Positions 1 through 64,000 of a stretch of 64,000 bases of DNA are shown here, one piece after another (within the stretch, counting starts at the first letter, position 1; the number at the start of each line of letters is the position of its first letter). Source of the DNA: Oricola nitratireducens (GTDB lineage Bacteria > Pseudomonadota > Alphaproteobacteria > Rhizobiales > Rhizobiaceae); NCBI RefSeq assembly GCF_014904745.1, contig NZ_JACZCS010000004.1:62001-126000 (forward strand), written 5' to 3'. The notes beneath the pieces are model-generated. The model did no database searches and was not told where the DNA came from. It saw only the letters and a list, made by a program, of their open reading frames with translations. The position numbers and the translations under genes were made by a program.

Positions 1-1
1 C

Positions 2-289
2 CGGCAGAGCTGGTGGCGCGCGCCGGTGATCTCGTCGGTCGCCGGTTCGGTGATCGACACGGCGATCTTCTTCTCCATCGCATTTGCCGCCGTTTTCGCC
101 TTTGCCGGTCCGGGCGACGGGTTCGCCTCGGAAGCCGCGCCCTTGTTCGGTTCGCTCGGCGTCGAGGTCCCGCGCTGGGTGTCCTGGGCGGTCGGCGACC
201 TCTCGGTCAAGCTGCTGATTGCCGTGGTCGCGCTGATCCCCTACCGGCTGGTGATGGCGCGTTTCGGCCGGGGCTATGCTCCGGCCTGA
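2..289 (+). CDS. Queuosine precursor transporter, C-terminal part (YhhQ/QPTR family)
   Basis: The reading frame is open from the window edge, so the start is missing and only about 95 C-terminal residues remain. What is seen is a hydrophobic protein with two membrane segments. A run SSVAGSVIDTAIFFSIAF is followed by a W-x-x-W-A-x-G-D-L-x-V-K stretch and a final LIPYRL helix, which is typical of the end of YhhQ-type transporters. These inner-membrane proteins import queuine or preQ precursors for tRNA modification. The stop overlaps the 3' end of the convergent VOC gene by 16 bp. The family call is from remembered motif similarity on a fragment. Confidence 0.7.
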   Translation, partial: RQSWWRAPVISSVAGSVIDTAIFFSIAFAAVFAFAGPGDGFASEAAPLFGSLGVEVPRWVSWAVGDLSVKLLIAVVALIPYRLVMARFGRGYAPA

Positions 290-669
290 CCGGTTTCCGC
301 CGCGAAAGGATTGTCCTCGACCGGTTCGAGGATGGCGAAGACGTTGTTTTCCGTGTCCCTGAAGGTCACCAGATAGCCCACGCCGGGAATGAGAACCTTC
401 GGCACGACGATGGTTCCGCCCTCTTTCTCGATGCGCGCGGCATAGTCGTCGGCGGACGGGACCTCGATCGTCGGTGTCGCGGACTGCCAGGCTTCGCCGC
501 GTTTGGCGATGCCCGCGCCGACCGCAGCCGGGTCGTCGGACGTGCTCACCAGCCAGTAGGGGATCGGCCCCTCGAGCTTGCGGATGTTCCAGCCGAACAC
601 GTTGCCGTAGAACCGGCTGGCGCGCTCGGGGTCGTCGGCGGCGATATCGATATGCACGAATTTCGGCAT
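274..669 (-). CDS. VOC family (glyoxalase/bleomycin-resistance-like) protein
   Basis: This 131-residue protein begins MPKFVHIDIAADDPERASRFY and contains one complete vicinal-oxygen-chelate fold, with the paired beta-alpha-beta-beta-beta pattern and a late TFRDTENNVFAILE strand usual in the family. The start at 669 is preferred because an AAGGAG ribosome binding site lies just upstream. The frame can be extended to 855, but that part has no family character. VOC enzymes are cytoplasmic metal-dependent lyases, dioxygenases or resistance proteins, and the substrate cannot be inferred. The gene overlaps the convergent transporter gene by 16 bp. Confidence 0.85.
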   Translation of the reverse strand: MPKFVHIDIAADDPERASRFYGNVFGWNIRKLEGPIPYWLVSTSDDPAAVGAGIAKRGEAWQSATPTIEVPSADDYAARIEKEGGTIVVPKVLIPGVGYLVTFRDTENNVFAILEPVEDNPFAAETGQAGA

Positions 670-858
670 GCCCTTCTCCTTCGCTCGTATTTCTTCATGA
701 AACCGCGCATGCGCGGCCGCCGCGATGACGGCCGTCAATGCCATGGTCCCGCGCAATGGACACGCTTCGGCCCGGACAGTACTATCCGGCCATCCAGCGC
801 AATTCCGCGGGCGACCCCGCGGAACGGTATGGGTACTGGCCGTTAAACGGGGCAATCA

Positions 859-1143
859 ATGACATTGATGGACGAAATCAACGCGCTGCGAAAAGACCTC
901 GACGAGGTGCGGCGCAAGCAGTCGAAAGCGGAACCAGGGGAACGGGCCGCGGATGCCGAAGCCGTGCCGCAAGCGGATGCCGGCATCGAACAGCCGGAAG
1001 GTCTCGATGCCCTGTTGGGCGCGGTCAACGCCGCGGTCGAGGACTTCAGCGAGGAGATCGAGAAGTATCCCCGCATCGCCGCCATGACCTCGCTCGCCGT
1101 GGGGCTGGCGCTTGGTTACGCCATCGGCCGACAGGTTCGCTAG
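859..1143 (+). CDS. DUF883/ElaB-like C-terminally membrane-anchored protein
   Basis: The 94-residue product has a charged, helical N-terminal two thirds (MDEINALRKDLDEVRRKQSK...). It ends in one glycine-rich membrane segment (MTSLAVGLALGYAIGRQVR). This layout matches the ElaB/YqjD/DUF883 group, small inner-membrane tail-anchored proteins, some of which bind ribosomes in stationary phase. An in-frame ATG at 868 is an alternative start. It lies 42 bp before another small membrane protein gene, and the two may be co-transcribed. Family assignment rests on architecture more than on a diagnostic motif. Confidence 0.65.
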   Translation: MTLMDEINALRKDLDEVRRKQSKAEPGERAADAEAVPQADAGIEQPEGLDALLGAVNAAVEDFSEEIEKYPRIAAMTSLAVGLALGYAIGRQVR

Positions 1144-1185
1144 TCAGGCTTCAACGTCCCATTCGCCGATACGAGGATTTCAACC

Positions 1186-1632
1186 ATGTCCACCGTGACT
1201 TCCGCCAAACTCTATGTCCGGATGGCGCTGCTGCGCCGCCGGGTGCTGCTTCGCCAGGCCATCAGCCGGGCGCTGGCCGGAGCGCTGGCCGTGGCCGCGC
1301 TGATCGTCGCGGCGGGGCTTGCGACCTACGCGCTCTATCTGGCGATCGTCCCGTCGCTCGGCCAACTCGGCGCGGTGCTGGTTCTGGCGGGCATCTATCT
1401 CGTCGTCGCAATCATCCTGCTCGCCTATACGCTGCACGAGCCGCATTCGCCGGAACTGGAGGCACTGGCCGAGATGGAGGCCGCGGCGCTGGAAACCGCC
1501 ACGGCCGAATCGCGCGACATCCTGCACGCATTTTCCGGGCACGGCATCTCCGGGCTTGGCAGCACCGTATCCGTCGGCCTCGCGATCCTCGGTGTGCTGC
1601 GCAAGCTCATGGGCGCAAAGAAGGAAGACTAG
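1186..1632 (+). CDS. Small membrane protein, holin-X/DUF1469-like
   Basis: The 148-residue protein has a basic N-terminus and two strong membrane helices, roughly residues 30-50 and 58-80. A cytoplasmic acidic/alanine-rich tail follows and ends GVLRKLMGAKKED. The pattern resembles the phage-holin-like or nutrient-deprivation-induced membrane proteins often paired with DUF883 proteins in rhizobia. No catalytic motif is present. The stop codon shares bases with the stop of the convergent AI-2E family gene (4-bp overlap). Function is not known. Confidence 0.6.
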   Translation: MSTVTSAKLYVRMALLRRRVLLRQAISRALAGALAVAALIVAAGLATYALYLAIVPSLGQLGAVLVLAGIYLVVAIILLAYTLHEPHSPELEALAEMEAAALETATAESRDILHAFSGHGISGLGSTVSVGLAILGVLRKLMGAKKED

Positions 1633-2795
1633 CGGATCGGCGGCGCGCGGTCGTCGGGCGCGGCCGGCGCCACCGTATCGTCCACCGCCCGGCCCGGCTG
1701 CCACATCTCGACCATCGCGATCGTCACGGTGACGAGGATCGGGCCGAGGAAGAAGCCTGCCATGCCGAACAGATACAGCCCTCCGAGCATCGATATGAAT
1801 GTCGGCACGGTGTGTAGCTTGAGCTGGTTGCCCATCAGGATCGGGCGCACGACATTGTCGATGCTGCCGACCACGACGCTCCCCCACAAGGCAAGGATAA
1901 CGGCTTTCGCCACGTTCCCGCTCAGGATCAACAGCGCCACCGCCGGAAGCCAGACGACAAACGCGCCCAGGAAGGGCATGATCGACAGGATTCCCATGAT
2001 CACGCCCCAGAAGAGCGGCGTCGGCAAGCCGAGAATCCAGAACATCACGCCGCCGAGGGCGCCCTGAATCGCGGCCACTGCCAGCGTTCCGTAGGCGGTC
2101 GCGTGGACCGCGTCGATGGCGCGCCGCGCGATCCGGTCGATCTCGTCATTGGGCAGCGGCAGCCAGTCGTGCATCAGCCTGACTGCCTTGTCGCGATCGC
2201 GCAGGAAGTAGAACAACAGGTAGAAACTGATGACGGTTTCGGTGATCTGGGCGATCGATCCGCGGACGAACACCGCGCCGATATTGCTCAGCCAGGCCGC
2301 CAGCGCCGACAGCATCGCCTGCAGATCGAACCGCTCGCTGATCCACCGTCCGACGGGGGCGATGGCCGGATGCGACGTCAGGAGGCGCTGCAGCTCGCCG
2401 TCAGCGATGCGGGACTGGACGGTCGCCACGCCCCGCGCGGCCTCGTCGAACAGCGTGTTGCCGAGGAACAGCAACAGCGGAACCACCACAAGCGCGATGG
2501 CGAATATGGAGACCATGGCGGCGAGACCGCGATGGGAAAGCATGCGCTCGATTCTTCTCTGGAGCGGGACGGCGAGGATCGCCATCACCAGCGCGCCGAT
2601 CAGCGCGCCGAGAAAGGGAGTCGCAATCCAGCCGCAGGCGAACAGCCCGGCGATCGTGATGACGGCGAGAAACGGCTTGCTCAGGTCGTTTTTCTCCATC
2701 CTGGCCACCAGTCTGGCTGGGGCGCTTTCCTCGTCCGGCTGGTTCATGGGCGGTGGCTTCCGGTTCGTTGGCGAGGCCATAAAACCGCGCAACAT
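1629..2795 (-). CDS. AI-2E family transporter (PerM-like)
   Basis: The protein is up to 388 residues long and highly hydrophobic. It has about seven to eight membrane segments, a cytoplasmic central helical region, and the family-typical FYLLFYFLRDRDKAVRLM and GIPxPLFWGVIMGILSIMPFLGA-like stretches. AI-2E/PerM proteins are inner-membrane exporters or permeases, and some move autoinducer-2 or Na+. The substrate here is unknown. In-frame ATG codons at 2780 and 2747 are equally plausible starts, since none has a strong ribosome binding site. The final residues overlap the stop of the neighbouring gene. Confidence 0.85.
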   Translation of the reverse strand: MLRGFMASPTNRKPPPMNQPDEESAPARLVARMEKNDLSKPFLAVITIAGLFACGWIATPFLGALIGALVMAILAVPLQRRIERMLSHRGLAAMVSIFAIALVVVPLLLFLGNTLFDEAARGVATVQSRIADGELQRLLTSHPAIAPVGRWISERFDLQAMLSALAAWLSNIGAVFVRGSIAQITETVISFYLLFYFLRDRDKAVRLMHDWLPLPNDEIDRIARRAIDAVHATAYGTLAVAAIQGALGGVMFWILGLPTPLFWGVIMGILSIMPFLGAFVVWLPAVALLILSGNVAKAVILALWGSVVVGSIDNVVRPILMGNQLKLHTVPTFISMLGGLYLFGMAGFFLGPILVTVTIAMVEMWQPGRAVDDTVAPAAPDDRAPPIR

Positions 2796-2816
2796 TCCGA
2801 TGCGCGTTGACGCGGG

Positions 2817-3845
2817 TCAACCCTGTTCGGGCATGTCGCCGACGAGACGGAATTCGAGCAGCAGATTGCGTTGCAGGATCGAGTGGTTGTCGTCGGAGAC
2901 GAGGGTCAGCCGCGGCGTGCCGTCCGGGTCGATCGAAATCGAGAGGCCTTCCATGTTGTCGATCTGGTAAAGCATGTTGGCTTCTAGAAGCACCTTGCCG
3001 TCGACGGTCGCGCCCTCGGCGATGTCTTTGCCCGGGATCCGGCGGATGCGCATTGCGACGCCGTCGATCATGTTGAAACGGCGCTCCAGGAGGATGAGAT
3101 CGCCATCGGGCAGGAACTGCCCGTCGGTGATGTCGAATTCGTCGGAGCGTTTGACCGAGAACTCGTAACTGCTACCGTCCGGCCAACGGACGAAGGCCAT
3201 CATGTTGCCGTTCTTGTCGAGACTGCGTTCGGTGACGCCCACCAGCGCGCCGGCTATCGGCAAACTGTTCGGCGCTACCGCTACGGTCTCGAATCCCTTG
3301 TTGTCGCGCAACTCATATATCGGCACCGGCGGCTTCTGTTCGCGCAGCAGGACCGGATGACCGTCTTTGGGAAGCTCGTATTCGGCAATGCGGTGTCTCT
3401 GCTCGAAGCTGACAAAAACGGTGCCGCCCGCAACCGTCATGCCTTCGGCGTCGGTTTTCCATTTGGCGATGCTTCCCGGCACCATTCGCCACATGCTCGC
3501 GCCCGAAAGGCCGGTCGGCCGGCCGGTCTTGTCGCGGTCGATGTGGCCGGCAAACCACAGGCCGGTGTCGGCAACGCCGAGAATGCGCGACCGGTCGGGA
3601 AAGACGTGCAGCGCCGACAGGGCGCCGAAATGACGCGACGAGGCCGTCATCTCCAGTCCGCCGGCGAATTCCAGCTCGCCGAAACGTTGCTGGTCGGTGC
3701 CGATGCGGAAATTCGTGATCGGGCTGCTCGTCACGGTCATGGGGATGATGTCCGGCGTGGCAACGGCGCCGGCGGCCGGGAACAGGGCGGCAACGCCAAA
3801 CGCGGCGACGGCGATACCGCGGATGACGGGAGCCGGCGTTTGCAC
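2817..3845 (-). CDS. Secreted esterase-like activity of phytase family protein
   Basis: The 342-residue product starts with a GTG codon two bases after the cobT stop. It begins with a signal peptide (VQTPAPVIRGIAVAAFGVAALFPAAGAVA). The body is a beta-propeller-like phytase/esterase domain with GLEMTASSRHFGALSALHVFP, DTGLWFAGHIDRD, a DAEGMTV motif and a C-terminal NMEGLSI stretch, as in the esterase-like-activity-of-phytase (PF13449) family. It should be periplasmic. Proximity to cobT suggests co-transcription, an arrangement recalled from other rhizobia. Its frame stays open far upstream antisense-free through cobT, but that part is only a shadow. The enzyme activity is inferred from the family name only. 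Confidence 0.8.
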   Translation of the reverse strand: MQTPAPVIRGIAVAAFGVAALFPAAGAVATPDIIPMTVTSSPITNFRIGTDQQRFGELEFAGGLEMTASSRHFGALSALHVFPDRSRILGVADTGLWFAGHIDRDKTGRPTGLSGASMWRMVPGSIAKWKTDAEGMTVAGGTVFVSFEQRHRIAEYELPKDGHPVLLREQKPPVPIYELRDNKGFETVAVAPNSLPIAGALVGVTERSLDKNGNMMAFVRWPDGSSYEFSVKRSDEFDITDGQFLPDGDLILLERRFNMIDGVAMRIRRIPGKDIAEGATVDGKVLLEANMLYQIDNMEGLSISIDPDGTPRLTLVSDDNHSILQRNLLLEFRLVGDMPEQG

Positions 3846-3847
3846 GC

Positions 3848-5746
3848 TCAGCTTGCCCTGCGCCGCTTGGTATCGCGCGCCTTCTGCTCCTCGAACAGCC
3901 CTGCAAGCTGTTCGGTCATGGCGCCGGCCAGTTCCTCGGCGTCGACGATGGTGACCGCGCGCCGATAATAGCGGGTGACGTCGTGGCCGATGCCGATGGC
4001 GAGCAGTTCGACGGCCGAGCGCGTCTCGATTTCCTCGATCACGGCGCGCAGATGGCGTTCGAGGTAATTGCCCGGATTGACCGACAGGGTCGAATCGTCG
4101 ACGGGCGCGCCGTCGGAGATCATCATCAGGATCTTGCGCTGCTCGGGCCGCGCCGCCAGCCGGCGGTAGGCCCATGTCAGCGCCTCGCCGTCGATGTTCT
4201 CCTTCAAGAGCCCCTCGCGCATCATCAGGCCGAGATTGCGGCGCGAGCGGCGCCAGGGGGCGTCGGCGCTCTTGTAGATGATGTGGCGCAGGTCGTTGAG
4301 GCGGCCGGGCTCGGCGGGCTTGCCGCCCTTCAGCCAGGCTTCGCGCGCCTGGCCGCCCTTCCAGGCGCGGGTCGTGAAGCCGAGGATCTCGACCTTGACG
4401 CCGCAGCGCTCCAGCGTGCGCGCCAGAATGTCGGCGCAGGTCGCGGCGACGGTGATCGGGCGGCCGCGCATCGAGCCGGAATTGTCGAGCAGCAGCGTGA
4501 CGACGGTGTCGCGGAAGGTCGTGTCGCGCTCGCGCTTGAAGGAAAGCGGCGCGAAAGTGCCGGCCATCTCGTCGATGATGATGCGCGGCAGGCGCGCGGG
4601 ATCGAGATAGCCTTCCTCGAGGTCGAAGTCCCAGGAGCGGTTCTGCTGCGCCATCAGGCGGCGCTGAAGCCGGTTGGCGAGACGGCCGACAACGCCCTGG
4701 AGATTGGCGAGCTGCTTGTCGAGAAAGGCGCGCAGGCGCTCGAGCTCGGCCTCGTCGCACAGTTCCTCGGCGGCGACCGTTTCGTCGAACTCGGTGGTGT
4801 AGACCTTGTAGTCGATGCCGGACAGGATGTCGTTGAAGGGCTGGTCGGGGCGGATCGCCTCGCCCGGCTCCTCGGTGTCGGCGTCCATGTCCTCCTGCAT
4901 GTCTTCCGACGTTGCCTGGGAGGCGTCCATCTCGCCCGCTTCGGGCTGTTCGCTCTCGGCCTGGCTTTCCTCGGTCTCGGACTGTTCGTCGCCGGTTTCG
5001 TCCTGGCTGCCGCCTTCGGTGTCCTCCTCGGCCTCCGGCTCCTCGCCTTCCTCGTCCTCGTTCTCGTCGGTCTCGTCGCCGTCCATCTCGTCGGCGAGCT
5101 CCATCGAGACGAGCATGTCGCGCACGGCGCGCGCGAAGGCGTTCTGGTCGTCGATGGAGGCTTCCAGATTGGCGAAGTCGCCGCCTGTCTTGTCGTCGAT
5201 CCAGTCGCGCCACAGATCGGCGACGGCGGAGGCGCCCGGCGGGGTCGGGCGGCCGGTCAGCCTTTCGCGCACGACCAGCGCGATGGCATCGGCAAGCGGC
5301 GCCTGGTCGCGTTCGGTGACGGTGGCGAGATTGGCGCGGGTGAACTTGTCGTCGATCATCGCCGTGATGTTGTCGCCGACGCCGGTCATGCGGCGCGCGC
5401 CGATCGCTTCCACGCGGGCCTGTTCGACCGCGTCGAAGACGGCGCGGGCGTCCGCGCCCTCGGGCGCCGTCGCCGCGTGGATACGCGGATTGTGGCAGGC
5501 GGTTCTCAGCGCCATGGAATCGCCGACGCCGCGGGTCACCATCACGTCGTTTTTCGAAATGCGCTTCGGCAGCTCGGGCAGGCGGGCATGCTTGCCGGCG
5601 AAGGCCGGCTTGTCGGCGGCGAAGACGACCTCGAGTTCAGGCTCGCCCGCCATGGCGCGCATGCAGGCCGTCACCGCGCGCTTGAAGGGCTCGGTGTCGA
5701 CCGGCTTGGCCGGCTTCTTGCGGATGTTGTCGCCGGGACCTGCCAT
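3848..5746 (-). CDS. cobT: Aerobic cobaltochelatase subunit CobT
   Basis: This 632-residue protein is the VWA-containing subunit of the ATP-dependent cobaltochelatase (CobN-CobS-CobT), which inserts Co2+ into hydrogenobyrinic acid a,c-diamide in aerobic cobalamin synthesis. It has an N-terminal CobT domain and a very acidic Glu/Asp/Gln linker at about residues 225-310. A C-terminal von Willebrand A domain follows, whose metal site DNSGSM begins at residue 421. Length is normal for the family. It follows cobS by 22 bp and precedes the esterase-like gene by 2 bases, so the three probably form one transcript. The large subunit CobN is not in the window. Confidence 0.97.
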
Positions 5747-5768
5747 CGCCTTCTGCGCTGTCTGCCCC

Positions 5769-6755
5769 TTAGCTCAGCACGACGTTCGCGGCGCTTTCCG
5801 CCAGCTCTTCGCCGAAGCAGCGCTGGTAGAACTCGGCGACGAGCGTGCGTTCGAGATCGTCGCACTTGTTGAGGAAGGTCAGCCGGAAGGCGAAACCGAC
5901 GTCCTTGAAGATGTCGGCGTTCTCTGCCCAGGTCAGCACGGTACGCGGGCTCATGACGGTCGACAGGTCGCCGTTCATGAAGGCCTGGCGGGTCATGTCG
6001 GCAAGCCGAACCATGTTGTTGACGATCTCGCGGCCCTTGGCGTCCTGGTAATGCTTGGCCTTGGCCAGCACGATCTCGACTTCCTTGTCATGCGGCAGGT
6101 AGTTGAGCGTCGTGACGATGGACCAGCGGTCCATCTGCGCCTGGTTGATCTGCTGCGTGCCGTGATAGAGGCCGGTCGTGTCGCCGAGGCCGACGGTGTT
6201 GGCCGTGGCGAAGAGGCGGAAGGCCGGGTGCGGGCGGATGACGCGGCTCTGGTCGAGCAGCGTCAGGCGGCCCGACGATTCGAGCACGCGCTGGATCACG
6301 AACATCACGTCCGGGCGGCCGGCGTCGTATTCGTCGAAGACGAGCGCGACATTGTGCTGATAGGCCCAGGGCAGGATGCCGTCGCGGAATTCGGTGACCT
6401 GCTTGCCTTCATGGACGACGATGGCGTCCTTGCCGACGAGGTCGATACGGCTGACATGGCTGTCGAGGTTGATGCGCACGCAGGGCCAGTTCAGCCGCGC
6501 GGCGACCTGTTCGATATGGGTCGACTTGCCGGTGCCGTGATAGCCGGAGACCATGACGCGGCGGTTGTGGGCGAAGCCCGCGAGAATCGCCATCGTGGTC
6601 GCGCGGTCGAAAATATAGTCGGGATCGATTTCCGGCACATAGGCGTCGGCGCTGGAATAGGCGGGTACTTGCATGTCGACATCGATGCCGAACACCTCGC
6701 GGACATTGACCGTGGTGTCAGGCATGTTTGCGATGTCGATTTCCATCTTGTTCAT
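5769..6755 (-). CDS. cobS: Aerobic cobaltochelatase subunit CobS (AAA+ ATPase)
   Basis: The 328-residue AAA+ ATPase is the motor partner of CobT in cobalt insertion during B12 synthesis. Walker A is GYHGTGKST at residues 71-79, Walker B is LVFDEYD ending at residue 144, and a sensor-like [12 protein letters not shown] follows. The N-terminus ([15 protein letters not shown]) is characteristic of CobS. Length matches the family. It lies directly upstream of cobT and 61 bp downstream of the J-domain gene on the same strand, which is the usual rhizobial arrangement. Confidence 0.97.
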
Positions 6756-6816
6756 TTTGCCTCCTCGATGCGGGCGGAGGCCGCATGCCGGGGTGTTTAC
6801 GGGATTGGATTCCGGA

Positions 6817-7434
6817 CTAGCACAGCCCGGCGGTTTTCAACAATTGGTAGGCTTGCACCACTTCGCGGAATCGTTCCTCGGAGGTGCGGTCGCCGCCATT
6901 TGCATCGGGATGGTGCTTCTTGACCAGTGCCTTGTACTGCGTCTTGATGTCCTCGGCGGAGGCCGAGGCCTTCAGGCCGAGCGTCGTCATGGCCTTGGCT
7001 TCCAGCGGCTTGAGCTTGCGGACCTGCTGCACCGCGGTGGCGCGCCAGTTGGGATCGCGCATGCGCATCGAGCGCGCCGAGCCGGACTTCATATCGGAGA
7101 AGACGGGCGCGGCCGTCGGGTCCTCGACATGGGCGGTGCCCATTTTCCAGGTCGGCCGGTTGCCGACGAGCGAATCCTTCTGGAACTTCGCGATCTCGTC
7201 GTCGCCGAGGCCCGAGAAGTAATTGTAGTTCTTGTTGTATTCGCGCACGTGGTCGATGCAGAAATTGAAATACTGCCCCTCGCGATCGCGGCCCGCCGGT
7301 GCCTTGTGGCCGCCGGGCTTCTCGCACCCGGCCCACTGGCAGGTTTGCGCGGCAGCCTCTTCTTGCTGCCGTTTCTTCTTTTTCCCGCCGGGATTGATCC
7401 GGATGGAATCGAAATATTTTGAATTGGTTTTCAT
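6817..7434 (-). CDS. J-domain (DnaJ-like) protein of the cobS/bolA neighbourhood
   Basis: The 205-residue protein has a basic N-terminus ([15 protein letters not shown]) and a cysteine cluster, C32 and C37 with C59-x-x-H62, that could bind a metal. A C-terminal J domain carries the HPD tripeptide at residues 175-177 ([12 protein letters not shown]). J domains stimulate the ATPase of Hsp70 (DnaK), so it is a likely co-chaperone with unknown client. It sits next to cobS and opposite bolA, a placement recalled as widely conserved in Rhizobiales. The ATG at 7434 is chosen because the frame upstream runs into the bolA leader; no strong ribosome binding site is visible. Confidence 0.88.
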
Positions 7435-7513
7435 TTGACCACGGTTATGGGGCGGCGATGCGCCACATACAAGCATTGACATCGGAAGATTTGACGCGGC
7501 AAAGCGTGCCTGC

Positions 7514-7532
7514 CGTCCTTACAAAAAGGACG
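7514..7532. promoter_or_regulatory. Inverted repeat between the J-domain gene and bolA
   Basis: Two 7-base arms, CGTCCTT and AAGGACG, are separated by ACAAA. The repeat lies in the 143-bp divergent interval, 46 bp before the bolA start. It may be an operator or a small hairpin in either leader. No regulator is assigned. Confidence 0.35.
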
Positions 7533-7577
7533 CATTGGTTTAGCCGTCAAACCGCATACTGGCAAGGTAAGAAGCAA

Positions 7578-7865
7578 ATGGGCCCGATTGAAGAACGCAT
7601 CGTGAAAAAAATCGAGGAGGCATTCGCGCCGGAGCGCCTCGCGGTGATCAACGAGAGCCACCTGCATGCCGGCCATCACGGCGGCGCGATGGACGGTTCC
7701 GGCGAAACGCATTTCCGCGTCCGCGTCGTCTCGGGCGCCTTTGCCGGCATGAGCCGGATCGAGCGCCACCGCATGCTCAACGAATTGCTCTCCGCCGAGA
7801 TCGCCGACGGCGTGCACGCGCTGGCGCTGGAGCCGGCCGCGCCGGGTGAAAACGTCCGCTGGTAG
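7578..7865 (+). CDS. bolA: BolA family transcriptional regulator / Fe-S trafficking protein
   Basis: The 95-residue protein is a single BolA fold (MGPIEERIVKKIEEAF..LxVxNESHxH..), with SHLHAGHHGG followed by ETHFRVRVVSGAF and RHRMLNELL. BolA proteins pair with monothiol glutaredoxins to bind a [2Fe-2S] cluster, and some bind DNA. The histidine-rich loop is the expected cluster ligand region. The start at 7578 is the family start, although the frame is open upstream to 7419. The gene is divergent from the J-domain gene and ends 4 bp before the convergent CYTH gene. Confidence 0.93.
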   Translation: MGPIEERIVKKIEEAFAPERLAVINESHLHAGHHGGAMDGSGETHFRVRVVSGAFAGMSRIERHRMLNELLSAEIADGVHALALEPAAPGENVRW

Positions 7866-7869
7866 GACG

Positions 7870-8481
7870 TCAGCGCCGGTCCGCCAGCATGGCGCGATAG
7901 GAGCGCGTTTGCAGCGCCCCGGCCCGGAGGCCGAGATCGGCGGCGAATGCCTCGATCTTCTCCGCCCAGCCAGCCAGGCTTTCCTCGTCGTCGGTCATGA
8001 TTGCCAGTTCGACGAAATCGCCAAGGCCGGGCACGCGGTCCAGCGTCAGGTGGAAATCGCCGAGAAACCAGATGTCGCGCTGCTTTGAAACGCGGTCGGC
8101 CTCGACGCAACCGAGCGCCGCCAGCATCGCCAGGGCCTTGTCGAAATCCTCCATGTCGGTGGCGATGCATTCGTCGGGCTGAGGTCCCTTGACGAACCAC
8201 AGCACGCGGCCCGACGGCTGCATCGAACGGATCACTTGCTGCTTTCCCAGCGCAGCGAGCCGGCCGTCCGGCCAGTCGAGGAAGACATCGGTCTCGCGAT
8301 TGCCGAGCGTGAAGGGAATGGCGCCATCAGCTTCGATCCGGACGGTGATCTCCGTCAGGTCGTCGACCGCGTATTTGCGCTCGACTTCGTAGCGTCCTTT
8401 GAAATGATCCCCTGGATCGGCGAGCATGCCCTTGCGGGCGAGGGCGGATGCGGGACTGGCTATCATTGTCTTTGCGTTCAT
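7870..8481 (-). CDS. CYTH-domain protein (class IV adenylyl cyclase / inorganic triphosphatase-like)
   Basis: A protein of about 203 residues contains the CYTH signature E-x-E-x-K as EVERK at residues 32-36. Further charged beta strands of the triphosphate tunnel follow (TVRIEADG, RVLWFVKGPQ, KQRDIWFLGDFHLTLDRV, FVELAI). Family members cleave or cyclise triphosphates such as CoaA-linked, thiamine or inorganic triphosphate, or make cAMP; which applies is unknown. Starts at 8427, 8538 or a TTG at 8571 are also possible, because no clear ribosome binding site decides. It lies about 110 bp after the glycan-synthase gene on the same strand and may be its last operon member. Confidence 0.8.
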   Translation of the reverse strand: MNAKTMIASPASALARKGMLADPGDHFKGRYEVERKYAVDDLTEITVRIEADGAIPFTLGNRETDVFLDWPDGRLAALGKQQVIRSMQPSGRVLWFVKGPQPDECIATDMEDFDKALAMLAALGCVEADRVSKQRDIWFLGDFHLTLDRVPGLGDFVELAIMTDDEESLAGWAEKIEAFAADLGLRAGALQTRSYRAMLADRR

Positions 8482-8589
8482 TGCTCGTGCGGTTCGCAGA
8501 ACCGGAGGTGTCTTTGGCCGGAAGCCGGATCGCTGCATCGGCGGTATCCGATATGCAAGGCAAAAGAACAACGGTTATCGAACCGCGCT

Positions 8590-10650
8590 TCAGACGCCTG
8601 TTTTCCTGCCTCCGGCGCTCATGACCTGCAGGGGATTGCCGAAGACCCGGCGGAGCAAGGCGGAGACGGCCAGACGCGGGGCAGCGCGCGGCGCGATCAT
8701 CGGAGACGCTCCGCCGAACAGTCTCGCGACCAGAAGGCGGCGGATTTCTTCCGGGACGGTGACAACCGTCCCCGCGCCCCTGTGATCCCTGAGTCGCCGG
8801 ATGCCGACACGGATCGCGGACCCGTCCGTGCCCGGTCCGGCGACGACGCCGGCGACCGCCAATCCGTCGGGCAGGCGGAACCCGACCACGTGGCCGGATT
8901 TCACGGCCTCACGGTCACTGTTCTGCGAAAACGTGACCAGAGCCTCGCGCACGGACATCTTCTGGACGTGACAGGGCCGGGAGACGCCGTTGTGAAACAG
9001 CGACGCCGGGGTGTCGATCCCGAAATGGACCTCGTCGACATGCGGGCGCGGCAATTCGATGCAGACCAGCATGGCGACGAAGGCGTAGACCATCACGATC
9101 AGGCCCCATGCGATGGAGAAGGCGTCGAGATCGTTGTAGGTGCGCAGAAGGGGCCCGTTCACCATGCCCGTCAGGGTCAGCACGATAATCGCCATGAAAA
9201 ATCCCGCCATCGGGTAGAGTACCTGGACCCGCGAACGGTCCTCGCCCTTCGCCGTCACCTTGAAGGGGCGGCCGAAAGGGGTCGTGATCGCCTGGGCGAT
9301 CGCCAGCGTGATCGGAACGGCGGCGACCATCTGCGACACCTCGGTAAAGAGCGGCAGGCTGCGCCGTTCCGACACCCAGCTGTGAAACACCCACATCCCG
9401 CCGACCATCGGCATGGCGTAGAAGAAAAAGGCGGCGGGTTCCATCAGGATCGCCGGCAGGCCCATGAAGTAATAGAGGATCGGCGCGGCCAGCATCAGCA
9501 GGATGAACGGCCGGCAGAACCAGAACAGCAAGCCGTGAAAATAGTGCACGCGCTGCATCAAGGTGAAGCCGCGGCCGAAAAACGGCCCGTCGCGCAACAG
9601 GGCCACCTGGATCGTGCCGAGGCACCAGCGGCAGCGCTGGGTGATGTATCCGGACAGGCTTTCTGCCGACAGGCCGACACTCAGCCGCTCATTGAGCCAG
9701 CGCGTCTTCAATCCCTTTTGCAGCAGCCGGTAGGTCAGGTGGATGTCCTCGGTCACCGTTTCCTGCGGCATGCCCCCGATGGCGTCGAGCGCGTCCCGGC
9801 GCACAACGCAGGACGTCCCGACGCAGAAGGCGACGCCCCAGGCGTCCTTGGACGGCTGCATGACGTCGAAGAAAATGCGCTGGTCGTCGACCCATGCGTG
9901 GTCTGCCAGGAGATTGTGCTGTATCGGATCGGCGTTGTAATAGAATTGCGGCGTCTGGATAAGGCCGATCGAGCGGTCGACGAACTGGCCGACCGTCCGT
10001 TTCAGAATCTCCCGGCGCGGTGCGAAATCGGCATCGAGTATCAGGATGAAGGGCGCGTCGGTGAGATCGGCGGACACCCTCAGGCCGTTGTTGATATTGC
10101 CGGCCTTGGCGCCTTCATTGCTGTCGCGGGACAAATAGCGCACGCCATGTTCGCCGCAGTAGTCGCGAAGCCAGTCGCGGTTGCCGTCATCCAGCACCCA
10201 GACGTCGAAATTCGCGTAATCGATCGCCTTCGCCGCGAGGATTGTCCGTTCCAGGATCACGAGATCCTCGTTGTAGGTGCAGATGAACACGTCGACCGGC
10301 GGCACCTCGGCCAGTCCGGAGACCGCGCGTTCGCTGGCGTCGGCGGCGGCCGAGTGGTCGCTGCGGCGGAAAAAGAACAGGATCGACAGGATCGTGTAGC
10401 TGATCACCACGACCTCGAAGCCGAAATAGATCCGTGGCCACAATGCGTAGGGCGTCCATTCGAAATCGGGCAACGTCTCGGCAAAGCGGTAGGTTACGTA
10501 GTTGAGCAGCATGACGATCAGCACGCTACCGAAAATGATGCGGTCGCCGGCCTTGCGCTGGTCCAGAAAACTCGCGCAGGCGATGATCAGCGTGATCGCG
10601 ACTGCGCAAAACAGCATCGAATCGGCAAGGGTCAGGATTTCGGGTGACAC
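8590..10650 (-). CDS. Processive GT2 glycan synthase, BgsA/CrdS/BcsA-like
   Basis: The 686-residue membrane protein has three N-terminal membrane helices and a GT2 domain, then a C-terminal block of about six helices and a 130-residue cytoplasmic tail. All processive-synthase motifs are visible: Asp120 in VDVFICTYNED, DDG at 154-156, DAD at 206-208, TED at 300-302 and QRCRW at 338-342. It should polymerise a beta-glucan from a UDP-sugar at the inner membrane. No intact PilZ motif (RxxxR with D/NxSxxG) is seen in the tail. The GTG start overlaps the preceding secreted-protein gene by 19 bp. Bacterial cellulose or curdlan synthases are alternatives to the mixed-linkage BgsA type. Confidence 0.87.
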   Translation of the reverse strand: MSPEILTLADSMLFCAVAITLIIACASFLDQRKAGDRIIFGSVLIVMLLNYVTYRFAETLPDFEWTPYALWPRIYFGFEVVVISYTILSILFFFRRSDHSAAADASERAVSGLAEVPPVDVFICTYNEDLVILERTILAAKAIDYANFDVWVLDDGNRDWLRDYCGEHGVRYLSRDSNEGAKAGNINNGLRVSADLTDAPFILILDADFAPRREILKRTVGQFVDRSIGLIQTPQFYYNADPIQHNLLADHAWVDDQRIFFDVMQPSKDAWGVAFCVGTSCVVRRDALDAIGGMPQETVTEDIHLTYRLLQKGLKTRWLNERLSVGLSAESLSGYITQRCRWCLGTIQVALLRDGPFFGRGFTLMQRVHYFHGLLFWFCRPFILLMLAAPILYYFMGLPAILMEPAAFFFYAMPMVGGMWVFHSWVSERRSLPLFTEVSQMVAAVPITLAIAQAITTPFGRPFKVTAKGEDRSRVQVLYPMAGFFMAIIVLTLTGMVNGPLLRTYNDLDAFSIAWGLIVMVYAFVAMLVCIELPRPHVDEVHFGIDTPASLFHNGVSRPCHVQKMSVREALVTFSQNSDREAVKSGHVVGFRLPDGLAVAGVVAGPGTDGSAIRVGIRRLRDHRGAGTVVTVPEEIRRLLVARLFGGASPMIAPRAAPRLAVSALLRRVFGNPLQVMSAGGRKTGV

Positions 10651-11960
10651 TGCTTGTTCCAGTCAAGTCGTTCGGCTTCCATGCCGCCGTTGAAGGGGTT
10701 CCATCGTGTCGCTGCCAGGATCGCCCAGGCGGTGGCGGCAATATGGGGCAGACGGTAATATTTGAAATCGCCCGAATCGGACCCCGGTCCGATCTTGAGG
10801 CCGGTCGTGATCTCTTCCTTGACGGTGGCATAGACCAGGCCGCCGGGACTCATCTGCTCCCGCATGGTCGCAAATAGCGGCGCGGCCTTTTCCTGCGGCC
10901 CGACCAGGCGGTAGATGAGCGCGGCCTGGGCCGTCCCCTCCAGCCAGATGCCGTCGCGGTCGTCATTGAAATCGAAGCCGCCGGGCACGCCATGATTGCG
11001 CTCGGTCCAGGACATCAGCTTGTCGGCTTTGCCGTCCTGTCCGGGAATCGCGATAAGCGGCCACAACAGCGCGTCGAGACCCGATGTCTCGGCGTTCGGT
11101 CGGTCGCTACCGGGAACCGTGCCGACATAGTAGCGTCCGGACGCGGCGTCCCACATCTTCGCTATCAGGGCCTGCGCGCGTCCGGCGGCTGTCTCCCACA
11201 GTTCGCGCGGCTCGATACGGTCGAGCCAGAGATTGGCCGCGGCGACGTCGACATTGTGCTCTGTCGATTTCCACGTGACGCCCTCGGGGGTGGGTTCATG
11301 GCCGAAAAAGCCGCCGTAATAGCCGCTGCCGGACGGGTCGGCGGTGCTGGCGTCGACCCAGCGCATGATCGCGCGGGCGGAATCGAGATAGGCCCCGGTG
11401 CCGGTCGCCTCGTAGGCCGTCAGGAGCGCCAGCGCGCCCCAGGCGGTGCTGCCGGTCGCCGAGCCGACCTGGTAGCCGTCCTCGACCCAGAGATTGCGCG
11501 CCGCGTCCCAGTAGCCGGGCAATTCGACCGCCTCTCCGGCCGGTGCGGTGGCGCCGGACCGGTAGGCGTTGCGCAGCCGGCCGTCGTGGTAGAAGCGGTC
11601 GGACTGCAACGCGATCACCAGCGCGTCGGCAACGCGCTTCGCCTCATCCGTGCGGTCGCAGGCGACAAGCCCCATCAGGGCGAGCGCGTTGTCATAGGTG
11701 AATGCCGTGTTTTCGAGCGCCGGATGCAGCGCGGACGCGCCGTTCGCCGGTTCGTAGCTGCGCAGGAAGACCGGGCCGTCCTTCGGATCGGCCATCTGCG
11801 CGAGCAGCCCGCGGCAGGCATGGCAGGCGAGAGAGACGTTGTCCGCGTCGCGTTCCGCCGCCGTCGCGGAGGTGGCGATCACCGCGGTGACGATTGCGGC
11901 CATCCAGCCCTGCCGCACCGTTCTGGCGATGCCCTGTCCGGGCCGGGGGAGGCTGGCCAC
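10632..11960 (-). CDS. Secreted alpha/alpha-barrel protein of the glycan locus (glycosidase-like)
   Basis: The 442-residue product starts at GTG with a GAGGAGA ribosome binding site. A basic N-terminus and hydrophobic segment (GWMAAIVTAVIATSATAA) form a signal peptide. The mature protein begins near a CHAC cysteine pair. It then shows repeated helix pairs with aromatic/glycine turns (STAWGALALLTAYEATG, SGYYGGFFGHEP, WLEGTAQAALIYRL, AATAWAILAATRWNPF) like a six-hairpin glycosidase toroid. A role in trimming or releasing the nascent polysaccharide, as GH8 BcsZ does for cellulose, is an inference. The catalytic acids are not identified. It lies 11 bp after the HlyD-type gene and overlaps the synthase gene. 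Confidence 0.6.
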   Translation of the reverse strand: MASLPRPGQGIARTVRQGWMAAIVTAVIATSATAAERDADNVSLACHACRGLLAQMADPKDGPVFLRSYEPANGASALHPALENTAFTYDNALALMGLVACDRTDEAKRVADALVIALQSDRFYHDGRLRNAYRSGATAPAGEAVELPGYWDAARNLWVEDGYQVGSATGSTAWGALALLTAYEATGTGAYLDSARAIMRWVDASTADPSGSGYYGGFFGHEPTPEGVTWKSTEHNVDVAAANLWLDRIEPRELWETAAGRAQALIAKMWDAASGRYYVGTVPGSDRPNAETSGLDALLWPLIAIPGQDGKADKLMSWTERNHGVPGGFDFNDDRDGIWLEGTAQAALIYRLVGPQEKAAPLFATMREQMSPGGLVYATVKEEITTGLKIGPGSDSGDFKYYRLPHIAATAWAILAATRWNPFNGGMEAERLDWNKQCHPKS

Positions 11961-11971
11961 GGGCTGTCTCC

Positions 11972-13363
11972 TCAGTCCGTTGCGGTCGTTGCCGGCGGGA
12001 ACTCCCTGCCGGGGCGCGCGACGGTGTTGGCGGCCTTCGACAGTTCGGGCTCCTTTACCTCCGCATAGGCGCGGCTGACGGCGAAGGAGTAGTAGCGGCC
12101 GAGCTTGGCGACCAGCGGCTCGCCGAGCGAGACGACAACGTCCTCGCCGACGTGGCAGCCGAAGAAGCGGTCGTTTTCGGACGTGGCGCCGGTTTGATCC
12201 GAGGCGTCTTCCGGGTCCATCTTGAGGATCACATAGACCTCGTGCGGATCGGCTTCGGGCAGGCGTTCGTAATAGCGGTCGTCGCTTCCGGAATCGAAGA
12301 AGCGGACGATCTTCTGGATATGGGCGCTGCGCTTCTGGCCGAGGCTCTTGATGTTGACCATCGCGGGCGTCCCGATATCGAGGCTTGCCACGTCGCGGCC
12401 CGGATAGACGGCGATCACGAAGGATTCGTCGCAGTCGAGGGACCGCGCCAGCGGCTGGCCCTGGACGAGGAAGTCGCCCCGCGAGGCATCGACACTGATG
12501 ATCTGGCCAAAATGGCGGGCGACCGCGTCTCCTTCGCCGGCCTCGCCGGAGCGTTTCTCCTCATGGGCCATCACGTCGCCGAGTTCGCTCTTGCGTTGGC
12601 TGATTTGTTCGACTTCCGCTTCAAGTTCAGCGATTTCGGCGGCAAGGTCTTTCTTTTGCAGTTCCAGCGTGGCGAGATTTCCGGCAACGGAACTGCTGGT
12701 GTAGATGCCGTCCGATATGAGCGTGCGGATGACGGTCTGACGGCGCAGGTCGCTTTCGGCCGCCGCGAGTTCGTATTGCGCGGAATCCCGCTTCTGGCGA
12801 AGCGGTTCAAGGCTCGTCTTGGAAATCACGCCCTTTTTCACCAGTTCGTAGCGCTGCTCCAGCAGGGCTTGCTGCTCGGCGAGGCGAGCCCGGTAGGAAC
12901 TCGCCATTGCATCCGCATTCGTGATCACCGCCTGCAATTCGTCGAGGACGCCCTGCTTCATCTCGGTAATCTGGCCTTCGAGCAACTTCAGCCGGGCGCG
13001 GCGCTGCTGGAGTGAATCCATGCTCTTGCGCAGCCGTTCATCCAGATCGATGGAATCCAGCCGCAGCCCGACAAGCGAGGTTTCGTCAAGGTTCGGATTG
13101 GAAATCGAAGCGGTCACTTCGCCCGGGCTGACGACCTGACCGACCTGCAGCGATATATCGTTGACGCGGCCGTAAATCGGCGACGTGATGACCTGGACCG
13201 GCGCATTGATCTGCGCGCGCTTGGAAACGATGAAGAACTGGTTCGGCAACATGGCGAGCGCCATGATGAACAAGAGGGTCAGCGCGAAAATATAACCGAA
13301 AATCCTGCTCGTTCGGAGAATGGCCAGATCGCGGGTATTCCAGACAGAAGAGTGCTCGGACAT
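11972..13363 (-). CDS. HlyD-type membrane fusion protein of the glycan locus (BgsB-like)
   Basis: This 463-residue protein has a short cytoplasmic N-terminus and one membrane helix (residues 22-42). A lipoyl/barrel-sandwich half follows (QVITSPIYGRVNDISLQVGQVVSPGE), then a long coiled coil (about residues 100-270) and the second barrel half (GQIISVDASRGDFLVQGQPL). These are features of HlyD/EmrA periplasmic adaptors. It starts with an AGAGGA ribosome binding site. In the rhizobial mixed-linkage beta-glucan locus a similar adaptor (BgsB) accompanies the synthase BgsA, which is the basis for the comparison. It is the first gene of the leftward cluster. Confidence 0.82.
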   Translation of the reverse strand: MSEHSSVWNTRDLAILRTSRIFGYIFALTLLFIMALAMLPNQFFIVSKRAQINAPVQVITSPIYGRVNDISLQVGQVVSPGEVTASISNPNLDETSLVGLRLDSIDLDERLRKSMDSLQQRRARLKLLEGQITEMKQGVLDELQAVITNADAMASSYRARLAEQQALLEQRYELVKKGVISKTSLEPLRQKRDSAQYELAAAESDLRRQTVIRTLISDGIYTSSSVAGNLATLELQKKDLAAEIAELEAEVEQISQRKSELGDVMAHEEKRSGEAGEGDAVARHFGQIISVDASRGDFLVQGQPLARSLDCDESFVIAVYPGRDVASLDIGTPAMVNIKSLGQKRSAHIQKIVRFFDSGSDDRYYERLPEADPHEVYVILKMDPEDASDQTGATSENDRFFGCHVGEDVVVSLGEPLVAKLGRYYSFAVSRAYAEVKEPELSKAANTVARPGREFPPATTATD

Positions 13364-13400
13364 TCCTCTTCTTTCCCTTTCTGCGCGCTACACGCCTGCT

Positions 13401-13429
13401 CTCGCCAGTTCGTCATAAACTGACGCGAG
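13401..13429 (-). promoter_or_regulatory. Hairpin in the 5' leader of the glycan-synthase operon
   Basis: CTCGC-CAGTT pairs with AACTG-GCGAG around a 7-base loop, with a 2-base bulge. The hairpin lies 38-66 bp before the ATG of the HlyD-type gene. It would be in the 5' untranslated region if transcription starts further right. No known riboswitch class is recognised. Confidence 0.4.
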
Positions 13430-13574
13430 CGGACCACACCTCCCGATTCAGATTGGCTAATTTCGATATTAATCGATTGTTATTACGGGCGATGTTGCAC
13501 TGCAACGAAGCCGAGTTCAAGGCGTCTTATCCGGCCGCATGCGATATTTTACATCGGCCGGAAGGCGTAGGGAT

Positions 13575-13602
13575 AAGCCAAAAGGCGGTGCTTCCCGCCT
13601 TT
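13575..13602 (-). terminator. Intrinsic terminator of the CorC/CNNM-like gene
   Basis: A perfect 8-bp stem (AAAGGCGG / CCGCCTTT) with a six-base loop at 13581-13602 is followed on the minus strand by a short T stretch. It lies 59 bp past the stop of the CorC-like gene. Confidence 0.65.
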
Positions 13603-13660
13603 CCGTTCGAGAATTTAGCCGGAACCGAGAGCGACAGTGGCCGGGTGGCGCGGACATGCC

Positions 13661-14917
13661 TCACACCGGCCGGATGCGCAGCTTGGTGATTCGGTTTCTC
13701 TCGCGCTTCATGACGATGAAGCGCTTGCCGTGGAAGGTGAAGGCCTGCTTTTCGGCGGGGATCGTTTGCGCCTCGTGGATGACGAGGCCGGCAATCGTTG
13801 TCGCCTCCTCGTCGGGAAGGTCCCAGTCGAGCGCGCGATTGATGTCGCGGATCGGCACCGAACCGTCGACGACAATCGAGCCGTCGGCCTCTTGGCGCAC
13901 GCCCTGGATGTCGACATCGTGCTCGTCGGCGATGTCGCCGACGATTTCCTCGATGATGTCCTCCAGCGTGACAAGACCTTCCACCTCGCCATATTCGTCG
14001 ACCACGACGGCGACATGGGCCTTGCGGCGGAGAAACGCATCGAGCTGGTCGCGCAAGGTCGTCGTGTCGGGCACGAACCACGGCTTGTTGGCGACCTTCA
14101 GAATGTCGAATTTCGACGGGTCGTTACCGGAGGCATGCAGCGCGCGCAGCATGTCCTTGGCGTGGATGATGCCGACGATGTTGTCGGTCGCGCCGCGCCA
14201 CACCGGCATGCGCGTATAGGGGCTTTCGAGGACTTCCGAGACGATCTCCGCCGGCTCCTGGTCGGCGTTGACCATCTTCATGCTGGTGCGGTGGACCATG
14301 ATGTCGGAGACCTCGAGTTCGGCGAGGTCGAGCAGGCCGCCGAGGCGGTCGCGCTCCTCCTTCACCACCGAGCCCTCCTGGTGCAGCACCTCGACGGCGC
14401 CGCGGATTTCCTCCTGCGCGCTCAGCATCGAGACATTGTCGGCGAGATCGACGCCGAAGATCTTCAGGATCCGGCGCACGATGGCGTTGACGAGGCTCGA
14501 CAGCGGGCCGACGACGAGGACGAAGCGCCGCACGACCGGCGCCACGAACAGCGCGAAGCGGTCGGGATTCGAGATCGCCCAGGATTTCGGCAGCACTTCG
14601 GCGAACAGGACGAGCATCACCGTCATGCCGATGGTCGCATAGGCGACGCCGGTCTGGCCGAACAGCGACAGGAAGAGGCTGGTCGCCAGCGCAGAGCCGA
14701 GGATGTTGACGAGGTTGTTGCCGATCAGCAGCGCGCCGATCAGCCGGTCCTGGCGCGTCAGCAGCGTGTTGATGCTCTTGGCGCGCAGGTCGCCGGCGCC
14801 TTCGAGGTGGTGCATGCGTGCCCGCGAGGTCGCCGTCAGCGCGGTTTCCGAGCCCGAAAAAAACGCCGACAGGACGACCAGGACGAGAACGACGCCTGCC
14901 GTAATCCAGATTTCCAT
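13661..14917 (-). CDS. CNNM/CorC-family transporter with CBS domains
   Basis: The 418-residue protein has an N-terminal DUF21/CNNM membrane domain (residues 1-190, beginning MEIWITAGVVLVLVVLSAFFSGSETAL) and a CBS pair (about 205-335, with HVAVVVDEYGEVEGLVTLEDIIEEIVG). A C-terminal CorC_HlyC domain closes the protein. The family exports or handles Mg2+ and Co2+ at the inner membrane and is often misnamed hemolysin. It follows aroB by 17 bp on the same strand, so an aroK-aroB-CNNM operon is likely, as recalled in other Rhizobiales. Confidence 0.93.
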   Translation of the reverse strand: MEIWITAGVVLVLVVLSAFFSGSETALTATSRARMHHLEGAGDLRAKSINTLLTRQDRLIGALLIGNNLVNILGSALATSLFLSLFGQTGVAYATIGMTVMLVLFAEVLPKSWAISNPDRFALFVAPVVRRFVLVVGPLSSLVNAIVRRILKIFGVDLADNVSMLSAQEEIRGAVEVLHQEGSVVKEERDRLGGLLDLAELEVSDIMVHRTSMKMVNADQEPAEIVSEVLESPYTRMPVWRGATDNIVGIIHAKDMLRALHASGNDPSKFDILKVANKPWFVPDTTTLRDQLDAFLRRKAHVAVVVDEYGEVEGLVTLEDIIEEIVGDIADEHDVDIQGVRQEADGSIVVDGSVPIRDINRALDWDLPDEEATTIAGLVIHEAQTIPAEKQAFTFHGKRFIVMKRERNRITKLRIRPV

Positions 14918-14934
14918 GGTGTTTCGGTCTCCGG

Positions 14935-16059
14935 TTACTGTCCGATTTTTTCCACGAGGAAGGAGCGCACCTCCGATGCCGGAACATCCCTGGCGATGAA
15001 TGCCTGGCCGATGCCGTGCGTCAGGATGAAGTTCAGCGCGCCGCGCGTGACTTTCTTGTCCTGCGCGATGAAGCCGAGCATGGTGTCGGCGTCGCGCAGT
15101 TGCGCCTTCATGGCATTAAGATTTGTCGGCAGGCCGGCCGTTTCAAGATGCGCGGCGACGCGCCTGGCGTCGTCCGGGCTGGCGAGGTTCATGCGGGCGG
15201 AAAATTCGTGCGCCAGCACCATGCCGATGGCGACGCCCTCGCCGTGGACGAGGATTTCGGGATCGTATTTCGCCGCCGCTTCCAGCGCATGGCCGAATGT
15301 GTGGCCGAGATTGAGCAGCGCGCGGTCGCCGGCCTCGCGTTCGTCGCGGGCGACGACGGCCGCCTTGGCGCGGCAGGATTCGGCGATGGCGTGGATGCGT
15401 TCGGGGCCTCCGGCCTCGATTTTCGGCCAGTTTTCTTCCAGCCAGGAAAAGAAGTCCTGCCGGTCGATCAACCCGTATTTGACGACTTCGGCGTAGCCGG
15501 CGCGGAATTCGCGGGCGGGAAGCGTGTCGAGGGCGCCGGTGTCGGCGAGGACGAGGCGCGGCTGGTAGAAGGCGCCGATCAGGTTCTTGCCGTGCGGCGC
15601 GTTGATGCCGGTCTTGCCGCCGACGGAGGAATCGACCTGCGCCAGCAGCGTCGTCGGCATCTGTACGAAGTTCATGCCGCGGCGCACGATCGCCGCCGCG
15701 AAGCCGGCGAGATCGCCGATCACGCCGCCGCCGAGCGCGATCACCACGTCGCCGCGTTCGAGGCGGGCGTCGAGAATGCGGTAGACGACGTCCTGCAGCG
15801 TCTCGAAACGCTTCGACGGTTCGCCTGGCGCGACAATGATCTCGGTCGCCTCGATGCCGGCCTCCTTTAGGCTTTCCCTGACGGTTGCCAGGTGATGGCG
15901 GGCGACGTTTTCGTCGGTGACGATCGCCGCGCGGGTCCCCGGCAACACCGCGGCGACATGACGCCCGGCCTCGGCGAGAAGTCCGGGTCCGATCAGGATG
16001 TCGTAGGCGCGGTCGCCGAGCGCGACGTTGACGGTCTCGGCGGAAATGGCGGCGGTCAT
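14935..16059 (-). CDS. aroB: 3-dehydroquinate synthase
   Basis: The 374-residue enzyme converts DAHP to 3-dehydroquinate, the second step of the shikimate pathway, in the cytoplasm. Visible family motifs include the NAD-binding [41 protein letters not shown] and the zinc-site region [11 protein letters not shown] with HGEGVAIGM. The ATG at 16059 overlaps the aroK stop (ATGA), which indicates translational coupling. The frame continues upstream antisense-free inside aroK, but that part is not coding. Confidence 0.97.
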
Positions 16060-16673
16060 TGTTCCGATGCTCCTGTCGTCTCGGCGATCGTGGCCTTTTC
16101 CTTGCCGTCCCGTGTCAGCCAGTTGGCGAGCGCGGCGACGACATTGGCGGCCATGTCCTCCTTGGAGATGTCCTGCGATTCCACCTCGATATCGGCCAGT
16201 GCATAAACCGGGTAGCGGTCCGTCATCAGCCGCTGCATGACGCCGCGCGGATCGGGATCGCGCAGAAGTGGCCGGTTCTGGCGCCGCGAGACGCGCTCCA
16301 TCAGGAGGTCGATGCCGGCGGACAGCCAGACCGAGATGCCGCGCCGCTTGATCGCCTGGCGGGTGGAATCGTTGATGAAGGCGCCGCCGCCGGTCGCCAG
16401 CACCTGCGGGCCGGTTTTCAACAGCCGCGAAACGACGCGCTTTTCGAGCGAGCGGAACTCCGGCTCGCCATATTGCTCGAACAGTTCTGGGATCGTCATT
16501 TTCGACACGGTTTCGATTTCGGTGTCGGCGTCGTTGAAGGGCAGTTCGAGCATCGCGGCAACCTTGCGGCCGACGGCGGATTTGCCGGCGCCCATCAGGC
16601 CGACAAGCACGATCGAGCGCGTGCCGAGCAGTGCGCGAACCGTATCGCAATGGGCTTTGGTTTCAGGCGTCAT
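16056..16673 (-). CDS. aroK: Shikimate kinase
   Basis: This 205-residue kinase phosphorylates shikimate with ATP. Walker A is GLMGAGKS at residues 25-32, the shikimate-binding DADTEIE is near residue 48, GGGAF is near residue 96 and a LID region [12 protein letters not shown] follows. It has a short N-terminal extension before the P-loop, common in alphaproteobacteria. It is the first gene of the aroK-aroB-CNNM unit. A 154-bp interval separates it from the divergent small membrane protein gene. Confidence 0.97.
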
Positions 16674-16827
16674 CCGTCGTTCCCGTCTGCGTTCGCTTAG
16701 CGCATGAACCTCGATACCCTGTCAAGAATTGTCATAAAATCCGGTTTAGGGTTTGATTTTGGAGGCGCAGGATCGCATACCCCCATTGCGCGAAAGGTCC
16801 GGGGCGCTTCGGAGGTTCGGGGTAACA

Positions 16828-16977
16828 ATGCCAAGTCTGATCCGGTTTCTGGTCACGATCGGGATACTTGCCGGGATGGTCTATGCCGGCATGTGGGCGC
16901 TCGTCTTCTATGTTCAGCCGGTGCCGCGCGAGATGCAGGTGCGCATCCCCGCCGACAAGATCAATCCGGACTTCTGA
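16828..16977 (+). CDS. Conserved small single-pass membrane protein upstream of xerD
   Basis: The product is only 49 residues: [31 protein letters not shown] and then a short charged tail with [12 protein letters not shown]. It has one membrane helix and a small periplasmic or cytoplasmic tail. Similar micro-proteins are recalled at the same position between aroK and xerD in other rhizobia, which supports it being real. A longer frame from 16753 has no support. Function is unknown. Confidence 0.7.
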
Positions 16978-17014
16978 AACCGGCGGTAAACCTTCGCGGC
17001 GCTATCATCGCGCC

Positions 17015-17932
17015 ATGATCGACGCATTCCTGGAAATGATGAGCGCCGAACGCGGCGCGGCCGACAACACGCTCGCCTCCTACCGGCTCGACCTGGAGGA
17101 CGCGGAGCGTTTCGTGCGCACGGCGCGGTCGACGAAACTCGCCAATGCCGTCCCGGCCGATATCAGCGCCTATCTGAAAAGCCTCGACGCGTCCGGTTTC
17201 GCCGCCTCCTCGCAGGCGCGGCGGCTATCGGCGCTCCGGCAGTATTTCCGCTTTCTCTATGCGGAAGGCATGCGCGGCGACGATCCGACCGGCGTGATCG
17301 CCTCACCGAAAAAGGCGCGCGCGCTGCCGAAGGTGCTGAGCGAGGAAGAGGTCGGCCGCCTGCTCGACCGGGCGGGGGAAGAAGCCGAAGACATGTCGCT
17401 GGAACCGAAGGTGCGGTTCGGGGCGCTGCGCAACCGGGCGCTTCTGGAACTGCTTTATGCGACGGGGCTTCGGGTCAGCGAACTCGTCTCGCTACCGGTC
17501 AGCGTCGCGTGGCGCGACGAGCCGTTCTTCATGGTCAAGGGCAAGGGCAACAAGGAGCGCATGGTGCCGGTGACCGAGACGGCGCGCGAAGCGATCGCCG
17601 CGCATCTTGCCGCGCGCAATCTCGATCCGCGCGCCGACGACTGCATCTGGCTGTTTCCGTCGGAAAACCATGCCAATCACATCGCGCGGCAGGTCTTCGC
17701 GCGCGACCTGAAGGCGCTTGGCGCGCGCTGCGGCATCGCCGCGGCGAAACTGTCGCCGCATGTGCTGCGGCACGCCTTTGCCAGCCATCTCCTGCAGAAC
17801 GGGGCGGATCTGCGGGTCGTGCAGCAACTGCTCGGTCATGCCGATATCTCGACGACGCAGATTTATACCCATGTGCTGGAAGAGCGGCTTCACCGGCTGG
17901 TCAACGAACATCATCCGCTTGCCGTACCGTGA
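17015..17932 (+). CDS. xerD: Site-specific tyrosine recombinase XerD
   Basis: The 305-residue tyrosine recombinase resolves chromosome dimers at dif with XerC. The catalytic set is visible: Arg153 (TGLRVSEL), Lys177 (VKGKGNKER), His249/Arg252 ([14 protein letters not shown]), His275 ([11 protein letters not shown]) and the nucleophile Tyr284 (QIYTHV). The N-terminal SAM-like core-binding domain spans residues 1-100. It is a housekeeping Xer protein by its aroK/accA location, not part of a mobile element. The ATG at 17015 is favoured over an upstream extension that overlaps the small membrane protein gene. Confidence 0.95.
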
Positions 17933-18015
17933 GCTTGCCCGGCGCGGCGCTTGACATCGGCCCCGTTTGCCTCCACCTCCACGCCAAACTTAAAACCCGA
18001 GCGGACCGCGTCCCC

Positions 18016-18981
18016 ATGTCGACCTACAGCTATCTCGAATTCGAAAAGCCGATTGCCGATCTGGACGGGCAGATCATGGAATTGAAGAAGCTTTCCGAAG
18101 GCGAGACCGGCGGCGTCGACGTCGCCGAGGAAGTGGCGCGGCTGGAAAAGCGCTCGGCCGAGGCGCTGGTCGAGATCTACAAGAAACTGACGCCGTGGCA
18201 GAAGGCGCAGGTGGCGCGCCATCCCGACCGGCCGCACTGCCTGAATTTCGTCGACGCCCTGTTTGACGAATTCACGCTGCTTTCCGGCGACCGGAAATTC
18301 GCCGAGGACGCCGCGATCATCGCCGGGTTTGCCCGCTTCAACGGTCAGCCGGTCGCGGTGATCGGGCAGGAGAAGGGTTCCGACACGCAGTCGCGGCTCA
18401 AACACAATTTCGGCAGCGCCCGCCCGGAAGGCTACCGCAAGGCGGTTCGGCTCATGGAGATGGCCAACCGTTTCGGCCTGCCGGTGATCACGCTGGTCGA
18501 CACCGCCGGCGCCTATCCCGGCATCGGCGCGGAAGAACGCGGCCAGGCAGAAGCCATCGCCCGTTCGACGGAAACCTGCCTCAATCTCGAAGTTCCGATG
18601 GTCTCCGTCGTCATCGGCGAGGGCGGTTCGGGCGGCGCCATCGCAATCGCGGCGGCAAACCGCGTCTACATGCTTGAACACGCGATCTACTCCGTGATCT
18701 CGCCGGAAGGCGGCGCGTCGATCCTCTGGCGCGACGCCGCGCGCGCCAAGGATGTCGCCACCGCGATGAAGATCACGGCGCAGGATCTGCTGGCGCTGAA
18801 GGTGATCGACGGCATCGTCAAGGAGCCGCTCGGCGGGGCGCATCGCGACCACGAAGCCGTGATGGAGACGACGCGCAAGACGATCAAGGACGCGCTCGCT
18901 GATCTCGGCAAGCTGGACGGCCCGGGGCTGAAGAAAGACCGGCGCGAGAAATTCCTCGCCATCGGCCGCAATCTTGGCTGA
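18016..18981 (+). CDS. accA: Acetyl-CoA carboxylase carboxyltransferase subunit alpha
   Basis: This 321-residue subunit forms, with AccD, the carboxyltransferase that makes malonyl-CoA for fatty-acid synthesis. It shows the family N-terminus (SYLEFEKPIADLDGQIMELKKL), the GQEKGSDTQSRLKHNFG and PEGYRKAVRLM blocks, LVDTAGAYPGIGAEERGQ and GEGGSGGAIAIAAANRV. Length is normal. It lies 83 bp downstream of xerD on the same strand. Confidence 0.97.
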   Translation: MSTYSYLEFEKPIADLDGQIMELKKLSEGETGGVDVAEEVARLEKRSAEALVEIYKKLTPWQKAQVARHPDRPHCLNFVDALFDEFTLLSGDRKFAEDAAIIAGFARFNGQPVAVIGQEKGSDTQSRLKHNFGSARPEGYRKAVRLMEMANRFGLPVITLVDTAGAYPGIGAEERGQAEAIARSTETCLNLEVPMVSVVIGEGGSGGAIAIAAANRVYMLEHAIYSVISPEGGASILWRDAARAKDVATAMKITAQDLLALKVIDGIVKEPLGGAHRDHEAVMETTRKTIKDALADLGKLDGPGLKKDRREKFLAIGRNLG

Positions 18982-19073
18982 CGTAACGCCGCACATGCCC
19001 CATTTGCCATATGGATGCCGCAATTTTTCCGGATTCGTCGTACTGACATTTGCGTGAGGGCGGCCGGGGAAAC

Positions 19074-19101
19074 CTTGCGGTAAGTATCCGTCAACTATAA
19101 T
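19074..19101 (+). promoter_or_regulatory. Putative sigma-70-type promoter of the YafK-like gene
   Basis: CTTGCG and a perfect TATAAT are separated by 16 bp, with the -10 box 36 bp before the ATG at 19138. The spacing and -10 match are good, and the -35 match is partial. Confidence 0.5.
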
Positions 19102-19137
19102 CCGGGCTCCAACATCTGGTATCGAGGCGAATTCGGG

Positions 19138-20082
19138 ATGGCGTTTCGACGCAATGCAATCGCAATGATGGTGGCCGGAGCGGTGGCGCTTGCCGGCTGC
19201 CAGGCGAGCGATGTTCTCTCCATGAAGGCCAATGCTCCGCTTCCCAAGGAGGTGTTGTCCTACATGAAGGCGAACGGCATGACGCCGGCCTCGCCGATCT
19301 TCGTGCGCCTGTTCAAGGACGAGGCCGTTCTCGAGGTCTGGAAGCAGAAGGATACCGGCCGCTACGCGCTGGTGAAGAGCTACGAGATCTGCGCCTATTC
19401 GGGCAAGCTCGGGCCGAAGATTCGTGAAGGCGACCGCCAGGCGCCGGAGGGCTTCTATTTCATCTCGAAGTCGCTGCTCAATCCGAAGTCGAACTACTAT
19501 CTCGCCTTCAACACCGGCTATCCGAATTCCTACGACCGTTCGCTCGGCCGGACCGGTTCCAACCTGATGGTGCATGGCGCGTGCTCCTCGGCGGGCTGCT
19601 ACTCGATGACCGACGAGAACATCGCCGAGATCTACGCTCTGGCGCGCGAGGCGCTGTCGGGCGGCAAGCAGGACGCCTTCCAGGTGCAGGCGCTGCCGTT
19701 CCGGATGACGCCGGAAAAGATGGCGGAGCATCGCAACGATCCGAATTTCGAGTTCTGGAAGATGCTGAAGGTCGGCTACGACCAGTTCGAACTGACCAAG
19801 GTGCCGCCGAAGGTCGACGTCTGCGGCCGCCGCTATGTGTTCAACCAGCAGCCGGAGGAAGGCCAGTTCAGTCCGAGCCAGGCCTGCCCGCCGATGAGCA
19901 TGCCGGAGAATCTCGCGATCGCCTACCAGGCAATGCAGACCCAGCAGGAATACGCCTTCGAGCAGGCGGTGGCGAAGCTGGAAGGGCGGGCGAAACCCGG
20001 GGCGCTGCAGTCGCTTGCCACCCGGCCTCTGTCGCGATTTCTGACGGCGCCCGCAAGGGCCGGAACGGCGGCACCGGAATAG
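19138..20082 (+). CDS. YafK/DpaA-like L,D-transpeptidase-fold lipoprotein
   Basis: The 314-residue protein has a lipoprotein signal, with LAGC ending at Cys21. A YkuD-type catalytic block follows, LMVHGACSSAGCYSM, with His146 and the nucleophile Cys154. This variant HG-x6-GC motif and the overall layout match the YafK group, whose E. coli member (DpaA) hydrolyses the Lpp-peptidoglycan bond and is not a cross-linker. The C-terminal 130 residues form the family extension. It should act in the periplasm. A proposed promoter lies at 19074-19101, and a TusA gene follows 7 bp downstream. Confidence 0.85.
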   Translation: MAFRRNAIAMMVAGAVALAGCQASDVLSMKANAPLPKEVLSYMKANGMTPASPIFVRLFKDEAVLEVWKQKDTGRYALVKSYEICAYSGKLGPKIREGDRQAPEGFYFISKSLLNPKSNYYLAFNTGYPNSYDRSLGRTGSNLMVHGACSSAGCYSMTDENIAEIYALAREALSGGKQDAFQVQALPFRMTPEKMAEHRNDPNFEFWKMLKVGYDQFELTKVPPKVDVCGRRYVFNQQPEEGQFSPSQACPPMSMPENLAIAYQAMQTQQEYAFEQAVAKLEGRAKPGALQSLATRPLSRFLTAPARAGTAAPE

Positions 20083-20089
20083 CGCCGGA

Positions 20090-20314
20090 ATGGCCGATAT
20101 CTACGACCTGCGCGGCCTCAACTGCCCGATGCCTGTCCTGAAGACGCAGAAACGCATGCGCTCGATGGCGCCGGGCGACCGGCTCTGGGTGCATACGAGC
20201 GATCCGCTCGCCGTGATCGACATTCCGAATTTCTGCCGCGAGAGCGGCCATGCCCTCGTCGAGAGCGAGAAGGCCGAGGGCGGCCACCGTTTCCTGATCG
20301 AACACGGGGCGTGA
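20090..20314 (+). CDS. TusA-family sulfur carrier / sulfurtransferase
   Basis: The 74-residue protein is a complete TusA/SirA fold with the signature CPMP at residues 12-15 (LRGLNCPMPVLKTQKRM). Cys12 is the persulfide-carrying residue. Members relay sulfur for tRNA thiolation, molybdenum cofactor or other pathways. It sits 7 bp after the YafK-like gene and ends 3 bp from the convergent LysR gene. The partner donor is not evident here, so no more specific gene name is given. Confidence 0.9.
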   Translation: MADIYDLRGLNCPMPVLKTQKRMRSMAPGDRLWVHTSDPLAVIDIPNFCRESGHALVESEKAEGGHRFLIEHGA

Positions 20315-20317
20315 CGA

Positions 20318-21289
20318 TCAGGACGGTGTTGGCGGATGTTCCCGCAGCGGTCTGTCGATCGTGTTCAGCGGCCTCAGGATTTCCGAGATCAGTTCGCGCA
20401 GCCAGCGGTGTTCCGGCGTTGCCGTGGACCGCTTGTGCCAGATCATCGTGATCAGGGCCGGATCGACGGGCATCGGCGGTTCATAGATGTCGAGGCCGAG
20501 CTTTGAACCGATCTGACGCGCCAGCGTCGTCGGGATCAGCGCTATGAGATCGGATTCGCTGACGGCGCGGTAGACGCCGGAAAAGACCGGCATTGTCATG
20601 ACCACGCGCCGTTCGCGCCCGACACGCGCCAGGGCGGCGTCGCCCATAGCCTTCAGCTTGCCCTCCGGCGAAAACAGGATGTGGCCGAGATCGCAAAACA
20701 GATCGATCGGGATAATGTCGCCCGGCCGAAGTCGGGCGCGTTCGAGGCGTGGATGGCCGGTGCGCGCGATGACCGAAAAGGTCGACCAGAACACCGGCTG
20801 GTGATCCACCCAGTTCGGGAAATCGGCGGCCGGGATCAGGGCGATATCGACTTCGTAGCGCTCCAGCGTGTCGATATAGTTTTCGGGCACGAGATCGACC
20901 AGTTGCACGCGCATGCCGGGCGCCCGCTTGGAGAGCTGCTCCGCGAGCCGCGGCATCAGCATCTCTGCGAAGAAATCGCTGCCGGACAGTTTAAACGCGG
21001 CGTCGCTGGTCGCCGGATCGAACTCCTTCGGGCCGCTGAGAAGCGACTCGAGCTCATCGAGGATTTCGCGCAGCGGGATCGCCAGCGCGCGTGCATAATC
21101 CGTCGGTTCGAGCCCCTGGCCGCGGCGGAGAAACAGCTCGTCGCCCAGGGCGTGGCGCAGGCGGCCAAGCGCCGCCGACACCGCGGGCTGCGACAGCCCG
21201 ATGCGGGCGCCGGCGCGGACCGTCGAGCCTTCGCGCAGGAGCGCGTCGAGCACGCGAAGCAGGTTGAGGTCCAAGGTCGCTATATTCAT
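20318..21289 (-). CDS. LysR-family transcriptional regulator
   Basis: The 323-residue protein has an N-terminal winged helix (residues 1-65: LDLNLLRVLDALLREGSTVRAGARIGLSQPAVSAALGRLRHALGDELFLRRG). The C-terminal part is a periplasmic-binding-like effector domain, resembling the NodD/SyrM-type group rather than the CbbR type. It is divergent from a cupin gene. The start codon lies inside a perfect inverted repeat (21283-21308), which suggests autoregulation. The effector is unknown. Confidence 0.92.
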   Translation of the reverse strand: MNIATLDLNLLRVLDALLREGSTVRAGARIGLSQPAVSAALGRLRHALGDELFLRRGQGLEPTDYARALAIPLREILDELESLLSGPKEFDPATSDAAFKLSGSDFFAEMLMPRLAEQLSKRAPGMRVQLVDLVPENYIDTLERYEVDIALIPAADFPNWVDHQPVFWSTFSVIARTGHPRLERARLRPGDIIPIDLFCDLGHILFSPEGKLKAMGDAALARVGRERRVVMTMPVFSGVYRAVSESDLIALIPTTLARQIGSKLGLDIYEPPMPVDPALITMIWHKRSTATPEHRWLRELISEILRPLNTIDRPLREHPPTPS

Positions 21290-21308
21290 GACGTAAATAT
21301 CATGAATA
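21283..21308. promoter_or_regulatory. Perfect inverted repeat over the LysR start (candidate LysR box)
   Basis: TATTCATGA and TCATGAATA form two 9-bp arms spaced by 8 bp, overlapping the LysR gene ATG at 21287-21289. It contains a T-N11-A arrangement typical of LysR sites. It lies just upstream of the cupin -10 box. Confidence 0.6.
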
Positions 21309-21328
21309 CAAACAAGCAATTTTTCAAA

Positions 21329-21334
21329 TATAAT
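21329..21334 (+). promoter_or_regulatory. -10 box candidate of the cupin gene
   Basis: A perfect TATAAT lies 69 bp before the cupin ATG and 21 bp after the LysR inverted repeat. No good -35 hexamer is present, which would fit activator dependence. Confidence 0.4.
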
Positions 21335-21357
21335 GGATCGGATTAGCCTCCATTTCG

Positions 21358-21373
21358 ACGAAAGCGCTTTCGT
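21358..21373. promoter_or_regulatory. 16-bp perfect palindrome, LacI-family-type operator
   Basis: ACGAAAGCGCTTTCGT is fully self-complementary with the central CG step and AAAGCGCTTT core of LacI/GalR operators and cre-like sites. It lies about 24 bp downstream of the TATAAT and 30 bp before the cupin ribosome binding site, where a bound repressor would block elongation. No LacI-family gene is in the window. Confidence 0.55.
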
Positions 21374-21402
21374 TTCTTGTCCTTGAAACACTGGAGGAAA
21401 CG

Positions 21403-21852
21403 ATGAACGACCCCATTCTGGGCGCCGATGCCATCGAATGGCAGGGTACATATTACAAGACCATCATGACGACCGAGGAGAGCGGCGGTGCGATGTCTGT
21501 CGTGGACAGCGTTTCGCCGCCGAATTCAGGGCCGCCGCGCCATGTTCATCACGATGCCGACGAGGCCTTCGTGCTGATGACCGGCGACGTCGAGTTCTGG
21601 CTCGAAGGCGAACGGTTCACGCGCGGGCCCGGCGAGACCGTGTTCGTCCCGCGCGGCAGGGAACACACCTTCAGGGTGGTCAGCGACAGGCCGTCGCGCC
21701 ACCTGGTGATCCTGACGCCCGGCGGTTTCGAGGGATTTTTCGCGGAGATGGCCGCGGGCCAGTTCCGGATACCCGCCGACATGCCGGCTATCGAGGAAAG
21801 CGCCGCCCGCTTCCGGTTGAGTTTCACCGGGCCGCCGCTTGGCGCCCAGTAA
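21403..21852 (+). CDS. Cupin-domain protein
   Basis: The 149-residue protein is a single-domain cupin. Motif 1 is seen as PPRHVHHDADEAFVLMTGDVEF, with metal ligands His-x-His and Glu, and motif 2 as GPGETVFVPRGREHTF. The start is clear from a GGAGGAAA ribosome binding site. Cupins of this kind are metal-dependent dioxygenases or sugar/aromatic-binding proteins; the reaction is unknown. It is divergent from the LysR gene and preceded by a LacI-type palindrome, so it is probably inducible. Confidence 0.88.
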   Translation: MNDPILGADAIEWQGTYYKTIMTTEESGGAMSVVDSVSPPNSGPPRHVHHDADEAFVLMTGDVEFWLEGERFTRGPGETVFVPRGREHTFRVVSDRPSRHLVILTPGGFEGFFAEMAAGQFRIPADMPAIEESAARFRLSFTGPPLGAQ

Positions 21853-21903
21853 GCCGGTCGCAGGCAGCCGAACAAAAAGCAGTGATCCGCCGGCGGTTTC
21901 CGG

Positions 21904-22935
21904 TCACATCCCGGGAATTGCCAGCGGATTGTCCGTCAGCGCCTGGCGATCGGGCCTGTCGGGCGCGATCTGGCCGGTGAAGGCGCCGAAAAGCCCTTCG
22001 ATATGGGCGCGGCTGCCGTTTTTCGCGATGACGACCAGGCGCGTTTCGGGCTTGCGCCCGTTCCACGAATCCAGCCGAACCGGCGGGTGGAAGACCGATT
22101 GCACGCCGTGCACGACGAGCGGACGGTCCGGGTCCTCGACCGTCCAGACGATGCCCTTCATGCGCAGCAATTCGCGCGGCATGGAGGAACGCAGCAGGTC
22201 GGCGAACATCTCGACGGTCGCTTCCGGGATCGGCCGGTCGTGTTTCAGCGTGAAGGCCTCGATCGCCGCGTCGTGACGGTTCACGTCATGGTGGTGGGCG
22301 TGATCATGCGGTTTTTCATCGGGGACCTGCGCGCCGGACAGCGCGGCGTCGTCGAGGGTGAGGGCGAAGCCCGGCGCCTGCGCGTCGACCGGCGTGACCA
22401 GCGGATTGAGCGCCGCGAGGCGGGCGACCAGCTCTGCCGGGGCGGGCGCGATGTCGGTCTTGGCCAGGACGATCCGGTCGGCGAGCGCGACCTGGCGGCG
22501 GGCCTCTTCGTGGCCCTCGATCGAGGCAAGGCCGGTCGCGGCGCAAACCACGGCGACGACGCTTGCGACATGGAAACGTTCGCGCACGCCCGGCGAGGCG
22601 ATGACCGCCTGCAGGACCGGCACCGGATCGGCAAGCCCCGTGGTCTCGATGATGACGCGGTCGAGGGCCGCGCCGTCGTCGATGCGCGCGGCGATCTGGA
22701 GAAGCGTGTCGACGAGATCGCTGCGCACCGTGCAGCACAGGCAGCCGTCGGACAGCTCGATCATCGTGTCGCCGGCGCGGGTCGCCTCGACCAGAAGGTG
22801 ATCGATGCCGACATCGCCGAACTCGTTGATGATGACGGCGGTGTTGGCGAAGGCGCCGGATTTCAGCAGGCGGTTGAGCAGCGTGGTCTTGCCCGCGCCG
22901 AGGAAGCCGGTGACGATGTGAACGGGTATCGACAT
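21904..22935 (-). CDS. COG0523 GTPase (CobW/ZNG-like metal chaperone)
   Basis: This 343-residue G3E GTPase has Walker A in TGFLGAGKTTLL (residues 9-20), the metal-binding C-x-C-C as CLCC at residues 65-68, and a switch-region ETTGLADPVPV. A His-rich stretch (HDHAHHHDVNRHD) and a C-terminal CobW domain follow. Members insert or buffer Zn or Co. CobW proper is needed for B12, but cobS/cobT are 15 kb away, so Zn allocation is equally possible. It starts 7 bp after the DD-carboxypeptidase gene on the same strand. Confidence 0.9.
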   Translation of the reverse strand: MSIPVHIVTGFLGAGKTTLLNRLLKSGAFANTAVIINEFGDVGIDHLLVEATRAGDTMIELSDGCLCCTVRSDLVDTLLQIAARIDDGAALDRVIIETTGLADPVPVLQAVIASPGVRERFHVASVVAVVCAATGLASIEGHEEARRQVALADRIVLAKTDIAPAPAELVARLAALNPLVTPVDAQAPGFALTLDDAALSGAQVPDEKPHDHAHHHDVNRHDAAIEAFTLKHDRPIPEATVEMFADLLRSSMPRELLRMKGIVWTVEDPDRPLVVHGVQSVFHPPVRLDSWNGRKPETRLVVIAKNGSRAHIEGLFGAFTGQIAPDRPDRQALTDNPLAIPGM

Positions 22936-22942
22936 GGCGCGG

Positions 22943-24139
22943 TCAGGCTCCGTGGTCCGGACGCGATTCCGGGATCGGGATGTCGCCGACTGCTCTGCCG
23001 TCGAGTTGCGCCTGCCGGCGCGATTCCGCGACCTCGTCGTTCAGCGGGACCGGGCGCATCGCCGGAACGGGAAGTTCGTCGAAATACTGGCCGGCGAACA
23101 TGACCGCCGACCTGCTGACACCTTCCGCGCCACCCTTGAAGATCGGCACCGGGACCAGCGCGCGCGTCAGCGGAGTGAGCGCAGGAGTGTCGAAACTGGC
23201 GAGCGAACGGTCCGCCCAGCGCGCGCTGTTTGCTTCCTTGGAGCAGACGGCGGCGCGCAGATCGGCAACCTTTGTGGAACGGTCCTTCGGCGGCTGCATG
23301 GCGGTGAGCAATGGCAGGCTTTCCATGTGGTCCAATCTGGCAAAGCCGAGTTCGAGCAGGTCGGCGGCCCTTTCCGCCCGTTTTTTCGAACTCATCTCGC
23401 CGAGCACGACGGCGATCAGCGTCGTGCCGTTGCGGGTCGCGGAGGCGACGAGGTTGAAGCCGGATTCGCAGACATAGCCGGTCTTCATGCCGTCGGCGCC
23501 TTTGAACCGGCCGAGCAGGATATTGTAGCTCTTGTAGACCTTGTCGCCGTCCTTCAGCGCCTCGGTCGAGAAATAGTGCTCGTATTGCGGGAATTCGCGC
23601 CGGATCGCCCGTGCCAGCAGGGCGAGATCATGCGCGGTCGAATAATGACCGTCGTCGTCGAGCCCGTTCGGATTGACGAAATGCGAGTCCCTCATGCCGA
23701 GACGGGCGGCCTCGGCATTCATGCGGCCGGCGAATTCGTCGACCGTGCCCGACACCGATTCGGCGATGGCGACGGCGATGTCGTTGGCCGACTTGACCAG
23801 CATCATCTTGAGCGCATTGTCGAGCGTGACGATGGTGCCGATCGGATAGGCCATGTGGCTCGGCGGATTGCGCGCGGCGTTGAGCGAGACGCGTACCGGC
23901 GATTTCAGCGTCAGTTCGCCGGATTCGATCGCCTTGAACGTCACATAGGCCGTCATCAGCTTGGTCAGCGATGCCGGGCGCCAGCGGTCGAACTCCCGCT
24001 GGGCGTGCAGCACCCTGCCGGTCGTCACGTCGACGACGATGGACGGCATGGTGCTGGCGGCCGAGGCCGCATTCGCAACCAGCAGCAGCAGGGCGAGGGC
24101 GGCGAAACGGAAAAAAGTGAATCGGTTTGCGGTGCGCAT
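22943..24139 (-). CDS. D-alanyl-D-alanine carboxypeptidase (DacC/PBP5-6-like, S11 family)
   Basis: The 398-residue protein has a signal peptide (RFAALALLLLVANAASA). The three penicillin-binding motifs are present: SLTK at 57-60, SAN at 116-118 and KTG at 218-220. It removes the terminal D-Ala from peptidoglycan stem peptides in the periplasm. The C-terminal 130 residues replace the usual PBP5 domain with a Pro-rich tail ending in PESRPDHGA. The ATG at 24139 has a GAGAG ribosome binding site; 24154 is an alternative. The gene is co-directional with, and 7 bp from, a COG0523 GTPase gene. Confidence 0.93.
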   Translation of the reverse strand: MRTANRFTFFRFAALALLLLVANAASAASTMPSIVVDVTTGRVLHAQREFDRWRPASLTKLMTAYVTFKAIESGELTLKSPVRVSLNAARNPPSHMAYPIGTIVTLDNALKMMLVKSANDIAVAIAESVSGTVDEFAGRMNAEAARLGMRDSHFVNPNGLDDDGHYSTAHDLALLARAIRREFPQYEHYFSTEALKDGDKVYKSYNILLGRFKGADGMKTGYVCESGFNLVASATRNGTTLIAVVLGEMSSKKRAERAADLLELGFARLDHMESLPLLTAMQPPKDRSTKVADLRAAVCSKEANSARWADRSLASFDTPALTPLTRALVPVPIFKGGAEGVSRSAVMFAGQYFDELPVPAMRPVPLNDEVAESRRQAQLDGRAVGDIPIPESRPDHGA

Positions 24140-24242
24140 CGGATCTCTCGGCATTGAAGCCGGGTTGGAATGGTTTAGGTTGCGGGCTAGACAGGGATTG
24201 TGCCGATGGAATGACGGATTGTCGATGGCGCGCAGTTTTTTG

Positions 24243-24286
24243 CAAGCTCTTCGGTTTACCGTTTCTACAAGCCCTCGGTTTACCGT
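24243..24286. repeat. Two copies of a palindrome before the M20 amidohydrolase gene
   Basis: CGGTTTACCG, itself a perfect 10-bp palindrome, occurs at 24252-24261 and 24276-24285. Each copy sits inside a near-identical 19-20-bp direct repeat beginning CAAGC. The 24-bp spacing and position 38-80 bp before the ATG suggest a tandem operator. Confidence 0.5.
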
Positions 24287-24322
24287 CATGCCCGGTCACC
24301 GGATCAGTTGAAGGACGCATCC

Positions 24323-25489
24323 ATGCCGATTCTCAATCGCGCCCATGAAATGCAGGCCGAAGTCGCCGCGTGGCGCCGTCACCTGCACAGTCATCCCGAA
24401 CTGCTGTTCGACGTGCACCAGACCGCCGCCTTCGTCGAGGAGAAGCTCAAGGCCTTCGGTTGCGACGAGGTCGTCACCGGCATCGGGCGCACCGGAGTCG
24501 TCGGTGTCATCAAGGGCAATCGCGGCGAGGGCGAAACGCTGGGCTTCCGCGCCGACATGGATGCGTTGCCGATCGAGGAGATGACCGGCAAGGATTATGC
24601 CTCGACGGTGAAGGGCAAGATGCATGCCTGCGGCCATGACGGCCACACCGCGATGCTGCTCGGCGCGTCGCAATACCTTGCCGAGACACGCAATTTCGCC
24701 GGCACGATCGTCGTCATCTTCCAGCCGGCCGAGGAGGGCGGCGGCGGCGGCGACGCGATGGTCAAGGACGGGCTGATGGAGCGGTTCGGCATCGCCCGGG
24801 TCTTCGGCATGCACAACATGCCGACCCTGCCGGTCGGCGCCTTCACGATCCGTCCCGGCGCCTTCTTCGCCGCGACCGACGAATTCCGCATCCGGATCAC
24901 CGGGCGGGGCGGGCACGCCGCGATGCCGAACATGACGATCGATCCGATCGTGATCGGCGCGCAACTCGTCCAGGCGCTGCAGACCATCGCCTCGCGCAAT
25001 GTCGATCCGGTGTCGTCGATCGTTGTGTCGGTGACGCAGTTCCATGCCGGCACCAGCCACAACATCATCCCCGAGGAGGCCGCGGTCGAGGGGACCGTGC
25101 GCACCCTGTCGACGGAAAACCGAAAGATCGGCGAGGAGCGGATCAAGACACTCGCCGCCAATATCGCCGCCGCGCATGGCGCGACCGCCGAGGTCATGTA
25201 CCGCAAGGGCTATCCGGTGATGGTCAACCACGAGGAAGAGACAGAAATCGCGGCCGAGGGCGCGCGGCGCGTCGTCGGCGAGAACGCGGTGACGACGGAT
25301 TGCCGCGCCCTGATGGGCGGCGAGGATTTCGCCTACATGATGGAAGCGCGCCCCGGCGCGATGATCCTGATCGGCAATGGAGATTCGGCCAGCCTGCACC
25401 ACCCGGCCTATGATTTCAACGACGAGATCATTCCGCTCGGCATCAGCTATTGGGCGTCACTCGCCGAAGCCAACGGAAAAGCCGCCTGA
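24323..25489 (+). CDS. M20-family amidohydrolase (hippurate/N-acyl-amino-acid hydrolase-like)
   Basis: The 388-residue enzyme has the M20D signatures RRHLHSHPELLFDVHQTAAFV, FRADMDALPIEE, HACGHDGHTAMLLGA (metal His and Asp), FQPAEEGGGGGDAM and a dimerisation domain. It then has the late GGEDFAYMMEARPGAM. These cytoplasmic metal enzymes hydrolyse hippurate, N-acetyl amino acids or indole conjugates. The ATG at 24323 has a GAAGGA ribosome binding site. A terminator overlaps its stop, and twin palindromes precede it. Confidence 0.9.
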   Translation: MPILNRAHEMQAEVAAWRRHLHSHPELLFDVHQTAAFVEEKLKAFGCDEVVTGIGRTGVVGVIKGNRGEGETLGFRADMDALPIEEMTGKDYASTVKGKMHACGHDGHTAMLLGASQYLAETRNFAGTIVVIFQPAEEGGGGGDAMVKDGLMERFGIARVFGMHNMPTLPVGAFTIRPGAFFAATDEFRIRITGRGGHAAMPNMTIDPIVIGAQLVQALQTIASRNVDPVSSIVVSVTQFHAGTSHNIIPEEAAVEGTVRTLSTENRKIGEERIKTLAANIAAAHGATAEVMYRKGYPVMVNHEEETEIAAEGARRVVGENAVTTDCRALMGGEDFAYMMEARPGAMILIGNGDSASLHHPAYDFNDEIIPLGISYWASLAEANGKAA

Positions 25490-25504
25490 CCGGCGGCCTT
25501 TTCC
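25475..25504 (+). terminator. Intrinsic terminator overlapping the M20 gene stop
   Basis: GCCGCC (25481-25486) pairs with GGCGGC (25492-25497) around a loop that includes the TGA stop, and CTTTTCC follows. The flanking AAAA and TTTT runs could extend the stem with a bulge. Confidence 0.65.
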
Positions 25505-25548
25505 GAGTTTTCAAACCGGGCGCGGTTTGGTATCAGTCGCGCCGGTGC

Positions 25549-25625
25549 GGTCCCGTAGCTCAGCAGGATAGAGCATCAGATTCCTAATCTGAGGGTCACA
25601 GGTTCGAATCCTGTCGGGATCACCA
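25549..25625 (+). tRNA. tRNA-Arg (anticodon CCU)
   Basis: The 77-base gene folds with an acceptor stem GGTCCCG/CGGGATC (one G-T pair), a D arm GCTC...GAGC, an anticodon arm TCAGA-TTCCTAA-TCTGA giving anticodon CCT, and a T arm ACAGG-TTCGAAT-CCTGT. CCA is encoded. It reads AGG codons. It sits between the M20 gene and hutC. tRNA-Arg genes are frequent integration sites, but no integrase or duplicated 3' end is seen nearby. Confidence 0.97.
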
Positions 25626-25674
25626 TCTTGCCCAACCGCCCGGGATTTTCCGACCGCGCGGACCCGGTCTGCGC

Positions 25675-26376
25675 TCAGATCTCGGTGTGCATGCGGTATC
25701 CGGGCGCGAAGACCAGCCGCACCGCGGTGATGGTTGAAACCTTGTTCCAGGTGGTGCGGTTGATCGCGAAAAGGCCTTCGCCCTCGCGGCAGGCCAGGAT
25801 CTCCGCTTCCCGCGCGCCTGCCGTCATCGCCGAAAACGTGATATCGCCGCCCTCGAACGGGATGTTTTCGACCAACCACTCGTTCGCGCTCTGGCGCGAG
25901 AAATCGACATCCGTGACTTCCGGCACGGCCTGCGAATTGATCCAGCGGTCCTCGAAAACATAGGGCTTGCCGTCCGCCAGGTGGACGGAAACGAGATGCA
26001 GCAATTCGTCGCCGGGCGCGACCTGCATGCGGGCGCGTACGTCGGACGGCGGCGTCAGACTTTCGGCGCTCAGCAGCGAATAGCGATAGGTCTGCCCCTT
26101 GCCCTCGATTTCGTTGCGGATCACCGGGATGTTCAGCGTCGCCCTGCGGACCGGGTGCGTGGCGACCCGGGTTCCGGCCTTGCGCCGCCGCTCGAGCAGG
26201 CCCGCGCCGGCCAGTTCGCGCAGGGCGCGGTTGACGGTCGCGCGGGCGCAGCCGAATTCGCGCGACAGGTCCACCTCGTTGGGGATCAGGTCGCCCGGTT
26301 TCCATTCCCGGCTGTTGATGCGGCGCAGAACCTCGTCCTGCACCGATTGCCAGCTGTTGAATTCCTGCGCCGTCAA
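25675..26376 (-). CDS. hutC: Histidine utilization repressor HutC (GntR family)
   Basis: The 233-residue regulator has an N-terminal GntR winged helix (residues 10-75: VLRRINSREWKPGDLIPNEVDLSREFGCARATVNRALRELAGAGLLERRRKAGTRV). A UTRA effector domain binds urocanate in the HutC subfamily. It represses hut genes until urocanate accumulates. Its ATG overlaps the hutF stop by 4 bp, so it is translated from the same message and should autoregulate. The shared promoter lies at 27771-27799. Confidence 0.94.
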   Translation of the reverse strand: MTAQEFNSWQSVQDEVLRRINSREWKPGDLIPNEVDLSREFGCARATVNRALRELAGAGLLERRRKAGTRVATHPVRRATLNIPVIRNEIEGKGQTYRYSLLSAESLTPPSDVRARMQVAPGDELLHLVSVHLADGKPYVFEDRWINSQAVPEVTDVDFSRQSANEWLVENIPFEGGDITFSAMTAGAREAEILACREGEGLFAINRTTWNKVSTITAVRLVFAPGYRMHTEI

Positions 26377-27737
26377 ATCGCTTCCCCCAGTTCCCGCATT
26401 ACCCCTGCATAGCGGGCCGCGATCGCTTCGCGCCGGACATGCCGGCCGCCGCGCACCATGTGGCGGCCCGCGGACCAGACGTCGCGCACCATGCGGTCGT
26501 CACCGGCAAAGATGAAGCAGTCGAGGATGGTGTCGCCCCGGCGTCCGGCGAGATCGACAGCCTCGTCGTCGAGCGCCACGAGATCCGCGAGCCTGCCGAC
26601 AGCGATCGAGCCGCTGTCGCGCCCGGCGGCTCGTGCGCCGCCTGCATTAACGGCATCGAGAATCCGCCGTCCGGTCGACCGGTCCGGCGTCGCCAGCGCG
26701 GCGCGCGAGCGGTCGCGCAGGCGTTGCGAATAGTCGAGCGTGCGCAATTCCTCGGTCAGCGAGATGCGGATGTTGGAATCGGAACCGACCGCGATCGCGC
26801 CGTCCGCGCCAAGCCAGCGCAGCGCGTCGAAGATGCCGTCGCCGAGGCTTGATTCGGTGATCGGGCACAGGCCCGCCACCGCGCCCGAGCGCGCCAGCCC
26901 CTCGGTCTCGTGCGGCTGCATCTGAGTGCAGTGGATAAAGCAGCAGCTTTCGTCCGGTTGCATGGTTTCGAGCACCCATTCGACCGGCCGCTTGCCGTAT
27001 GCCGCACTGACCTCGTCGACCTCGGCCGCCTGCTCGGCGAGATGCATATGGAACGGCGCGCCATCGGCGAGTTCGCGCGCCGCGCGGATGTCGTCGGGCT
27101 GGACGGCGCGCAGGCTGTGCGGCGCGACGCCGATGCGGCAATCCGCCGGCAGGCTTTCGACATGCCTTGCCGCCTTCTCGTGCAGCCTTGCGAAACGGTC
27201 GAAATCATTGCCGAACCGGATCTGCCCCGCGCCCAAGTCGCGCCGGTCGCATCCGCCGTAACGGTAATGCACCGGCAGGAGCGTCAGGCCGATGCCGGTT
27301 TCGGCGGTCGCGGCCGCGATGCGTCCGGACAGTTCCGCGAGTTCGGCATAGGGCGCGCCGCCCGGCTGGTGGTGGAGATAGTGAAACTCGACATTGGTCG
27401 CGTATCCGGCCTCCAGCATCTCCATCTGCACGAAGGCGGCGATCGCCTCGACATGGTCGGGCGTCAGCCGGTCGAGGAAGCGATACATCAGCTGCCGCCA
27501 GGTCCAGAACGAATCCGCCGGGTCCGGTCCGCGCCGTTCGGTGAGGCCGGCCATCGCCCGCTGGAAGGCGTGGCTGTGAACATTTGCGGGCGCGGGCAGC
27601 AGGATGCCGGCCCGGTGGCCCTCCGCCTCCGCGCCTTCGGTGATCGACGCGATCGTGCCGTCCGCGCCGATCCCGATGCGGACGGCTTCCTTCCAACCGC
27701 TTTCCAGCAACGCTTTCCTTGCCCAGATTGTCGCCAT
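26373..27737 (-). CDS. hutF: Formimidoylglutamate deiminase
   Basis: The 454-residue amidohydrolase converts N-formimidoyl-L-glutamate to N-formyl-L-glutamate plus ammonia. The metal-site motif PANVHSHAFQRAM, the later FHMHLAEQ, and VGSDSNIRISLTEELRTLDYSQRLRDR are typical of HutF and place it in the deaminase branch of the amidohydrolase superfamily. It partners with hutG in the five-step histidine pathway. Its promoter faces away from hutI and overlaps the HutC operator. Confidence 0.95.
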   Translation of the reverse strand: MATIWARKALLESGWKEAVRIGIGADGTIASITEGAEAEGHRAGILLPAPANVHSHAFQRAMAGLTERRGPDPADSFWTWRQLMYRFLDRLTPDHVEAIAAFVQMEMLEAGYATNVEFHYLHHQPGGAPYAELAELSGRIAAATAETGIGLTLLPVHYRYGGCDRRDLGAGQIRFGNDFDRFARLHEKAARHVESLPADCRIGVAPHSLRAVQPDDIRAARELADGAPFHMHLAEQAAEVDEVSAAYGKRPVEWVLETMQPDESCCFIHCTQMQPHETEGLARSGAVAGLCPITESSLGDGIFDALRWLGADGAIAVGSDSNIRISLTEELRTLDYSQRLRDRSRAALATPDRSTGRRILDAVNAGGARAAGRDSGSIAVGRLADLVALDDEAVDLAGRRGDTILDCFIFAGDDRMVRDVWSAGRHMVRGGRHVRREAIAARYAGVMRELGEAI

Positions 27738-27748
27738 GGATTCGCTTC

Positions 27749-27778
27749 TTGACAGGTTAATATGTCTATACTTATAGA
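27749..27778 (+). promoter_or_regulatory. Promoter of hutIHGU
   Basis: TTGACA (27749-27754) and TATAGA (27773-27778) are separated by 18 bp. The -10 box and part of the spacer lie inside the HutC palindrome. Start of transcription would be near 27785, giving a 27-base leader before the hutI GTG. Confidence 0.65.
27765..27778. promoter_or_regulatory. Candidate HutC operator between hutF and hutI
   Basis: TCTATACTTATAGA is a perfect 6-bp inverted repeat with a 2-bp centre. It overlaps the -10 boxes of both divergent hut promoters, so one bound repressor could close both. GntR/HutC sites commonly contain a TATA-rich palindrome of this size. Confidence 0.7.
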
Positions 27779-27799
27779 TGAGTGATGCAGACATAACAA
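27771..27799 (-). promoter_or_regulatory. Promoter of hutF-hutC
   Basis: On the minus strand TTGTTA (27794-27799) and TATAAG (27771-27776) are spaced by exactly 17 bp. The -10 box lies within the HutC palindrome and transcription would start near 27764. Confidence 0.6.
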
Positions 27800-27811
27800 C
27801 GGCAAAAAATC

Positions 27812-28999
27812 GTGCTTCTGACCAACGCGACCATAGCCACGCTGGATGGCGACGCGCCCTACGGACTGATCCGCGGCGGCGCGATCTCCGTCGAATCCGG
27901 AACGATACAATGGGCCGGCCCGATGGCGGACGCGCCGGGTGCGGGCGGCGAAACCGTCGACCTCGAAGGCCGGCTCGTCACGCCGGGCCTGATCGACTGC
28001 CACACTCACATCGTCCATGGCGGCAACCGCGCCAACGAATTCGAAATGCGGCTGGAGGGCGCCAGCTACGAGGAGGTGGCGCGCGCCGGCGGCGGCATCG
28101 TCTCCACGGTCCGCGCCACGCGCGCCGCGAGCGAGGAAGAGCTGCTCATCACCGCGCTGCCGCGCGTCGACGCGTTGATCGCCGAGGGCGTCACCGCCAT
28201 CGAGGTGAAGTCCGGCTACGGCCTCGACATCGACACCGAACTCGCCATGCTGCGTGCGGCCCGCGCCATCGAAAAGGCCCGGCCGGTCCGTATCCGCACC
28301 TCTTTCCTCGGCGCCCACGCCGTCCCGCCGGAGTATTCCGGCCGGCCCGACGCCTATATCGACGAGATCTGCCTGCCCGCGCTGGAAGCCGCGCATGCCG
28401 CGGGTCTCGCCGATGCGGTCGACGGGTTTTGCGAGGGGATCGCGTTTTCGCCGAAGCAGATCGGGCGCGTGTTCGCGAAAGCGAAGGAACTCGGCATCCC
28501 GGTCAAGCTGCATGCCGAGCAACTGTCCAATCTCGGCGGAACGCAGCTTGCCGCGCGCTACGGCGCGCTGTCGGCGGATCATGTCGAATATGCCGACGAC
28601 GCCGATGCGGCCGCGCTGGCCCGGTCCGGCAGCGTCGCCGTCTTGCTGCCCGGCGCCTTTTACGCCTTGCGCGAAACGAAGATGCCGCCCGTCGACGCCT
28701 TCCGCCGCCGCAATGTGCCGATGGCGGTGGCGACCGACTGCAATCCCGGCACCTCGCCGATGACCTCGTTGCTGCTCGCCATGAACATGGCCTGCACCTT
28801 TTTCCGCCTGACGCCGGAGGAGGCGCTCGCCAGCGTCACCGTCAACGCCGCGAAGGCGCTCGGCCTTGCCGACACCGGCCGCATCGCCCCGGGACTGCGC
28901 GCCGATCTCGCGGTCTGGAACGTCGAACACCCGGCGGAACTCGCCTATCGCATCGGGTTCAATCCGTTGCACCAACGCATTTTCGGAGATGCCGCATGA
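27812..28999 (+). CDS. hutI: Imidazolonepropionase
   Basis: The 395-residue amidohydrolase opens the imidazolone ring of 4-imidazolone-5-propionate to give formimidoylglutamate. Family motifs include [69 protein letters not shown] and [16 protein letters not shown]. It starts at GTG, because the ATG upstream in frame hits a stop after three codons. No strong ribosome binding site is visible. It overlaps hutH by 4 bp. Confidence 0.95.
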
Positions 29000-30540
29000 A
29001 CTCGCTCGTCCTGACGCCCGGCCATGCGACACTGGCCGATCTCGAACGGATCTGGCGCGAGGGCGCGCCCGTCGCGCTCGATCCTTCGGCGCGCGAGCCG
29101 GTCCGCGCCGCGGCGCGCAAGGTGCTTGAAGCGGCGGCCGGCGGCACGGCGGTCTACGGGGTCAATACGGGTTTCGGAAAACTCGCTTCGGTGCGCATCG
29201 CGGCGGAAGACACCGAGACACTGCAGAGCAACCTGATCCTGTCGCATTGCTGCGGCGTCGGCGACCCGCTCGATCGCAACACCACGCGGCTGATGATGGC
29301 GTTGAAACTGCTGTCGCTCGGGCGCGGCGCATCGGGCGTGCGCTGGGAGATCGTCGCGATGATCGAGGCGATGCTCGCCAAGGGCCTGACGCCGGTGGTG
29401 CCGGGCCAGGGCTCGGTCGGCGCGTCCGGCGATCTCGCGCCGCTCGCCCACATGGCCGCCGCGATGCTCGGCGAGGGCGAGGTGGAGACCGGCGGCGCGG
29501 TCATGCCGGCGGCCGAGGCGCTCGCCAAGGCGGGGCTGCAACCGGTCGTGCTCGGGCCGAAGGAAGGGCTGGCGCTGATCAACGGAACGCAGTTCTCGAC
29601 GGCGCTGGCGCTGGTCGGCCTGTTCGATGCCTGGCGCAACGCCTCCAACTCGATCCTGACCGCCGTTCTGTCCACCGACGCCATCATGGGATCGACAGCG
29701 CCGCTCCTGCCGGAGATCCATGCGTTGCGCGGCCATGCCGGCCAGATCGAGGTCGCCGCGGCGATGCGCGCCCTGATGGAAGGGTCCGAGATCCGCGAGA
29801 GCCATCGCGATGGCGACAGTCGCGTTCAGGACCCCTATTGCATCCGCTGTCAGCCGCAGGTCGTCGGCGCCGCGGTCGACCTGCTGCGCTTCGCGGGCCG
29901 GTCGCTCGAAATCGAGGCCAATGCGGTGACCGACAATCCGCTGGTGCTGATGGACGCCGACAGGATCGTCTCCGGCGGCAACTTCCATGCCGAGCCGGTC
30001 GGCTTCGCCGCCGACCAGATCGCGCTCGCCGTTGCCGAGATCGGCGCCATCGCGCAGCGCCGCGTCGCGCTGATGGTCGATCCGACGCTCTCCTTCGATC
30101 TGCCGCCGTTCCTGACGCCCGAGCCGGGGCTGAATTCCGGATTCATGATTGCCGAGGTGACGACCGCCGCGCTGATGAGCGAGAACAAGCATCTCGCCAA
30201 TCCATGCACCACGGATTCGACGCCGACCTCGGCCAATCAGGAAGACCATGTTTCGATGGCGGCGCATGGCGCGCGGCGGCTGATCCAGATGAACCGCAAC
30301 CTGTCGGTCATTCTCGGCGTCGAACTGCTCTGCGCCGCGCAGGGCATCGAATTTCGTACGCCGCTCGTTACCAGCGGGCGGCTGCAGGCGGTGCTCGTGG
30401 CGCTGCGCGGTATCGTGCCGGCGCTCGGCAGCGATCGCTACATGGCGCCCGACATCGAGGCCGCCGCCGGGATGATGCGCGACGGCGTGCTGCTGCCGGT
30501 CGCTGGCCTCGGCGATTTCCGGCTCGGAGAAGCCGCATGA
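28996..30540 (+). CDS. hutH: Histidine ammonia-lyase
   Basis: The 514-residue enzyme deaminates histidine to urocanate, the first step of histidine degradation. The Ala-Ser-Gly triad that cyclises to the MIO electrophile is ASG at residues 143-145 in [50 protein letters not shown] and [27 protein letters not shown] are further family blocks. Its ATG overlaps the hutI stop and its stop overlaps the hutG start, each by 4 bp. A longer in-frame extension back to 27778 is not coding. Confidence 0.96.
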
Positions 30541-31346
30541 TCCCGGTTTCCGTCACACAAGGGGCCGGTCCGGTCATTCTCGCCATCCCGCATGCGGGAA
30601 CGGCGATCGATCCGTCGGCCCTTTCCCGTCTGAACGATGAAGGAAAGACGCTTCGCGACACCGACTGGCACATGCATCGGCTCTACGCGGCGCTGCTGCC
30701 CGGCGCGACCACGGTCAAGGCGACGTTCCATCGCTACGTCATCGACGCGAACCGCGATCCTTCCGGCCAGAGCCTCTATCCGGGCCAGAACACGACCGGT
30801 CTCTGCCCGCTGACGGATTTCGACGGCGCGCCGCTCTATCGCGGCGGGGAGGAGCCAGACGCGGCCGAGATCGCCCGGCGGCTGGAGAGCTACCACGCCG
30901 TCTATCACCGCCGGCTGGCAAGAGAGATCGCGCGCGTGAAGAAGCGCCACGGCGTCGCGATCCTCTACGATTGCCACTCGATCCGGTCCGAGATACCGTT
31001 CCTGCTCGACGGCGTGCTGCCCGATTTCAACATCGGCACCAATGGCGGAACGACCTGCGCGCCCGCGATCGAGGACGCTGTCGCGTCGATATGCGCGCGC
31101 GCCGAGGGTTACACCTCGGTCGTCAACGGCCGGTTCAAGGGCGGGTGGACCACGCGCCACTACGGCAGGCCGGCGGACGGCGTCCACGCCATCCAGATGG
31201 AACTCGCCCAGTCAACCCACCTCGCTTCGGAGGATCTGCCCTTCGACTACGACGCCGGCAAGGCGCGAAAGCTGCGCGTCCACCTCAAGGAAATCCTGAA
31301 GAGCCTGAACGATCTCGCGCTTTCCGGCGCGCTCGCACGACATTGA
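30537..31346 (+). CDS. hutG: N-formylglutamate deformylase
   Basis: The 269-residue amidohydrolase hydrolyses N-formyl-L-glutamate to glutamate and formate, the last step of the pathway that uses HutF. Motifs seen are [57 protein letters not shown] and [13 protein letters not shown]. It belongs to the FGase (PF05013) type and not to the arginase-like formiminoglutamase type also called HutG. It is coupled to hutH by ATGA and followed by hutU after 14 bp. Confidence 0.94.
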
Positions 31347-31360
31347 AAGGACCAGGCGCC

Positions 31361-33043
31361 ATGACGAACCCCCGTCACAACATGCGCGACATCTACCCGC
31401 CGACCGGGCCGGAAATCACCGCCAAATCCTGGCTCACCGAGGCACCGATGCGGATGCTGATGAACAATCTGCATCCCGACGTCGCCGAGAACCCGCACGA
31501 ACTGGTCGTCTATGGCGGTATCGGCCGCGCCGCGCGCACCTGGGACGATTTCGACCGCATCGTCGCGACGCTGAAGACGCTGAACGAGGACGAGACGCTG
31601 TTGGTCCAGTCCGGCAAGCCCGTCGGCGTCTTCCGCACCCATGCGGACGCCCCGCGCGTGCTGATCGCCAATTCCAACCTGGTGCCGCACTGGGCGACGT
31701 GGGACCATTTCAACGAGCTGGATAAAAAAGGCCTCGCCATGTACGGCCAGATGACGGCCGGCTCGTGGATCTATATCGGCTCTCAGGGCATCGTTCAGGG
31801 CACCTACGAGACCTTCGCCGAGGCCGGCCGCCAGCATTATGGCGGCGACCTCACCGGCAAATGGATCCTGACGGCCGGCCTCGGCGGCATGGGCGGCGCC
31901 CAGCCGCTCGCGGCAGTGATGGCCGGCGCCTGCTGCCTCGCCGTCGAATGCGACGAGACCCGCGCCGATTTCCGGCTGCGCACCCGCTATGTCGACGCCA
32001 AGGCGCACACGCTCGACGAGGCGCTGGCGATGATCGACGGATGGACCAAGGCCGGAGAGGCGAAATCGGTCGCGCTGATCGGCAACGCGGCGGACATCTT
32101 CCCGGAACTGGTGGCGCGCATGAAGGCCGGCGGCGTCCGCCCGGACATCGTCACCGACCAGACCTCCGCGCATGATCCGATCCATGGCTACCTGCCGCAG
32201 GGCTGGACGGTCGGCGAATGGCGCGAAAAGCAGGAAAGCGACCCCAAGGCGGTCGAAAAGGCGGCGCGCGCCTCGATGAAGATCCATGTCGAGGCGATGG
32301 TCGACTTCTGGAACGCCGGCGTGCCGACGCTCGACTACGGCAACAACATCCGCCAGGTCGCCAAGGAAGAAGGCTTCGAGAACGCCTTTGCCTTCCCCGG
32401 TTTCGTTCCCGCCTATATCCGGCCGCTGTTCTGCCGCGGCATCGGGCCGTTCCGCTGGTGCGCGCTGTCCGGCGACCCGGAGGACATTTACAAGACCGAC
32501 GCCAAGGTGAAGGAACTGGTCGACGACCCGCATCTGCACAACTGGCTCGACATGGCGCGCGAGCGCATCGCTTTCCAGGGCCTGCCGGCGCGCATCTGCT
32601 GGGTCGGCCTCGGGGTGCGCGACAAGCTCGGCCTCGCCTTCAACGAGATGGTGCGCAGCGGCGAATTGTCGGCGCCGATCGTGATCGGCCGCGACCACCT
32701 CGATTCCGGCTCAGTCGCCTCGCCCAACCGCGAAACCGAATCCATGAAGGACGGCTCCGACGCCGTGTCCGACTGGCCGCTGCTCAACGCGCTGCTCAAC
32801 TGCGCCTCGGGCGCGACCTGGGTGTCGCTGCATCATGGCGGCGGCGTCGGCATGGGGTTCTCGCAGCACTCCGGCATGGTGATCTGCTGCGACGGCACGA
32901 AGGAAGCCGACGCACGCATCGCCCGCGTGCTGTGGAATGACCCGGCGACCGGCGTGATGCGTCATGCCGACGCCGGCTACGAAATCGCGCTCGACTGTGC
33001 GCGTGAACAGGGTCTGAGGCTCCCCGCGATCCTCGGAAACTGA
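31361..33043 (+). CDS. hutU: Urocanate hydratase
   Basis: The 560-residue NAD-dependent enzyme converts urocanate to imidazolonepropionate. Typical blocks are [74 protein letters not shown] (NAD binding), the [17 protein letters not shown] region and [36 protein letters not shown]. It closes the enzymatic part of the rightward hut operon, and a 91-bp gap separates it from the ABC transporter genes. Confidence 0.97.
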
Positions 33044-33053
33044 CAATGGCGGA

Positions 33054-33068
33054 TTGTGCGTTGCACAA
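33054..33068. promoter_or_regulatory. Inverted repeat between hutU and the solute-binding-protein gene
   Basis: TTGTGC and GCACAA arms flank GTT in the 91-bp gap, 67 bp before the transporter start. It could be an operator or a weak hairpin that separates the two units. Confidence 0.35.
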
Positions 33069-33134
33069 GAACCCGGAAAACATCACAGTCGCTCGGTCCG
33101 AAACCCGAGTACAACTTACAGAGGGAACAACGTC

Positions 33135-33956
33135 ATGAGACTGCGGAAAATCATTGGAATGCTCGCCGCCGGCGCCGTCGCGCTCGGCATGACCGGCTAT
33201 GCGCAAGCCGACCAGCTCGCCGACATCAAGGCCAAGGGCAAGATCGTTGCCGCAACCGAGATGCATTTCGCTCCCTTCGACATCCTCAAGGATGGCGAAT
33301 ATGAGGGCATCTGCCACGACCTGTTCACCGAGGTCGCCAAGGAACTGGGCGTCGAGGTCGAGTTCCTCGACCTGCCCTGGCAATCGATCCTGCCGGGCCT
33401 CGAAGCCGGCAAGTTCGACATCGTCAACGCGCCGGTGACGATCACCGCCGAACGCGTGCAGCGTTACTCGTTCACCCTGCCGATGGGCAACGCCACCGTC
33501 GCCCTCGCCAAGAAGGCCGGCGACGACACGATCATGAAGCCCGAGGACATCGCCGGCAAGGCAGCCGGTTCGCAGAAGGGCTCCGCCCAGCTCGAACAGC
33601 TCAAGGCCTTCTCCGCGAAGCTTCCGCAGCCGGTCGACATCCGCGAATATGTCAATATCGACGAGGCGCTCGCCGACCTCGCCGCCGGCCGCATCCAGGC
33701 CGTCGCCAACTCCATGCCGCTGATGGGCTACGCCGCCGTCGAGCGCCCGGAGACCTTCGCCCTTGTCACCCCGCCTTTCGGCGATCCGAAATATTTCGCA
33801 TGGGTCGCGCGCAAGGGCGACGACAGCGCAAGTCTCGTCGCTGCGATCAACGACGCGCTCCTGAAGATGCACGAGGACGGCCGCCTCGACGCCATCAACG
33901 AGAAGTGGCTCGGCACCGCGCCGGAACTGCCGACCGAAATGCCGGCCGTCAACTGA
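33135..33956 (+). CDS. Polar amino-acid ABC transporter, periplasmic binding protein
   Basis: The 273-residue protein has a signal peptide cleaved after AQA (residue 25) and an SBP_bac_3 domain. It begins LADIKAKGKIVAATEMHFAPFDILKDGEYEGICHDLFTEVAKELGVEVEFLDLPWQSILPGLEAGKFDIV. The start is set by an AGAGGGA ribosome binding site. It should capture an amino acid in the periplasm. Position behind hutU makes histidine or urocanate the likely ligand, but that is inference. A 12-bp hairpin follows its stop. Confidence 0.92.
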   Translation: MRLRKIIGMLAAGAVALGMTGYAQADQLADIKAKGKIVAATEMHFAPFDILKDGEYEGICHDLFTEVAKELGVEVEFLDLPWQSILPGLEAGKFDIVNAPVTITAERVQRYSFTLPMGNATVALAKKAGDDTIMKPEDIAGKAAGSQKGSAQLEQLKAFSAKLPQPVDIREYVNIDEALADLAAGRIQAVANSMPLMGYAAVERPETFALVTPPFGDPKYFAWVARKGDDSASLVAAINDALLKMHEDGRLDAINEKWLGTAPELPTEMPAVN

Positions 33957-33971
33957 CGCAACCGCACGATC

Positions 33972-33999
33972 CCGGCCCGGCGCGACAGCGCCGGGCCGG
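33972..33999 (+). repeat. Perfect 12-bp hairpin between the binding-protein and permease genes
   Basis: CCGGCCCGGCGC pairs fully with GCGCCGGGCCGG around a GACA tetraloop, 15 bp after the binding-protein stop. No T run follows, so it is a 3'-stabilising or attenuating element and not a full terminator. Such structures favour higher levels of binding protein than of the permeases. Confidence 0.75.
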
Positions 34000-34029
34000 C
34001 CGCCAATCGCCTGAACCGGGGAGACGGGA

Positions 34030-34689
34030 GTGGATTTTTCCTTTTCGACGATCACGCACAACCTGCCCTATCTGCTGGCGGCGGCACGCTGGACGCTGAT
34101 CATCTCCTTTGCCGGCATGCTGGTCGGTCTCGGCCTCGGCATCCTTGTCTGCGCCGCGCGGTTGTCGCGCCATCGCTGGCTGTCGTCGTTTGCGGCGCTC
34201 TATGTCAGCTTCTTCCGCGGCGTCCCGCTGCTGGTCCAGCTTCTCGCCTTCTTCTACATCCTGCCCTACGCCGGTATCGATCTGCCCGCCACGGTCGCCG
34301 CCTTCCTTTCGATCGGCATGTGTTCGGCAGCCTATAACGCGGAGATCCTGCGCGGCTCGCTGCAGGCGATCCCGGCCGGCCAGAAGGAGGCCGCCGATGC
34401 GCTCGGCATCGCGCCCTTCGCGCTGTGGCGCCGCATCCTCGTCCCGCAGGCGCTGCGCATCGGCCTGCCCTCGCATGTCAACGAACTGATCCTGCTGGTG
34501 AAGGTGTCCTCGCTCGCTTCGGTGGTGGGCATCGGGGAGCTTACCCGCGTCGCCCAGAACATCACCGGCCAGACCTACCGCCCGCTGGAGATCTATCTCG
34601 CGGCGGCCTGCGTCTATTTCGTCATCAACGCGATCCTCGCCTATGCGGGGCGAATGGCCGAGCGGCGGCTGAACGTCGGCGGAGCGTAG
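34030..34689 (+). CDS. Amino-acid ABC transporter permease
   Basis: The 219-residue inner-membrane protein is a HisM/HisQ-type permease. The characteristic loop is seen in EILRGSLQAIPAGQKEAADALGIAPFALWRRILVPQALRIGLPSHVNELILLVKVSSLASVVG. It starts at GTG after GGGGAGACGG. About five helices are present. It pairs with the second permease and the ATPase downstream as one importer. Spacing to the second permease gene is 10 bp. Confidence 0.92.
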   Translation: MDFSFSTITHNLPYLLAAARWTLIISFAGMLVGLGLGILVCAARLSRHRWLSSFAALYVSFFRGVPLLVQLLAFFYILPYAGIDLPATVAAFLSIGMCSAAYNAEILRGSLQAIPAGQKEAADALGIAPFALWRRILVPQALRIGLPSHVNELILLVKVSSLASVVGIGELTRVAQNITGQTYRPLEIYLAAACVYFVINAILAYAGRMAERRLNVGGA

Positions 34690-34699
34690 GGACGGCGCG

Positions 34700-35359
34700 A
34701 TGGAACTCGACCTCTTCGTTCGCTACGGCCCCGCCCTGCTGCACGGTTTCGGCATCACCATCCTGTGCTGGATCGCCGGATCGCTCGGCGGCATGGCGCT
34801 CGGTTTCCTGATCGCCTGCATCTACCAGTGGTCCGGCCGCTGGATTCGCGGCCTGCTGCAGGCCTATATCGAAATCGTGCGCGGCACGCCGTTCATGATC
34901 CAGCTCTTCATCCTCTATTACGGCGGACCGCATTTCGGCCTGCTGCTGTCTCCGGTCGAGGCCGGCATCGCCGGTTTCGTCGTCTATGGCAGCCCCTATT
35001 TCGCGGAGATCTTCCGCGCGGGCTTCGCTTCGACGCCGAAGGGCCAGTTCGAGGCGGCGCGCTGCATGGGCTTTTCCGAATGGACCATCGTTCGCCGTAT
35101 CGTGCTGCCGCAGATGCTGGTCTCGATCACCGCTCCGCTGACGAATTTCGTCATCATCCTCACCAAGGAAACGGCGATCCTGTCGGTCGTGACGGTGCCG
35201 GAACTGCTCTACGAGACGCAGACCATGGCCGCCGAAACCTTCACCTATGTCGAACCCTTCCTCGTGCTGTCGCTCTTCTACTGGGCGATGGTGGAATTCA
35301 CCTCCTGGCTCGGCCGGCGGGTGGAGTTGCGCGTGACGCGCCATCTCCGCCGCGCCTGA
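34700..35359 (+). CDS. Amino-acid ABC transporter permease
   Basis: The 219-residue second permease has the same five-helix layout and EAA loop (AEIFRAGFASTPKGQFEAARCMGFSEWTIVRRIVLPQMLVSITAPLTNFVIILTKETAILSVV). Together with the preceding permease it should make a heterodimeric channel. The ATPase gene starts 31 bp later. Confidence 0.92.
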   Translation: MELDLFVRYGPALLHGFGITILCWIAGSLGGMALGFLIACIYQWSGRWIRGLLQAYIEIVRGTPFMIQLFILYYGGPHFGLLLSPVEAGIAGFVVYGSPYFAEIFRAGFASTPKGQFEAARCMGFSEWTIVRRIVLPQMLVSITAPLTNFVIILTKETAILSVVTVPELLYETQTMAAETFTYVEPFLVLSLFYWAMVEFTSWLGRRVELRVTRHLRRA

Positions 35360-35390
35360 CCGGCCCGATACGGCAAACCGGAAATAGACC

Positions 35391-36194
35391 ATGCCCGACA
35401 CCGCGACATCCGCCGAATCCATCATCACCGTGCGCGGCCTCGGCAAGCGCTATGGCGACTTCCAGGCGTTGACAGGAGTCGACCTCGACGTGCGCAAGTC
35501 GGAGGTCACCTGCCTGATCGGTCCGTCCGGCTCGGGCAAGAGCACGCTTCTGCGCTGCATGAACTTCCTCGAAGCCTACGAGGAAGGCGAGGTCCGCCTC
35601 GACGGCGAGCTGATCGGCTGGCAGGAGGGCTCCAGCGGTCCGCGCCGGCCGCTGCCGGGGCGCCGGCTGCGCGAGCAGCGCCGCCACATCGGCATGGTCT
35701 TCCAGCAGTTCAACCTGTGGCCGCACATGTCCGCGCTCGAAAACGTCGCCGAGGCCCTCGTCCAGGTGCAGGGGATGACGAAGGCCGAGGCGAACGGCCG
35801 CGCGATGGCCGCGCTCGAAAAGGTCAATCTCAAGGACAAGGCCGGCAATTATCCCTCGGCGCTGTCCGGCGGGCAGCAGCAGCGCGTCGCGATCGCCCGC
35901 GCCATCGCCATGGAGCCGCGCGTCATCCTGTTCGACGAGCCGACCTCGGCGCTCGATCCGGAGCTTGTCGGCGAGGTGCTGAACGTCATGAAGGCGATGG
36001 CGACGGAAGGCATGACCATGGTCGTCGTCACCCACGAAATGGGCTTCGCCGCCCATGTCGCCAGCCGCGTCGCCTTCCTCGATCACGGCCGCCTGGTCGC
36101 CTGCGTGCCGCCGCCCGAGATCTTCGGCGCCGACCCCGCCGATCCCCGCATCCGCTCCTTCCTGCAGACCTATCGCGAGCGCAACGTCGTCTAG
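35391..36194 (+). CDS. Amino-acid ABC transporter ATP-binding protein
   Basis: The 267-residue ATPase has Walker A GPSGSGKST at residues 44-52. An extra loop (about residues 75-95, GWQEGSSGPRRPLPGRR), the Q-loop FQQFNLWPH, signature LSGGQQQR and Walker B VILFDEPTSALDP follow, with switch His in VVTHEMGFA. The four genes form a complete polar amino-acid importer downstream of the hut genes, consistent with uptake of histidine or a related imidazole. It ends 56 bp from a convergent DUF2461 gene. Confidence 0.95.
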   Translation: MPDTATSAESIITVRGLGKRYGDFQALTGVDLDVRKSEVTCLIGPSGSGKSTLLRCMNFLEAYEEGEVRLDGELIGWQEGSSGPRRPLPGRRLREQRRHIGMVFQQFNLWPHMSALENVAEALVQVQGMTKAEANGRAMAALEKVNLKDKAGNYPSALSGGQQQRVAIARAIAMEPRVILFDEPTSALDPELVGEVLNVMKAMATEGMTMVVVTHEMGFAAHVASRVAFLDHGRLVACVPPPEIFGADPADPRIRSFLQTYRERNVV

Positions 36195-36250
36195 GTGTGA
36201 GCTTTCCGGAGGTTGTCCATTCGCACCGGACCGGCAACCGGCGCCCCGTC

Positions 36251-36922
36251 TCACGCGCCGTCGAGTTCGCGCAGGAACCGCCACAGCGGCAGGAGTTCCT
36301 CGAAGCAAGACAGGCTGCGCGCCATGATGTCCGGCCCGGCCGCCGCCTGCGGGCCCTCGAAGTCGCGCCAGACGGCGATGCCCTTGTGCAGCGACAGCTC
36401 CACATAGGCGTGGTCGGCGGGAAAGCCCGCCGGAATCCGCTTCAGCGCCGGCTCCTGCAGGCGGAAGCCCTTGTCCTTCAGCGCGGCGATCATCCGGCCA
36501 AGATCGTCGCCCTCGGGCCCCGCGATCCTGCGGCGGTAGGTTTCGAGCGCCGGCACGGCGAATTCGAACACGCCGCAGCCGACGGTGCAGTACCCGGTCG
36601 ACAGGCCGAACATGAAGGCAGGCGGGCTGGCACCGGCGTCGAGCGGCGTCCACGCGATGTGGATATGGGCGTTATAGGGCGTCTTGTCCCTGGAAAAGCG
36701 GATGTCGCGGTTGATGCGGAATATCTTCGGCTTCTGGGCCAGGCCGGTGAGGCTTTCGATCTCGCCGGCCATCAGTTCGGCGAAGGCGTTTGCCGGTTTC
36801 TTCACGGCGGCCTCGTAGAGCGGCCGGTTGGCGTTGAACCATTCGCGGTTGTTGTTCGCTTCGAGGTCGGACAGGAAGGCAATCGTCCGGCCGGTGAAGC
36901 CGGTGAAATCCGGTGCCGGCAT
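36251..36922 (-). CDS. DUF2461 domain protein
   Basis: This 223-residue protein is a full-length DUF2461/TIGR02453 member. It has FTGRTIAFLSDLEANNNREWFNANRPLYEAAVKKP, KIFRINRDIRFSRDKTPYNAHIHI and the late LHKGIAVWRDFEG. The biochemical role of the family is not established to my knowledge. It ends opposite the ABC ATPase gene and follows the TfoX-like gene by 9 bp on the same strand. Confidence 0.9.
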   Translation of the reverse strand: MPAPDFTGFTGRTIAFLSDLEANNNREWFNANRPLYEAAVKKPANAFAELMAGEIESLTGLAQKPKIFRINRDIRFSRDKTPYNAHIHIAWTPLDAGASPPAFMFGLSTGYCTVGCGVFEFAVPALETYRRRIAGPEGDDLGRMIAALKDKGFRLQEPALKRIPAGFPADHAYVELSLHKGIAVWRDFEGPQAAAGPDIMARSLSCFEELLPLWRFLRELDGA

Positions 36923-36931
36923 CGCGCCCTC

Positions 36932-37273
36932 CTATTTCGGCGGCAGGGTGGTGACATAGGCGAGCGTCAGCGAGGTGAGCGCCCGCATCGCCGCCTCATC
37001 GGCGGCCTCCTCGTCGAGATAGATGAAGCCGCCCATCTTGCGCCCGCCATGCGTCATCGGCCGCGTGCCGGGAAGGCGAAGCGCTTCCGCCTCGTTGTCC
37101 TTGCCCACCCGGAACATGAAGTGGGCGTCGCCGGACTTCATGCGCCGCGCCGCGCCGAGCATGTTGCCGTCGATCATGAAGCAGACGCCACCCATCATCT
37201 TCTTTTCCGACACGCCGGGCATGCCGTCGAAACGGTCGCGCATGCGGGCAGCCAGTTCCTCGTCGTAAGCCAT
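36932..37273 (-). CDS. TfoX N-terminal domain protein
   Basis: The 113-residue protein is a stand-alone TfoX_N domain (MAYDEELAARMRDRFDGMPGVSEKKMMGGVCFMIDGNMLGAAR). TfoX/Sxy proteins regulate competence in gammaproteobacteria, but the stand-alone N-terminal form in alphaproteobacteria has no proven role. It is likely co-transcribed with the DUF2461 gene. Confidence 0.88.
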   Translation of the reverse strand: MAYDEELAARMRDRFDGMPGVSEKKMMGGVCFMIDGNMLGAARRMKSGDAHFMFRVGKDNEAEALRLPGTRPMTHGGRKMGGFIYLDEEAADEAAMRALTSLTLAYVTTLPPK

Positions 37274-37400
37274 GGCGCAATTCTAGTCGATTTCCGGACG
37301 ACGGGAAGCAGCGCGGGCCGGCGCGCGCGTCCCTCCTGACATCTGCCGACGTGACGGAGCGGCCTTGCGCGGCATCTTGACCGCGCGGAAACGAGCGGCC

Positions 37401-38693
37401 ATGGACAAACCCATGAACACGACCGACACTCTCTCAAGCGATGCGCGCGCGATCTTCCAAGCTGGCGTCGCCGCCGCCGATCCCTATCACGCCGTGCTGA
37501 ACGCGCTCGAAATCCACGACGGCGAATGGTCGAAAGCGGCCAGGGTGCACGTCATCGCGGCGGGCAAGGGCGCCATTCCGATGATCGAGGCGGCGCTGGA
37601 ATTCCTGCCGCACGGCAAGATCGCCGATGCGCTGGCCGTCACCAATTACGAGAATGTCCGCGACGTCGAGGGCGTCACCGTCATCGGCGCATCGCATCCG
37701 CTGCCCGACGAAAACGGCGCGGAGGGCGCGCGGCGGATCGAGGCGATCGCGCATGCGGCCGGCGCCAGCGATCTCGTGCTCTGCCTGATATCCGGCGGCG
37801 CCTCGGCGCTGCTGCCCGCGCCGCCCGAGGGCATTACGCTCGCCGAAAAGATCCGCGCCAATGACCTGTTGCTTAAATCCGGCGCCGACATCGTCGCCAT
37901 GAACACAGTGCGCAAGGCGTTGTCGCGGCTGAAGGGCGGCGGGCTGGCGCGGGCGATCGTGCCGGCGCAGGGGCTGGCGCTGATCCTTTCCGACGTGCCC
38001 GGCGACGATCTCGCCATCATCGCCTCGGGGCCGACCGTGCCCGATCCGGCGGAGCCGGGAAAAGCGCTGGAGATCGTGCGCGCCTTCGGCCTCGAAGGTG
38101 AGATGCCGGCAAGCGTCATGGCGCATCTGGAGAAACGCGCCTCCGCGCAAAAACAGGATTTCGTGCAGACGACGGAGAACATCCTCGTCGGCTCCAACTC
38201 GATCAGCCTGCATGCCATGGAAGGCGCGGCAAAGCATAAGGGCTACGACACCGTCATCCTGTCGGAATGGCTGGAAGGCGACGTGCAGGATGCCGCCCAG
38301 GCCTTCCGCGATGCCGCCGGCACCGCGCCGTCCGGCAAGCCGGTCGCGATCCTCGCCGGCGGCGAGACCAGCGTGCAGGTCATCGGCTCCGGCAAGGGCG
38401 GCCGCAACCAGGAAATGGCGCTGCGCTTCGCCGCGCTGTGCGAAACCAATTCTCTGCCGGGGGACTGGGCGTTCCTTTCCGGCGGAACGGACGGCCGCGA
38501 CGGGCCGACAGACGCGGCGGGCGGTCTGGTGACGGCGCGGACAATCCCGGCGCTGGAGGCAAAGGGTCTGTCGGTCGAGACCTATCTCGCAAACAACGAC
38601 GCCTATCACGCGCTCAACGAAGCCGGCGCCCTGCTGAAGACGGGCGCGACCGGCACCAATGTGGCCGATTTGCAGGTCCTGCTGCTGGGGTGA
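37401..38693 (+). CDS. Glycerate 2-kinase (MOFRL family)
   Basis: The 430-residue kinase has the GckA/TtuD layout. An N-terminal nucleotide-binding half carries VIAAGKGAIPM, GASHPLPDENG and LISGGASALLPAP, and a C-terminal MOFRL domain carries LAGGETSVQVIGSGKGGRNQEMALRFA and FLSGGTDGRDGPTDAAGG. It phosphorylates glycerate for the serine, glyoxylate or tartrate routes. The ATG at 37401 has a weak upstream purine stretch, and 37413 is an alternative. It ends near a convergent VWA gene. Confidence 0.88.
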   Translation: MDKPMNTTDTLSSDARAIFQAGVAAADPYHAVLNALEIHDGEWSKAARVHVIAAGKGAIPMIEAALEFLPHGKIADALAVTNYENVRDVEGVTVIGASHPLPDENGAEGARRIEAIAHAAGASDLVLCLISGGASALLPAPPEGITLAEKIRANDLLLKSGADIVAMNTVRKALSRLKGGGLARAIVPAQGLALILSDVPGDDLAIIASGPTVPDPAEPGKALEIVRAFGLEGEMPASVMAHLEKRASAQKQDFVQTTENILVGSNSISLHAMEGAAKHKGYDTVILSEWLEGDVQDAAQAFRDAAGTAPSGKPVAILAGGETSVQVIGSGKGGRNQEMALRFAALCETNSLPGDWAFLSGGTDGRDGPTDAAGGLVTARTIPALEAKGLSVETYLANNDAYHALNEAGALLKTGATGTNVADLQVLLLG

Positions 38694-38738
38694 CCGCCAC
38701 TTCCCCGGCCTGCTTGCGGGGAGAGGGATAGGCGGACA

Positions 38739-39923
38739 CTACCGCGACAATTCCCGCGTCGCCTCGTCCAGCCCCTTCAGCGTCAGGGGATACATCTTCC
38801 CGCCCATGATCTCGGTCAGCATCGCGGTCGACTGCGTATAGCGCCAGCGGTCCTGGCTTTCCGGGTTGAGCCAGACGGATTTCGGGAACTTTTCCAGAAC
38901 ACGCTGCATCCACACGGCGCCCGTCTCCTCGTTCCAGTGCTCCACCGAGCCACCCGGATAGGCAATCTCGTAGGGGCTCATCGCGGCGTCGCCGACGAAG
39001 ACGACGCGATAGTCCGGTCCGTAGGTGTGCAGCACGTCGAAGGTCGGGATACGCTCGCCGTGGCGGCGGCGGTTGTCCTTCCAGACCGATTCGTAAAGGC
39101 AGTTGTGGAAGTAGTAATATTCGAGGTGCTTGAACTCGGCGCGCGCGGCGGAAAACAGCTCCTCGACGGAGCGGATATGGTCGTCCATCGAGCCGCCGAC
39201 ATCGAAGAACATCAAGAGCTTCACCGCGTTGCGGCGCTCGGGGCGCATCTGCACGTCGAGATAGCCGTGCTCGGCGGTCGACCGAATCGTGCCGTCGAGG
39301 TCGAACTCGTCATGAGCGCCCTGGCGCGCCCAGCGGCGCAGGCGTTTCAGCGCGACCTTGATATTGCGGGTGCCGAGCTCGACGCTGTCGTCGAAATTCC
39401 TGAACTCGCGCTTGTCCCAGACCTTGACCGCGCGGCGGTGGCGGCTTTCGTGCTGGCCGATGCGCACGCCTTCGGGATTGTAGCCATAGGCGCCGAAGGG
39501 CGAGGTGCCGGCGGTGCCGATCCATTTCGAGCCGCCCTGGTGGCGGTCCTTCTGCTCCTCGAGCCGCTGTTTCAGCGTCTCCATCAGCTTGTCGAAGCCG
39601 CCCAGCGCCTCGACCAGCTTCTTTTCCTCGTCGGTGAGGTGCTTTTCGGCGAGCTTGCGCAGCCATTCCTCCGGCAGCGCCATCGGATCGATGCCGCCCT
39701 CGCCGGAGACCGCCTCGACGCCCTTGAAGACATGCGAGAACACCTGGTCGAACCGGTCGATATGGCGCTCGTCCTTCACCAGCGCGGTGCGGGCGAGATA
39801 GTAGAAGCCCTCGACGTCATAGGTGACGAGATCGGCCTCCAGCCCCTCGAGCAGCGACAGATATTCGCGCAGCGAGACTGGAACCTTGGCGGCTTTCAGT
39901 TCGAGAAAGAACGGAATGAACAT
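38739..39923 (-). CDS. CoxE-like VWA-domain protein
   Basis: The 394-residue protein begins MFIPFFLELKAAKVPVSLREYLSLLEGLEADL and has a C-terminal von Willebrand A domain. Its metal site reads DVGGSMD from residue 241, a variant in which the first serine of the DxSxS pattern is glycine. It belongs to the CoxE group (COG3552), which normally works with a MoxR AAA+ ATPase to mature or remodel protein complexes. The only MoxR gene in the window lies 9 kb away, so the usual pair appears to be split. Confidence 0.88.
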   Translation of the reverse strand: MFIPFFLELKAAKVPVSLREYLSLLEGLEADLVTYDVEGFYYLARTALVKDERHIDRFDQVFSHVFKGVEAVSGEGGIDPMALPEEWLRKLAEKHLTDEEKKLVEALGGFDKLMETLKQRLEEQKDRHQGGSKWIGTAGTSPFGAYGYNPEGVRIGQHESRHRRAVKVWDKREFRNFDDSVELGTRNIKVALKRLRRWARQGAHDEFDLDGTIRSTAEHGYLDVQMRPERRNAVKLLMFFDVGGSMDDHIRSVEELFSAARAEFKHLEYYYFHNCLYESVWKDNRRRHGERIPTFDVLHTYGPDYRVVFVGDAAMSPYEIAYPGGSVEHWNEETGAVWMQRVLEKFPKSVWLNPESQDRWRYTQSTAMLTEIMGGKMYPLTLKGLDEATRELSR

Positions 39924-39976
39924 ACGTCATTCTTAGAGCGCGAAAAGGGTTCTGTCATCCTTCCCGCTGACGCGTC

Positions 39977-40447
39977 CTAGCCGTCCGGATTGGTCAGCGC
40001 CAGCGCCGCCTCGCGCCGTTTCAGGCTTTCGGCCGGCCAGTGCTGCGACCGGCGGTAATATTGCGGGAAGGCCGGTGTTTCCTGGGGCAGAACCACCCAG
40101 GGCTGCTTACTCTCGGTGTAGATGTGGACATCGGGCGGGCAGGCGTCCGGATCCTCCAGCGTGCCGACGCGCACGAAGCGGAAGGCGGGACTGGAATAGA
40201 CGCTCCACAGGGCGATCTGGCAGGTCGGGCAGCGGCTGACGACCTGGCCATTGCCGCTTTCGCTGGGAATCGCGATCTCGGCGGGCGTTCCGGCAAGCAG
40301 CTCCACCTCCCCGGCCTCGATCAGCGCATTGAGCGCAAAGGCCGAGCCGGTTTCGCGCTGGCACCAGCGGCAATGGCAGCAGTGGACGAAAAGCGGTTTC
40401 GCGTTGAGCCGGTAGCGGACTTCGCCGCATGTGCATCGTCCGAGCAT
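39977..40447 (-). CDS. GFA-family protein (glutathione-dependent formaldehyde-activating-like)
   Basis: The 156-residue protein is a small zinc-binding Mss4-like fold. Cysteines are placed as CTC near residues 5-7, CCHCRWC near 23-29 and CPTC later, with GSAFALNALIE between them. A GGGAGGG ribosome binding site fixes the ATG at 40447. The enzymatic role is uncertain: many GFA members are not formaldehyde-related. Confidence 0.88.
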   Translation of the reverse strand: MLGRCTCGEVRYRLNAKPLFVHCCHCRWCQRETGSAFALNALIEAGEVELLAGTPAEIAIPSESGNGQVVSRCPTCQIALWSVYSSPAFRFVRVGTLEDPDACPPDVHIYTESKQPWVVLPQETPAFPQYYRRSQHWPAESLKRREAALALTNPDG

Positions 40448-40543
40448 CGGACCCTCCCTGACATGGTCGACATGACAATCGGCCAATCGGCGGGCGAGAT
40501 CAATCGGCGAGATTCGCGGGGCGCGAGCCCTCGCGAAGGCGGT

Positions 40544-40786
40544 TCAGGCGGTTTTGGAGGAAGCGGTCTTTTTCGCGGCGGAGGGCTTCCGGGAGGCGCG
40601 CTTCGGCTTGGGAGCCTCTTCCTGCGGACCGGCTTCCATGCGCAGTTTGCGCAGCCGCTCGGTCTTCTTCTCGCGGGCCGTCGCTTCGGCCTCGGTCATG
40701 GACCGCGCCACCGTGTTGGTGACTTCCCACTTGTCGTTCGCGCGCGTCGACGGCTTGAACAAGGTGTCTTTTGTCAGTTTCGACAT
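40544..40786 (-). CDS. Conserved small basic protein downstream of rpsU
   Basis: The 80-residue protein is highly charged (MSKLTKDTLFKPSTRANDKWEVTNTVARSMTEAEATAREKKTERLRKLRM) with a lysine/alanine-rich tail. A strong AAGGAG ribosome binding site supports expression. It has no membrane segment or known motif. Similar short proteins are recalled in other rhizobia. It lies 68 bp after rpsU, and its role is unknown. Confidence 0.75.
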   Translation of the reverse strand: MSKLTKDTLFKPSTRANDKWEVTNTVARSMTEAEATAREKKTERLRKLRMEAGPQEEAPKPKRASRKPSAAKKTASSKTA

Positions 40787-40854
40787 GGATCTCCTTTCAG
40801 GGCATCGGCCGGCGCGGCCGGGAATCCCGTCCGCTGCCGGTCATCGCCCGTCAA

Positions 40855-41100
40855 TCAGCGTGCGCCCGTTTCGCGCGGCTTGCGCTTCGGTCCGGGGATC
40901 AGCCCCTCGCGCTGCGCCTGCTTGCGCGCGGCCTTGCGGCTGCGGCGAACGGCCTCGCCCTTTTCGCGGGCGCGCTTTTCGGAAGGCTTCTCATAGGCGC
41001 GGCGCGCCTTCATTTCGCGAAACAGGCCTTCGCGCTGCATCTTCTTCTTGAGGACCCGAAGGGCCTGGTCGACGTTGTTATCTCTGACGAGAACTTGCAA
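40855..41100 (-). CDS. rpsU: 30S ribosomal protein S21
   Basis: The 81-residue protein matches S21 ([46 protein letters not shown]), with the long basic tail usual in alphaproteobacteria. The start is a TTG codon at 41100: the family begins with QVLV right after the initiator, and a GAGGAA ribosome binding site lies 4 bases upstream of it. A GTG at 41112 would add four residues. S21 helps mRNA binding at initiation. Confidence 0.95.
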
Positions 41101-41130
41101 TGGCTTCCTCACTTCGTTGGTGTTCGGGCG

Positions 41131-41385
41131 TTACCGAAGATGTGCAGTGCCCGGGGTGTTGCTGTTGTCCGCCTGTTTCGGCGAGGTATCTTCGACAGCT
41201 TCTATGTCGTCTTCCTGGGCGACGCGCTCATGGCGTTCCTCTTCGCTGCGCATGCGGTACTGGCAGGTCCCGTTTTGCGGCGGCAGCAGCCCGACGATCT
41301 CGAATGTATCCGGCGTCTTGAGCGGCATTCCGGACCGGCTCTTGAACCGGACAGTCTGGCCTAGCGGATAGCGATGTAGAGCCAT
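41131..41385 (-). CDS. Conserved hypothetical protein between cspA and rpsU
   Basis: The 84-residue product reads MALHRYPLGQTVRFKSRSGMPLKTPDTFEIVGLLPPQNGTCQYRMRSEEERHERVAQEDDIEAVED. It is a compact beta-rich domain with an acidic tail and no known motif. The second ATG (41385) is favoured since GGAAAG sits at a better distance from it than from 41391. Conserved position between cspA and rpsU suggests a link to cold or translation, but that is inference. Confidence 0.7.
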   Translation of the reverse strand: MALHRYPLGQTVRFKSRSGMPLKTPDTFEIVGLLPPQNGTCQYRMRSEEERHERVAQEDDIEAVEDTSPKQADNSNTPGTAHLR

Positions 41386-41400
41386 GGTCATCTTTCCAGG

Positions 41401-41430
41401 AAATGAAAAAGCGGGGAAGCGCCCCCGCTT
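41401..41430 (-). terminator. Intrinsic terminator of cspA
   Basis: AAGCGGGG pairs with CCCCGCTT (8 bp) around a six-base loop, and on the minus strand TTTCATTT follows. It lies 66 bp past the cspA stop and before the next gene, so it probably limits read-through toward rpsU. Confidence 0.7.
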
Positions 41431-41495
41431 TCGGTTTCGGCCGGATCCCGGGCCCGCCGGACGTCAGCGTCCGGTGCGGTCGGATCCGCGTGAAA

Positions 41496-41702
41496 TCAGA
41501 GCGCCTTGAGATTGGCGGCCGAGGTGCGGCCATCACGGCCGGTTTCGAGTTCGAACTCGACCTTCTGGCCCTCGACGAGGCCGCCGAGACCGGCGCGATC
41601 GAGTGCGCTGATATGGACGAAAACGTCTTTGCTGCCATCTTCCGGCTGGATAAATCCAAAGCCCTTCTGGCCATTATAAAACTTCACTGTACCAGTCTGC
41701 AT
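41496..41702 (-). CDS. cspA: Cold-shock protein (CspA family)
   Basis: The 68-residue protein is a single cold-shock domain with both RNA-binding motifs, KGFGFIQP and VFVHISAL. It acts as an RNA chaperone in the cytoplasm. A clear promoter lies at 41841-41869, which implies a leader of about 130 bases, as in temperature-responsive csp mRNAs. A terminator follows the gene. Confidence 0.96.
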
Positions 41703-41834
41703 TTAAGTAGTCCTCAGACGAAAATTGCCGCGCCGCGAGATTTGCGGACGCGATCCACTATCGAGAATTGGAAAGATATTGGCGGGTCGAAAGCCTGTGA
41801 CGCCGCGAATAGCCAAACCTGGCCAAGTAAACGA
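41703..41834 (-). promoter_or_regulatory. Long 5' leader of cspA
   Basis: If transcription starts about seven bases past the -10 box, the untranslated leader is about 130 bases and holds no gene. Long leaders of csp genes act as cold-sensing RNA structures. The fold was not computed. Confidence 0.5.
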
Positions 41835-41840
41835 TGGCCG

Positions 41841-41869
41841 TATATAGGCGCAAATCCGGGAAATTTCAA
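41841..41869 (-). promoter_or_regulatory. Sigma-70-type promoter of cspA
   Basis: On the minus strand TTGAAA (41864-41869) and TATATA (41841-41846) are separated by exactly 17 bp. This is the best consensus pair in the window. Confidence 0.75.
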
Positions 41870-42195
41870 GCAGATACGCGGATCGGCGGTCCGGGCCGTC
41901 CCGGAGCGCCCGTTCGCGCGTTTGCCGAGCGATCGGCGCAACGCCTGGACGGCCCGCTGGTCCACGCCGGGTGCCGCAGCGGCAGGCCAGCGCGATTGCG
42001 GCGACGGATGCCGCCATCACAAGCGCGGAGGCTTGATTGCCGTTTTCAGCGTCGTTCCTCCCGGCGCGACGGTCCCGAGAAACGCAATACGCGCGTCCGA
42101 TCTCCCGCCCGCGGGGAAGGATGAAACGGAAGCGCCGCGAAGCGGCCAAAGCAAAATGTAATCCACCGCCCCGCCGCTTGCCTTATCCTTGCCCG
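41870..42195. other. Intergenic remainder upstream of cspA
   Basis: This 326-bp stretch between the cspA promoter and the next gene has no frame with family character, no repeat of note and no hairpin with a T run that I can see. The promoter of the rightward hypothetical gene should be near its right end. Confidence 0.5.
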
Positions 42196-42903
42196 ATGAC
42201 GATGGCGCAAGGACAATCGATCAACTGGGCGCGGGCTATTGCCCGCAACCGCGACGCACTTTTGCGTATCGTCGCGGCGCTGTTCGCCATGGTCGGGCTG
42301 GCCGATGGCGAAGTGGCCGCGACGCTGCCGCGCCATCTGCGCAATTGCGTGATCCGGATCCTGCGCCCCGCCGAAGCCGCCGTCCGGCGTCTTGTCATCA
42401 TCGCCGCGCGCGATCTTGTTGTTGTGGTGGCGCCGGCGCGCCGCAAAAAAGCCGCCACGCCAACCACAACAACACCCACAACAGGCAAACCCGCCGCCGC
42501 CATCCCGGCGCTCCCCCTCATCGATCCGCTCAAGCGTTTCGATTTCCGGCCCCGGAGGCGCCGCGCCCGGTCCTTCCCGCGCATCACCTTCATCGGCCTG
42601 ACCGAGCCGACTCCGATTCCCGACGACTGGATTCCCTCGCCCGACGACGAGATCGACGCCGCGCCGATCGGCCGCCGGCTGATATCGCTGAAGCGCGCGC
42701 TGGACGATCTCGACGGTCACGCCAAACGTTTCGCCCGCTGGAAAGCGAAGCGCGATCTCGGCCTCAACAGCTCGCCCCGCTTCAATCCCATGCGTCCGGG
42801 CCGGCCGCCGGGCTACCGCAAGCGGGCCTTTCACGAGGTCGACGACGTGCTGAGGGAATGCCACGCGCTGGCGTTTGACGCGCAGCGGCTGGATACGTCG
42901 TGA
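42196..42903 (+). CDS. Conserved hypothetical protein, membrane-associated N-terminus
   Basis: The 235-residue protein opens MTMAQGQSINWARAIARNRDALLRIVAALFAMVGLADG, with a hydrophobic helix near residues 21-36. A second hydrophobic run (VIIAARDLVVVVAP) follows, then a Thr/Pro linker and a basic, aspartate-containing C-terminal half (PIPDDWIPSPDDEIDA). No enzyme motif is recognised. The antisense frame is equally open, but the plus-strand version has the more protein-like composition. Function unknown. Confidence 0.6.
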   Translation: MTMAQGQSINWARAIARNRDALLRIVAALFAMVGLADGEVAATLPRHLRNCVIRILRPAEAAVRRLVIIAARDLVVVVAPARRKKAATPTTTTPTTGKPAAAIPALPLIDPLKRFDFRPRRRRARSFPRITFIGLTEPTPIPDDWIPSPDDEIDAAPIGRRLISLKRALDDLDGHAKRFARWKAKRDLGLNSSPRFNPMRPGRPPGYRKRAFHEVDDVLRECHALAFDAQRLDTS

Positions 42904-42938
42904 GCCGCCGGGGACCCGGCGCGTGCCCGGGTGACGCC

Positions 42939-43394
42939 CTATCGCGAATATTTGATGAACGGCGTCAGCTTGCCGATGCGGTCGTAGAGCTTGCGCGCCG
43001 TTTCGTTGAAGTCCTGCGTCAGCCAGTAGACGTTCGGGCAGCCTTCCTTGTCGGCGGCGGCATAGACGGCCTCGATCAGCGCCCGGCCGATGCCTGTTCC
43101 GCGCACGTCCGGGTCGGCATAGAGGTCCTGCAAATAGCAGACATTTTCAATGCGCCAGCCATGGCGGTGGAACAGGTAATGCACCAGTCCGACCGGCTTG
43201 CCGCCAAGCGTCGCGATCAGACCGCGGAACTCGTTCGGCGCACCGTCATTGCCGGCCAGCATGCGCTCGAAGGAGGATTTGTAGACCTCCTCGGGCACCG
43301 AGGATTCGTAGAATTCCAGATAGGCGGTCCACAGGCGGCGCCATTCGGCCTCGTCGCCGCGTTGCAACGGGCGGATCTCCAGCTTGTCAGTCAT
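42939..43394 (-). CDS. GNAT-family N-acetyltransferase
   Basis: The 151-residue protein has the acetyl-CoA-binding motif in [26 protein letters not shown] and the usual mixed alpha/beta layout. It probably acetylates a small amine or a protein N-terminus; the substrate is unknown. Its ATG overlaps the metA stop region by 8 bp, so it is translationally linked to metA and should fall under the SAM-II control upstream. Confidence 0.9.
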
Positions 43395-44313
43395 GATGTT
43401 TTCCGATCTCCGCAAGGTCATAGGGGGTGGTCTGGTAAACTTGGTTGATCCAGTTGCCGAACAGCAGGAAGGCGTGGCTGCGCCAGCGGTTCAGCGGCTT
43501 GTTGTCCGGGTCGTCGTCCGGGAAGTAATTGGCCGGCACCTCGATCGGCGTGCCGTTGGCGACATCGCGGAAATATTCCTCGGCGAGCGAGGTCGAGTCG
43601 TATTCCACGTGGTTGAAGATGTAGAGCCGGTTGCATGTCTTCTCGGCGACAAGGCAAAGGCCGGTCTCCGGCGAATCCATCAGCACCTCAAGCCCCATGT
43701 CCTGGGAGATGTCGTCGGCGCGGACCTCGGTCCAGCGCGAGACCGAGATCGAGAAGTCGTCGGAAAAGCCCGCCAGATAGGGCGAGGCGGGCGCGAGATT
43801 GCGGTGGCGATAGACGCCGAAGGCCTTTTTTGGAAGCGTGTATTTCGGCACGCCGTGGAAGTGCCAGATCGCCGCCATCGCGCCCCAACAGATGTTGAAG
43901 GTCGAATGGACATGGGTTTTGGTCCAGTCGAGGATCTGCGTCAGCTCGTCCCAATAGGTGACGTCCTCGAAGGGCAGGGTCTCGATCGGCGCGCCGGTGA
44001 TGATGAAGCCGTCGAACTTGCGGTGCTTTATCTCGTCCCAGGTGTGATAGAAGGAGATCAGGTGATCTTCCGGCGTGTTCTTGGCCTTGTGGCCGCCGAT
44101 GCGCACCAGCGTCAGTTCCACCTGCAGCGGCGTCGTGCCGATCAGCCGGGCGATCTGGGTCTCGGTCTTGATCTTGTTCGGCATCAGGTTGAGCAGGCCG
44201 ATCTGCATCGGACGAATGTCCTGGCGCAGCGCCGTCGTGTCGTCCATGACCATCACGCCCTCGCGCACGAGGATGTCGCGGGCGGGAAGCTGGTCGGGAA
44301 TACGGATCGGCAT
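43387..44313 (-). CDS. metA: Homoserine O-acetyltransferase (MetA type)
   Basis: The 308-residue enzyme acylates homoserine in methionine synthesis. The nucleophile is Cys142 (NICWGAMAA), and the usual RW and HVEYD blocks are present. Residue 111 is Glu (GAPIE), and Glu at this place gives acetyl-CoA use while Gly gives succinyl-CoA, so acetyl transfer is expected. It is preceded by a terminator at 44326-44362 and a SAM-II riboswitch at 44386-44440, so high S-adenosylmethionine should shut it off. Confidence 0.95.
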
Positions 44314-44325
44314 TGTCGAAACTCC

Positions 44326-44362
44326 AAAACAAAACCGGCCAACGGGATTTGCCGCTGCCGGT
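44326..44362 (-). terminator. Intrinsic terminator in the metA leader
   Basis: On the minus strand ACCGGC (44357-44362) and GCCGGT (44334-44339) form a stem followed by TTTTGTTTT-like sequence, 13 bases before the metA ATG. With the upstream aptamer this would be an expression platform for transcription attenuation. Confidence 0.65.
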
Positions 44363-44385
44363 CCGGATGGGATTTTGCCCTCGGC

Positions 44386-44440
44386 CCTTTTAGCGACTTG
44401 TTTAACGTGGCTGCAAGCCGGCCGGCCAAATCACCACGCC
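44386..44440 (-). ncRNA. SAM-II riboswitch upstream of metA
   Basis: The minus strand reads GGTGATTTG then GCAGCCACGTTAAACAAG and GCTAAAAGGG, the conserved blocks of the SAM-II (metA) aptamer known from alphaproteobacteria. P1 is formed by CGTGG (44434-44438) with CCACG (44406-44410), and the loop-tail pseudoknot should bind S-adenosylmethionine. It is 73 bases before the metA start, with a terminator between. Confidence 0.92.
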
Positions 44441-44672
44441 GAATTCAATAGGCCCGAACGTTTTCGCGGTCAACTCGCATGCGGATCGGCGCCGGACCTA
44501 GATACGTCATTGCCGCGATTTCCCGGCGGGTGTATTTTAAAAAATCAATTCGCATTCCAGGGGCAAGGGCACCAACCGGCCGGCAAGACGGCCGTGCGCG
44601 CGCCGCGTCCCGTGGCCCGCACATCCGTCAATCCGGCGGCCTCGCAACGAGGCGCAACAAGGGAGAACGGCC
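44441..44672. other. Intergenic region between metA and the YbaK-like gene
   Basis: The region should carry the metA promoter on the minus strand and that of the YbaK-like gene on the plus strand. No gene is seen and no convincing promoter pair was found. Confidence 0.4.
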
Positions 44673-45137
44673 ATGGCAGTCGCTTTGACAATCCAGGAAT
44701 ATCTCGACGACAACCACATTCCGTTCGAGGTGATGAAGCATCGCAAGACGGCAAACGCCAGCGGGACGGCGGAAGCCAGCCATATCTCCGGCGACAACCT
44801 GGCCAAGGGCGTGGTCCTCAAGTGGGACCAAGGCTATATGCTCGCCGTTGTGCCTGCGTCGCGGCAGATCGATCTTGAGCGAATCCGCTCGATGGTCGGC
44901 GACAATGTGGAACTGGCGACCGAGGACGAGGCAAGCATGCTGTTTCCCGATTGCGATGCCGGCGCGGTTCCGCCGCTCGGCGTGCCGTACCGGGTCAGCT
45001 GCGTGGTGGACGAACGGCTCGAGGGCCGTGACGACATCTATTTCGAGGGCGGCGACCACAAGAGCCTCGTACATGTCGCGGGCGACGAGTTCGGCCGGCT
45101 GATGTATGGCGTGCCGCACGGGCGTATCTGCGGCTGA
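44673..45137 (+). CDS. YbaK/ProX-type aminoacyl-tRNA deacylase
   Basis: This 154-residue protein is a YbaK/EbsC-fold editing protein: EYLDDNHIPFEVMKHRKTANASGTAEASH, AKGVVLKWDQGYMLAVVP, and a late PLGVPYRVSCVVDERL with GGDHKSLVHV. It removes mischarged amino acids from tRNA in trans. A precise substrate cannot be fixed, as the Cys-Pro-specific YbaK and ProX types look alike here. It is divergent from metA. Confidence 0.85.
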   Translation: MAVALTIQEYLDDNHIPFEVMKHRKTANASGTAEASHISGDNLAKGVVLKWDQGYMLAVVPASRQIDLERIRSMVGDNVELATEDEASMLFPDCDAGAVPPLGVPYRVSCVVDERLEGRDDIYFEGGDHKSLVHVAGDEFGRLMYGVPHGRICG

Positions 45138-45307
45138 TTGCCGGCGCGGTTTCGGTCGCACGAAATCTTTTCCACCTGTCCGGCCCAGCATGCGAAAATG
45201 CACGGGTGGAAACCGGGCATGGTCAATCCGGTCGCGGGCCGGCTTTGATGCGAATCAAGGCCGGCGATGGTGCGTTCGCTAGGATCGCCGCAAATCGGAG
45301 ACGGAAA

Positions 45308-46021
45308 ATGACGGGCTGGAAAAAACTGGCTATCGCTCTGGGTGTGATCGGAGGCCTCGTTCACGCGGCACATGCCGGGCCGGTTGGCGATTTCGAGGCG
45401 GCGATGCGGCAGGCCTATGGCGATTATCGCGCCGCGCTGTTCGCGACCAATTCCGGCAATGCGGAAAAATCGACGGGTGCGATCGCCGGCTTCAAGGCGA
45501 CGTGGGATACGCTTGCGGGCGCCAACATGCAGCCGCCGCCGCAATATGCCGACGATCCGGACTATGCGGCAACGATGGAACGGGTCTCGGAGATCGCGGA
45601 GACAGCGGGCGACCAGGCGAAAGACGGCGAGCTTGCCGAAGCGCACGAAACCCTCGAAGCCATTCGTAACGAGATCGGCGCGCTGCACGAACGCAACGAC
45701 ATCGTTTCCTTTTCCGACCGCATGAATGCCTATCACGCGAAAATGGAAGAGATCCTCAGCAAGGATTATGTCGGCTTCGATGCGAAGGGCATGAGCATGT
45801 TGTGCGAGGACGCCGCCGTGCTCGGCTATCTCGCCGAACAGATTTCCAGCCATCCGCCGGCTGAAGCGTCGGACCCCGCCTTCGGGAAACTGCTTTCAGC
45901 GATGATGGACAGCGTGGCCGCGCTGACGAAGGCGGCTCGCGACGACGATGCGGAGGCTGCGGCGGCGGCCGTGAAGGGGCTCAAGGTTCCTTATTCGAAG
46001 TTGTTCCTGAATTTCGGATGA
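45308..46021 (+). CDS. Periplasmic helical protein of unknown function
   Basis: The 237-residue product starts MTGWKKLAIALGVIGGLVHAAHAGPVGDFEAAMRQAYGDYRAALF, a signal peptide followed by a four-helix-like alpha-rich domain. It has a single late cysteine and no CXXCH haem motif, although the shape recalls cytochrome c prime relatives. A purine-rich GGAGACGG site precedes the ATG. It may bind a ligand in the periplasm; no function is proposed. Confidence 0.65.
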   Translation: MTGWKKLAIALGVIGGLVHAAHAGPVGDFEAAMRQAYGDYRAALFATNSGNAEKSTGAIAGFKATWDTLAGANMQPPPQYADDPDYAATMERVSEIAETAGDQAKDGELAEAHETLEAIRNEIGALHERNDIVSFSDRMNAYHAKMEEILSKDYVGFDAKGMSMLCEDAAVLGYLAEQISSHPPAEASDPAFGKLLSAMMDSVAALTKAARDDDAEAAAAAVKGLKVPYSKLFLNFG

Positions 46022-46254
46022 TCCGACGATGGTGCGATTTCTTCGCCAGTCGCCCGGATTCTCCGGTATCAGGAATCGATACCGGAAATGGCATGGCCGC
46101 GGGAGCCGTGGCGGCTGTGGAGGTCGCGGACGGGCGGGGGGGCACCAGCGTCACCTTCCAACCATCGCGCAGCGGAAAGGGGGCCGCGTCTTCCCCGAAT
46201 GCGGCGCGACAGGGATGACTTTTCCAAATTGAAGGCGAAGCGGGCCGTCGAAGC
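46022..46254. other. Intergenic region before the FAD oxidoreductase gene
   Basis: A 233-bp stretch with no convincing gene. A short plus-strand frame here has no family character. No promoter pair was recognised. Confidence 0.4.
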
Positions 46255-47298
46255 ATGAGTGAAACGATTGTCATTGGCGGAGGAATCGCCGGCCTGTCTG
46301 CCGCCTGGCGGCTTTGCCGGGAAGGGCACGCCTGCACCGTCGTCGAGGCGGGAAAAACCGGAAACGGCGCGAGCCGTGTTGCCGCCGGATACTGCGAGCC
46401 GGGGCTGGAGCCCGACGAAATCTCCGCCATGGAATGGGAAAGCCTGCGCCTCTGGCCACAAATGGCGAAGGAACTCGAGGCCGAGACCAACTGCGAGATC
46501 GATTTTCGAACCGATGGCCAGTTGCGCATCGCCTATCCGGATACCGAGGCCGAGCTGCTGGCCGATACGGCGCGCCGCCGCGAACTCGGATGGCAGGTCC
46601 GCGTGCTGAGCGGCAGCGAGGCGCGTGTGCTGGAACCAGGCCTGTCCGAAGAGGTGAGCGCCGCCGTTCTTCTTCCGCAGGTATCATGGGTCGATGGCCG
46701 CAAGGCCTGTGCCGCGCTGGCCGCCGCGATCGAGGCGCGTGGCGGACGAATTGTCGAGGGTGTCCGCGTTGAGCGTCTGACCATCCGCGACGGCCGCGTC
46801 AGCGGCGTCGAGACATCCGGCGGCCCGATGCCGGCGGACCGGGTTTTGGTCGCTTCGGGCCACCTGACAAATGATATTGCCGGCCTGCCGGCCGATCTGC
46901 CCGCTTCCTACAGCGTTAAGGGCGTCATCCTGACGCTGAAGACCGACCGCCCCCTCGTCAAACATCTGGTCAAGACGCCGCAAGGCGTGATCTGTCCGCG
47001 CAATGACGGCCGGTTGATCGTTGGCGTGACACGCCATGTCCGCGATACCACGCCGCTTCCCGCGGCGGGCGCGGTGCGGACGATCCTGGAAAGCGCGGTG
47101 CGGGCGGTTCCGGCATTGGAGGGGCTTCCCCTGACGGAAGTCAATGTCGGTTTCCGGCCTTATCTGGAAGGCGACGTCAGCGTGTCGGGCGCGGCGCCGG
47201 GTATCGAGGGGCTTTTCTACTCGCTCGGCCATATGTCGGATGGCTATCTGCGGGCGCCTCTCATGTCGCTGCGTGTCGCCGAGGCGATGCTGGCCTAG
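46255..47298 (+). CDS. FAD-dependent amino-acid oxidase-like oxidoreductase (DAO/ThiO family)
   Basis: The 347-residue protein begins MSETIVIGGGIAGLSAAWRLCREGHACTVVEAG, a Rossmann FAD fold, and continues with a DAO-type substrate domain and the C-terminal LGHMSDGYLRAPLM FAD-contact block. It resembles ThiO/glycine-oxidase. No thiamine gene is near, so a different amine may be oxidised. It ends 10 bp from the convergent HxlR gene. Confidence 0.85.
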   Translation: MSETIVIGGGIAGLSAAWRLCREGHACTVVEAGKTGNGASRVAAGYCEPGLEPDEISAMEWESLRLWPQMAKELEAETNCEIDFRTDGQLRIAYPDTEAELLADTARRRELGWQVRVLSGSEARVLEPGLSEEVSAAVLLPQVSWVDGRKACAALAAAIEARGGRIVEGVRVERLTIRDGRVSGVETSGGPMPADRVLVASGHLTNDIAGLPADLPASYSVKGVILTLKTDRPLVKHLVKTPQGVICPRNDGRLIVGVTRHVRDTTPLPAAGAVRTILESAVRAVPALEGLPLTEVNVGFRPYLEGDVSVSGAAPGIEGLFYSLGHMSDGYLRAPLMSLRVAEAMLA

Positions 47299-47308
47299 CT
47301 GTGGAGGC

Positions 47309-48007
47309 TCAACAGGTTATTACCGGCCGCGCCGGCGGGATGGCGGCGAGGGGGCCGAGGTTCAGCCAGCGGCGCAAGCGGTCGCGGGCGGCTTTGTCGC
47401 CGATCACTTCCAGCCGGTCGGCCGAGATCGCCCTTTCGAGGGCGAGGTCGCCGCGCACGATGTAGATGATGTCCGGCAGCGTGCAGGCGAGATAGAGGTC
47501 CACGTCATAGCCGGGATCGCGCACGCAGAGTTCGCATTTGCCGTTTTCGTTGACGAACCAGTAGATGTCGTCGCCTTCGGCCTGGTCGGTCACATGCAGG
47601 CGGACGACGGTGCGGCTCGGTCCGAAGGCGTCGGCGAGGACGCTGCGCTCGAGGGTCCAGATCAGGAGGCTCAGGTCGATTTCGCCCTCGGCGAGCTCGC
47701 GCCGCGACCACCGCTGTCCCCAGCGGCCCAGCAATTCGATGACCGGCACGAACTCGCGGCCCTGTTCGGTCAGGTGGTAGGTCGCTCCCCTTCCGCCGGG
47801 ACCGCGCCGCCTCTCCACGACACCCTCGGCCTCGAGCTGTTTCAGGCGGCGGCTCAGCATGGTCTGCGACATCAGCGGGACGCCGCGCCTGATCTCGGAG
47901 AAATGCGTCGCGCCCGCCGACAGGTCGCGGATGATCAGCGGGGTCCACCGCTCGCAGAACAGTTCGGACGCCTTGGCGACGGGGCAGAACTGGCCGTAGC
48001 TCTTCAT
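47309..48007 (-). CDS. HxlR-family transcriptional regulator with C-terminal extension
   Basis: The 232-residue protein has an HxlR winged helix (residues 1-110: FCPVAKASELFCERWTPLIIRDLSAGATHFSEIRRGVPLMSQTMLSRRLKQLEAEGVVERR). It adds an SCP2-like C-terminal domain. HxlR regulators often sense thiol or electrophile stress through Cys8. It is divergent from a methyltransferase gene, and a perfect repeat lies between them. Confidence 0.88.
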   Translation of the reverse strand: MKSYGQFCPVAKASELFCERWTPLIIRDLSAGATHFSEIRRGVPLMSQTMLSRRLKQLEAEGVVERRRGPGGRGATYHLTEQGREFVPVIELLGRWGQRWSRRELAEGEIDLSLLIWTLERSVLADAFGPSRTVVRLHVTDQAEGDDIYWFVNENGKCELCVRDPGYDVDLYLACTLPDIIYIVRGDLALERAISADRLEVIGDKAARDRLRRWLNLGPLAAIPPARPVITC

Positions 48008-48055
48008 GGCACCTTCCTCCTTCGGTCAGAATACCAAGGGTCGGCTTCGGTCGGT

Positions 48056-48074
48056 TAGTGCATTTTCTGCACTA
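48056..48074. promoter_or_regulatory. Perfect inverted repeat in the HxlR/methyltransferase interval
   Basis: TAGTGCA and TGCACTA flank a five-base centre in the 128-bp interval. The size, symmetry and position fit the operator of the neighbouring HxlR regulator, which would control its own gene and the methyltransferase gene. Confidence 0.65.
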
Positions 48075-48135
48075 TTTCGTGAGCATCCGCATTCCTAGTT
48101 TCGTCGCGGGGCGACCAAGGCAAAGGAGACGGGAC

Positions 48136-48951
48136 ATGCAGACCGACCTGACCAATCCAGGGACAAACGACAGCGAACGCGGACAGGTTTCGACGAGCGC
48201 GGCGGAGATCTACGACCGGTTTTTCCTGCCGGCCCTGTTTTCCCGCTGCGCCGCGCCGGTGGCGGAGGCTGCGGGGATCGCGGCCGGGGACAGGGTGCTC
48301 GATGTCGCCTGCGGAACCGGTGCGCTGACGCTCGAGGCGAAACGGCGTGGCACCGCCGTCACCGGTCTCGACCGCAATGCGGAGATGCTCGCCGTCGCCC
48401 GGACCAAGGCGGGCGATATCGACTGGGTGGAGGGGATGGCCGAGAGCCTGCCGATGCGGGATGCCACTTTCGATGCCGTTGTCTCGCAATTCGGCCTGAT
48501 GTTTTTCGAGGACCGTGTCGGGGCGCTTCGCGAGATGCGGCGCGTGCTGAAGCCGGGCGGGCGTATGGCGGTCGCCGTGTGGGGGGCGCTGAAGGACACG
48601 CCCGGCTATTCGGCGATGGTGGAACTGCTCGACCGGTTGTTCGGCGCCGAGACGGCAAGCGCGCTGAATGCGCCCTACTGCCTCGGTGACGCGAATGCAT
48701 TGCGGGCGCTTTTCGCGGAAGCGGGCATGGCCGATGCGCAGATTGTTCGGCATGACAGTGTGGCGGAATTCCCCTCTATCGCGGAATGGGTTCACACGGA
48801 CATCCGGGGATGGACGCTGGCGGACGCGATCGACGATGCGCAATACGCGCAGCTGCGACGCGAGGCGCAGACAGCGCTGGCGGCCTTCGCCGGGGAAAAC
48901 GGCACGGTGCGGTTCGCACATCCGGCGCTGATCGTGACCGCCGGCAAGTGA
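48136..48951 (+). CDS. Class I SAM-dependent methyltransferase
   Basis: The 271-residue enzyme has the SAM-binding block VLDVACGTGALTLEA and the acid loop TGLDRNAEML. A substrate cap typical of UbiE/COQ5-like (Methyltransf_11) enzymes follows. An AAAGGAG ribosome binding site sets the ATG at 48136. The substrate is not known; control by an HxlR regulator would fit a small-molecule detoxification or modification role. Confidence 0.85.
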   Translation: MQTDLTNPGTNDSERGQVSTSAAEIYDRFFLPALFSRCAAPVAEAAGIAAGDRVLDVACGTGALTLEAKRRGTAVTGLDRNAEMLAVARTKAGDIDWVEGMAESLPMRDATFDAVVSQFGLMFFEDRVGALREMRRVLKPGGRMAVAVWGALKDTPGYSAMVELLDRLFGAETASALNAPYCLGDANALRALFAEAGMADAQIVRHDSVAEFPSIAEWVHTDIRGWTLADAIDDAQYAQLRREAQTALAAFAGENGTVRFAHPALIVTAGK

Positions 48952-48955
48952 AGGA

Positions 48956-49798
48956 TCAGGCGCCGCGCTGGCGGGCCAGGAATGCCAGCCGCTCGAACAG
49001 GTGCACGTCCTGCTCGTTCTTCAGGAGGGCGCCATGCAAGTTCGGCAGGGCGTTCTTGGCGTCGGTGCGCAGCGCTTCCGGTTCGACGTCGTCGGCGACC
49101 AGCAGGCGGATCCAGTCGAGCGCCTCGGAGGTCGACGGTTTCTTCTTCAGCCCGGCGACCTCGCGGATCTCGTAGAACCGCGTCAGCGCGGCGCGTACAA
49201 GGTTCTGCTTGATGCCGGGATAGTGGACGTCGACGATCGCCTGCAGCGTCTCCATGTCCGGGAACTTGATGTAGTGGAAGAAACAGCGGCGCAGGAACGC
49301 GTCGGGCAATTCCTTCTCGTTGTTGGAGGTGATGATGACGATCGGCCGGTGCTCCGCGCGGATCGTCTCGCCGGTCTCGTAGACGAAGAACTCCATGCGG
49401 TCGAGCTCCTGCAACAGGTCGTTCGGGAACTCGATGTCGGCCTTGTCGATTTCGTCGATCAGCAGCACCGACTTCCGGTCGGCGGTGAACGCCTCCCACA
49501 GCTTGCCGCGCTTGATATAATTGGAAATGTCCTCGAAGCGGGGATCGCCGAGTTGTGAATCGCGCAGGCGCGAGACCGCGTCATATTCGTAGAGGCCCTG
49601 CTGCGCCTTGGTCGTCGACTTGACGTGCCATTCGATCAGATCGAGGCCGAGGGCGGAAGCGACCTGCTTCGCCAATTCGGTCTTGCCGGTGCCGGGCTCG
49701 CCCTTCACCAGCAGCGGGCGTTCCAGCCTGATGGCGGCGTTGACGGCGACGGTGAGGTCTTTTTCGGCGACATAGGCATCGGTGCCTTCAAACAGCAT
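48956..49798 (-). CDS. MoxR-family AAA+ ATPase
   Basis: The 280-residue AAA+ protein has Walker A GEPGTGKT at residues 33-40, Walker B VLLIDEIDKAD, a sensor ITSNNEKELPDAFLRRC and a C-terminal lid. MoxR proteins work with VWA proteins to assemble or activate complexes. Its expected partner, a CoxE-like VWA protein, lies at 38739-39923 on the same strand. Confidence 0.92.
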   Translation of the reverse strand: MLFEGTDAYVAEKDLTVAVNAAIRLERPLLVKGEPGTGKTELAKQVASALGLDLIEWHVKSTTKAQQGLYEYDAVSRLRDSQLGDPRFEDISNYIKRGKLWEAFTADRKSVLLIDEIDKADIEFPNDLLQELDRMEFFVYETGETIRAEHRPIVIITSNNEKELPDAFLRRCFFHYIKFPDMETLQAIVDVHYPGIKQNLVRAALTRFYEIREVAGLKKKPSTSEALDWIRLLVADDVEPEALRTDAKNALPNLHGALLKNEQDVHLFERLAFLARQRGA

Positions 49799-50038
49799 GC
49801 TCTGGTTCCTCGATGTTTCCGGACGGTCTTAGAAGCCGCGGCCGAATGGGGCAAGCACCTGCATCCGGACGGCTTTCCGTCTGTGACGAATTGCACATCG
49901 CCCGCGCGGGAAATTCGGTATCCCGAAAGCGCCGGGGCACAGGGGGCACTGCCACCAACCCGGTGGCGGGGGGTCCTGCGCAGACCTTGATGCCCCATGG
50001 AAAGCGTGGGACCTCCCATTAAACCGCGATATGCGCGG

Positions 50039-50920
50039 TCAGCGTGTCGGCACCGGTTCGGCGCCGCGATAGTCGTAGAAGCCGCGTCCGGTCTTCCGGC
50101 CGAGCCAGCCGGCCTCGACATATTTCACCAGAAGCGGACAGGGCCGGTACTTCGAATCCGACAGGCCGTCATGCAGCACCTGCATAATGGAGAGGCAGGT
50201 ATCGAGGCCGATGAAGTCCGCCAGTTCGAGCGGTCCCATCGGGTGGTTGGCGCCGAGCTTCATGGCCGTGTCGATCGCCTCGACGGACCCGACGCCCTCA
50301 TAGAGCGTGTAGATCGCCTCGTTGATCATCGGCAGCAATATGCGGTTGACGATGAAGGCCGGGAAATCCTCCGACACGGTCGTCGTCTTGCCGAGCGAAA
50401 CGGCATAGGCCTTCGACGCCTCGAAGGTGACGTCCTCGGTGGCGATGCCGCGCACCAGCTCGACGAGCTTCATGCGCGGCACCGGATTCATGAAATGGAT
50501 ACCCATGAAGCGTTCCGGCCGGTCAGTCGCCGAGGCGAGCCGCGTGATCGAAATCGACGAGGTGTTGGAGGCCAGCATGGCTTCCGGCTTTAGGACCGGG
50601 CACAGCTTGGCGAAGATCGCGCGCTTGACCTCTTCCTTCTCGCTTGCCGCCTCGATCACGAGATCGCAATCGGCGAGATCGTCGAGCGCGCCGGCAGGCG
50701 TGATGCGCGCGGCCGCGTCGCTGGCGTCGCCGGCATCCATCTTGCCGGCCTTTGCCGCGCGGTCCATCGCTTCGACGACCTTGGCCTTGCCGTTTTCCGC
50801 GTTTTCGAGGGAGATGTCGTTCAGAATGACATCATAGCCCGCCGTGGCGCTGACCTGGGCGATGCCGCACCCCATTTGTCCGGCGCCGATCACGCCGATT
50901 GTCTTGATAGTTCCCGTCAT
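50039..50920 (-). CDS. 3-hydroxybutyryl-CoA / 3-hydroxyacyl-CoA dehydrogenase
   Basis: The 293-residue NAD enzyme has the dinucleotide motif GVIGAGQMGCGIA (residues 9-21), SNTSSISIT, MGIHFMNPVPRMKLVELV and the catalytic FIVNRILLPMINEAI and HPMGPLELADFIGLD blocks. It interconverts acetoacetyl-CoA and 3-hydroxybutyryl-CoA in short-chain fatty-acid or butanoate metabolism. The ATG at 50920 has a purine-rich site, and the frame extends upstream without support. Confidence 0.93.
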   Translation of the reverse strand: MTGTIKTIGVIGAGQMGCGIAQVSATAGYDVILNDISLENAENGKAKVVEAMDRAAKAGKMDAGDASDAAARITPAGALDDLADCDLVIEAASEKEEVKRAIFAKLCPVLKPEAMLASNTSSISITRLASATDRPERFMGIHFMNPVPRMKLVELVRGIATEDVTFEASKAYAVSLGKTTTVSEDFPAFIVNRILLPMINEAIYTLYEGVGSVEAIDTAMKLGANHPMGPLELADFIGLDTCLSIMQVLHDGLSDSKYRPCPLLVKYVEAGWLGRKTGRGFYDYRGAEPVPTR

Positions 50921-51049
50921 TTTGTTTCCCGCAGGTTGACCGCCGCATTTTTTCCGCATTGTGCGATTGCTGCGCTGCAATGTAAACCGGGATTGTGGCG
51001 AAGCGGTCATGTCCGCCGCAGATTATGGCAGCGATGCCGCCTTGCGGGA

Positions 51050-51415
51050 TCAGCCGGGATCGAGACCAAGTTCGCGACGAAGCTTGCGGGTGAGTTTCGC
51101 GGCAACGAGGCGGTGGCTTTCGCGCAGATAATCCTTCAGCGCCTCGTCATCCATCGTTTCGGCATTCACGCGCTGGATCCAGCTCATGCCGCGCGAGGCG
51201 AGATAGGGCGCCGGGCGCAGGCCCTGCTGTTCCCGGAGAATGTCGAAGGCGAGATCGGAGACCTTGAATGTGACGGCAAGTTCGTCGCCCCGGCTCCAGC
51301 CGGCGATGGCGAAGACCTTGCCGCCGACTTTCCAGACATGGGCGCCGCCCCATTGGACGACGTGGGTCGTTTGGGGCAGGCCGGCGCAGAATGCGTTATA
51401 GGTTTCGAGCTTCAT
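51050..51415 (-). CDS. MmcQ/YjbR-family protein
   Basis: This 121-residue protein is a full-length MmcQ/YjbR fold (MKLETYNAFCAGLPQTTHVVQWGGAHVWKVGGKVFAIAG, then LAVTFKVSDLAFDILREQQGLRPAPYLASRGMSWIQ). The family is a DNA-binding-like fold with no proven role here. It is isolated between the dehydrogenase and transpeptidase genes. Confidence 0.88.
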   Translation of the reverse strand: MKLETYNAFCAGLPQTTHVVQWGGAHVWKVGGKVFAIAGWSRGDELAVTFKVSDLAFDILREQQGLRPAPYLASRGMSWIQRVNAETMDDEALKDYLRESHRLVAAKLTRKLRRELGLDPG

Positions 51416-51548
51416 GCGGCGACGCTAGACGATCGCAAGGTCCAGGCCCAGAGACGTTCAACGTTTCACGGAATCGATGAACGTCGCCAGCTGCTCGTTT
51501 TCACGCAATTCCGAATGGAAAACCGGCTTCCGCTTCTCCCGGAATTGT

Positions 51549-52964
51549 TCAGTCTATGAACTGGACGGTGGCGCCCTTCGAGACCAGGCGCGCCAGTTCC
51601 GCGGCATCCCAGTTGGTGAGGCGGACGCAGCCATGCGAGTTGGTCTTGCCGATGCGGTCCGGTTCAGGCGTGCCGTGGATTCCGTAGGTCGGTTTCGACA
51701 GGGCGATCCAGATCGAACCCACGGGCCCGTTCGGCCCGGGCGGAATTGTCAGCACGCTCTTGTTGGAGCCCTGCACGAAATTGATTTTCGGATTGTAGGT
51801 GTAGTTCGGATCGAAGGCGACGCGCTCCACCTGGACCGTGCCCGACGGCGACGGCGTGTCGGAGGAGCCGATGGTGGCCGGATAGGCGGCGACGAGGAGG
51901 CCGTTCGCGTCATAGGCACGCACCTGCTCGGCGGCCTTGTCGGCCTCGATGCGGACGACTGGCGTGTCGATGTTGCGGCCGACTGCGGCCACCCGGATCA
52001 CAGTGCCGGGCTGGTAGAAATTCACGTCGGGATTGAGCGATTGCAGGTAGGATTGCGCCATGTGGAAACGCTCGGCCAGCATTTCCACCGGTGAGGTGTA
52101 GGACATGGCGGGAAGTTGGGCCTTCCGGGCATAGTCCTCCGGGATCGATTGCGCGAAGGGCCCGGCCGCATCCTCGGGCGTGATCGTGTATTCGGCGAAG
52201 GCGCCGCCGCCGGTGCGAGCGAGTTCGGCGTCCAGCGTCGCCGCGTCCGAGGGATCGATCAGGACCCCGGTCGCGTCATAGGCCGCGGCGATCGCCTTCC
52301 TGACATTGCTGCCCATCCGGCCGTCGATCACGCCGGGCGAGAAGCCCTCGCGATCGAGCAGGACCTGCAGCCTGGCGACAAGCGGGCCGCCCGAAAGATC
52401 CGAAGGCGATCCGGCGCGCGGAATCGCGGCCGTTTCTGTCGGCGGTGCGGTTTCTTCCGCCGGCGTCTCGCCGATTTGCGGAGCGGGCACGATGTCCGGC
52501 TCATCCGAGGGCGGCGAGATATCCTCCGGCGTGCCCAGCCCGCGCTCGGCAAGCAACTCGTCGAGCGTGCGGATTTCGCCGGGTCCGGTTTGCGGCCGTG
52601 TGTCCAGCGGCGCGCGTTCCACCGTTTCGGGCGACGGAACCGGGTCGGCGGTGGCCGGAGCGTTTCGAGCAGGTCGCGGAGCGGGAGGGAATGCGTTGAC
52701 ATCAGGACCGGGCGGGCTCGCGCGGAGCGGCGGCAGGACGCGCTCGAGAAGGTTGCGCAGCGGCTGCGGTTCCTCGACCGCGATGATCCGATTGGTGCGG
52801 CGATCGAAATAGACACGCCGGCCGTGACGATCGATGAAGAAGCCGACATCCGATTGTGCCACGCGATAGGAATCGCCGGTCCCGCCAGCCTCGGCGAAAG
52901 GCACGGTCGTCATCGATACGGTTGCGAGGAGGGTGAGAAACCGCGCGGAAGTGAAAGCGTGCAT
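51549..52964 (-). CDS. L,D-transpeptidase with peptidoglycan-binding-like domain (YkuD/LdtR-like)
   Basis: The 471-residue protein has a signal peptide. A long Pro/Ala-rich linker (about residues 70-210) follows, then a PG-binding-like region ([31 protein letters not shown]) and a LysM-like stretch ([30 protein letters not shown]). The YkuD domain ends with [25 protein letters not shown], with His and Cys catalytic residues. It forms 3-3 cross-links or attaches proteins to the wall in the periplasm. The ATG at 52964 precedes the signal peptide. Confidence 0.9.
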
Positions 52965-53064
52965 TCGATTGTTCCAAGGGGCGTCGACGGACGCCGGATG
53001 TCCCAGGCGCCCAGTATTTGATTCGGTCCCTTCAGAAAACACGATTCGACGACAAACGCGGCGT

Positions 53065-53096
53065 CAAAATGACTGGCCCGGCAACAAGCCGGGCCA
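53065..53096 (-). terminator. Hairpin downstream of clpB
   Basis: TGGCCCGGC and GCCGGGCCA form a perfect 9-bp stem with a five-base loop at 53074-53096, and a weak T run (ATTTTG) follows on the minus strand. It starts 25 bp past the clpB stop. Confidence 0.6.
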
Positions 53097-53120
53097 ATCC
53101 TGTCAAATTCGCCGAAACGA

Positions 53121-55721
<2,601 letters not shown>

Positions 55722-55862
55722 ATCGGTCTCCAATCGACCGGACAGCCTTTGCAAAGCGCTGCCGGTTCATCGTTGACGGGTTCCCGCTTTGCGGCAAACC
55801 ACTGTTCTGGCTGGATATGGTGACTTGATCGGAGGAATAAAAGAGGGGCGCGGACGGAGCGG

Positions 55863-55900
55863 AAAAAAGAAAGACCCGCAGCGGAATTCCGCTGCGGGTC
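55863..55900 (-). terminator. Strong intrinsic terminator of the DUF4167 gene
   Basis: A perfect 12-bp stem (GACCCGCAGCGG / CCGCTGCGGGTC) with an AATT loop at 55873-55900 is followed by TTTCTTTTTT on the minus strand. It lies 37 bp past the gene stop and is the clearest terminator in the window. Confidence 0.9.
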
Positions 55901-55936
55901 CTTGATGGGCTCGGGACCGCGTATTGGCGAAACCGA

Positions 55937-56599
55937 TCAGGCTTCGGCCGTTACCGATTTGCTGCCTTCCGGCTGGGCCTCGGCGCTTTCGGTCGCCGAC
56001 TCGTCCGGATTGGGACGCGGCTTGCGCGGCCGGCGCGGCGTCGAGCGGCGCGGCTGGGCGGCAGCGGCCTGTTCCTGTTCTTCCATTGCGACTTCGACCG
56101 GCGTCTCGCCGATCACCGGCTGCGGCGCCTCGGATGCGTCCTTGCCGTTTGGCTGCGCATTGCCGTCCGGCTGCGCGTCGCCGCGGGCGGCTCCCTGCTG
56201 TCGGTCGCGGTCGCGGCCGCGGCGGTTGCGCTGGTCGCGGTCACCGCCGTCGGAGGCTGCCGCCTCGGGAGCGTTGTCTTCGTCGCCGTCGTCGGAATCC
56301 TGGTCGTCCTGCCCGCGCTCTTCGCGCTGCGCCTGCATCTGGGCCTGGGCGGCCATGATGATCCGGTTGTAGTGCTCGGCGTGCTGCAGGTAGTTTTCGG
56401 CCATGACGTTGTCGCCGGACGAAAGCGCGTCCCGGGCAAGCGTGGCATATTTGTCGGCAATCACCTGTGCATTGCCGCGGATCTTAACGTCCGGGCCGTT
56501 GCTTTCGTAATTGCGGGAAAGCGGGTTTTGGTTACGCCGGTTGTTGCCGCCACTATTGTTGCGGTTACGCTGGCGGCGACCTTGCTGTTGTGGTCTCAT
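55937..56599 (-). CDS. DUF4167 domain protein
   Basis: The 220-residue product opens with a Gln/Arg/Asn-rich region (MRPQQQGRRQRNRNNSGGNNRRNQNPL). It has the conserved block GPDVKIRGNAQVIADKYATLARDALSSGDNVMAENYLQHAEHYNRII, and then a long low-complexity acidic and basic tail. The DUF4167 block is specific to alphaproteobacteria. RNA binding is plausible from the composition but unproven. Confidence 0.9.
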   Translation of the reverse strand: MRPQQQGRRQRNRNNSGGNNRRNQNPLSRNYESNGPDVKIRGNAQVIADKYATLARDALSSGDNVMAENYLQHAEHYNRIIMAAQAQMQAQREERGQDDQDSDDGDEDNAPEAAASDGGDRDQRNRRGRDRDRQQGAARGDAQPDGNAQPNGKDASEAPQPVIGETPVEVAMEEQEQAAAAQPRRSTPRRPRKPRPNPDESATESAEAQPEGSKSVTAEA

Positions 56600-56895
56600 C
56601 AGACTCTCATGTTGTCATTTACGGTGCATACAGTGCTACAGGATGCGCATCGCGCCTGTCCGTGCCGTGACAAGGTTTTCCCCTTAACCTCATCCGGGCA
56701 TACAAATTATTTGTGTGCGTGCCTTGTAGCCGATCTCGCACAATAGTCGGCGGAAGGCGGTGTCCTCACGGGAACGTTCAGTTTTTCCGTTGGGTGTCGG
56801 ACTGGCGGCTAGGTTTCACTTCACCGCCGATATGTAGGTAGCGTTCCAATGCTGCATTGCCAAGTGATTTTTTCACTACATGGCACAAGTTCATG
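56600..56895. other. Intergenic region between DUF4167 and prmC
   Basis: The 296-bp stretch is relatively AT-rich and holds no gene. A small repeat ACAAAT-T-ATTTGT lies at 56702-56714. The promoter of the DUF4167 gene must be here, but no convincing pair was found. Confidence 0.4.
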
Positions 56896-57768
56896 TCATT
56901 TCACAAAAAAAAGTGCCCGATCATGCCCGGAATAGTCCCTTCTTTCACCGGTTTTGCGGAATCCCGCCCCTTCGAAGAGATTCGTCACCTGCTGATTCTG
57001 ATCATGGCCGATTTCGACCGCAAGGGCGCCTTTTTCCTCCAGGAACATGCGTGAACGCTCCGCCAGAACGCGGTAGGCGTCCAACCCGTCGTCACCGCCA
57101 TCAAGGGCGCGAACAGGGTCGTATTCGCGCACATCGGCGTCTAGATCGGCGATTTCCGCACTGCGAATATAGGGCGGATTGGAGACGATCAGGTCGTAAC
57201 GGCCGGTGATCGCGTCGAACCAGTCGGACTGGACCGTCTCGAAACGGTCGGCGAAACCGAGCGCCTGAGCATTCGTTTCGGCGGCCTGTAACGCGTCGAA
57301 CGATACGTCCGACCCGGTCGCGACGGCGCCGGGCACTTCCGACAGAAGTGCTAGCGCGATGGCGCCGGTTCCCGTGCCGATATCGAGGATCCGGCAGCGC
57401 CCGGTCCGGTTCGCGGTTTCCTCCGCAAAGGGCAGGACGAGATCGACAAGCGTTTCCGTGTCCGGGCGCGGCACAAGCGTGGCCGCATTCAATTTGAGCG
57501 GCAGGCCGTAGAACTCACGTTTGCCGATGATGCGATGAACCGGTTCATGCGCGAGCCTGCGCTCGATGCATTCGTCGAGGCGGCGGATCTTTTCGACCGG
57601 TATCAACCGGCCTGGTTCGGTGATGCGCGCCAGCACCGTGGTGCCCGTCGCATATTCGAGCAGCAGGCTGGCGTCGAGATCGGGCGAGGGAAGGCCGGCG
57701 CCGGCAAGACGCCGTTTCGCATTGCGGAAGAGTTTCTCGACCGCTTCCGGTGCGATCGCCTCGTTCAC
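56896..57768 (-). CDS. prmC: Peptide chain release factor N(5)-glutamine methyltransferase PrmC
   Basis: The 290-residue enzyme methylates the Gln of the GGQ motif in release factors. The SAM fold is [13 protein letters not shown] and the catalytic motif is NPPY (VSNPPYIRS). The N-terminal helical domain has [13 protein letters not shown]. The start is GTG and overlaps the prfA stop by 4 bp, so the substrate and its methylase are translated together. Confidence 0.95.
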
Positions 57769-58838
57769 GCAGGTTCCTCCGTCAGCAGTTTCGCCTGGTG
57801 ATCGGCGATCAGGGGTTCGATGACGTCATCGAGTTCGCCCTCCATGACGCGGTCGAGTTTGTAGAGCGTCAGGTTTATGCGGTGATCGGTGAGGCGCCCC
57901 TGCGGGAAATTGTAGGTGCGGATGCGTTCCGAGCGGTCGCCGGAACCGACCTGCAGCCGGCGCGATTCCGCACGCTCGTCGGCCGCCTTCTGGCGCTCGG
58001 CGTCGTAGAGGCGGGCGCGCAGGATTTCCATCGCGCGGGCGCGGTTCTGGTGCTGCGACTTTTCCGACTGGAGGACAACGATGCCGGTCGGGATATGGGT
58101 GATGCGCACGGCCGAGTCCGTCGTGTTGACGTGCTGGCCGCCGGCGCCGGATGCGCGCATCGTGTCGATGCGGATGTCCTGGTCGCGGATATCGACATCG
58201 ACATCCTCGGCCTTGGGCAGGACGGCGACGGTGGCGGCGGAGGTGTGAATGCGGCCGCCGGCCTCGGTTTCAGGAACGCGCTGAACGCGGTGGACGCCGG
58301 ATTCGAACTTGAGGCGCGAAAACACGCCGCGTCCGGTGACCATGGCGATGATTTCCTTGTAACCGCCGGCGTCGCCCTCGGAGGCGGAGATCACCTCCAC
58401 CTTCCAGCCGCGGCTCGCGGCATAGCGCTCGTACATGCGGAACAGGTCGCCGGCGAAGAGGGCGGCTTCGAGGCCGCCGGTGCCGGCGCGGATTTCGAGA
58501 ATGGCGTTTTTGGTGTCGGCTTCGTCCTTGGGCAGAAGCAGAAGCTGGATGTCCTTGCCGAGCTTCTCCAGGCGCTCTTCGATTTCGGGCAACTCCATTT
58601 CGGCGAGTTGACGCATTTCGCCGTCGATCGTCTTGTCGGCGAGCAATGTCTCGAGATCGTCCCGTTCGGACTGGGCGTCCTTGTATTCGCGAATCCTGGA
58701 AACGATTTCCTCGAGATCCGCGTATTCGGACGCCAGCTTCACATAGGTCTCGCTGTCCGGACCGCTCGCCATCTGGCTTTCCAGCATGGCGAAACGCTTG
58801 ACCATCTGGTCCATCTTGTCGGCGGGGAGTTCAATCAT
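57765..58838 (-). CDS. prfA: Peptide chain release factor 1
   Basis: The 357-residue factor terminates translation at UAA and UAG. The GGQ tripeptide is at residues 233-235 (GAGGQHVN). The codon-recognition tripeptide of the PxT type is PET near residue 189 ([17 protein letters not shown]). It is 24 bp after ptsP and overlaps prmC. Confidence 0.97.
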
Positions 58839-58862
58839 GCGGTTAGGACGCGTGGCCTGTCA

Positions 58863-61139
58863 TCAGTTATAGGGAATAGCGTTTTCGTCCGCGAAGTCGC
58901 GGAGGATATTCTGCATATCGGATGATCCCCGGTCATTTTCAATCGCCGCGCCGATGGCCGCGGCCAGCGCGCCGAGATCGGTCGCCAGCAACGCCGCCTT
59001 GACCGGTCCGATCGAGGCGGCGGACATGGAGAGATCGCGGATGCCGATGGCGGCGAGCGCCAAGGCGGACAGCGGCTTTCCCGCCAGTTCGCCGCACAGC
59101 GTCAATTGCGTATCGTTGCGTTCGGCGGCTTCGGCGACGGTGCGCAGGGCGCGCAGGAACGGCCGCGACAGCGGCTCGAAGCGCGCGGCAATTTGCGGAT
59201 TGCCGCGATCGGTCGCCGTCAGGAACTGAAACAGGTCGTTCGAGCCGATGGAGACGAAGTCGACGGCTTTCATCAGGGCGTTCAGGTCGAACAGCAATGA
59301 CGGCACCTCCAGCATGGCGCCGACCTTCAGCCGGGTCGGCAGGCCGTGGCCGAAGCGTGACAGGTGCTGCACCTCGCGGTTGATGATCGCGCGCGCCTGC
59401 TCGATCTCTCCGACATCGGTGATCATCGGCAGCATGACCCGCAACTCGCGTCCGGCGGCAGCTTTCAGGAGTGCGCGCAACTGGGTGCGGAACAGGCCGG
59501 GGCGGTCGAGCGACAGCCGGATGGCGCGCCAGCCGAGCGCCGGATTCTCCTCATGCGGCACGCTGCGGAAATAGGGAAGCACCTTGTCGCCGCCGATATC
59601 GAGCGAGCGGAAGGTGACCGGTTTCCGGCCGGCGGCGTCGAGCACGGAGCGATACAGCGTCTCCTGCGCCTCGGCACGCGGAAAGGTCTCGGCAATCATG
59701 AACTGCAATTCGGTGCGGAACAGGCCGATGCCCTCGGCTCCCGATTCATCGACCTGTGGCAGATCCACCAGCAGGCCGGCATTCATGTGCAAATGAAAGG
59801 TCTGGCCGTCCCTGGTCACCGACGGTTTGCCGCGCAGATCGCGGTATTCCTGCTGACGGCGGGCGCGGAAACGGACCTTTTCCGCGTAGGCCGTCTCGAC
59901 ATCGGGCTGCGGACGCAGATGGACGTCTCCGGACAGTCCGTCGACGATGATCGGGTCGGCGTTTTCCGACAGGGCGACAACGCCCTTGGCCTGGCCGACC
60001 ACGGGTATGCTCATGGCGCGCGCGACGATCACGACATGGCTGGTGGCGGCGCCGTCCTCCAGAACCAGCCCGCGCAGGTTCTTGCGCGGATAGTCGAGCA
60101 GTTCGGCTGCGCCCATGGTGCGGGCGACGATGATCGTGTCGGCGGGGAGCTTTTCCTCGCGGGTGGCCAGGTCCTCGCCCATCAGTTCGCGCAGCAGACG
60201 ATTGGCGAGATCGTCGAAATCGTTCATGCGCTCGCGCAGATAGGGATCGCTGACGGCGGTCATGCGGGCGCGCATGTCGCTTTGCACCTTCTCGACACTG
60301 GCTTCAGCCGTCAGGCCGTTTCGGATCGCTTCCTCGAGGCGGCGCACCCAGCCCTTGTCGTGGGCGAACATGCGGTAGCTTTCCAGCACGTCGCGATGCT
60401 CGCCCTCGAAGGCGATCTCGCGGCGCGACAGCATGTCGTCGATGGTCAGGCGCAGCGCGCTCAGGGCCGAGGCGAGGCGCTCGATCTCGGTTTCGCTGTC
60501 CTCGTTGAAGAGATCGGTGACGACGATACGCGGCTCGTGCAGGACCACGTGGCCAAGGCCGATGCCGTCCGCAAGCGCGCGGCCGCGGGTTACGATCGGG
60601 CGGGTCAGGTCGAGCTCGATGCCGCCCTTGGAAAGGCGCTTCAGGTCGCCCGCCGCGATCAGTTCGCCAAGCACCATGGCGACGGTCTCGAGCGCCTCGA
60701 CCTCGTCGTCGCCATAGGCGCGATGCGCCTCGTTCTGGACGACGAGCACGCCAAGCGTGCGCCCGGCACGCAGGATCGGCACGCCGAGGAAGGAGTTGTA
60801 GACCTCCTCGCCTGTCTCCGGCAGATATTCGAAGGCGGGGTGCTTTTGCGCCTCTGCGAGGTTCAGCGGGCGGGCCGAGGAAGCGATCGTGCCGACGAGG
60901 CCCTGGCCCAGACGCAGAGAAGACAGGTGGACAGCGGTCGGATTGAGGCCAACGGTGGCGTAGAGTTCGAGCACGCCGTCGGCGCGCAGGACATAGGCAG
61001 AGCAGACTTCGGCCACCATGTTCTGGGCGATCTGGCGCACAATCCGATCGAGCCGCTCCTGCGGCTCCATCGGCTCCGCCATGATTTCGCGGAGACGTTT
61101 CAGGAGGACCCGTGGTCCGGCATCCGCCTCACGTAGCAA
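58863..61139 (-). CDS. ptsP: Phosphoenolpyruvate-protein phosphotransferase PtsP (EI-Ntr)
   Basis: The 758-residue protein has a GAF domain (residues 25-165) followed by the EI domains. The phospho-histidine is His368 (GAATSHVVIVARA), and a PEP-binding GxGxNDLFQ-type block is seen (FVSIGSNDLFQFLTATDR). It is the first enzyme of the nitrogen-related phosphotransferase system. The start appears to be TTG with GGAGAAG upstream. It is 75 bp downstream of lysC. Confidence 0.93.
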   Translation of the reverse strand: MLREADAGPRVLLKRLREIMAEPMEPQERLDRIVRQIAQNMVAEVCSAYVLRADGVLELYATVGLNPTAVHLSSLRLGQGLVGTIASSARPLNLAEAQKHPAFEYLPETGEEVYNSFLGVPILRAGRTLGVLVVQNEAHRAYGDDEVEALETVAMVLGELIAAGDLKRLSKGGIELDLTRPIVTRGRALADGIGLGHVVLHEPRIVVTDLFNEDSETEIERLASALSALRLTIDDMLSRREIAFEGEHRDVLESYRMFAHDKGWVRRLEEAIRNGLTAEASVEKVQSDMRARMTAVSDPYLRERMNDFDDLANRLLRELMGEDLATREEKLPADTIIVARTMGAAELLDYPRKNLRGLVLEDGAATSHVVIVARAMSIPVVGQAKGVVALSENADPIIVDGLSGDVHLRPQPDVETAYAEKVRFRARRQQEYRDLRGKPSVTRDGQTFHLHMNAGLLVDLPQVDESGAEGIGLFRTELQFMIAETFPRAEAQETLYRSVLDAAGRKPVTFRSLDIGGDKVLPYFRSVPHEENPALGWRAIRLSLDRPGLFRTQLRALLKAAAGRELRVMLPMITDVGEIEQARAIINREVQHLSRFGHGLPTRLKVGAMLEVPSLLFDLNALMKAVDFVSIGSNDLFQFLTATDRGNPQIAARFEPLSRPFLRALRTVAEAAERNDTQLTLCGELAGKPLSALALAAIGIRDLSMSAASIGPVKAALLATDLGALAAAIGAAIENDRGSSDMQNILRDFADENAIPYN

Positions 61140-61166
61140 CGACTTCTCCCTGAACGCATCAAATGT

Positions 61167-61189
61167 CGCGTCCGGATCAGCCGGACGCG
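61167..61189 (-). terminator. Hairpin between lysC and ptsP
   Basis: CGCGTCCGG and CCGGACGCG form a perfect 9-bp stem with a five-base loop, 26 bp past the lysC stop. The downstream T run is weak, so it may attenuate and not fully stop transcription into ptsP. Confidence 0.5.
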
Positions 61190-61214
61190 GAAGACAAAGG
61201 CATAGCCGCCAGCA

Positions 61215-62468
61215 CTAGACCTTGTCGAGACCGTAGACGTTATGCAGCGTGCGCACGGCCAATTCGCACCAGTCGCCGTCGATCAGGATCGAGATCTTGA
61301 TTTCCGACGTCGTGATGGCGCGGATGTTGATGCCTTTTTCAGCCAGCGCCTTGAAGGCCGACGCCGCAACGCCCGCATGGCTGCGCATGCCGATGCCGAT
61401 CACGGAGACCTTCGCCAGCCCGGTCTCGGACTGCACCGCTTCGTAGCCGACCTCGTCCTTCACGCTTTCGATCGCGCGGACGGCCTTGTCGGCATCGCCG
61501 CTCGGCACGGTGAAGGTCATGTCGGTGAACTTGCCGTCGCCGGACACGTTCTGCACGATCATGTCGACATTGATGCCCGCCTCGGCCAGCGGGCCGAAAA
61601 TTGCGGCGGAAACGCCCGGGCGGTCCTGCACGCGGCGCAGCGAGATCTGCGCTTCGTCGCGAGTGTAGGCAATGCCGGTCACATTCTGCTTTTCCACGAT
61701 CTCATCCTCATCACAAATCAGCGTACCCGGCGGATTGTCGAAATTGTCCATTCCGGGGGCGTCGGGCGCTTCGAAGCTGGAACGCACGAAAGTGCGCACA
61801 TTATGCACCATGGCGAGTTCGACCGAACGCACCTGCAGGACCTTGGCGCCGAGAGACGCCATTTCCAGCATTTCCTCGAAGGAGACTTTCGCCAGGCGCT
61901 TCGCCTTCGGTTCGATGCGCGGGTCGGTCGTGTAGACGCCGTCGACATCGGTGTAGATGTCGCAGCGGTCGGCATTGACCGCCGCGGCGATCGCCACCGC
62001 GCTGGTGTCGGAGCCGCCACGCCCGAGCGTGGAGACGCGGTTGTCGGGGCCAATGCCCTGAAACCCCGCGACGACCGCGACCTGGCCGATCCTGAAGCGT
62101 TCGATCAGCCGTTCGCCGTCGATTTCCTGGATACGCGCCGCGCCGTGGGCGTTGTCGGTCTTGATCGGGATCTGCCAGCCCTGCCACGAGCGGGCGTCCA
62201 CGCCCATCGATTGCAGCACGATCGCCAGAAGTCCGGCGGTAACGAGTTCACCACTGGCGACGATGGCGTCATATTCGCGCGCGTCATGCATCGGGGAGGC
62301 GGCACGGGTCAGTTCGACGAGTTCGTTGGTCTTGCCGGCCATGGCCGAAACGACGACCGCGATCTCATGGCCGCAATCGACCTCGCGTTTGACATGCCGC
62401 GCCACATTGCGGATGCGATCAAGATCGGCGACGGACGTGCCGCCAAATTTCATGACGATGCGGGCCAT
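61215..62468 (-). CDS. lysC: Aspartate kinase
   Basis: The 417-residue enzyme phosphorylates aspartate for lysine, threonine and methionine synthesis. The kinase block is MARIVMKFGGTSV (residues 1-13), with FGNDxxx-like TLGRGGSDTSAVAIAAAV and TDVDGVYTTDPR. Two ACT domains form the C-terminal 160 residues. The start at 62468 is the family start; the frame runs on upstream through ubiG antisense without meaning. Confidence 0.96.
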   Translation of the reverse strand: MARIVMKFGGTSVADLDRIRNVARHVKREVDCGHEIAVVVSAMAGKTNELVELTRAASPMHDAREYDAIVASGELVTAGLLAIVLQSMGVDARSWQGWQIPIKTDNAHGAARIQEIDGERLIERFRIGQVAVVAGFQGIGPDNRVSTLGRGGSDTSAVAIAAAVNADRCDIYTDVDGVYTTDPRIEPKAKRLAKVSFEEMLEMASLGAKVLQVRSVELAMVHNVRTFVRSSFEAPDAPGMDNFDNPPGTLICDEDEIVEKQNVTGIAYTRDEAQISLRRVQDRPGVSAAIFGPLAEAGINVDMIVQNVSGDGKFTDMTFTVPSGDADKAVRAIESVKDEVGYEAVQSETGLAKVSVIGIGMRSHAGVAASAFKALAEKGINIRAITTSEIKISILIDGDWCELAVRTLHNVYGLDKV

Positions 62469-62657
62469 GGCGGGTGATTTGCTCGACAGTTGTTCTGTTT
62501 GGTGCGGTCGGGCAATGCCCGGCGGGTCGGGCGCTCCATATCGAATTGCGATGGAAGCCGCAAGTTTGCCTTTGGTCGGCGTGCGGCGGCGCGGCCTCTT
62601 GACTTGACGGCCGGATCGCCCGAGTTGGAGGGCGAGACAGGAACGGGACGACCGAGC

Positions 62658-63401
62658 ATGGACCGCGCAGCAACGACAATCGACGCCGGGGAAGTTGATC
62701 GCTTCTCGCGGATGGCGGCTGACTGGTGGAACCCGACCGGCAAGTTCAAGCCGTTGCACAGGTTCAATCCGGTCCGGCTGCGCTATATCCGCGACACCGT
62801 GATCGAGCATTTCGGACTGGACGCGGCGACGCCGAAGCCGTTCGCGGGCCTGCGATTCCTGGATATCGGATGTGGCGGCGGGCTTTTGTCGGAGCCGATG
62901 GCGCGGCTCGGCGCGCAGGTTGTCGGCGCGGACGCATCGGAAACCAATATCGAGATCGCAAAGCTCCATGCCGCGCAGTCGGGCCTCGATATCGACTATC
63001 GCGCGACGACGTCGGAAGCGCTGGAAGCCGAGGGCGAAAATTTCGACGTGGTTCTCAACATGGAAGTGGTCGAACACGTCGCCGATGTCGATCTCTACAT
63101 GAAATCCTGCGCGGCGATGGTGCGCCCGGGCGGGCTGATGTTCGTCGCGACCATCAACCGGACGCTGAAAGCCTACGGAATGGCGATCATCGGGGCGGAA
63201 CACATCCTGCGCTGGCTGCCGAAGGGCACGCATCAATACGAGAAACTTGTCACGCCGCGGGAACTGGAGGCGGCGCTTGCCGGAACCGGCGTCGACATCG
63301 TCCGCCGCTCGGGCGTCAGTTTCAATCCGCTGGCCGACGAATGGCGCCTGTCGCGCGACATGGACGTGAATTACATGGTGGTTGCGACGCGGCCCCGCTG
63401 A
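62658..63401 (+). CDS. ubiG: 3-demethylubiquinone-9 3-O-methyltransferase / UbiG
   Basis: The 247-residue methyltransferase performs the two O-methylations in ubiquinone synthesis. It has the [29 protein letters not shown]-terminus, the SAM motif [14 protein letters not shown] near residues 68-80 and a C-terminal DVNYMV. It is divergent from lysC with a 189-bp interval, a pairing I recall in other rhizobia. Confidence 0.95.
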
Positions 63402-63414
63402 ATGCGGGCCGCGC

Positions 63415-63843
63415 TCAGTTCATGTCTTCGGGCAAGTCCGGCAGTGGCATGATTTCGACGCCTTCCTCCAGAAGGCCGGTGACCTCCTCGACCGTCGCCT
63501 TGCCGTAAATCCCGCGCGCATCGGTTTCGCCGTAGTGGATCTTGCGTGCTTCCTCAGGGAAACGGTTGCCGACATCTTCGCCGCTCTTGCGTACCTCGCG
63601 CGCCATTTCATGCAGTTTAGCCATGATTTCGCGCTGCGCCGCGTTGCCGATAGCGACGGCGACTTCCTCGCGCTTGCGCGCGGTTGCGACGCGGGGCGCC
63701 ATCAGGGCTTTTTCGACATGATTGGAGCCGCATGAGGGGCATTCCAGAAAACCGCGTTTTTTCTGGGTGTCGAAATCGCCACTGTCGCGGAACCATGCCT
63801 CGAAATCGTGGCCTTGATCACATCTGAGCGAAAACTTGATCAC
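63415..63843 (-). CDS. DUF1178 family protein
   Basis: The 142-residue protein has a zinc-ribbon-like N-terminus (MIKFSLRCDQGHDFEAWFRDSGDFDTQKKRGFLECPSCGSNHVEKALMAP). The conserved DUF1178 tail is seen in the RKIHYGETDARGIYG stretch. The role is unknown. It follows a nitrilase-family gene end by 22 bp on the same strand, an arrangement recalled in many alphaproteobacteria. Confidence 0.92.
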   Translation of the reverse strand: MIKFSLRCDQGHDFEAWFRDSGDFDTQKKRGFLECPSCGSNHVEKALMAPRVATARKREEVAVAIGNAAQREIMAKLHEMAREVRKSGEDVGNRFPEEARKIHYGETDARGIYGKATVEEVTGLLEEGVEIMPLPDLPEDMN

Positions 63844-63865
63844 GGTTTTGCTCCGGTTGAGCCTT

Positions 63866-64000
63866 TCAGCTTACATCAACGAGATTAAACGGTCGTATAT
63901 TCCTTAAATTGGGAATTTTCTGCCGCGCTTCAATAACGGCGCCGATATCGAGATCGGCGACGATCACGCCCGGCTCGTCGTCATCCTTTTCGGCGAGGAT
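63866..64000 (-). CDS. Carbon-nitrogen hydrolase (nitrilase family), C-terminal end
   Basis: Only the last 44 codons are in the window, and the start lies beyond the right edge. The frame reads ILAEKDDDEPGVIVADLD and then a stretch ending RQKIPNLRNIRPFNLVDVS, which is the C-terminus of nitrilase/omega-amidase family proteins. The gene is cut by the window and is not a pseudogene. It is the likely first gene of the DUF1178 unit. Confidence 0.8.
   Translation of the reverse strand: MLAEKDDDEPGVIVADLDIGAVIEARQKIPNLRNIRPFNLVDVS

Follow-up and report, generated by a model that had tools for sequence, protein, structure and literature searches.

A probable curdlan-type crdA-crdC-crdS operon in Oricola nitratireducens, with a predicted (alpha/alpha)6-barrel CrdC and a synthase tail lacking PilZ motifs

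Results

Genes at the locus

Four open reading frames lie on the minus strand between positions 7870 and 13363 of the window, the 64,000-nucleotide stretch of O. nitratireducens DNA analysed here, and the set that an earlier note on this DNA had listed is present in full. In the order of transcription they are a crdA-like gene, crdC, crdS and a CYTH gene (Table 1). The crdA-like gene and crdC are separated by 11 bp, and crdC overlaps crdS by 19 bp. Pfam recognized HlyD_3 (2.8e-11), GT2 families (to 6.9e-21) and CYTH (3.4e-20) among the four proteins. A terminator-like hairpin follows the crdS stop at 8586-8571, a kind of pattern that is no commoner here than chance would give (3 found, 4.8 expected). 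The G+C content is 61.4% in crdA, 67.7% in crdC and 63.3% in crdS, as compared with 64.7% for the window. These values show nothing clear in favor of a recent foreign origin, which we did not retain as a reading of base composition; composition being uninformative, the insertion of the crd genes discussed below is read from synteny alone.

The CrdA-type HlyD adaptor adjoins crdC and crdS and shows modest similarity to its Agrobacterium counterpart (26%): the alignment with Agrobacterium gene A gave 25.7% identity over 412 aa (E 3e-25) and that with Sinorhizobium meliloti BgsB 24.7% over 312 aa (E 8e-11). The genes at the same position in the window clade encode proteins that are 49-54% identical to it.

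Table 1. Features of the crd locus and the adjacent CYTH gene (window coordinates)
Feature	Coordinates	Strand	Basis
crdA-like gene for a periplasmic adaptor of the HlyD type, 463 aa; leads the operon	11972..13363	-	ORF; HlyD_3 2.8e-11
crdC, secreted (alpha/alpha)6-barrel glycosidase-like protein (predicted), 442 aa	10632..11960	-	homology, invariant columns, AlphaFold2 model, fold matches
crdS, processive GT2 curdlan-type beta-glucan synthase (predicted), 686 aa	8590..10650	-	motifs, tree, linkage residues, model fitting BcsA
crdS C-terminal tail, about residues 537-686, six strands and helices	8590..9042	-	model, BcsA alignments, motif counts
class IV adenylyl cyclase-type CYTH gene, judged to lie outside the operon	7870..8481	-	CYTH 3.4e-20, identity to 3n0y, signature, absence of linkage

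Identity of the barrel protein

The earlier note had regarded the secreted barrel protein as an extra component of the locus. When the synthase was used in tblastn searches against plasmid records, a gene without an assigned function adjoined the synthases of its relatives. The barrel protein is 52.7% identical over 408 aa (BLAST) to the product of the gene that comes next after the synthase on a plasmid of Agrobacterium (order A-S-C). Its identity to the products of Phyllobacterium and Nitrobacter plasmid genes that lie between adaptor and synthase (order A-C-S) is 43-45%.

The name of the Agrobacterium gene was approached through published primers. The crdC qPCR primers printed in PMC4327974 give a product of 248 bp. 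In an Agrobacterium locus (L008) both of them fall in gene C, exactly 248 bp apart, with 6/20 and 4/20 mismatches; the placement is the same in a near-copy of this locus (L032), and in L036 the second primer alone places in gene C. The primer sites encode FGQDAQ and IDSELW, which are 76 residues apart, as they are in the CrdC family. A match with six mismatches would by itself be no evidence, and it is the exact spacing together with the encoded peptides that makes the placement count. The primer for the crdA start matches the beginning of gene A with 2/18 mismatches. The crdS primers and the internal crdA primers found no sensible placement in the Agrobacterium loci (5-8 mismatches), and the crdC primer, with one mismatch allowed, found no site in any of 394 genomes. 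In the available text of PMC3293034, crdA, crdS and crdC are AGRO_1847-1849, and crdA and crdC correspond to the hypothetical proteins Atu3057 and Atu3055; the part of PMC9495663 at hand writes the three genes in the order crdA-crdC-crdS. On sequence grounds the secreted barrel protein is thus the CrdC of the known curdlan operon crdASC rather than a new extra, and the identity with the ATCC 31749 genes is drawn from the primers, the published residue numbers and the Agrobacterium relatives. The function of CrdC was given as unknown in the accessible portion of a 2023 paper (PMC10819609).

Gene order and distribution

A single scan of the genome collection, with the barrel alignment as query, gave 482 encoding stretches, from which the best 80 were kept; 64 of these 80 loci had full 10-kb flanks. 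Among the best 80 of 482, the order A-C-S was found in 45 loci, A-S-C in nine and C-S on cut contigs in two, and crdC stood by itself, with neither crdA nor crdS nearby, in 24 (three of which were on cut stretches). The A-C-S order of the window is therefore a common one, and it occurs in Rhizobium, Cupriavidus, Burkholderia, Methylobacterium and others. We know of no product assigned to any A-C-S locus. A synthase adjoins the crdC gene in 56 of these best 80 loci, so the conserved neighborhood of barrel gene and synthase that the earlier note had proposed to look for was found. Within the family of the window, crdC is rare (11 of 394 sampled genomes, that of the window included), and in the genus it was seen in one of six. 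The 24 lone-crdC loci yielded no common partner that could be named, as clustering of their neighbors was swamped by spurious ORFs; six ORFs scanned near a lone crdC comprised two chemoreceptors, one cyclophilin and three without a match, the CrdC ORF among the latter.

Fold and conserved residues of CrdC

CrdC carries an N-terminal helix at residues 12-29 that was read by eye as a signal peptide. The protein of the window had no significant match in Pfam or NCBIfam. In a scan of the CrdC family that lists no cut-offs, weak GH127-type matches appeared in 8 of 41 sequences (best E 0.00098), GH76 in two and GH8 in one (E 0.0025), and these weak matches to barrel enzymes stood among unrelated ones. 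Sequence searches of solved structures likewise returned weak matches alone, mannanases and epimerases included. The family alignment behind these scans has 41 rows, one for the window and 40 drawn from the 80 loci (L024 and L063 were dropped for a stop in the tblastn range), and 17 of the 24 lone-crdC loci are represented in it.

The AlphaFold2 model built from the 41 sequences has a mean pLDDT of 89.8. Its matches are dextran dextrinase 9ju0 (Z 31.4, rmsd 3.2, 339 aligned; VIA-align), the methylmannose polysaccharide hydrolase 7qsj (Foldseek E 1.7e-9; Z 31.3, rmsd 2.8, 309 aligned), glycosidase 5z3a (Z 31.2), glucoamylase 1lf6 (Z 29.9) and cellobiose 2-epimerases (Z 28.6-30.6). The endo-1,4-glucanase 4q2b of Pseudomonas putida was among the Foldseek matches as well (E 7.2e-06). 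CrdC is thus confidently predicted to be an (alpha/alpha)6 toroid of the glycosidase-like kind. The alpha/alpha-barrel guess of the earlier note, which had proposed structure prediction, is borne out by the model and the structure comparison. If the fold is clear, why is the enzyme class not? The first matches are practically tied, and epimerases are among them.

The 41 sequences share 59 invariant columns, and ten acidic residues are kept in at least 90% of them: D90, D121, E160, D161, E234, D238, D296, D336, E341 and D398. The stretches leading into the inner helices form the active-site end of the (alpha/alpha)6 fold. These stretches, which make up 216 of 404 residues, hold 43 of the 59 invariant columns and nine of the ten acids, a clustering that is an enrichment and not a proof. 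In these ten acids the 17 lone-crdC rows do not differ from the other 24, apart from a single Glu in place of D398. This pattern of acid conservation favors an enzyme over a passive scaffold, while a role in binding only is possible.

The synthase belongs with curdlan synthases

The crdS product has the DDG, DAD, TED, QRCRW and FKVTAK motifs of processive GT2 enzymes. It is 45% identical to the Agrobacterium plasmid copy and about 37% identical to S. meliloti BgsA. The available text of PMC6821405 numbers residues of AtumCrdS and ties seven differentially conserved ones to 1,3-glucan. All 17 residues taken from that paper can be placed in six synthases of the Agrobacterium type when one offset is allowed per sequence, as is warranted by their extended ORF starts. 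The synthase of the window keeps six of the seven linkage residues (Q237, Q259, K270, H374, W422 and E439). The seventh, position 442, is Gln instead of His, as it is in 29/29 Cupriavidus/Burkholderia-type sequences. S. meliloti BgsA keeps two of the seven, and in five cellulose-type sequences from relatives none of the seven but E439 is kept (4/5).

A FastTree phylogeny of 74 sequences was computed after 18 of 92 rows had been dropped as duplicates or because they were cut at the end of a locus. All 61 synthases that adjoin crdC form one clade with a support of 0.959, and the other 13, including BgsA and the five cellulose-type sequences, fall outside it; the position of BgsA itself has a support of 0.16. 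By sequence criteria the synthase is a curdlan-type enzyme of the CrdS clade and not BgsA. The earlier note had likened the set to both bgsAB and curdlan loci and was right about this general kind; of the two, the tree, the BgsA c-di-GMP residues and the linkage positions point to the curdlan type and not to bgsBA.

Could a descendant of the curdlan synthases make a linear glucan other than curdlan, be it of mixed linkage or some further beta-glucan? The Gln at position 442 would allow for it, as would the tail of the window clade, which past residue about 582 no longer aligns with that of Agrobacterium, and no product is known to us for the window clade. Against this reading stand the six linkage residues kept, compared with two in BgsA, the placement of the synthase among those that accompany CrdC, and the absence of the BgsA residues R599 and H615. 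We regard a different glucan as an improbable outcome, though one to be taken seriously.

The AlphaFold2 model of CrdS (pLDDT 88.0) superposes on the c-di-GMP-bound Escherichia coli BcsA structure 9fmz with Z 36.4 and rmsd 3.0 over 613 aligned residues, to residue 669, and its alignments with BcsA structures reach residue 669-686. This GT2 fold and BcsA-like architecture would also suit a plain cellulose synthase of a bcs locus, the case that the earlier note had set against its own view. The score with the CelA model, however, is 343 bits as compared with a cut-off of 699, the cellulose-type linkage residues are absent, and an HlyD adaptor takes the place of BcsB. Neither a BcsB-like gene nor a GH8 gene recognized by Pfam was found among the four genes scanned. 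Plain cellulose was rejected, and we attach next to no credence to it.

The synthase tail lacks PilZ motifs

The full-length model shows the tail of CrdS as six strands (residues 543-622) followed by helices, placed behind the last membrane helix where a PilZ domain would lie. The PilZ motifs RxxxR and (D/N)x(S/A)xxG are absent from it; the earlier note had said as much, and both the Pfam scan and the motif check agree. Among eight tails scanned with Pfam, two from Cupriavidus matched PilZ (5e-9 and 4.8e-14), as did the tail of a second GT2 protein in the window's own genome (1.5e-6). An Azospirillum tail was just below the cut-off (4.6e-4, 20.9 vs 22.5 bits), and there was no match for the tails of the window, a second member of the window clade, Agrobacterium and BgsA.

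The distribution of the two c-di-GMP motifs follows the groups of synthases. Both occur together in 29/29 Cupriavidus/Burkholderia-type tails, 5/7 tails of the CrdC-less group and 4/5 cellulose-type tails. Both together were found in 0/15 window-clade, 0/13 Agrobacterium-type and 0/4 Nitrobacter/Methylobacterium tails and in 0/1 for BgsA. A single pattern was seen in 4/15, 3/13 and 1/4 tails of the first three of these groups, respectively; these counts come from a loose pattern search, and in three of the window-clade examples the (D/N)x(S/A)xxG-like match lies, by eye, off the place of the motif.

BgsA offers another known site. According to the available text of PMC5567048, R599 and H615 of BgsA are needed for c-di-GMP binding and R656 for activity. 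With the BgsA numbering fixed by 10/10 published residues, the columns of R599 and H615 hold I613 and T628 in the window synthase, in a part of the tail where the alignment is weak. R656 corresponds to R668, which is kept in 20 of 21 sequences compared. Since the PilZ motifs and R599/H615 are absent, c-di-GMP control of this synthase through either the standard PilZ site or the BgsA site appears unlikely from its sequence; control through another site is possible.

The CYTH gene and the bolA-corC interval

The mechanical ORF of the CYTH gene runs from 7870 to 8571 and is over-called at its start: in two orthologues from the same genus the protein starts some 20 residues ahead of the HF motif. 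This puts the probable start near 8466-8481 and leaves about 108-123 bp after the synthase stop. The protein is 45% identical (79/175) to the class IV adenylyl cyclase 3n0y and carries HFxxxxExExK (residues 56-66 in the numbering of the mechanical ORF, with H56, F57, E62, E64 and K66). According to the available text of PMC8233210, all other CYTH enzymes lack this signature. The signature marks the gene as a putative class IV adenylyl cyclase, and its TIGR00318 score (cyaB, equivalog) is 44.2 bits against a cut-off of 57.95, so that the assignment reaches no further than class IV adenylyl cyclase-type.

The earlier note had seen in this gene a possible new partner of the synthase. A CYTH cyclase or phosphatase that serves the synthase of a bgsAB-like locus as its nucleotide partner would agree with the shared strand, the gap of about 108 bp and the class IV cyclase signature. 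Searches with the window protein, however, found a CYTH relative in 0 of the 80 fetched stretches at E 1e-4 (best 80 of 482; 64 with full flanks). With the Pfam CYTH model, some CYTH gene was present in 13 of 14 window-clade genomes and none lay inside a crd range, three matches with numerically overlapping coordinates being on other contigs, as their sizes differ.

The neighborhood of the locus gives the same answer. The blocks cobT-cobS-dnaJ-bolA and corC-aroB-aroK are conserved in the family. In five genomes (G001, G003, G008, G024 and G029) bolA is next to corC with neither CYTH nor crd genes between them. In two genomes of the same genus (G002 and G004) CYTH separates bolA from corC, and crd genes are absent there; in a third (G005) CYTH is beside corC on the opposite strand, also without crd genes, on a contig that ends just past CYTH and shows no bolA. 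Among the nine compared, the window alone has crd genes in the bolA-corC interval. The interval is thus variable, and an arrival of the crd genes next to an older cyclase gene would be the simplest explanation. The three same-genus genomes, together with the 0/80 loci and the empty crd ranges of the 14 genomes, refute a conserved link between CYTH and the synthase set, and the gene was rejected as an operon partner; we consider a nucleotide partnership very improbable. On comparative sequence evidence, CYTH appears to be a neighbor by accident of insertion.

Discussion

We hold it quite probable that the locus is a curdlan-type operon, crdA-crdC-crdS, that came to lie next to a cyclase gene in the variable interval between bolA and corC. 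The gene set, the model folds, the clade and the linkage residues are observed; the product and the activities are what they would imply. Comparison with known systems shows how far the likeness goes. The curdlan operon crdASC (ATCC 31749; Atu3057-3055 in C58) has the same three gene families adjacent on one strand, with CrdC 53% and CrdS 45% identical in the Agrobacterium plasmid copy. It differs in its order (A-S-C vs A-C-S here), in a CrdA that is just 26% identical and in a synthase tail that does not align, and S83, M305, F421, H442 and R514 of CrdS are replaced by V, I, M, Q and L. The bgsBA locus of S. meliloti likewise pairs an HlyD adaptor with a GT2 synthase devoid of PilZ motifs, but has no crdC gene in the stretch examined (L009). 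In the case of cellulose, almost the entire synthase model can be superposed on BcsA, and CrdC is predicted to share the (alpha/alpha)6 fold of GH8 enzymes. The locus departs from BcsA/BcsZ in that there is no BcsB among its four genes, no PilZ motif in its synthase and no Pfam GH match in CrdC. The CYTH protein resembles the class IV adenylyl cyclase CyaB (3n0y, 2fjt) in its identity over 175 residues and in its signature.

How would the three proteins work together? From homology, motifs and linkage residues, CrdS would polymerize UDP-glucose to linear beta-1,3-glucan and thread it through its own membrane channel, and CrdA, being an adaptor of the HlyD type, probably guides the chain across the periplasm. 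BcsZ, a GH8 enzyme, cuts or trims cellulose in the periplasm and serves as the model for the next step: exported CrdC, with its conserved acidic and aromatic end, most likely binds the glucan there and cuts or trims it. With a tail in the PilZ position from which the motifs are absent, any control by c-di-GMP would not act through the standard PilZ site.

A bolder proposal goes further on two counts. CrdC may be an active periplasmic beta-1,3-glucan hydrolase that is required for editing nascent curdlan and is also used alone in other bacteria. The tail of curdlan synthases may be derived from PilZ; it would still be an intact c-di-GMP receptor in Betaproteobacteria, whereas rhizobial lines such as that of the window would have lost the motifs and perhaps turned the tail to another target. 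We offer this combination tentatively, as more apt to fail than to hold in its entirety. Neither a fold of CrdC nor a PilZ tail of a curdlan synthase is given in the available text of PMC4327974, PMC10819609, PMC3293034, PMC9495663, PMC6821405, PMC10374906 or PMC4018554, and in a limited literature search 'curdlan', 'crdC' and 'glycoside hydrolase' nowhere occurred together. We do not claim either as a first in print.

The analysis removes a supposed new CYTH partner and gives the barrel gene a name. CrdC gains a fold, a conserved end and residues to mutate, by which the open question of its function becomes testable. Within a single curdlan-type family some synthases have an intact PilZ and others lack its motifs, which offers a natural experiment on how c-di-GMP control of beta-glucan synthases is gained or lost.

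CrdC-family genes without a nearby synthase

CrdA and CrdS were absent from the fetched stretch in 24 of the 80 CrdC-family loci, themselves the best 80 of 482 encoding stretches; three of these 24 stretches were cut. The hosts of the lone genes include Azospirillum, Nitrospirillum and others, and chemoreceptor genes lie close to two of the 24. The near-invariant acids of CrdC were retained in the 17 lone proteins that were aligned, with the sole exception of one Glu replacing D398.

The window's genome has no second CrdC gene. It does encode, outside the window, a second GT2 synthase (40%), which falls in a group of Azospirillum genes. Its gene is preceded by another HlyD-type gene, distinct from the crdA of the window, and its tail has a Pfam PilZ match and retains both c-di-GMP motifs, RxxxR and (D/N)x(S/A)xxG.

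Features and loci
Feature	Position	Locus
Weak terminator-like hairpin with T-rich tail	window 8586-8571	
bolA-corC interval	window 7866-13660	L098-L100
Cyclase-like fragment, same-genus genome	G005:C21:9331-9492	L097
Second GT2 synthase	G000:C22:42824-44413	L109
Lone CrdC genes		L030, L045, L048, L049, L054, L056, L059-L061, L063-L065, L067-L069, L071, L074, L076, L078, L084-L086, L090, L091

Surroundings of the locus

The hairpin immediately follows the crdS stop; the frequency of terminator-like patterns in the window was not above chance.

The bolA-corC interval is a variable spot in the genus Oricola. As judged by eye solely from translations, its contents beyond the cyclase include small proteins of a cytochrome c-like CxxCH type, and L098 has an ORF that resembles a dienelactone hydrolase. 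The fragment in G005, which resembles the window cyclase (57% over 54 residues), is an open frame with one stop, and it lies on a different contig from the other cyclase copy of that genome, which is found at the end of C18.
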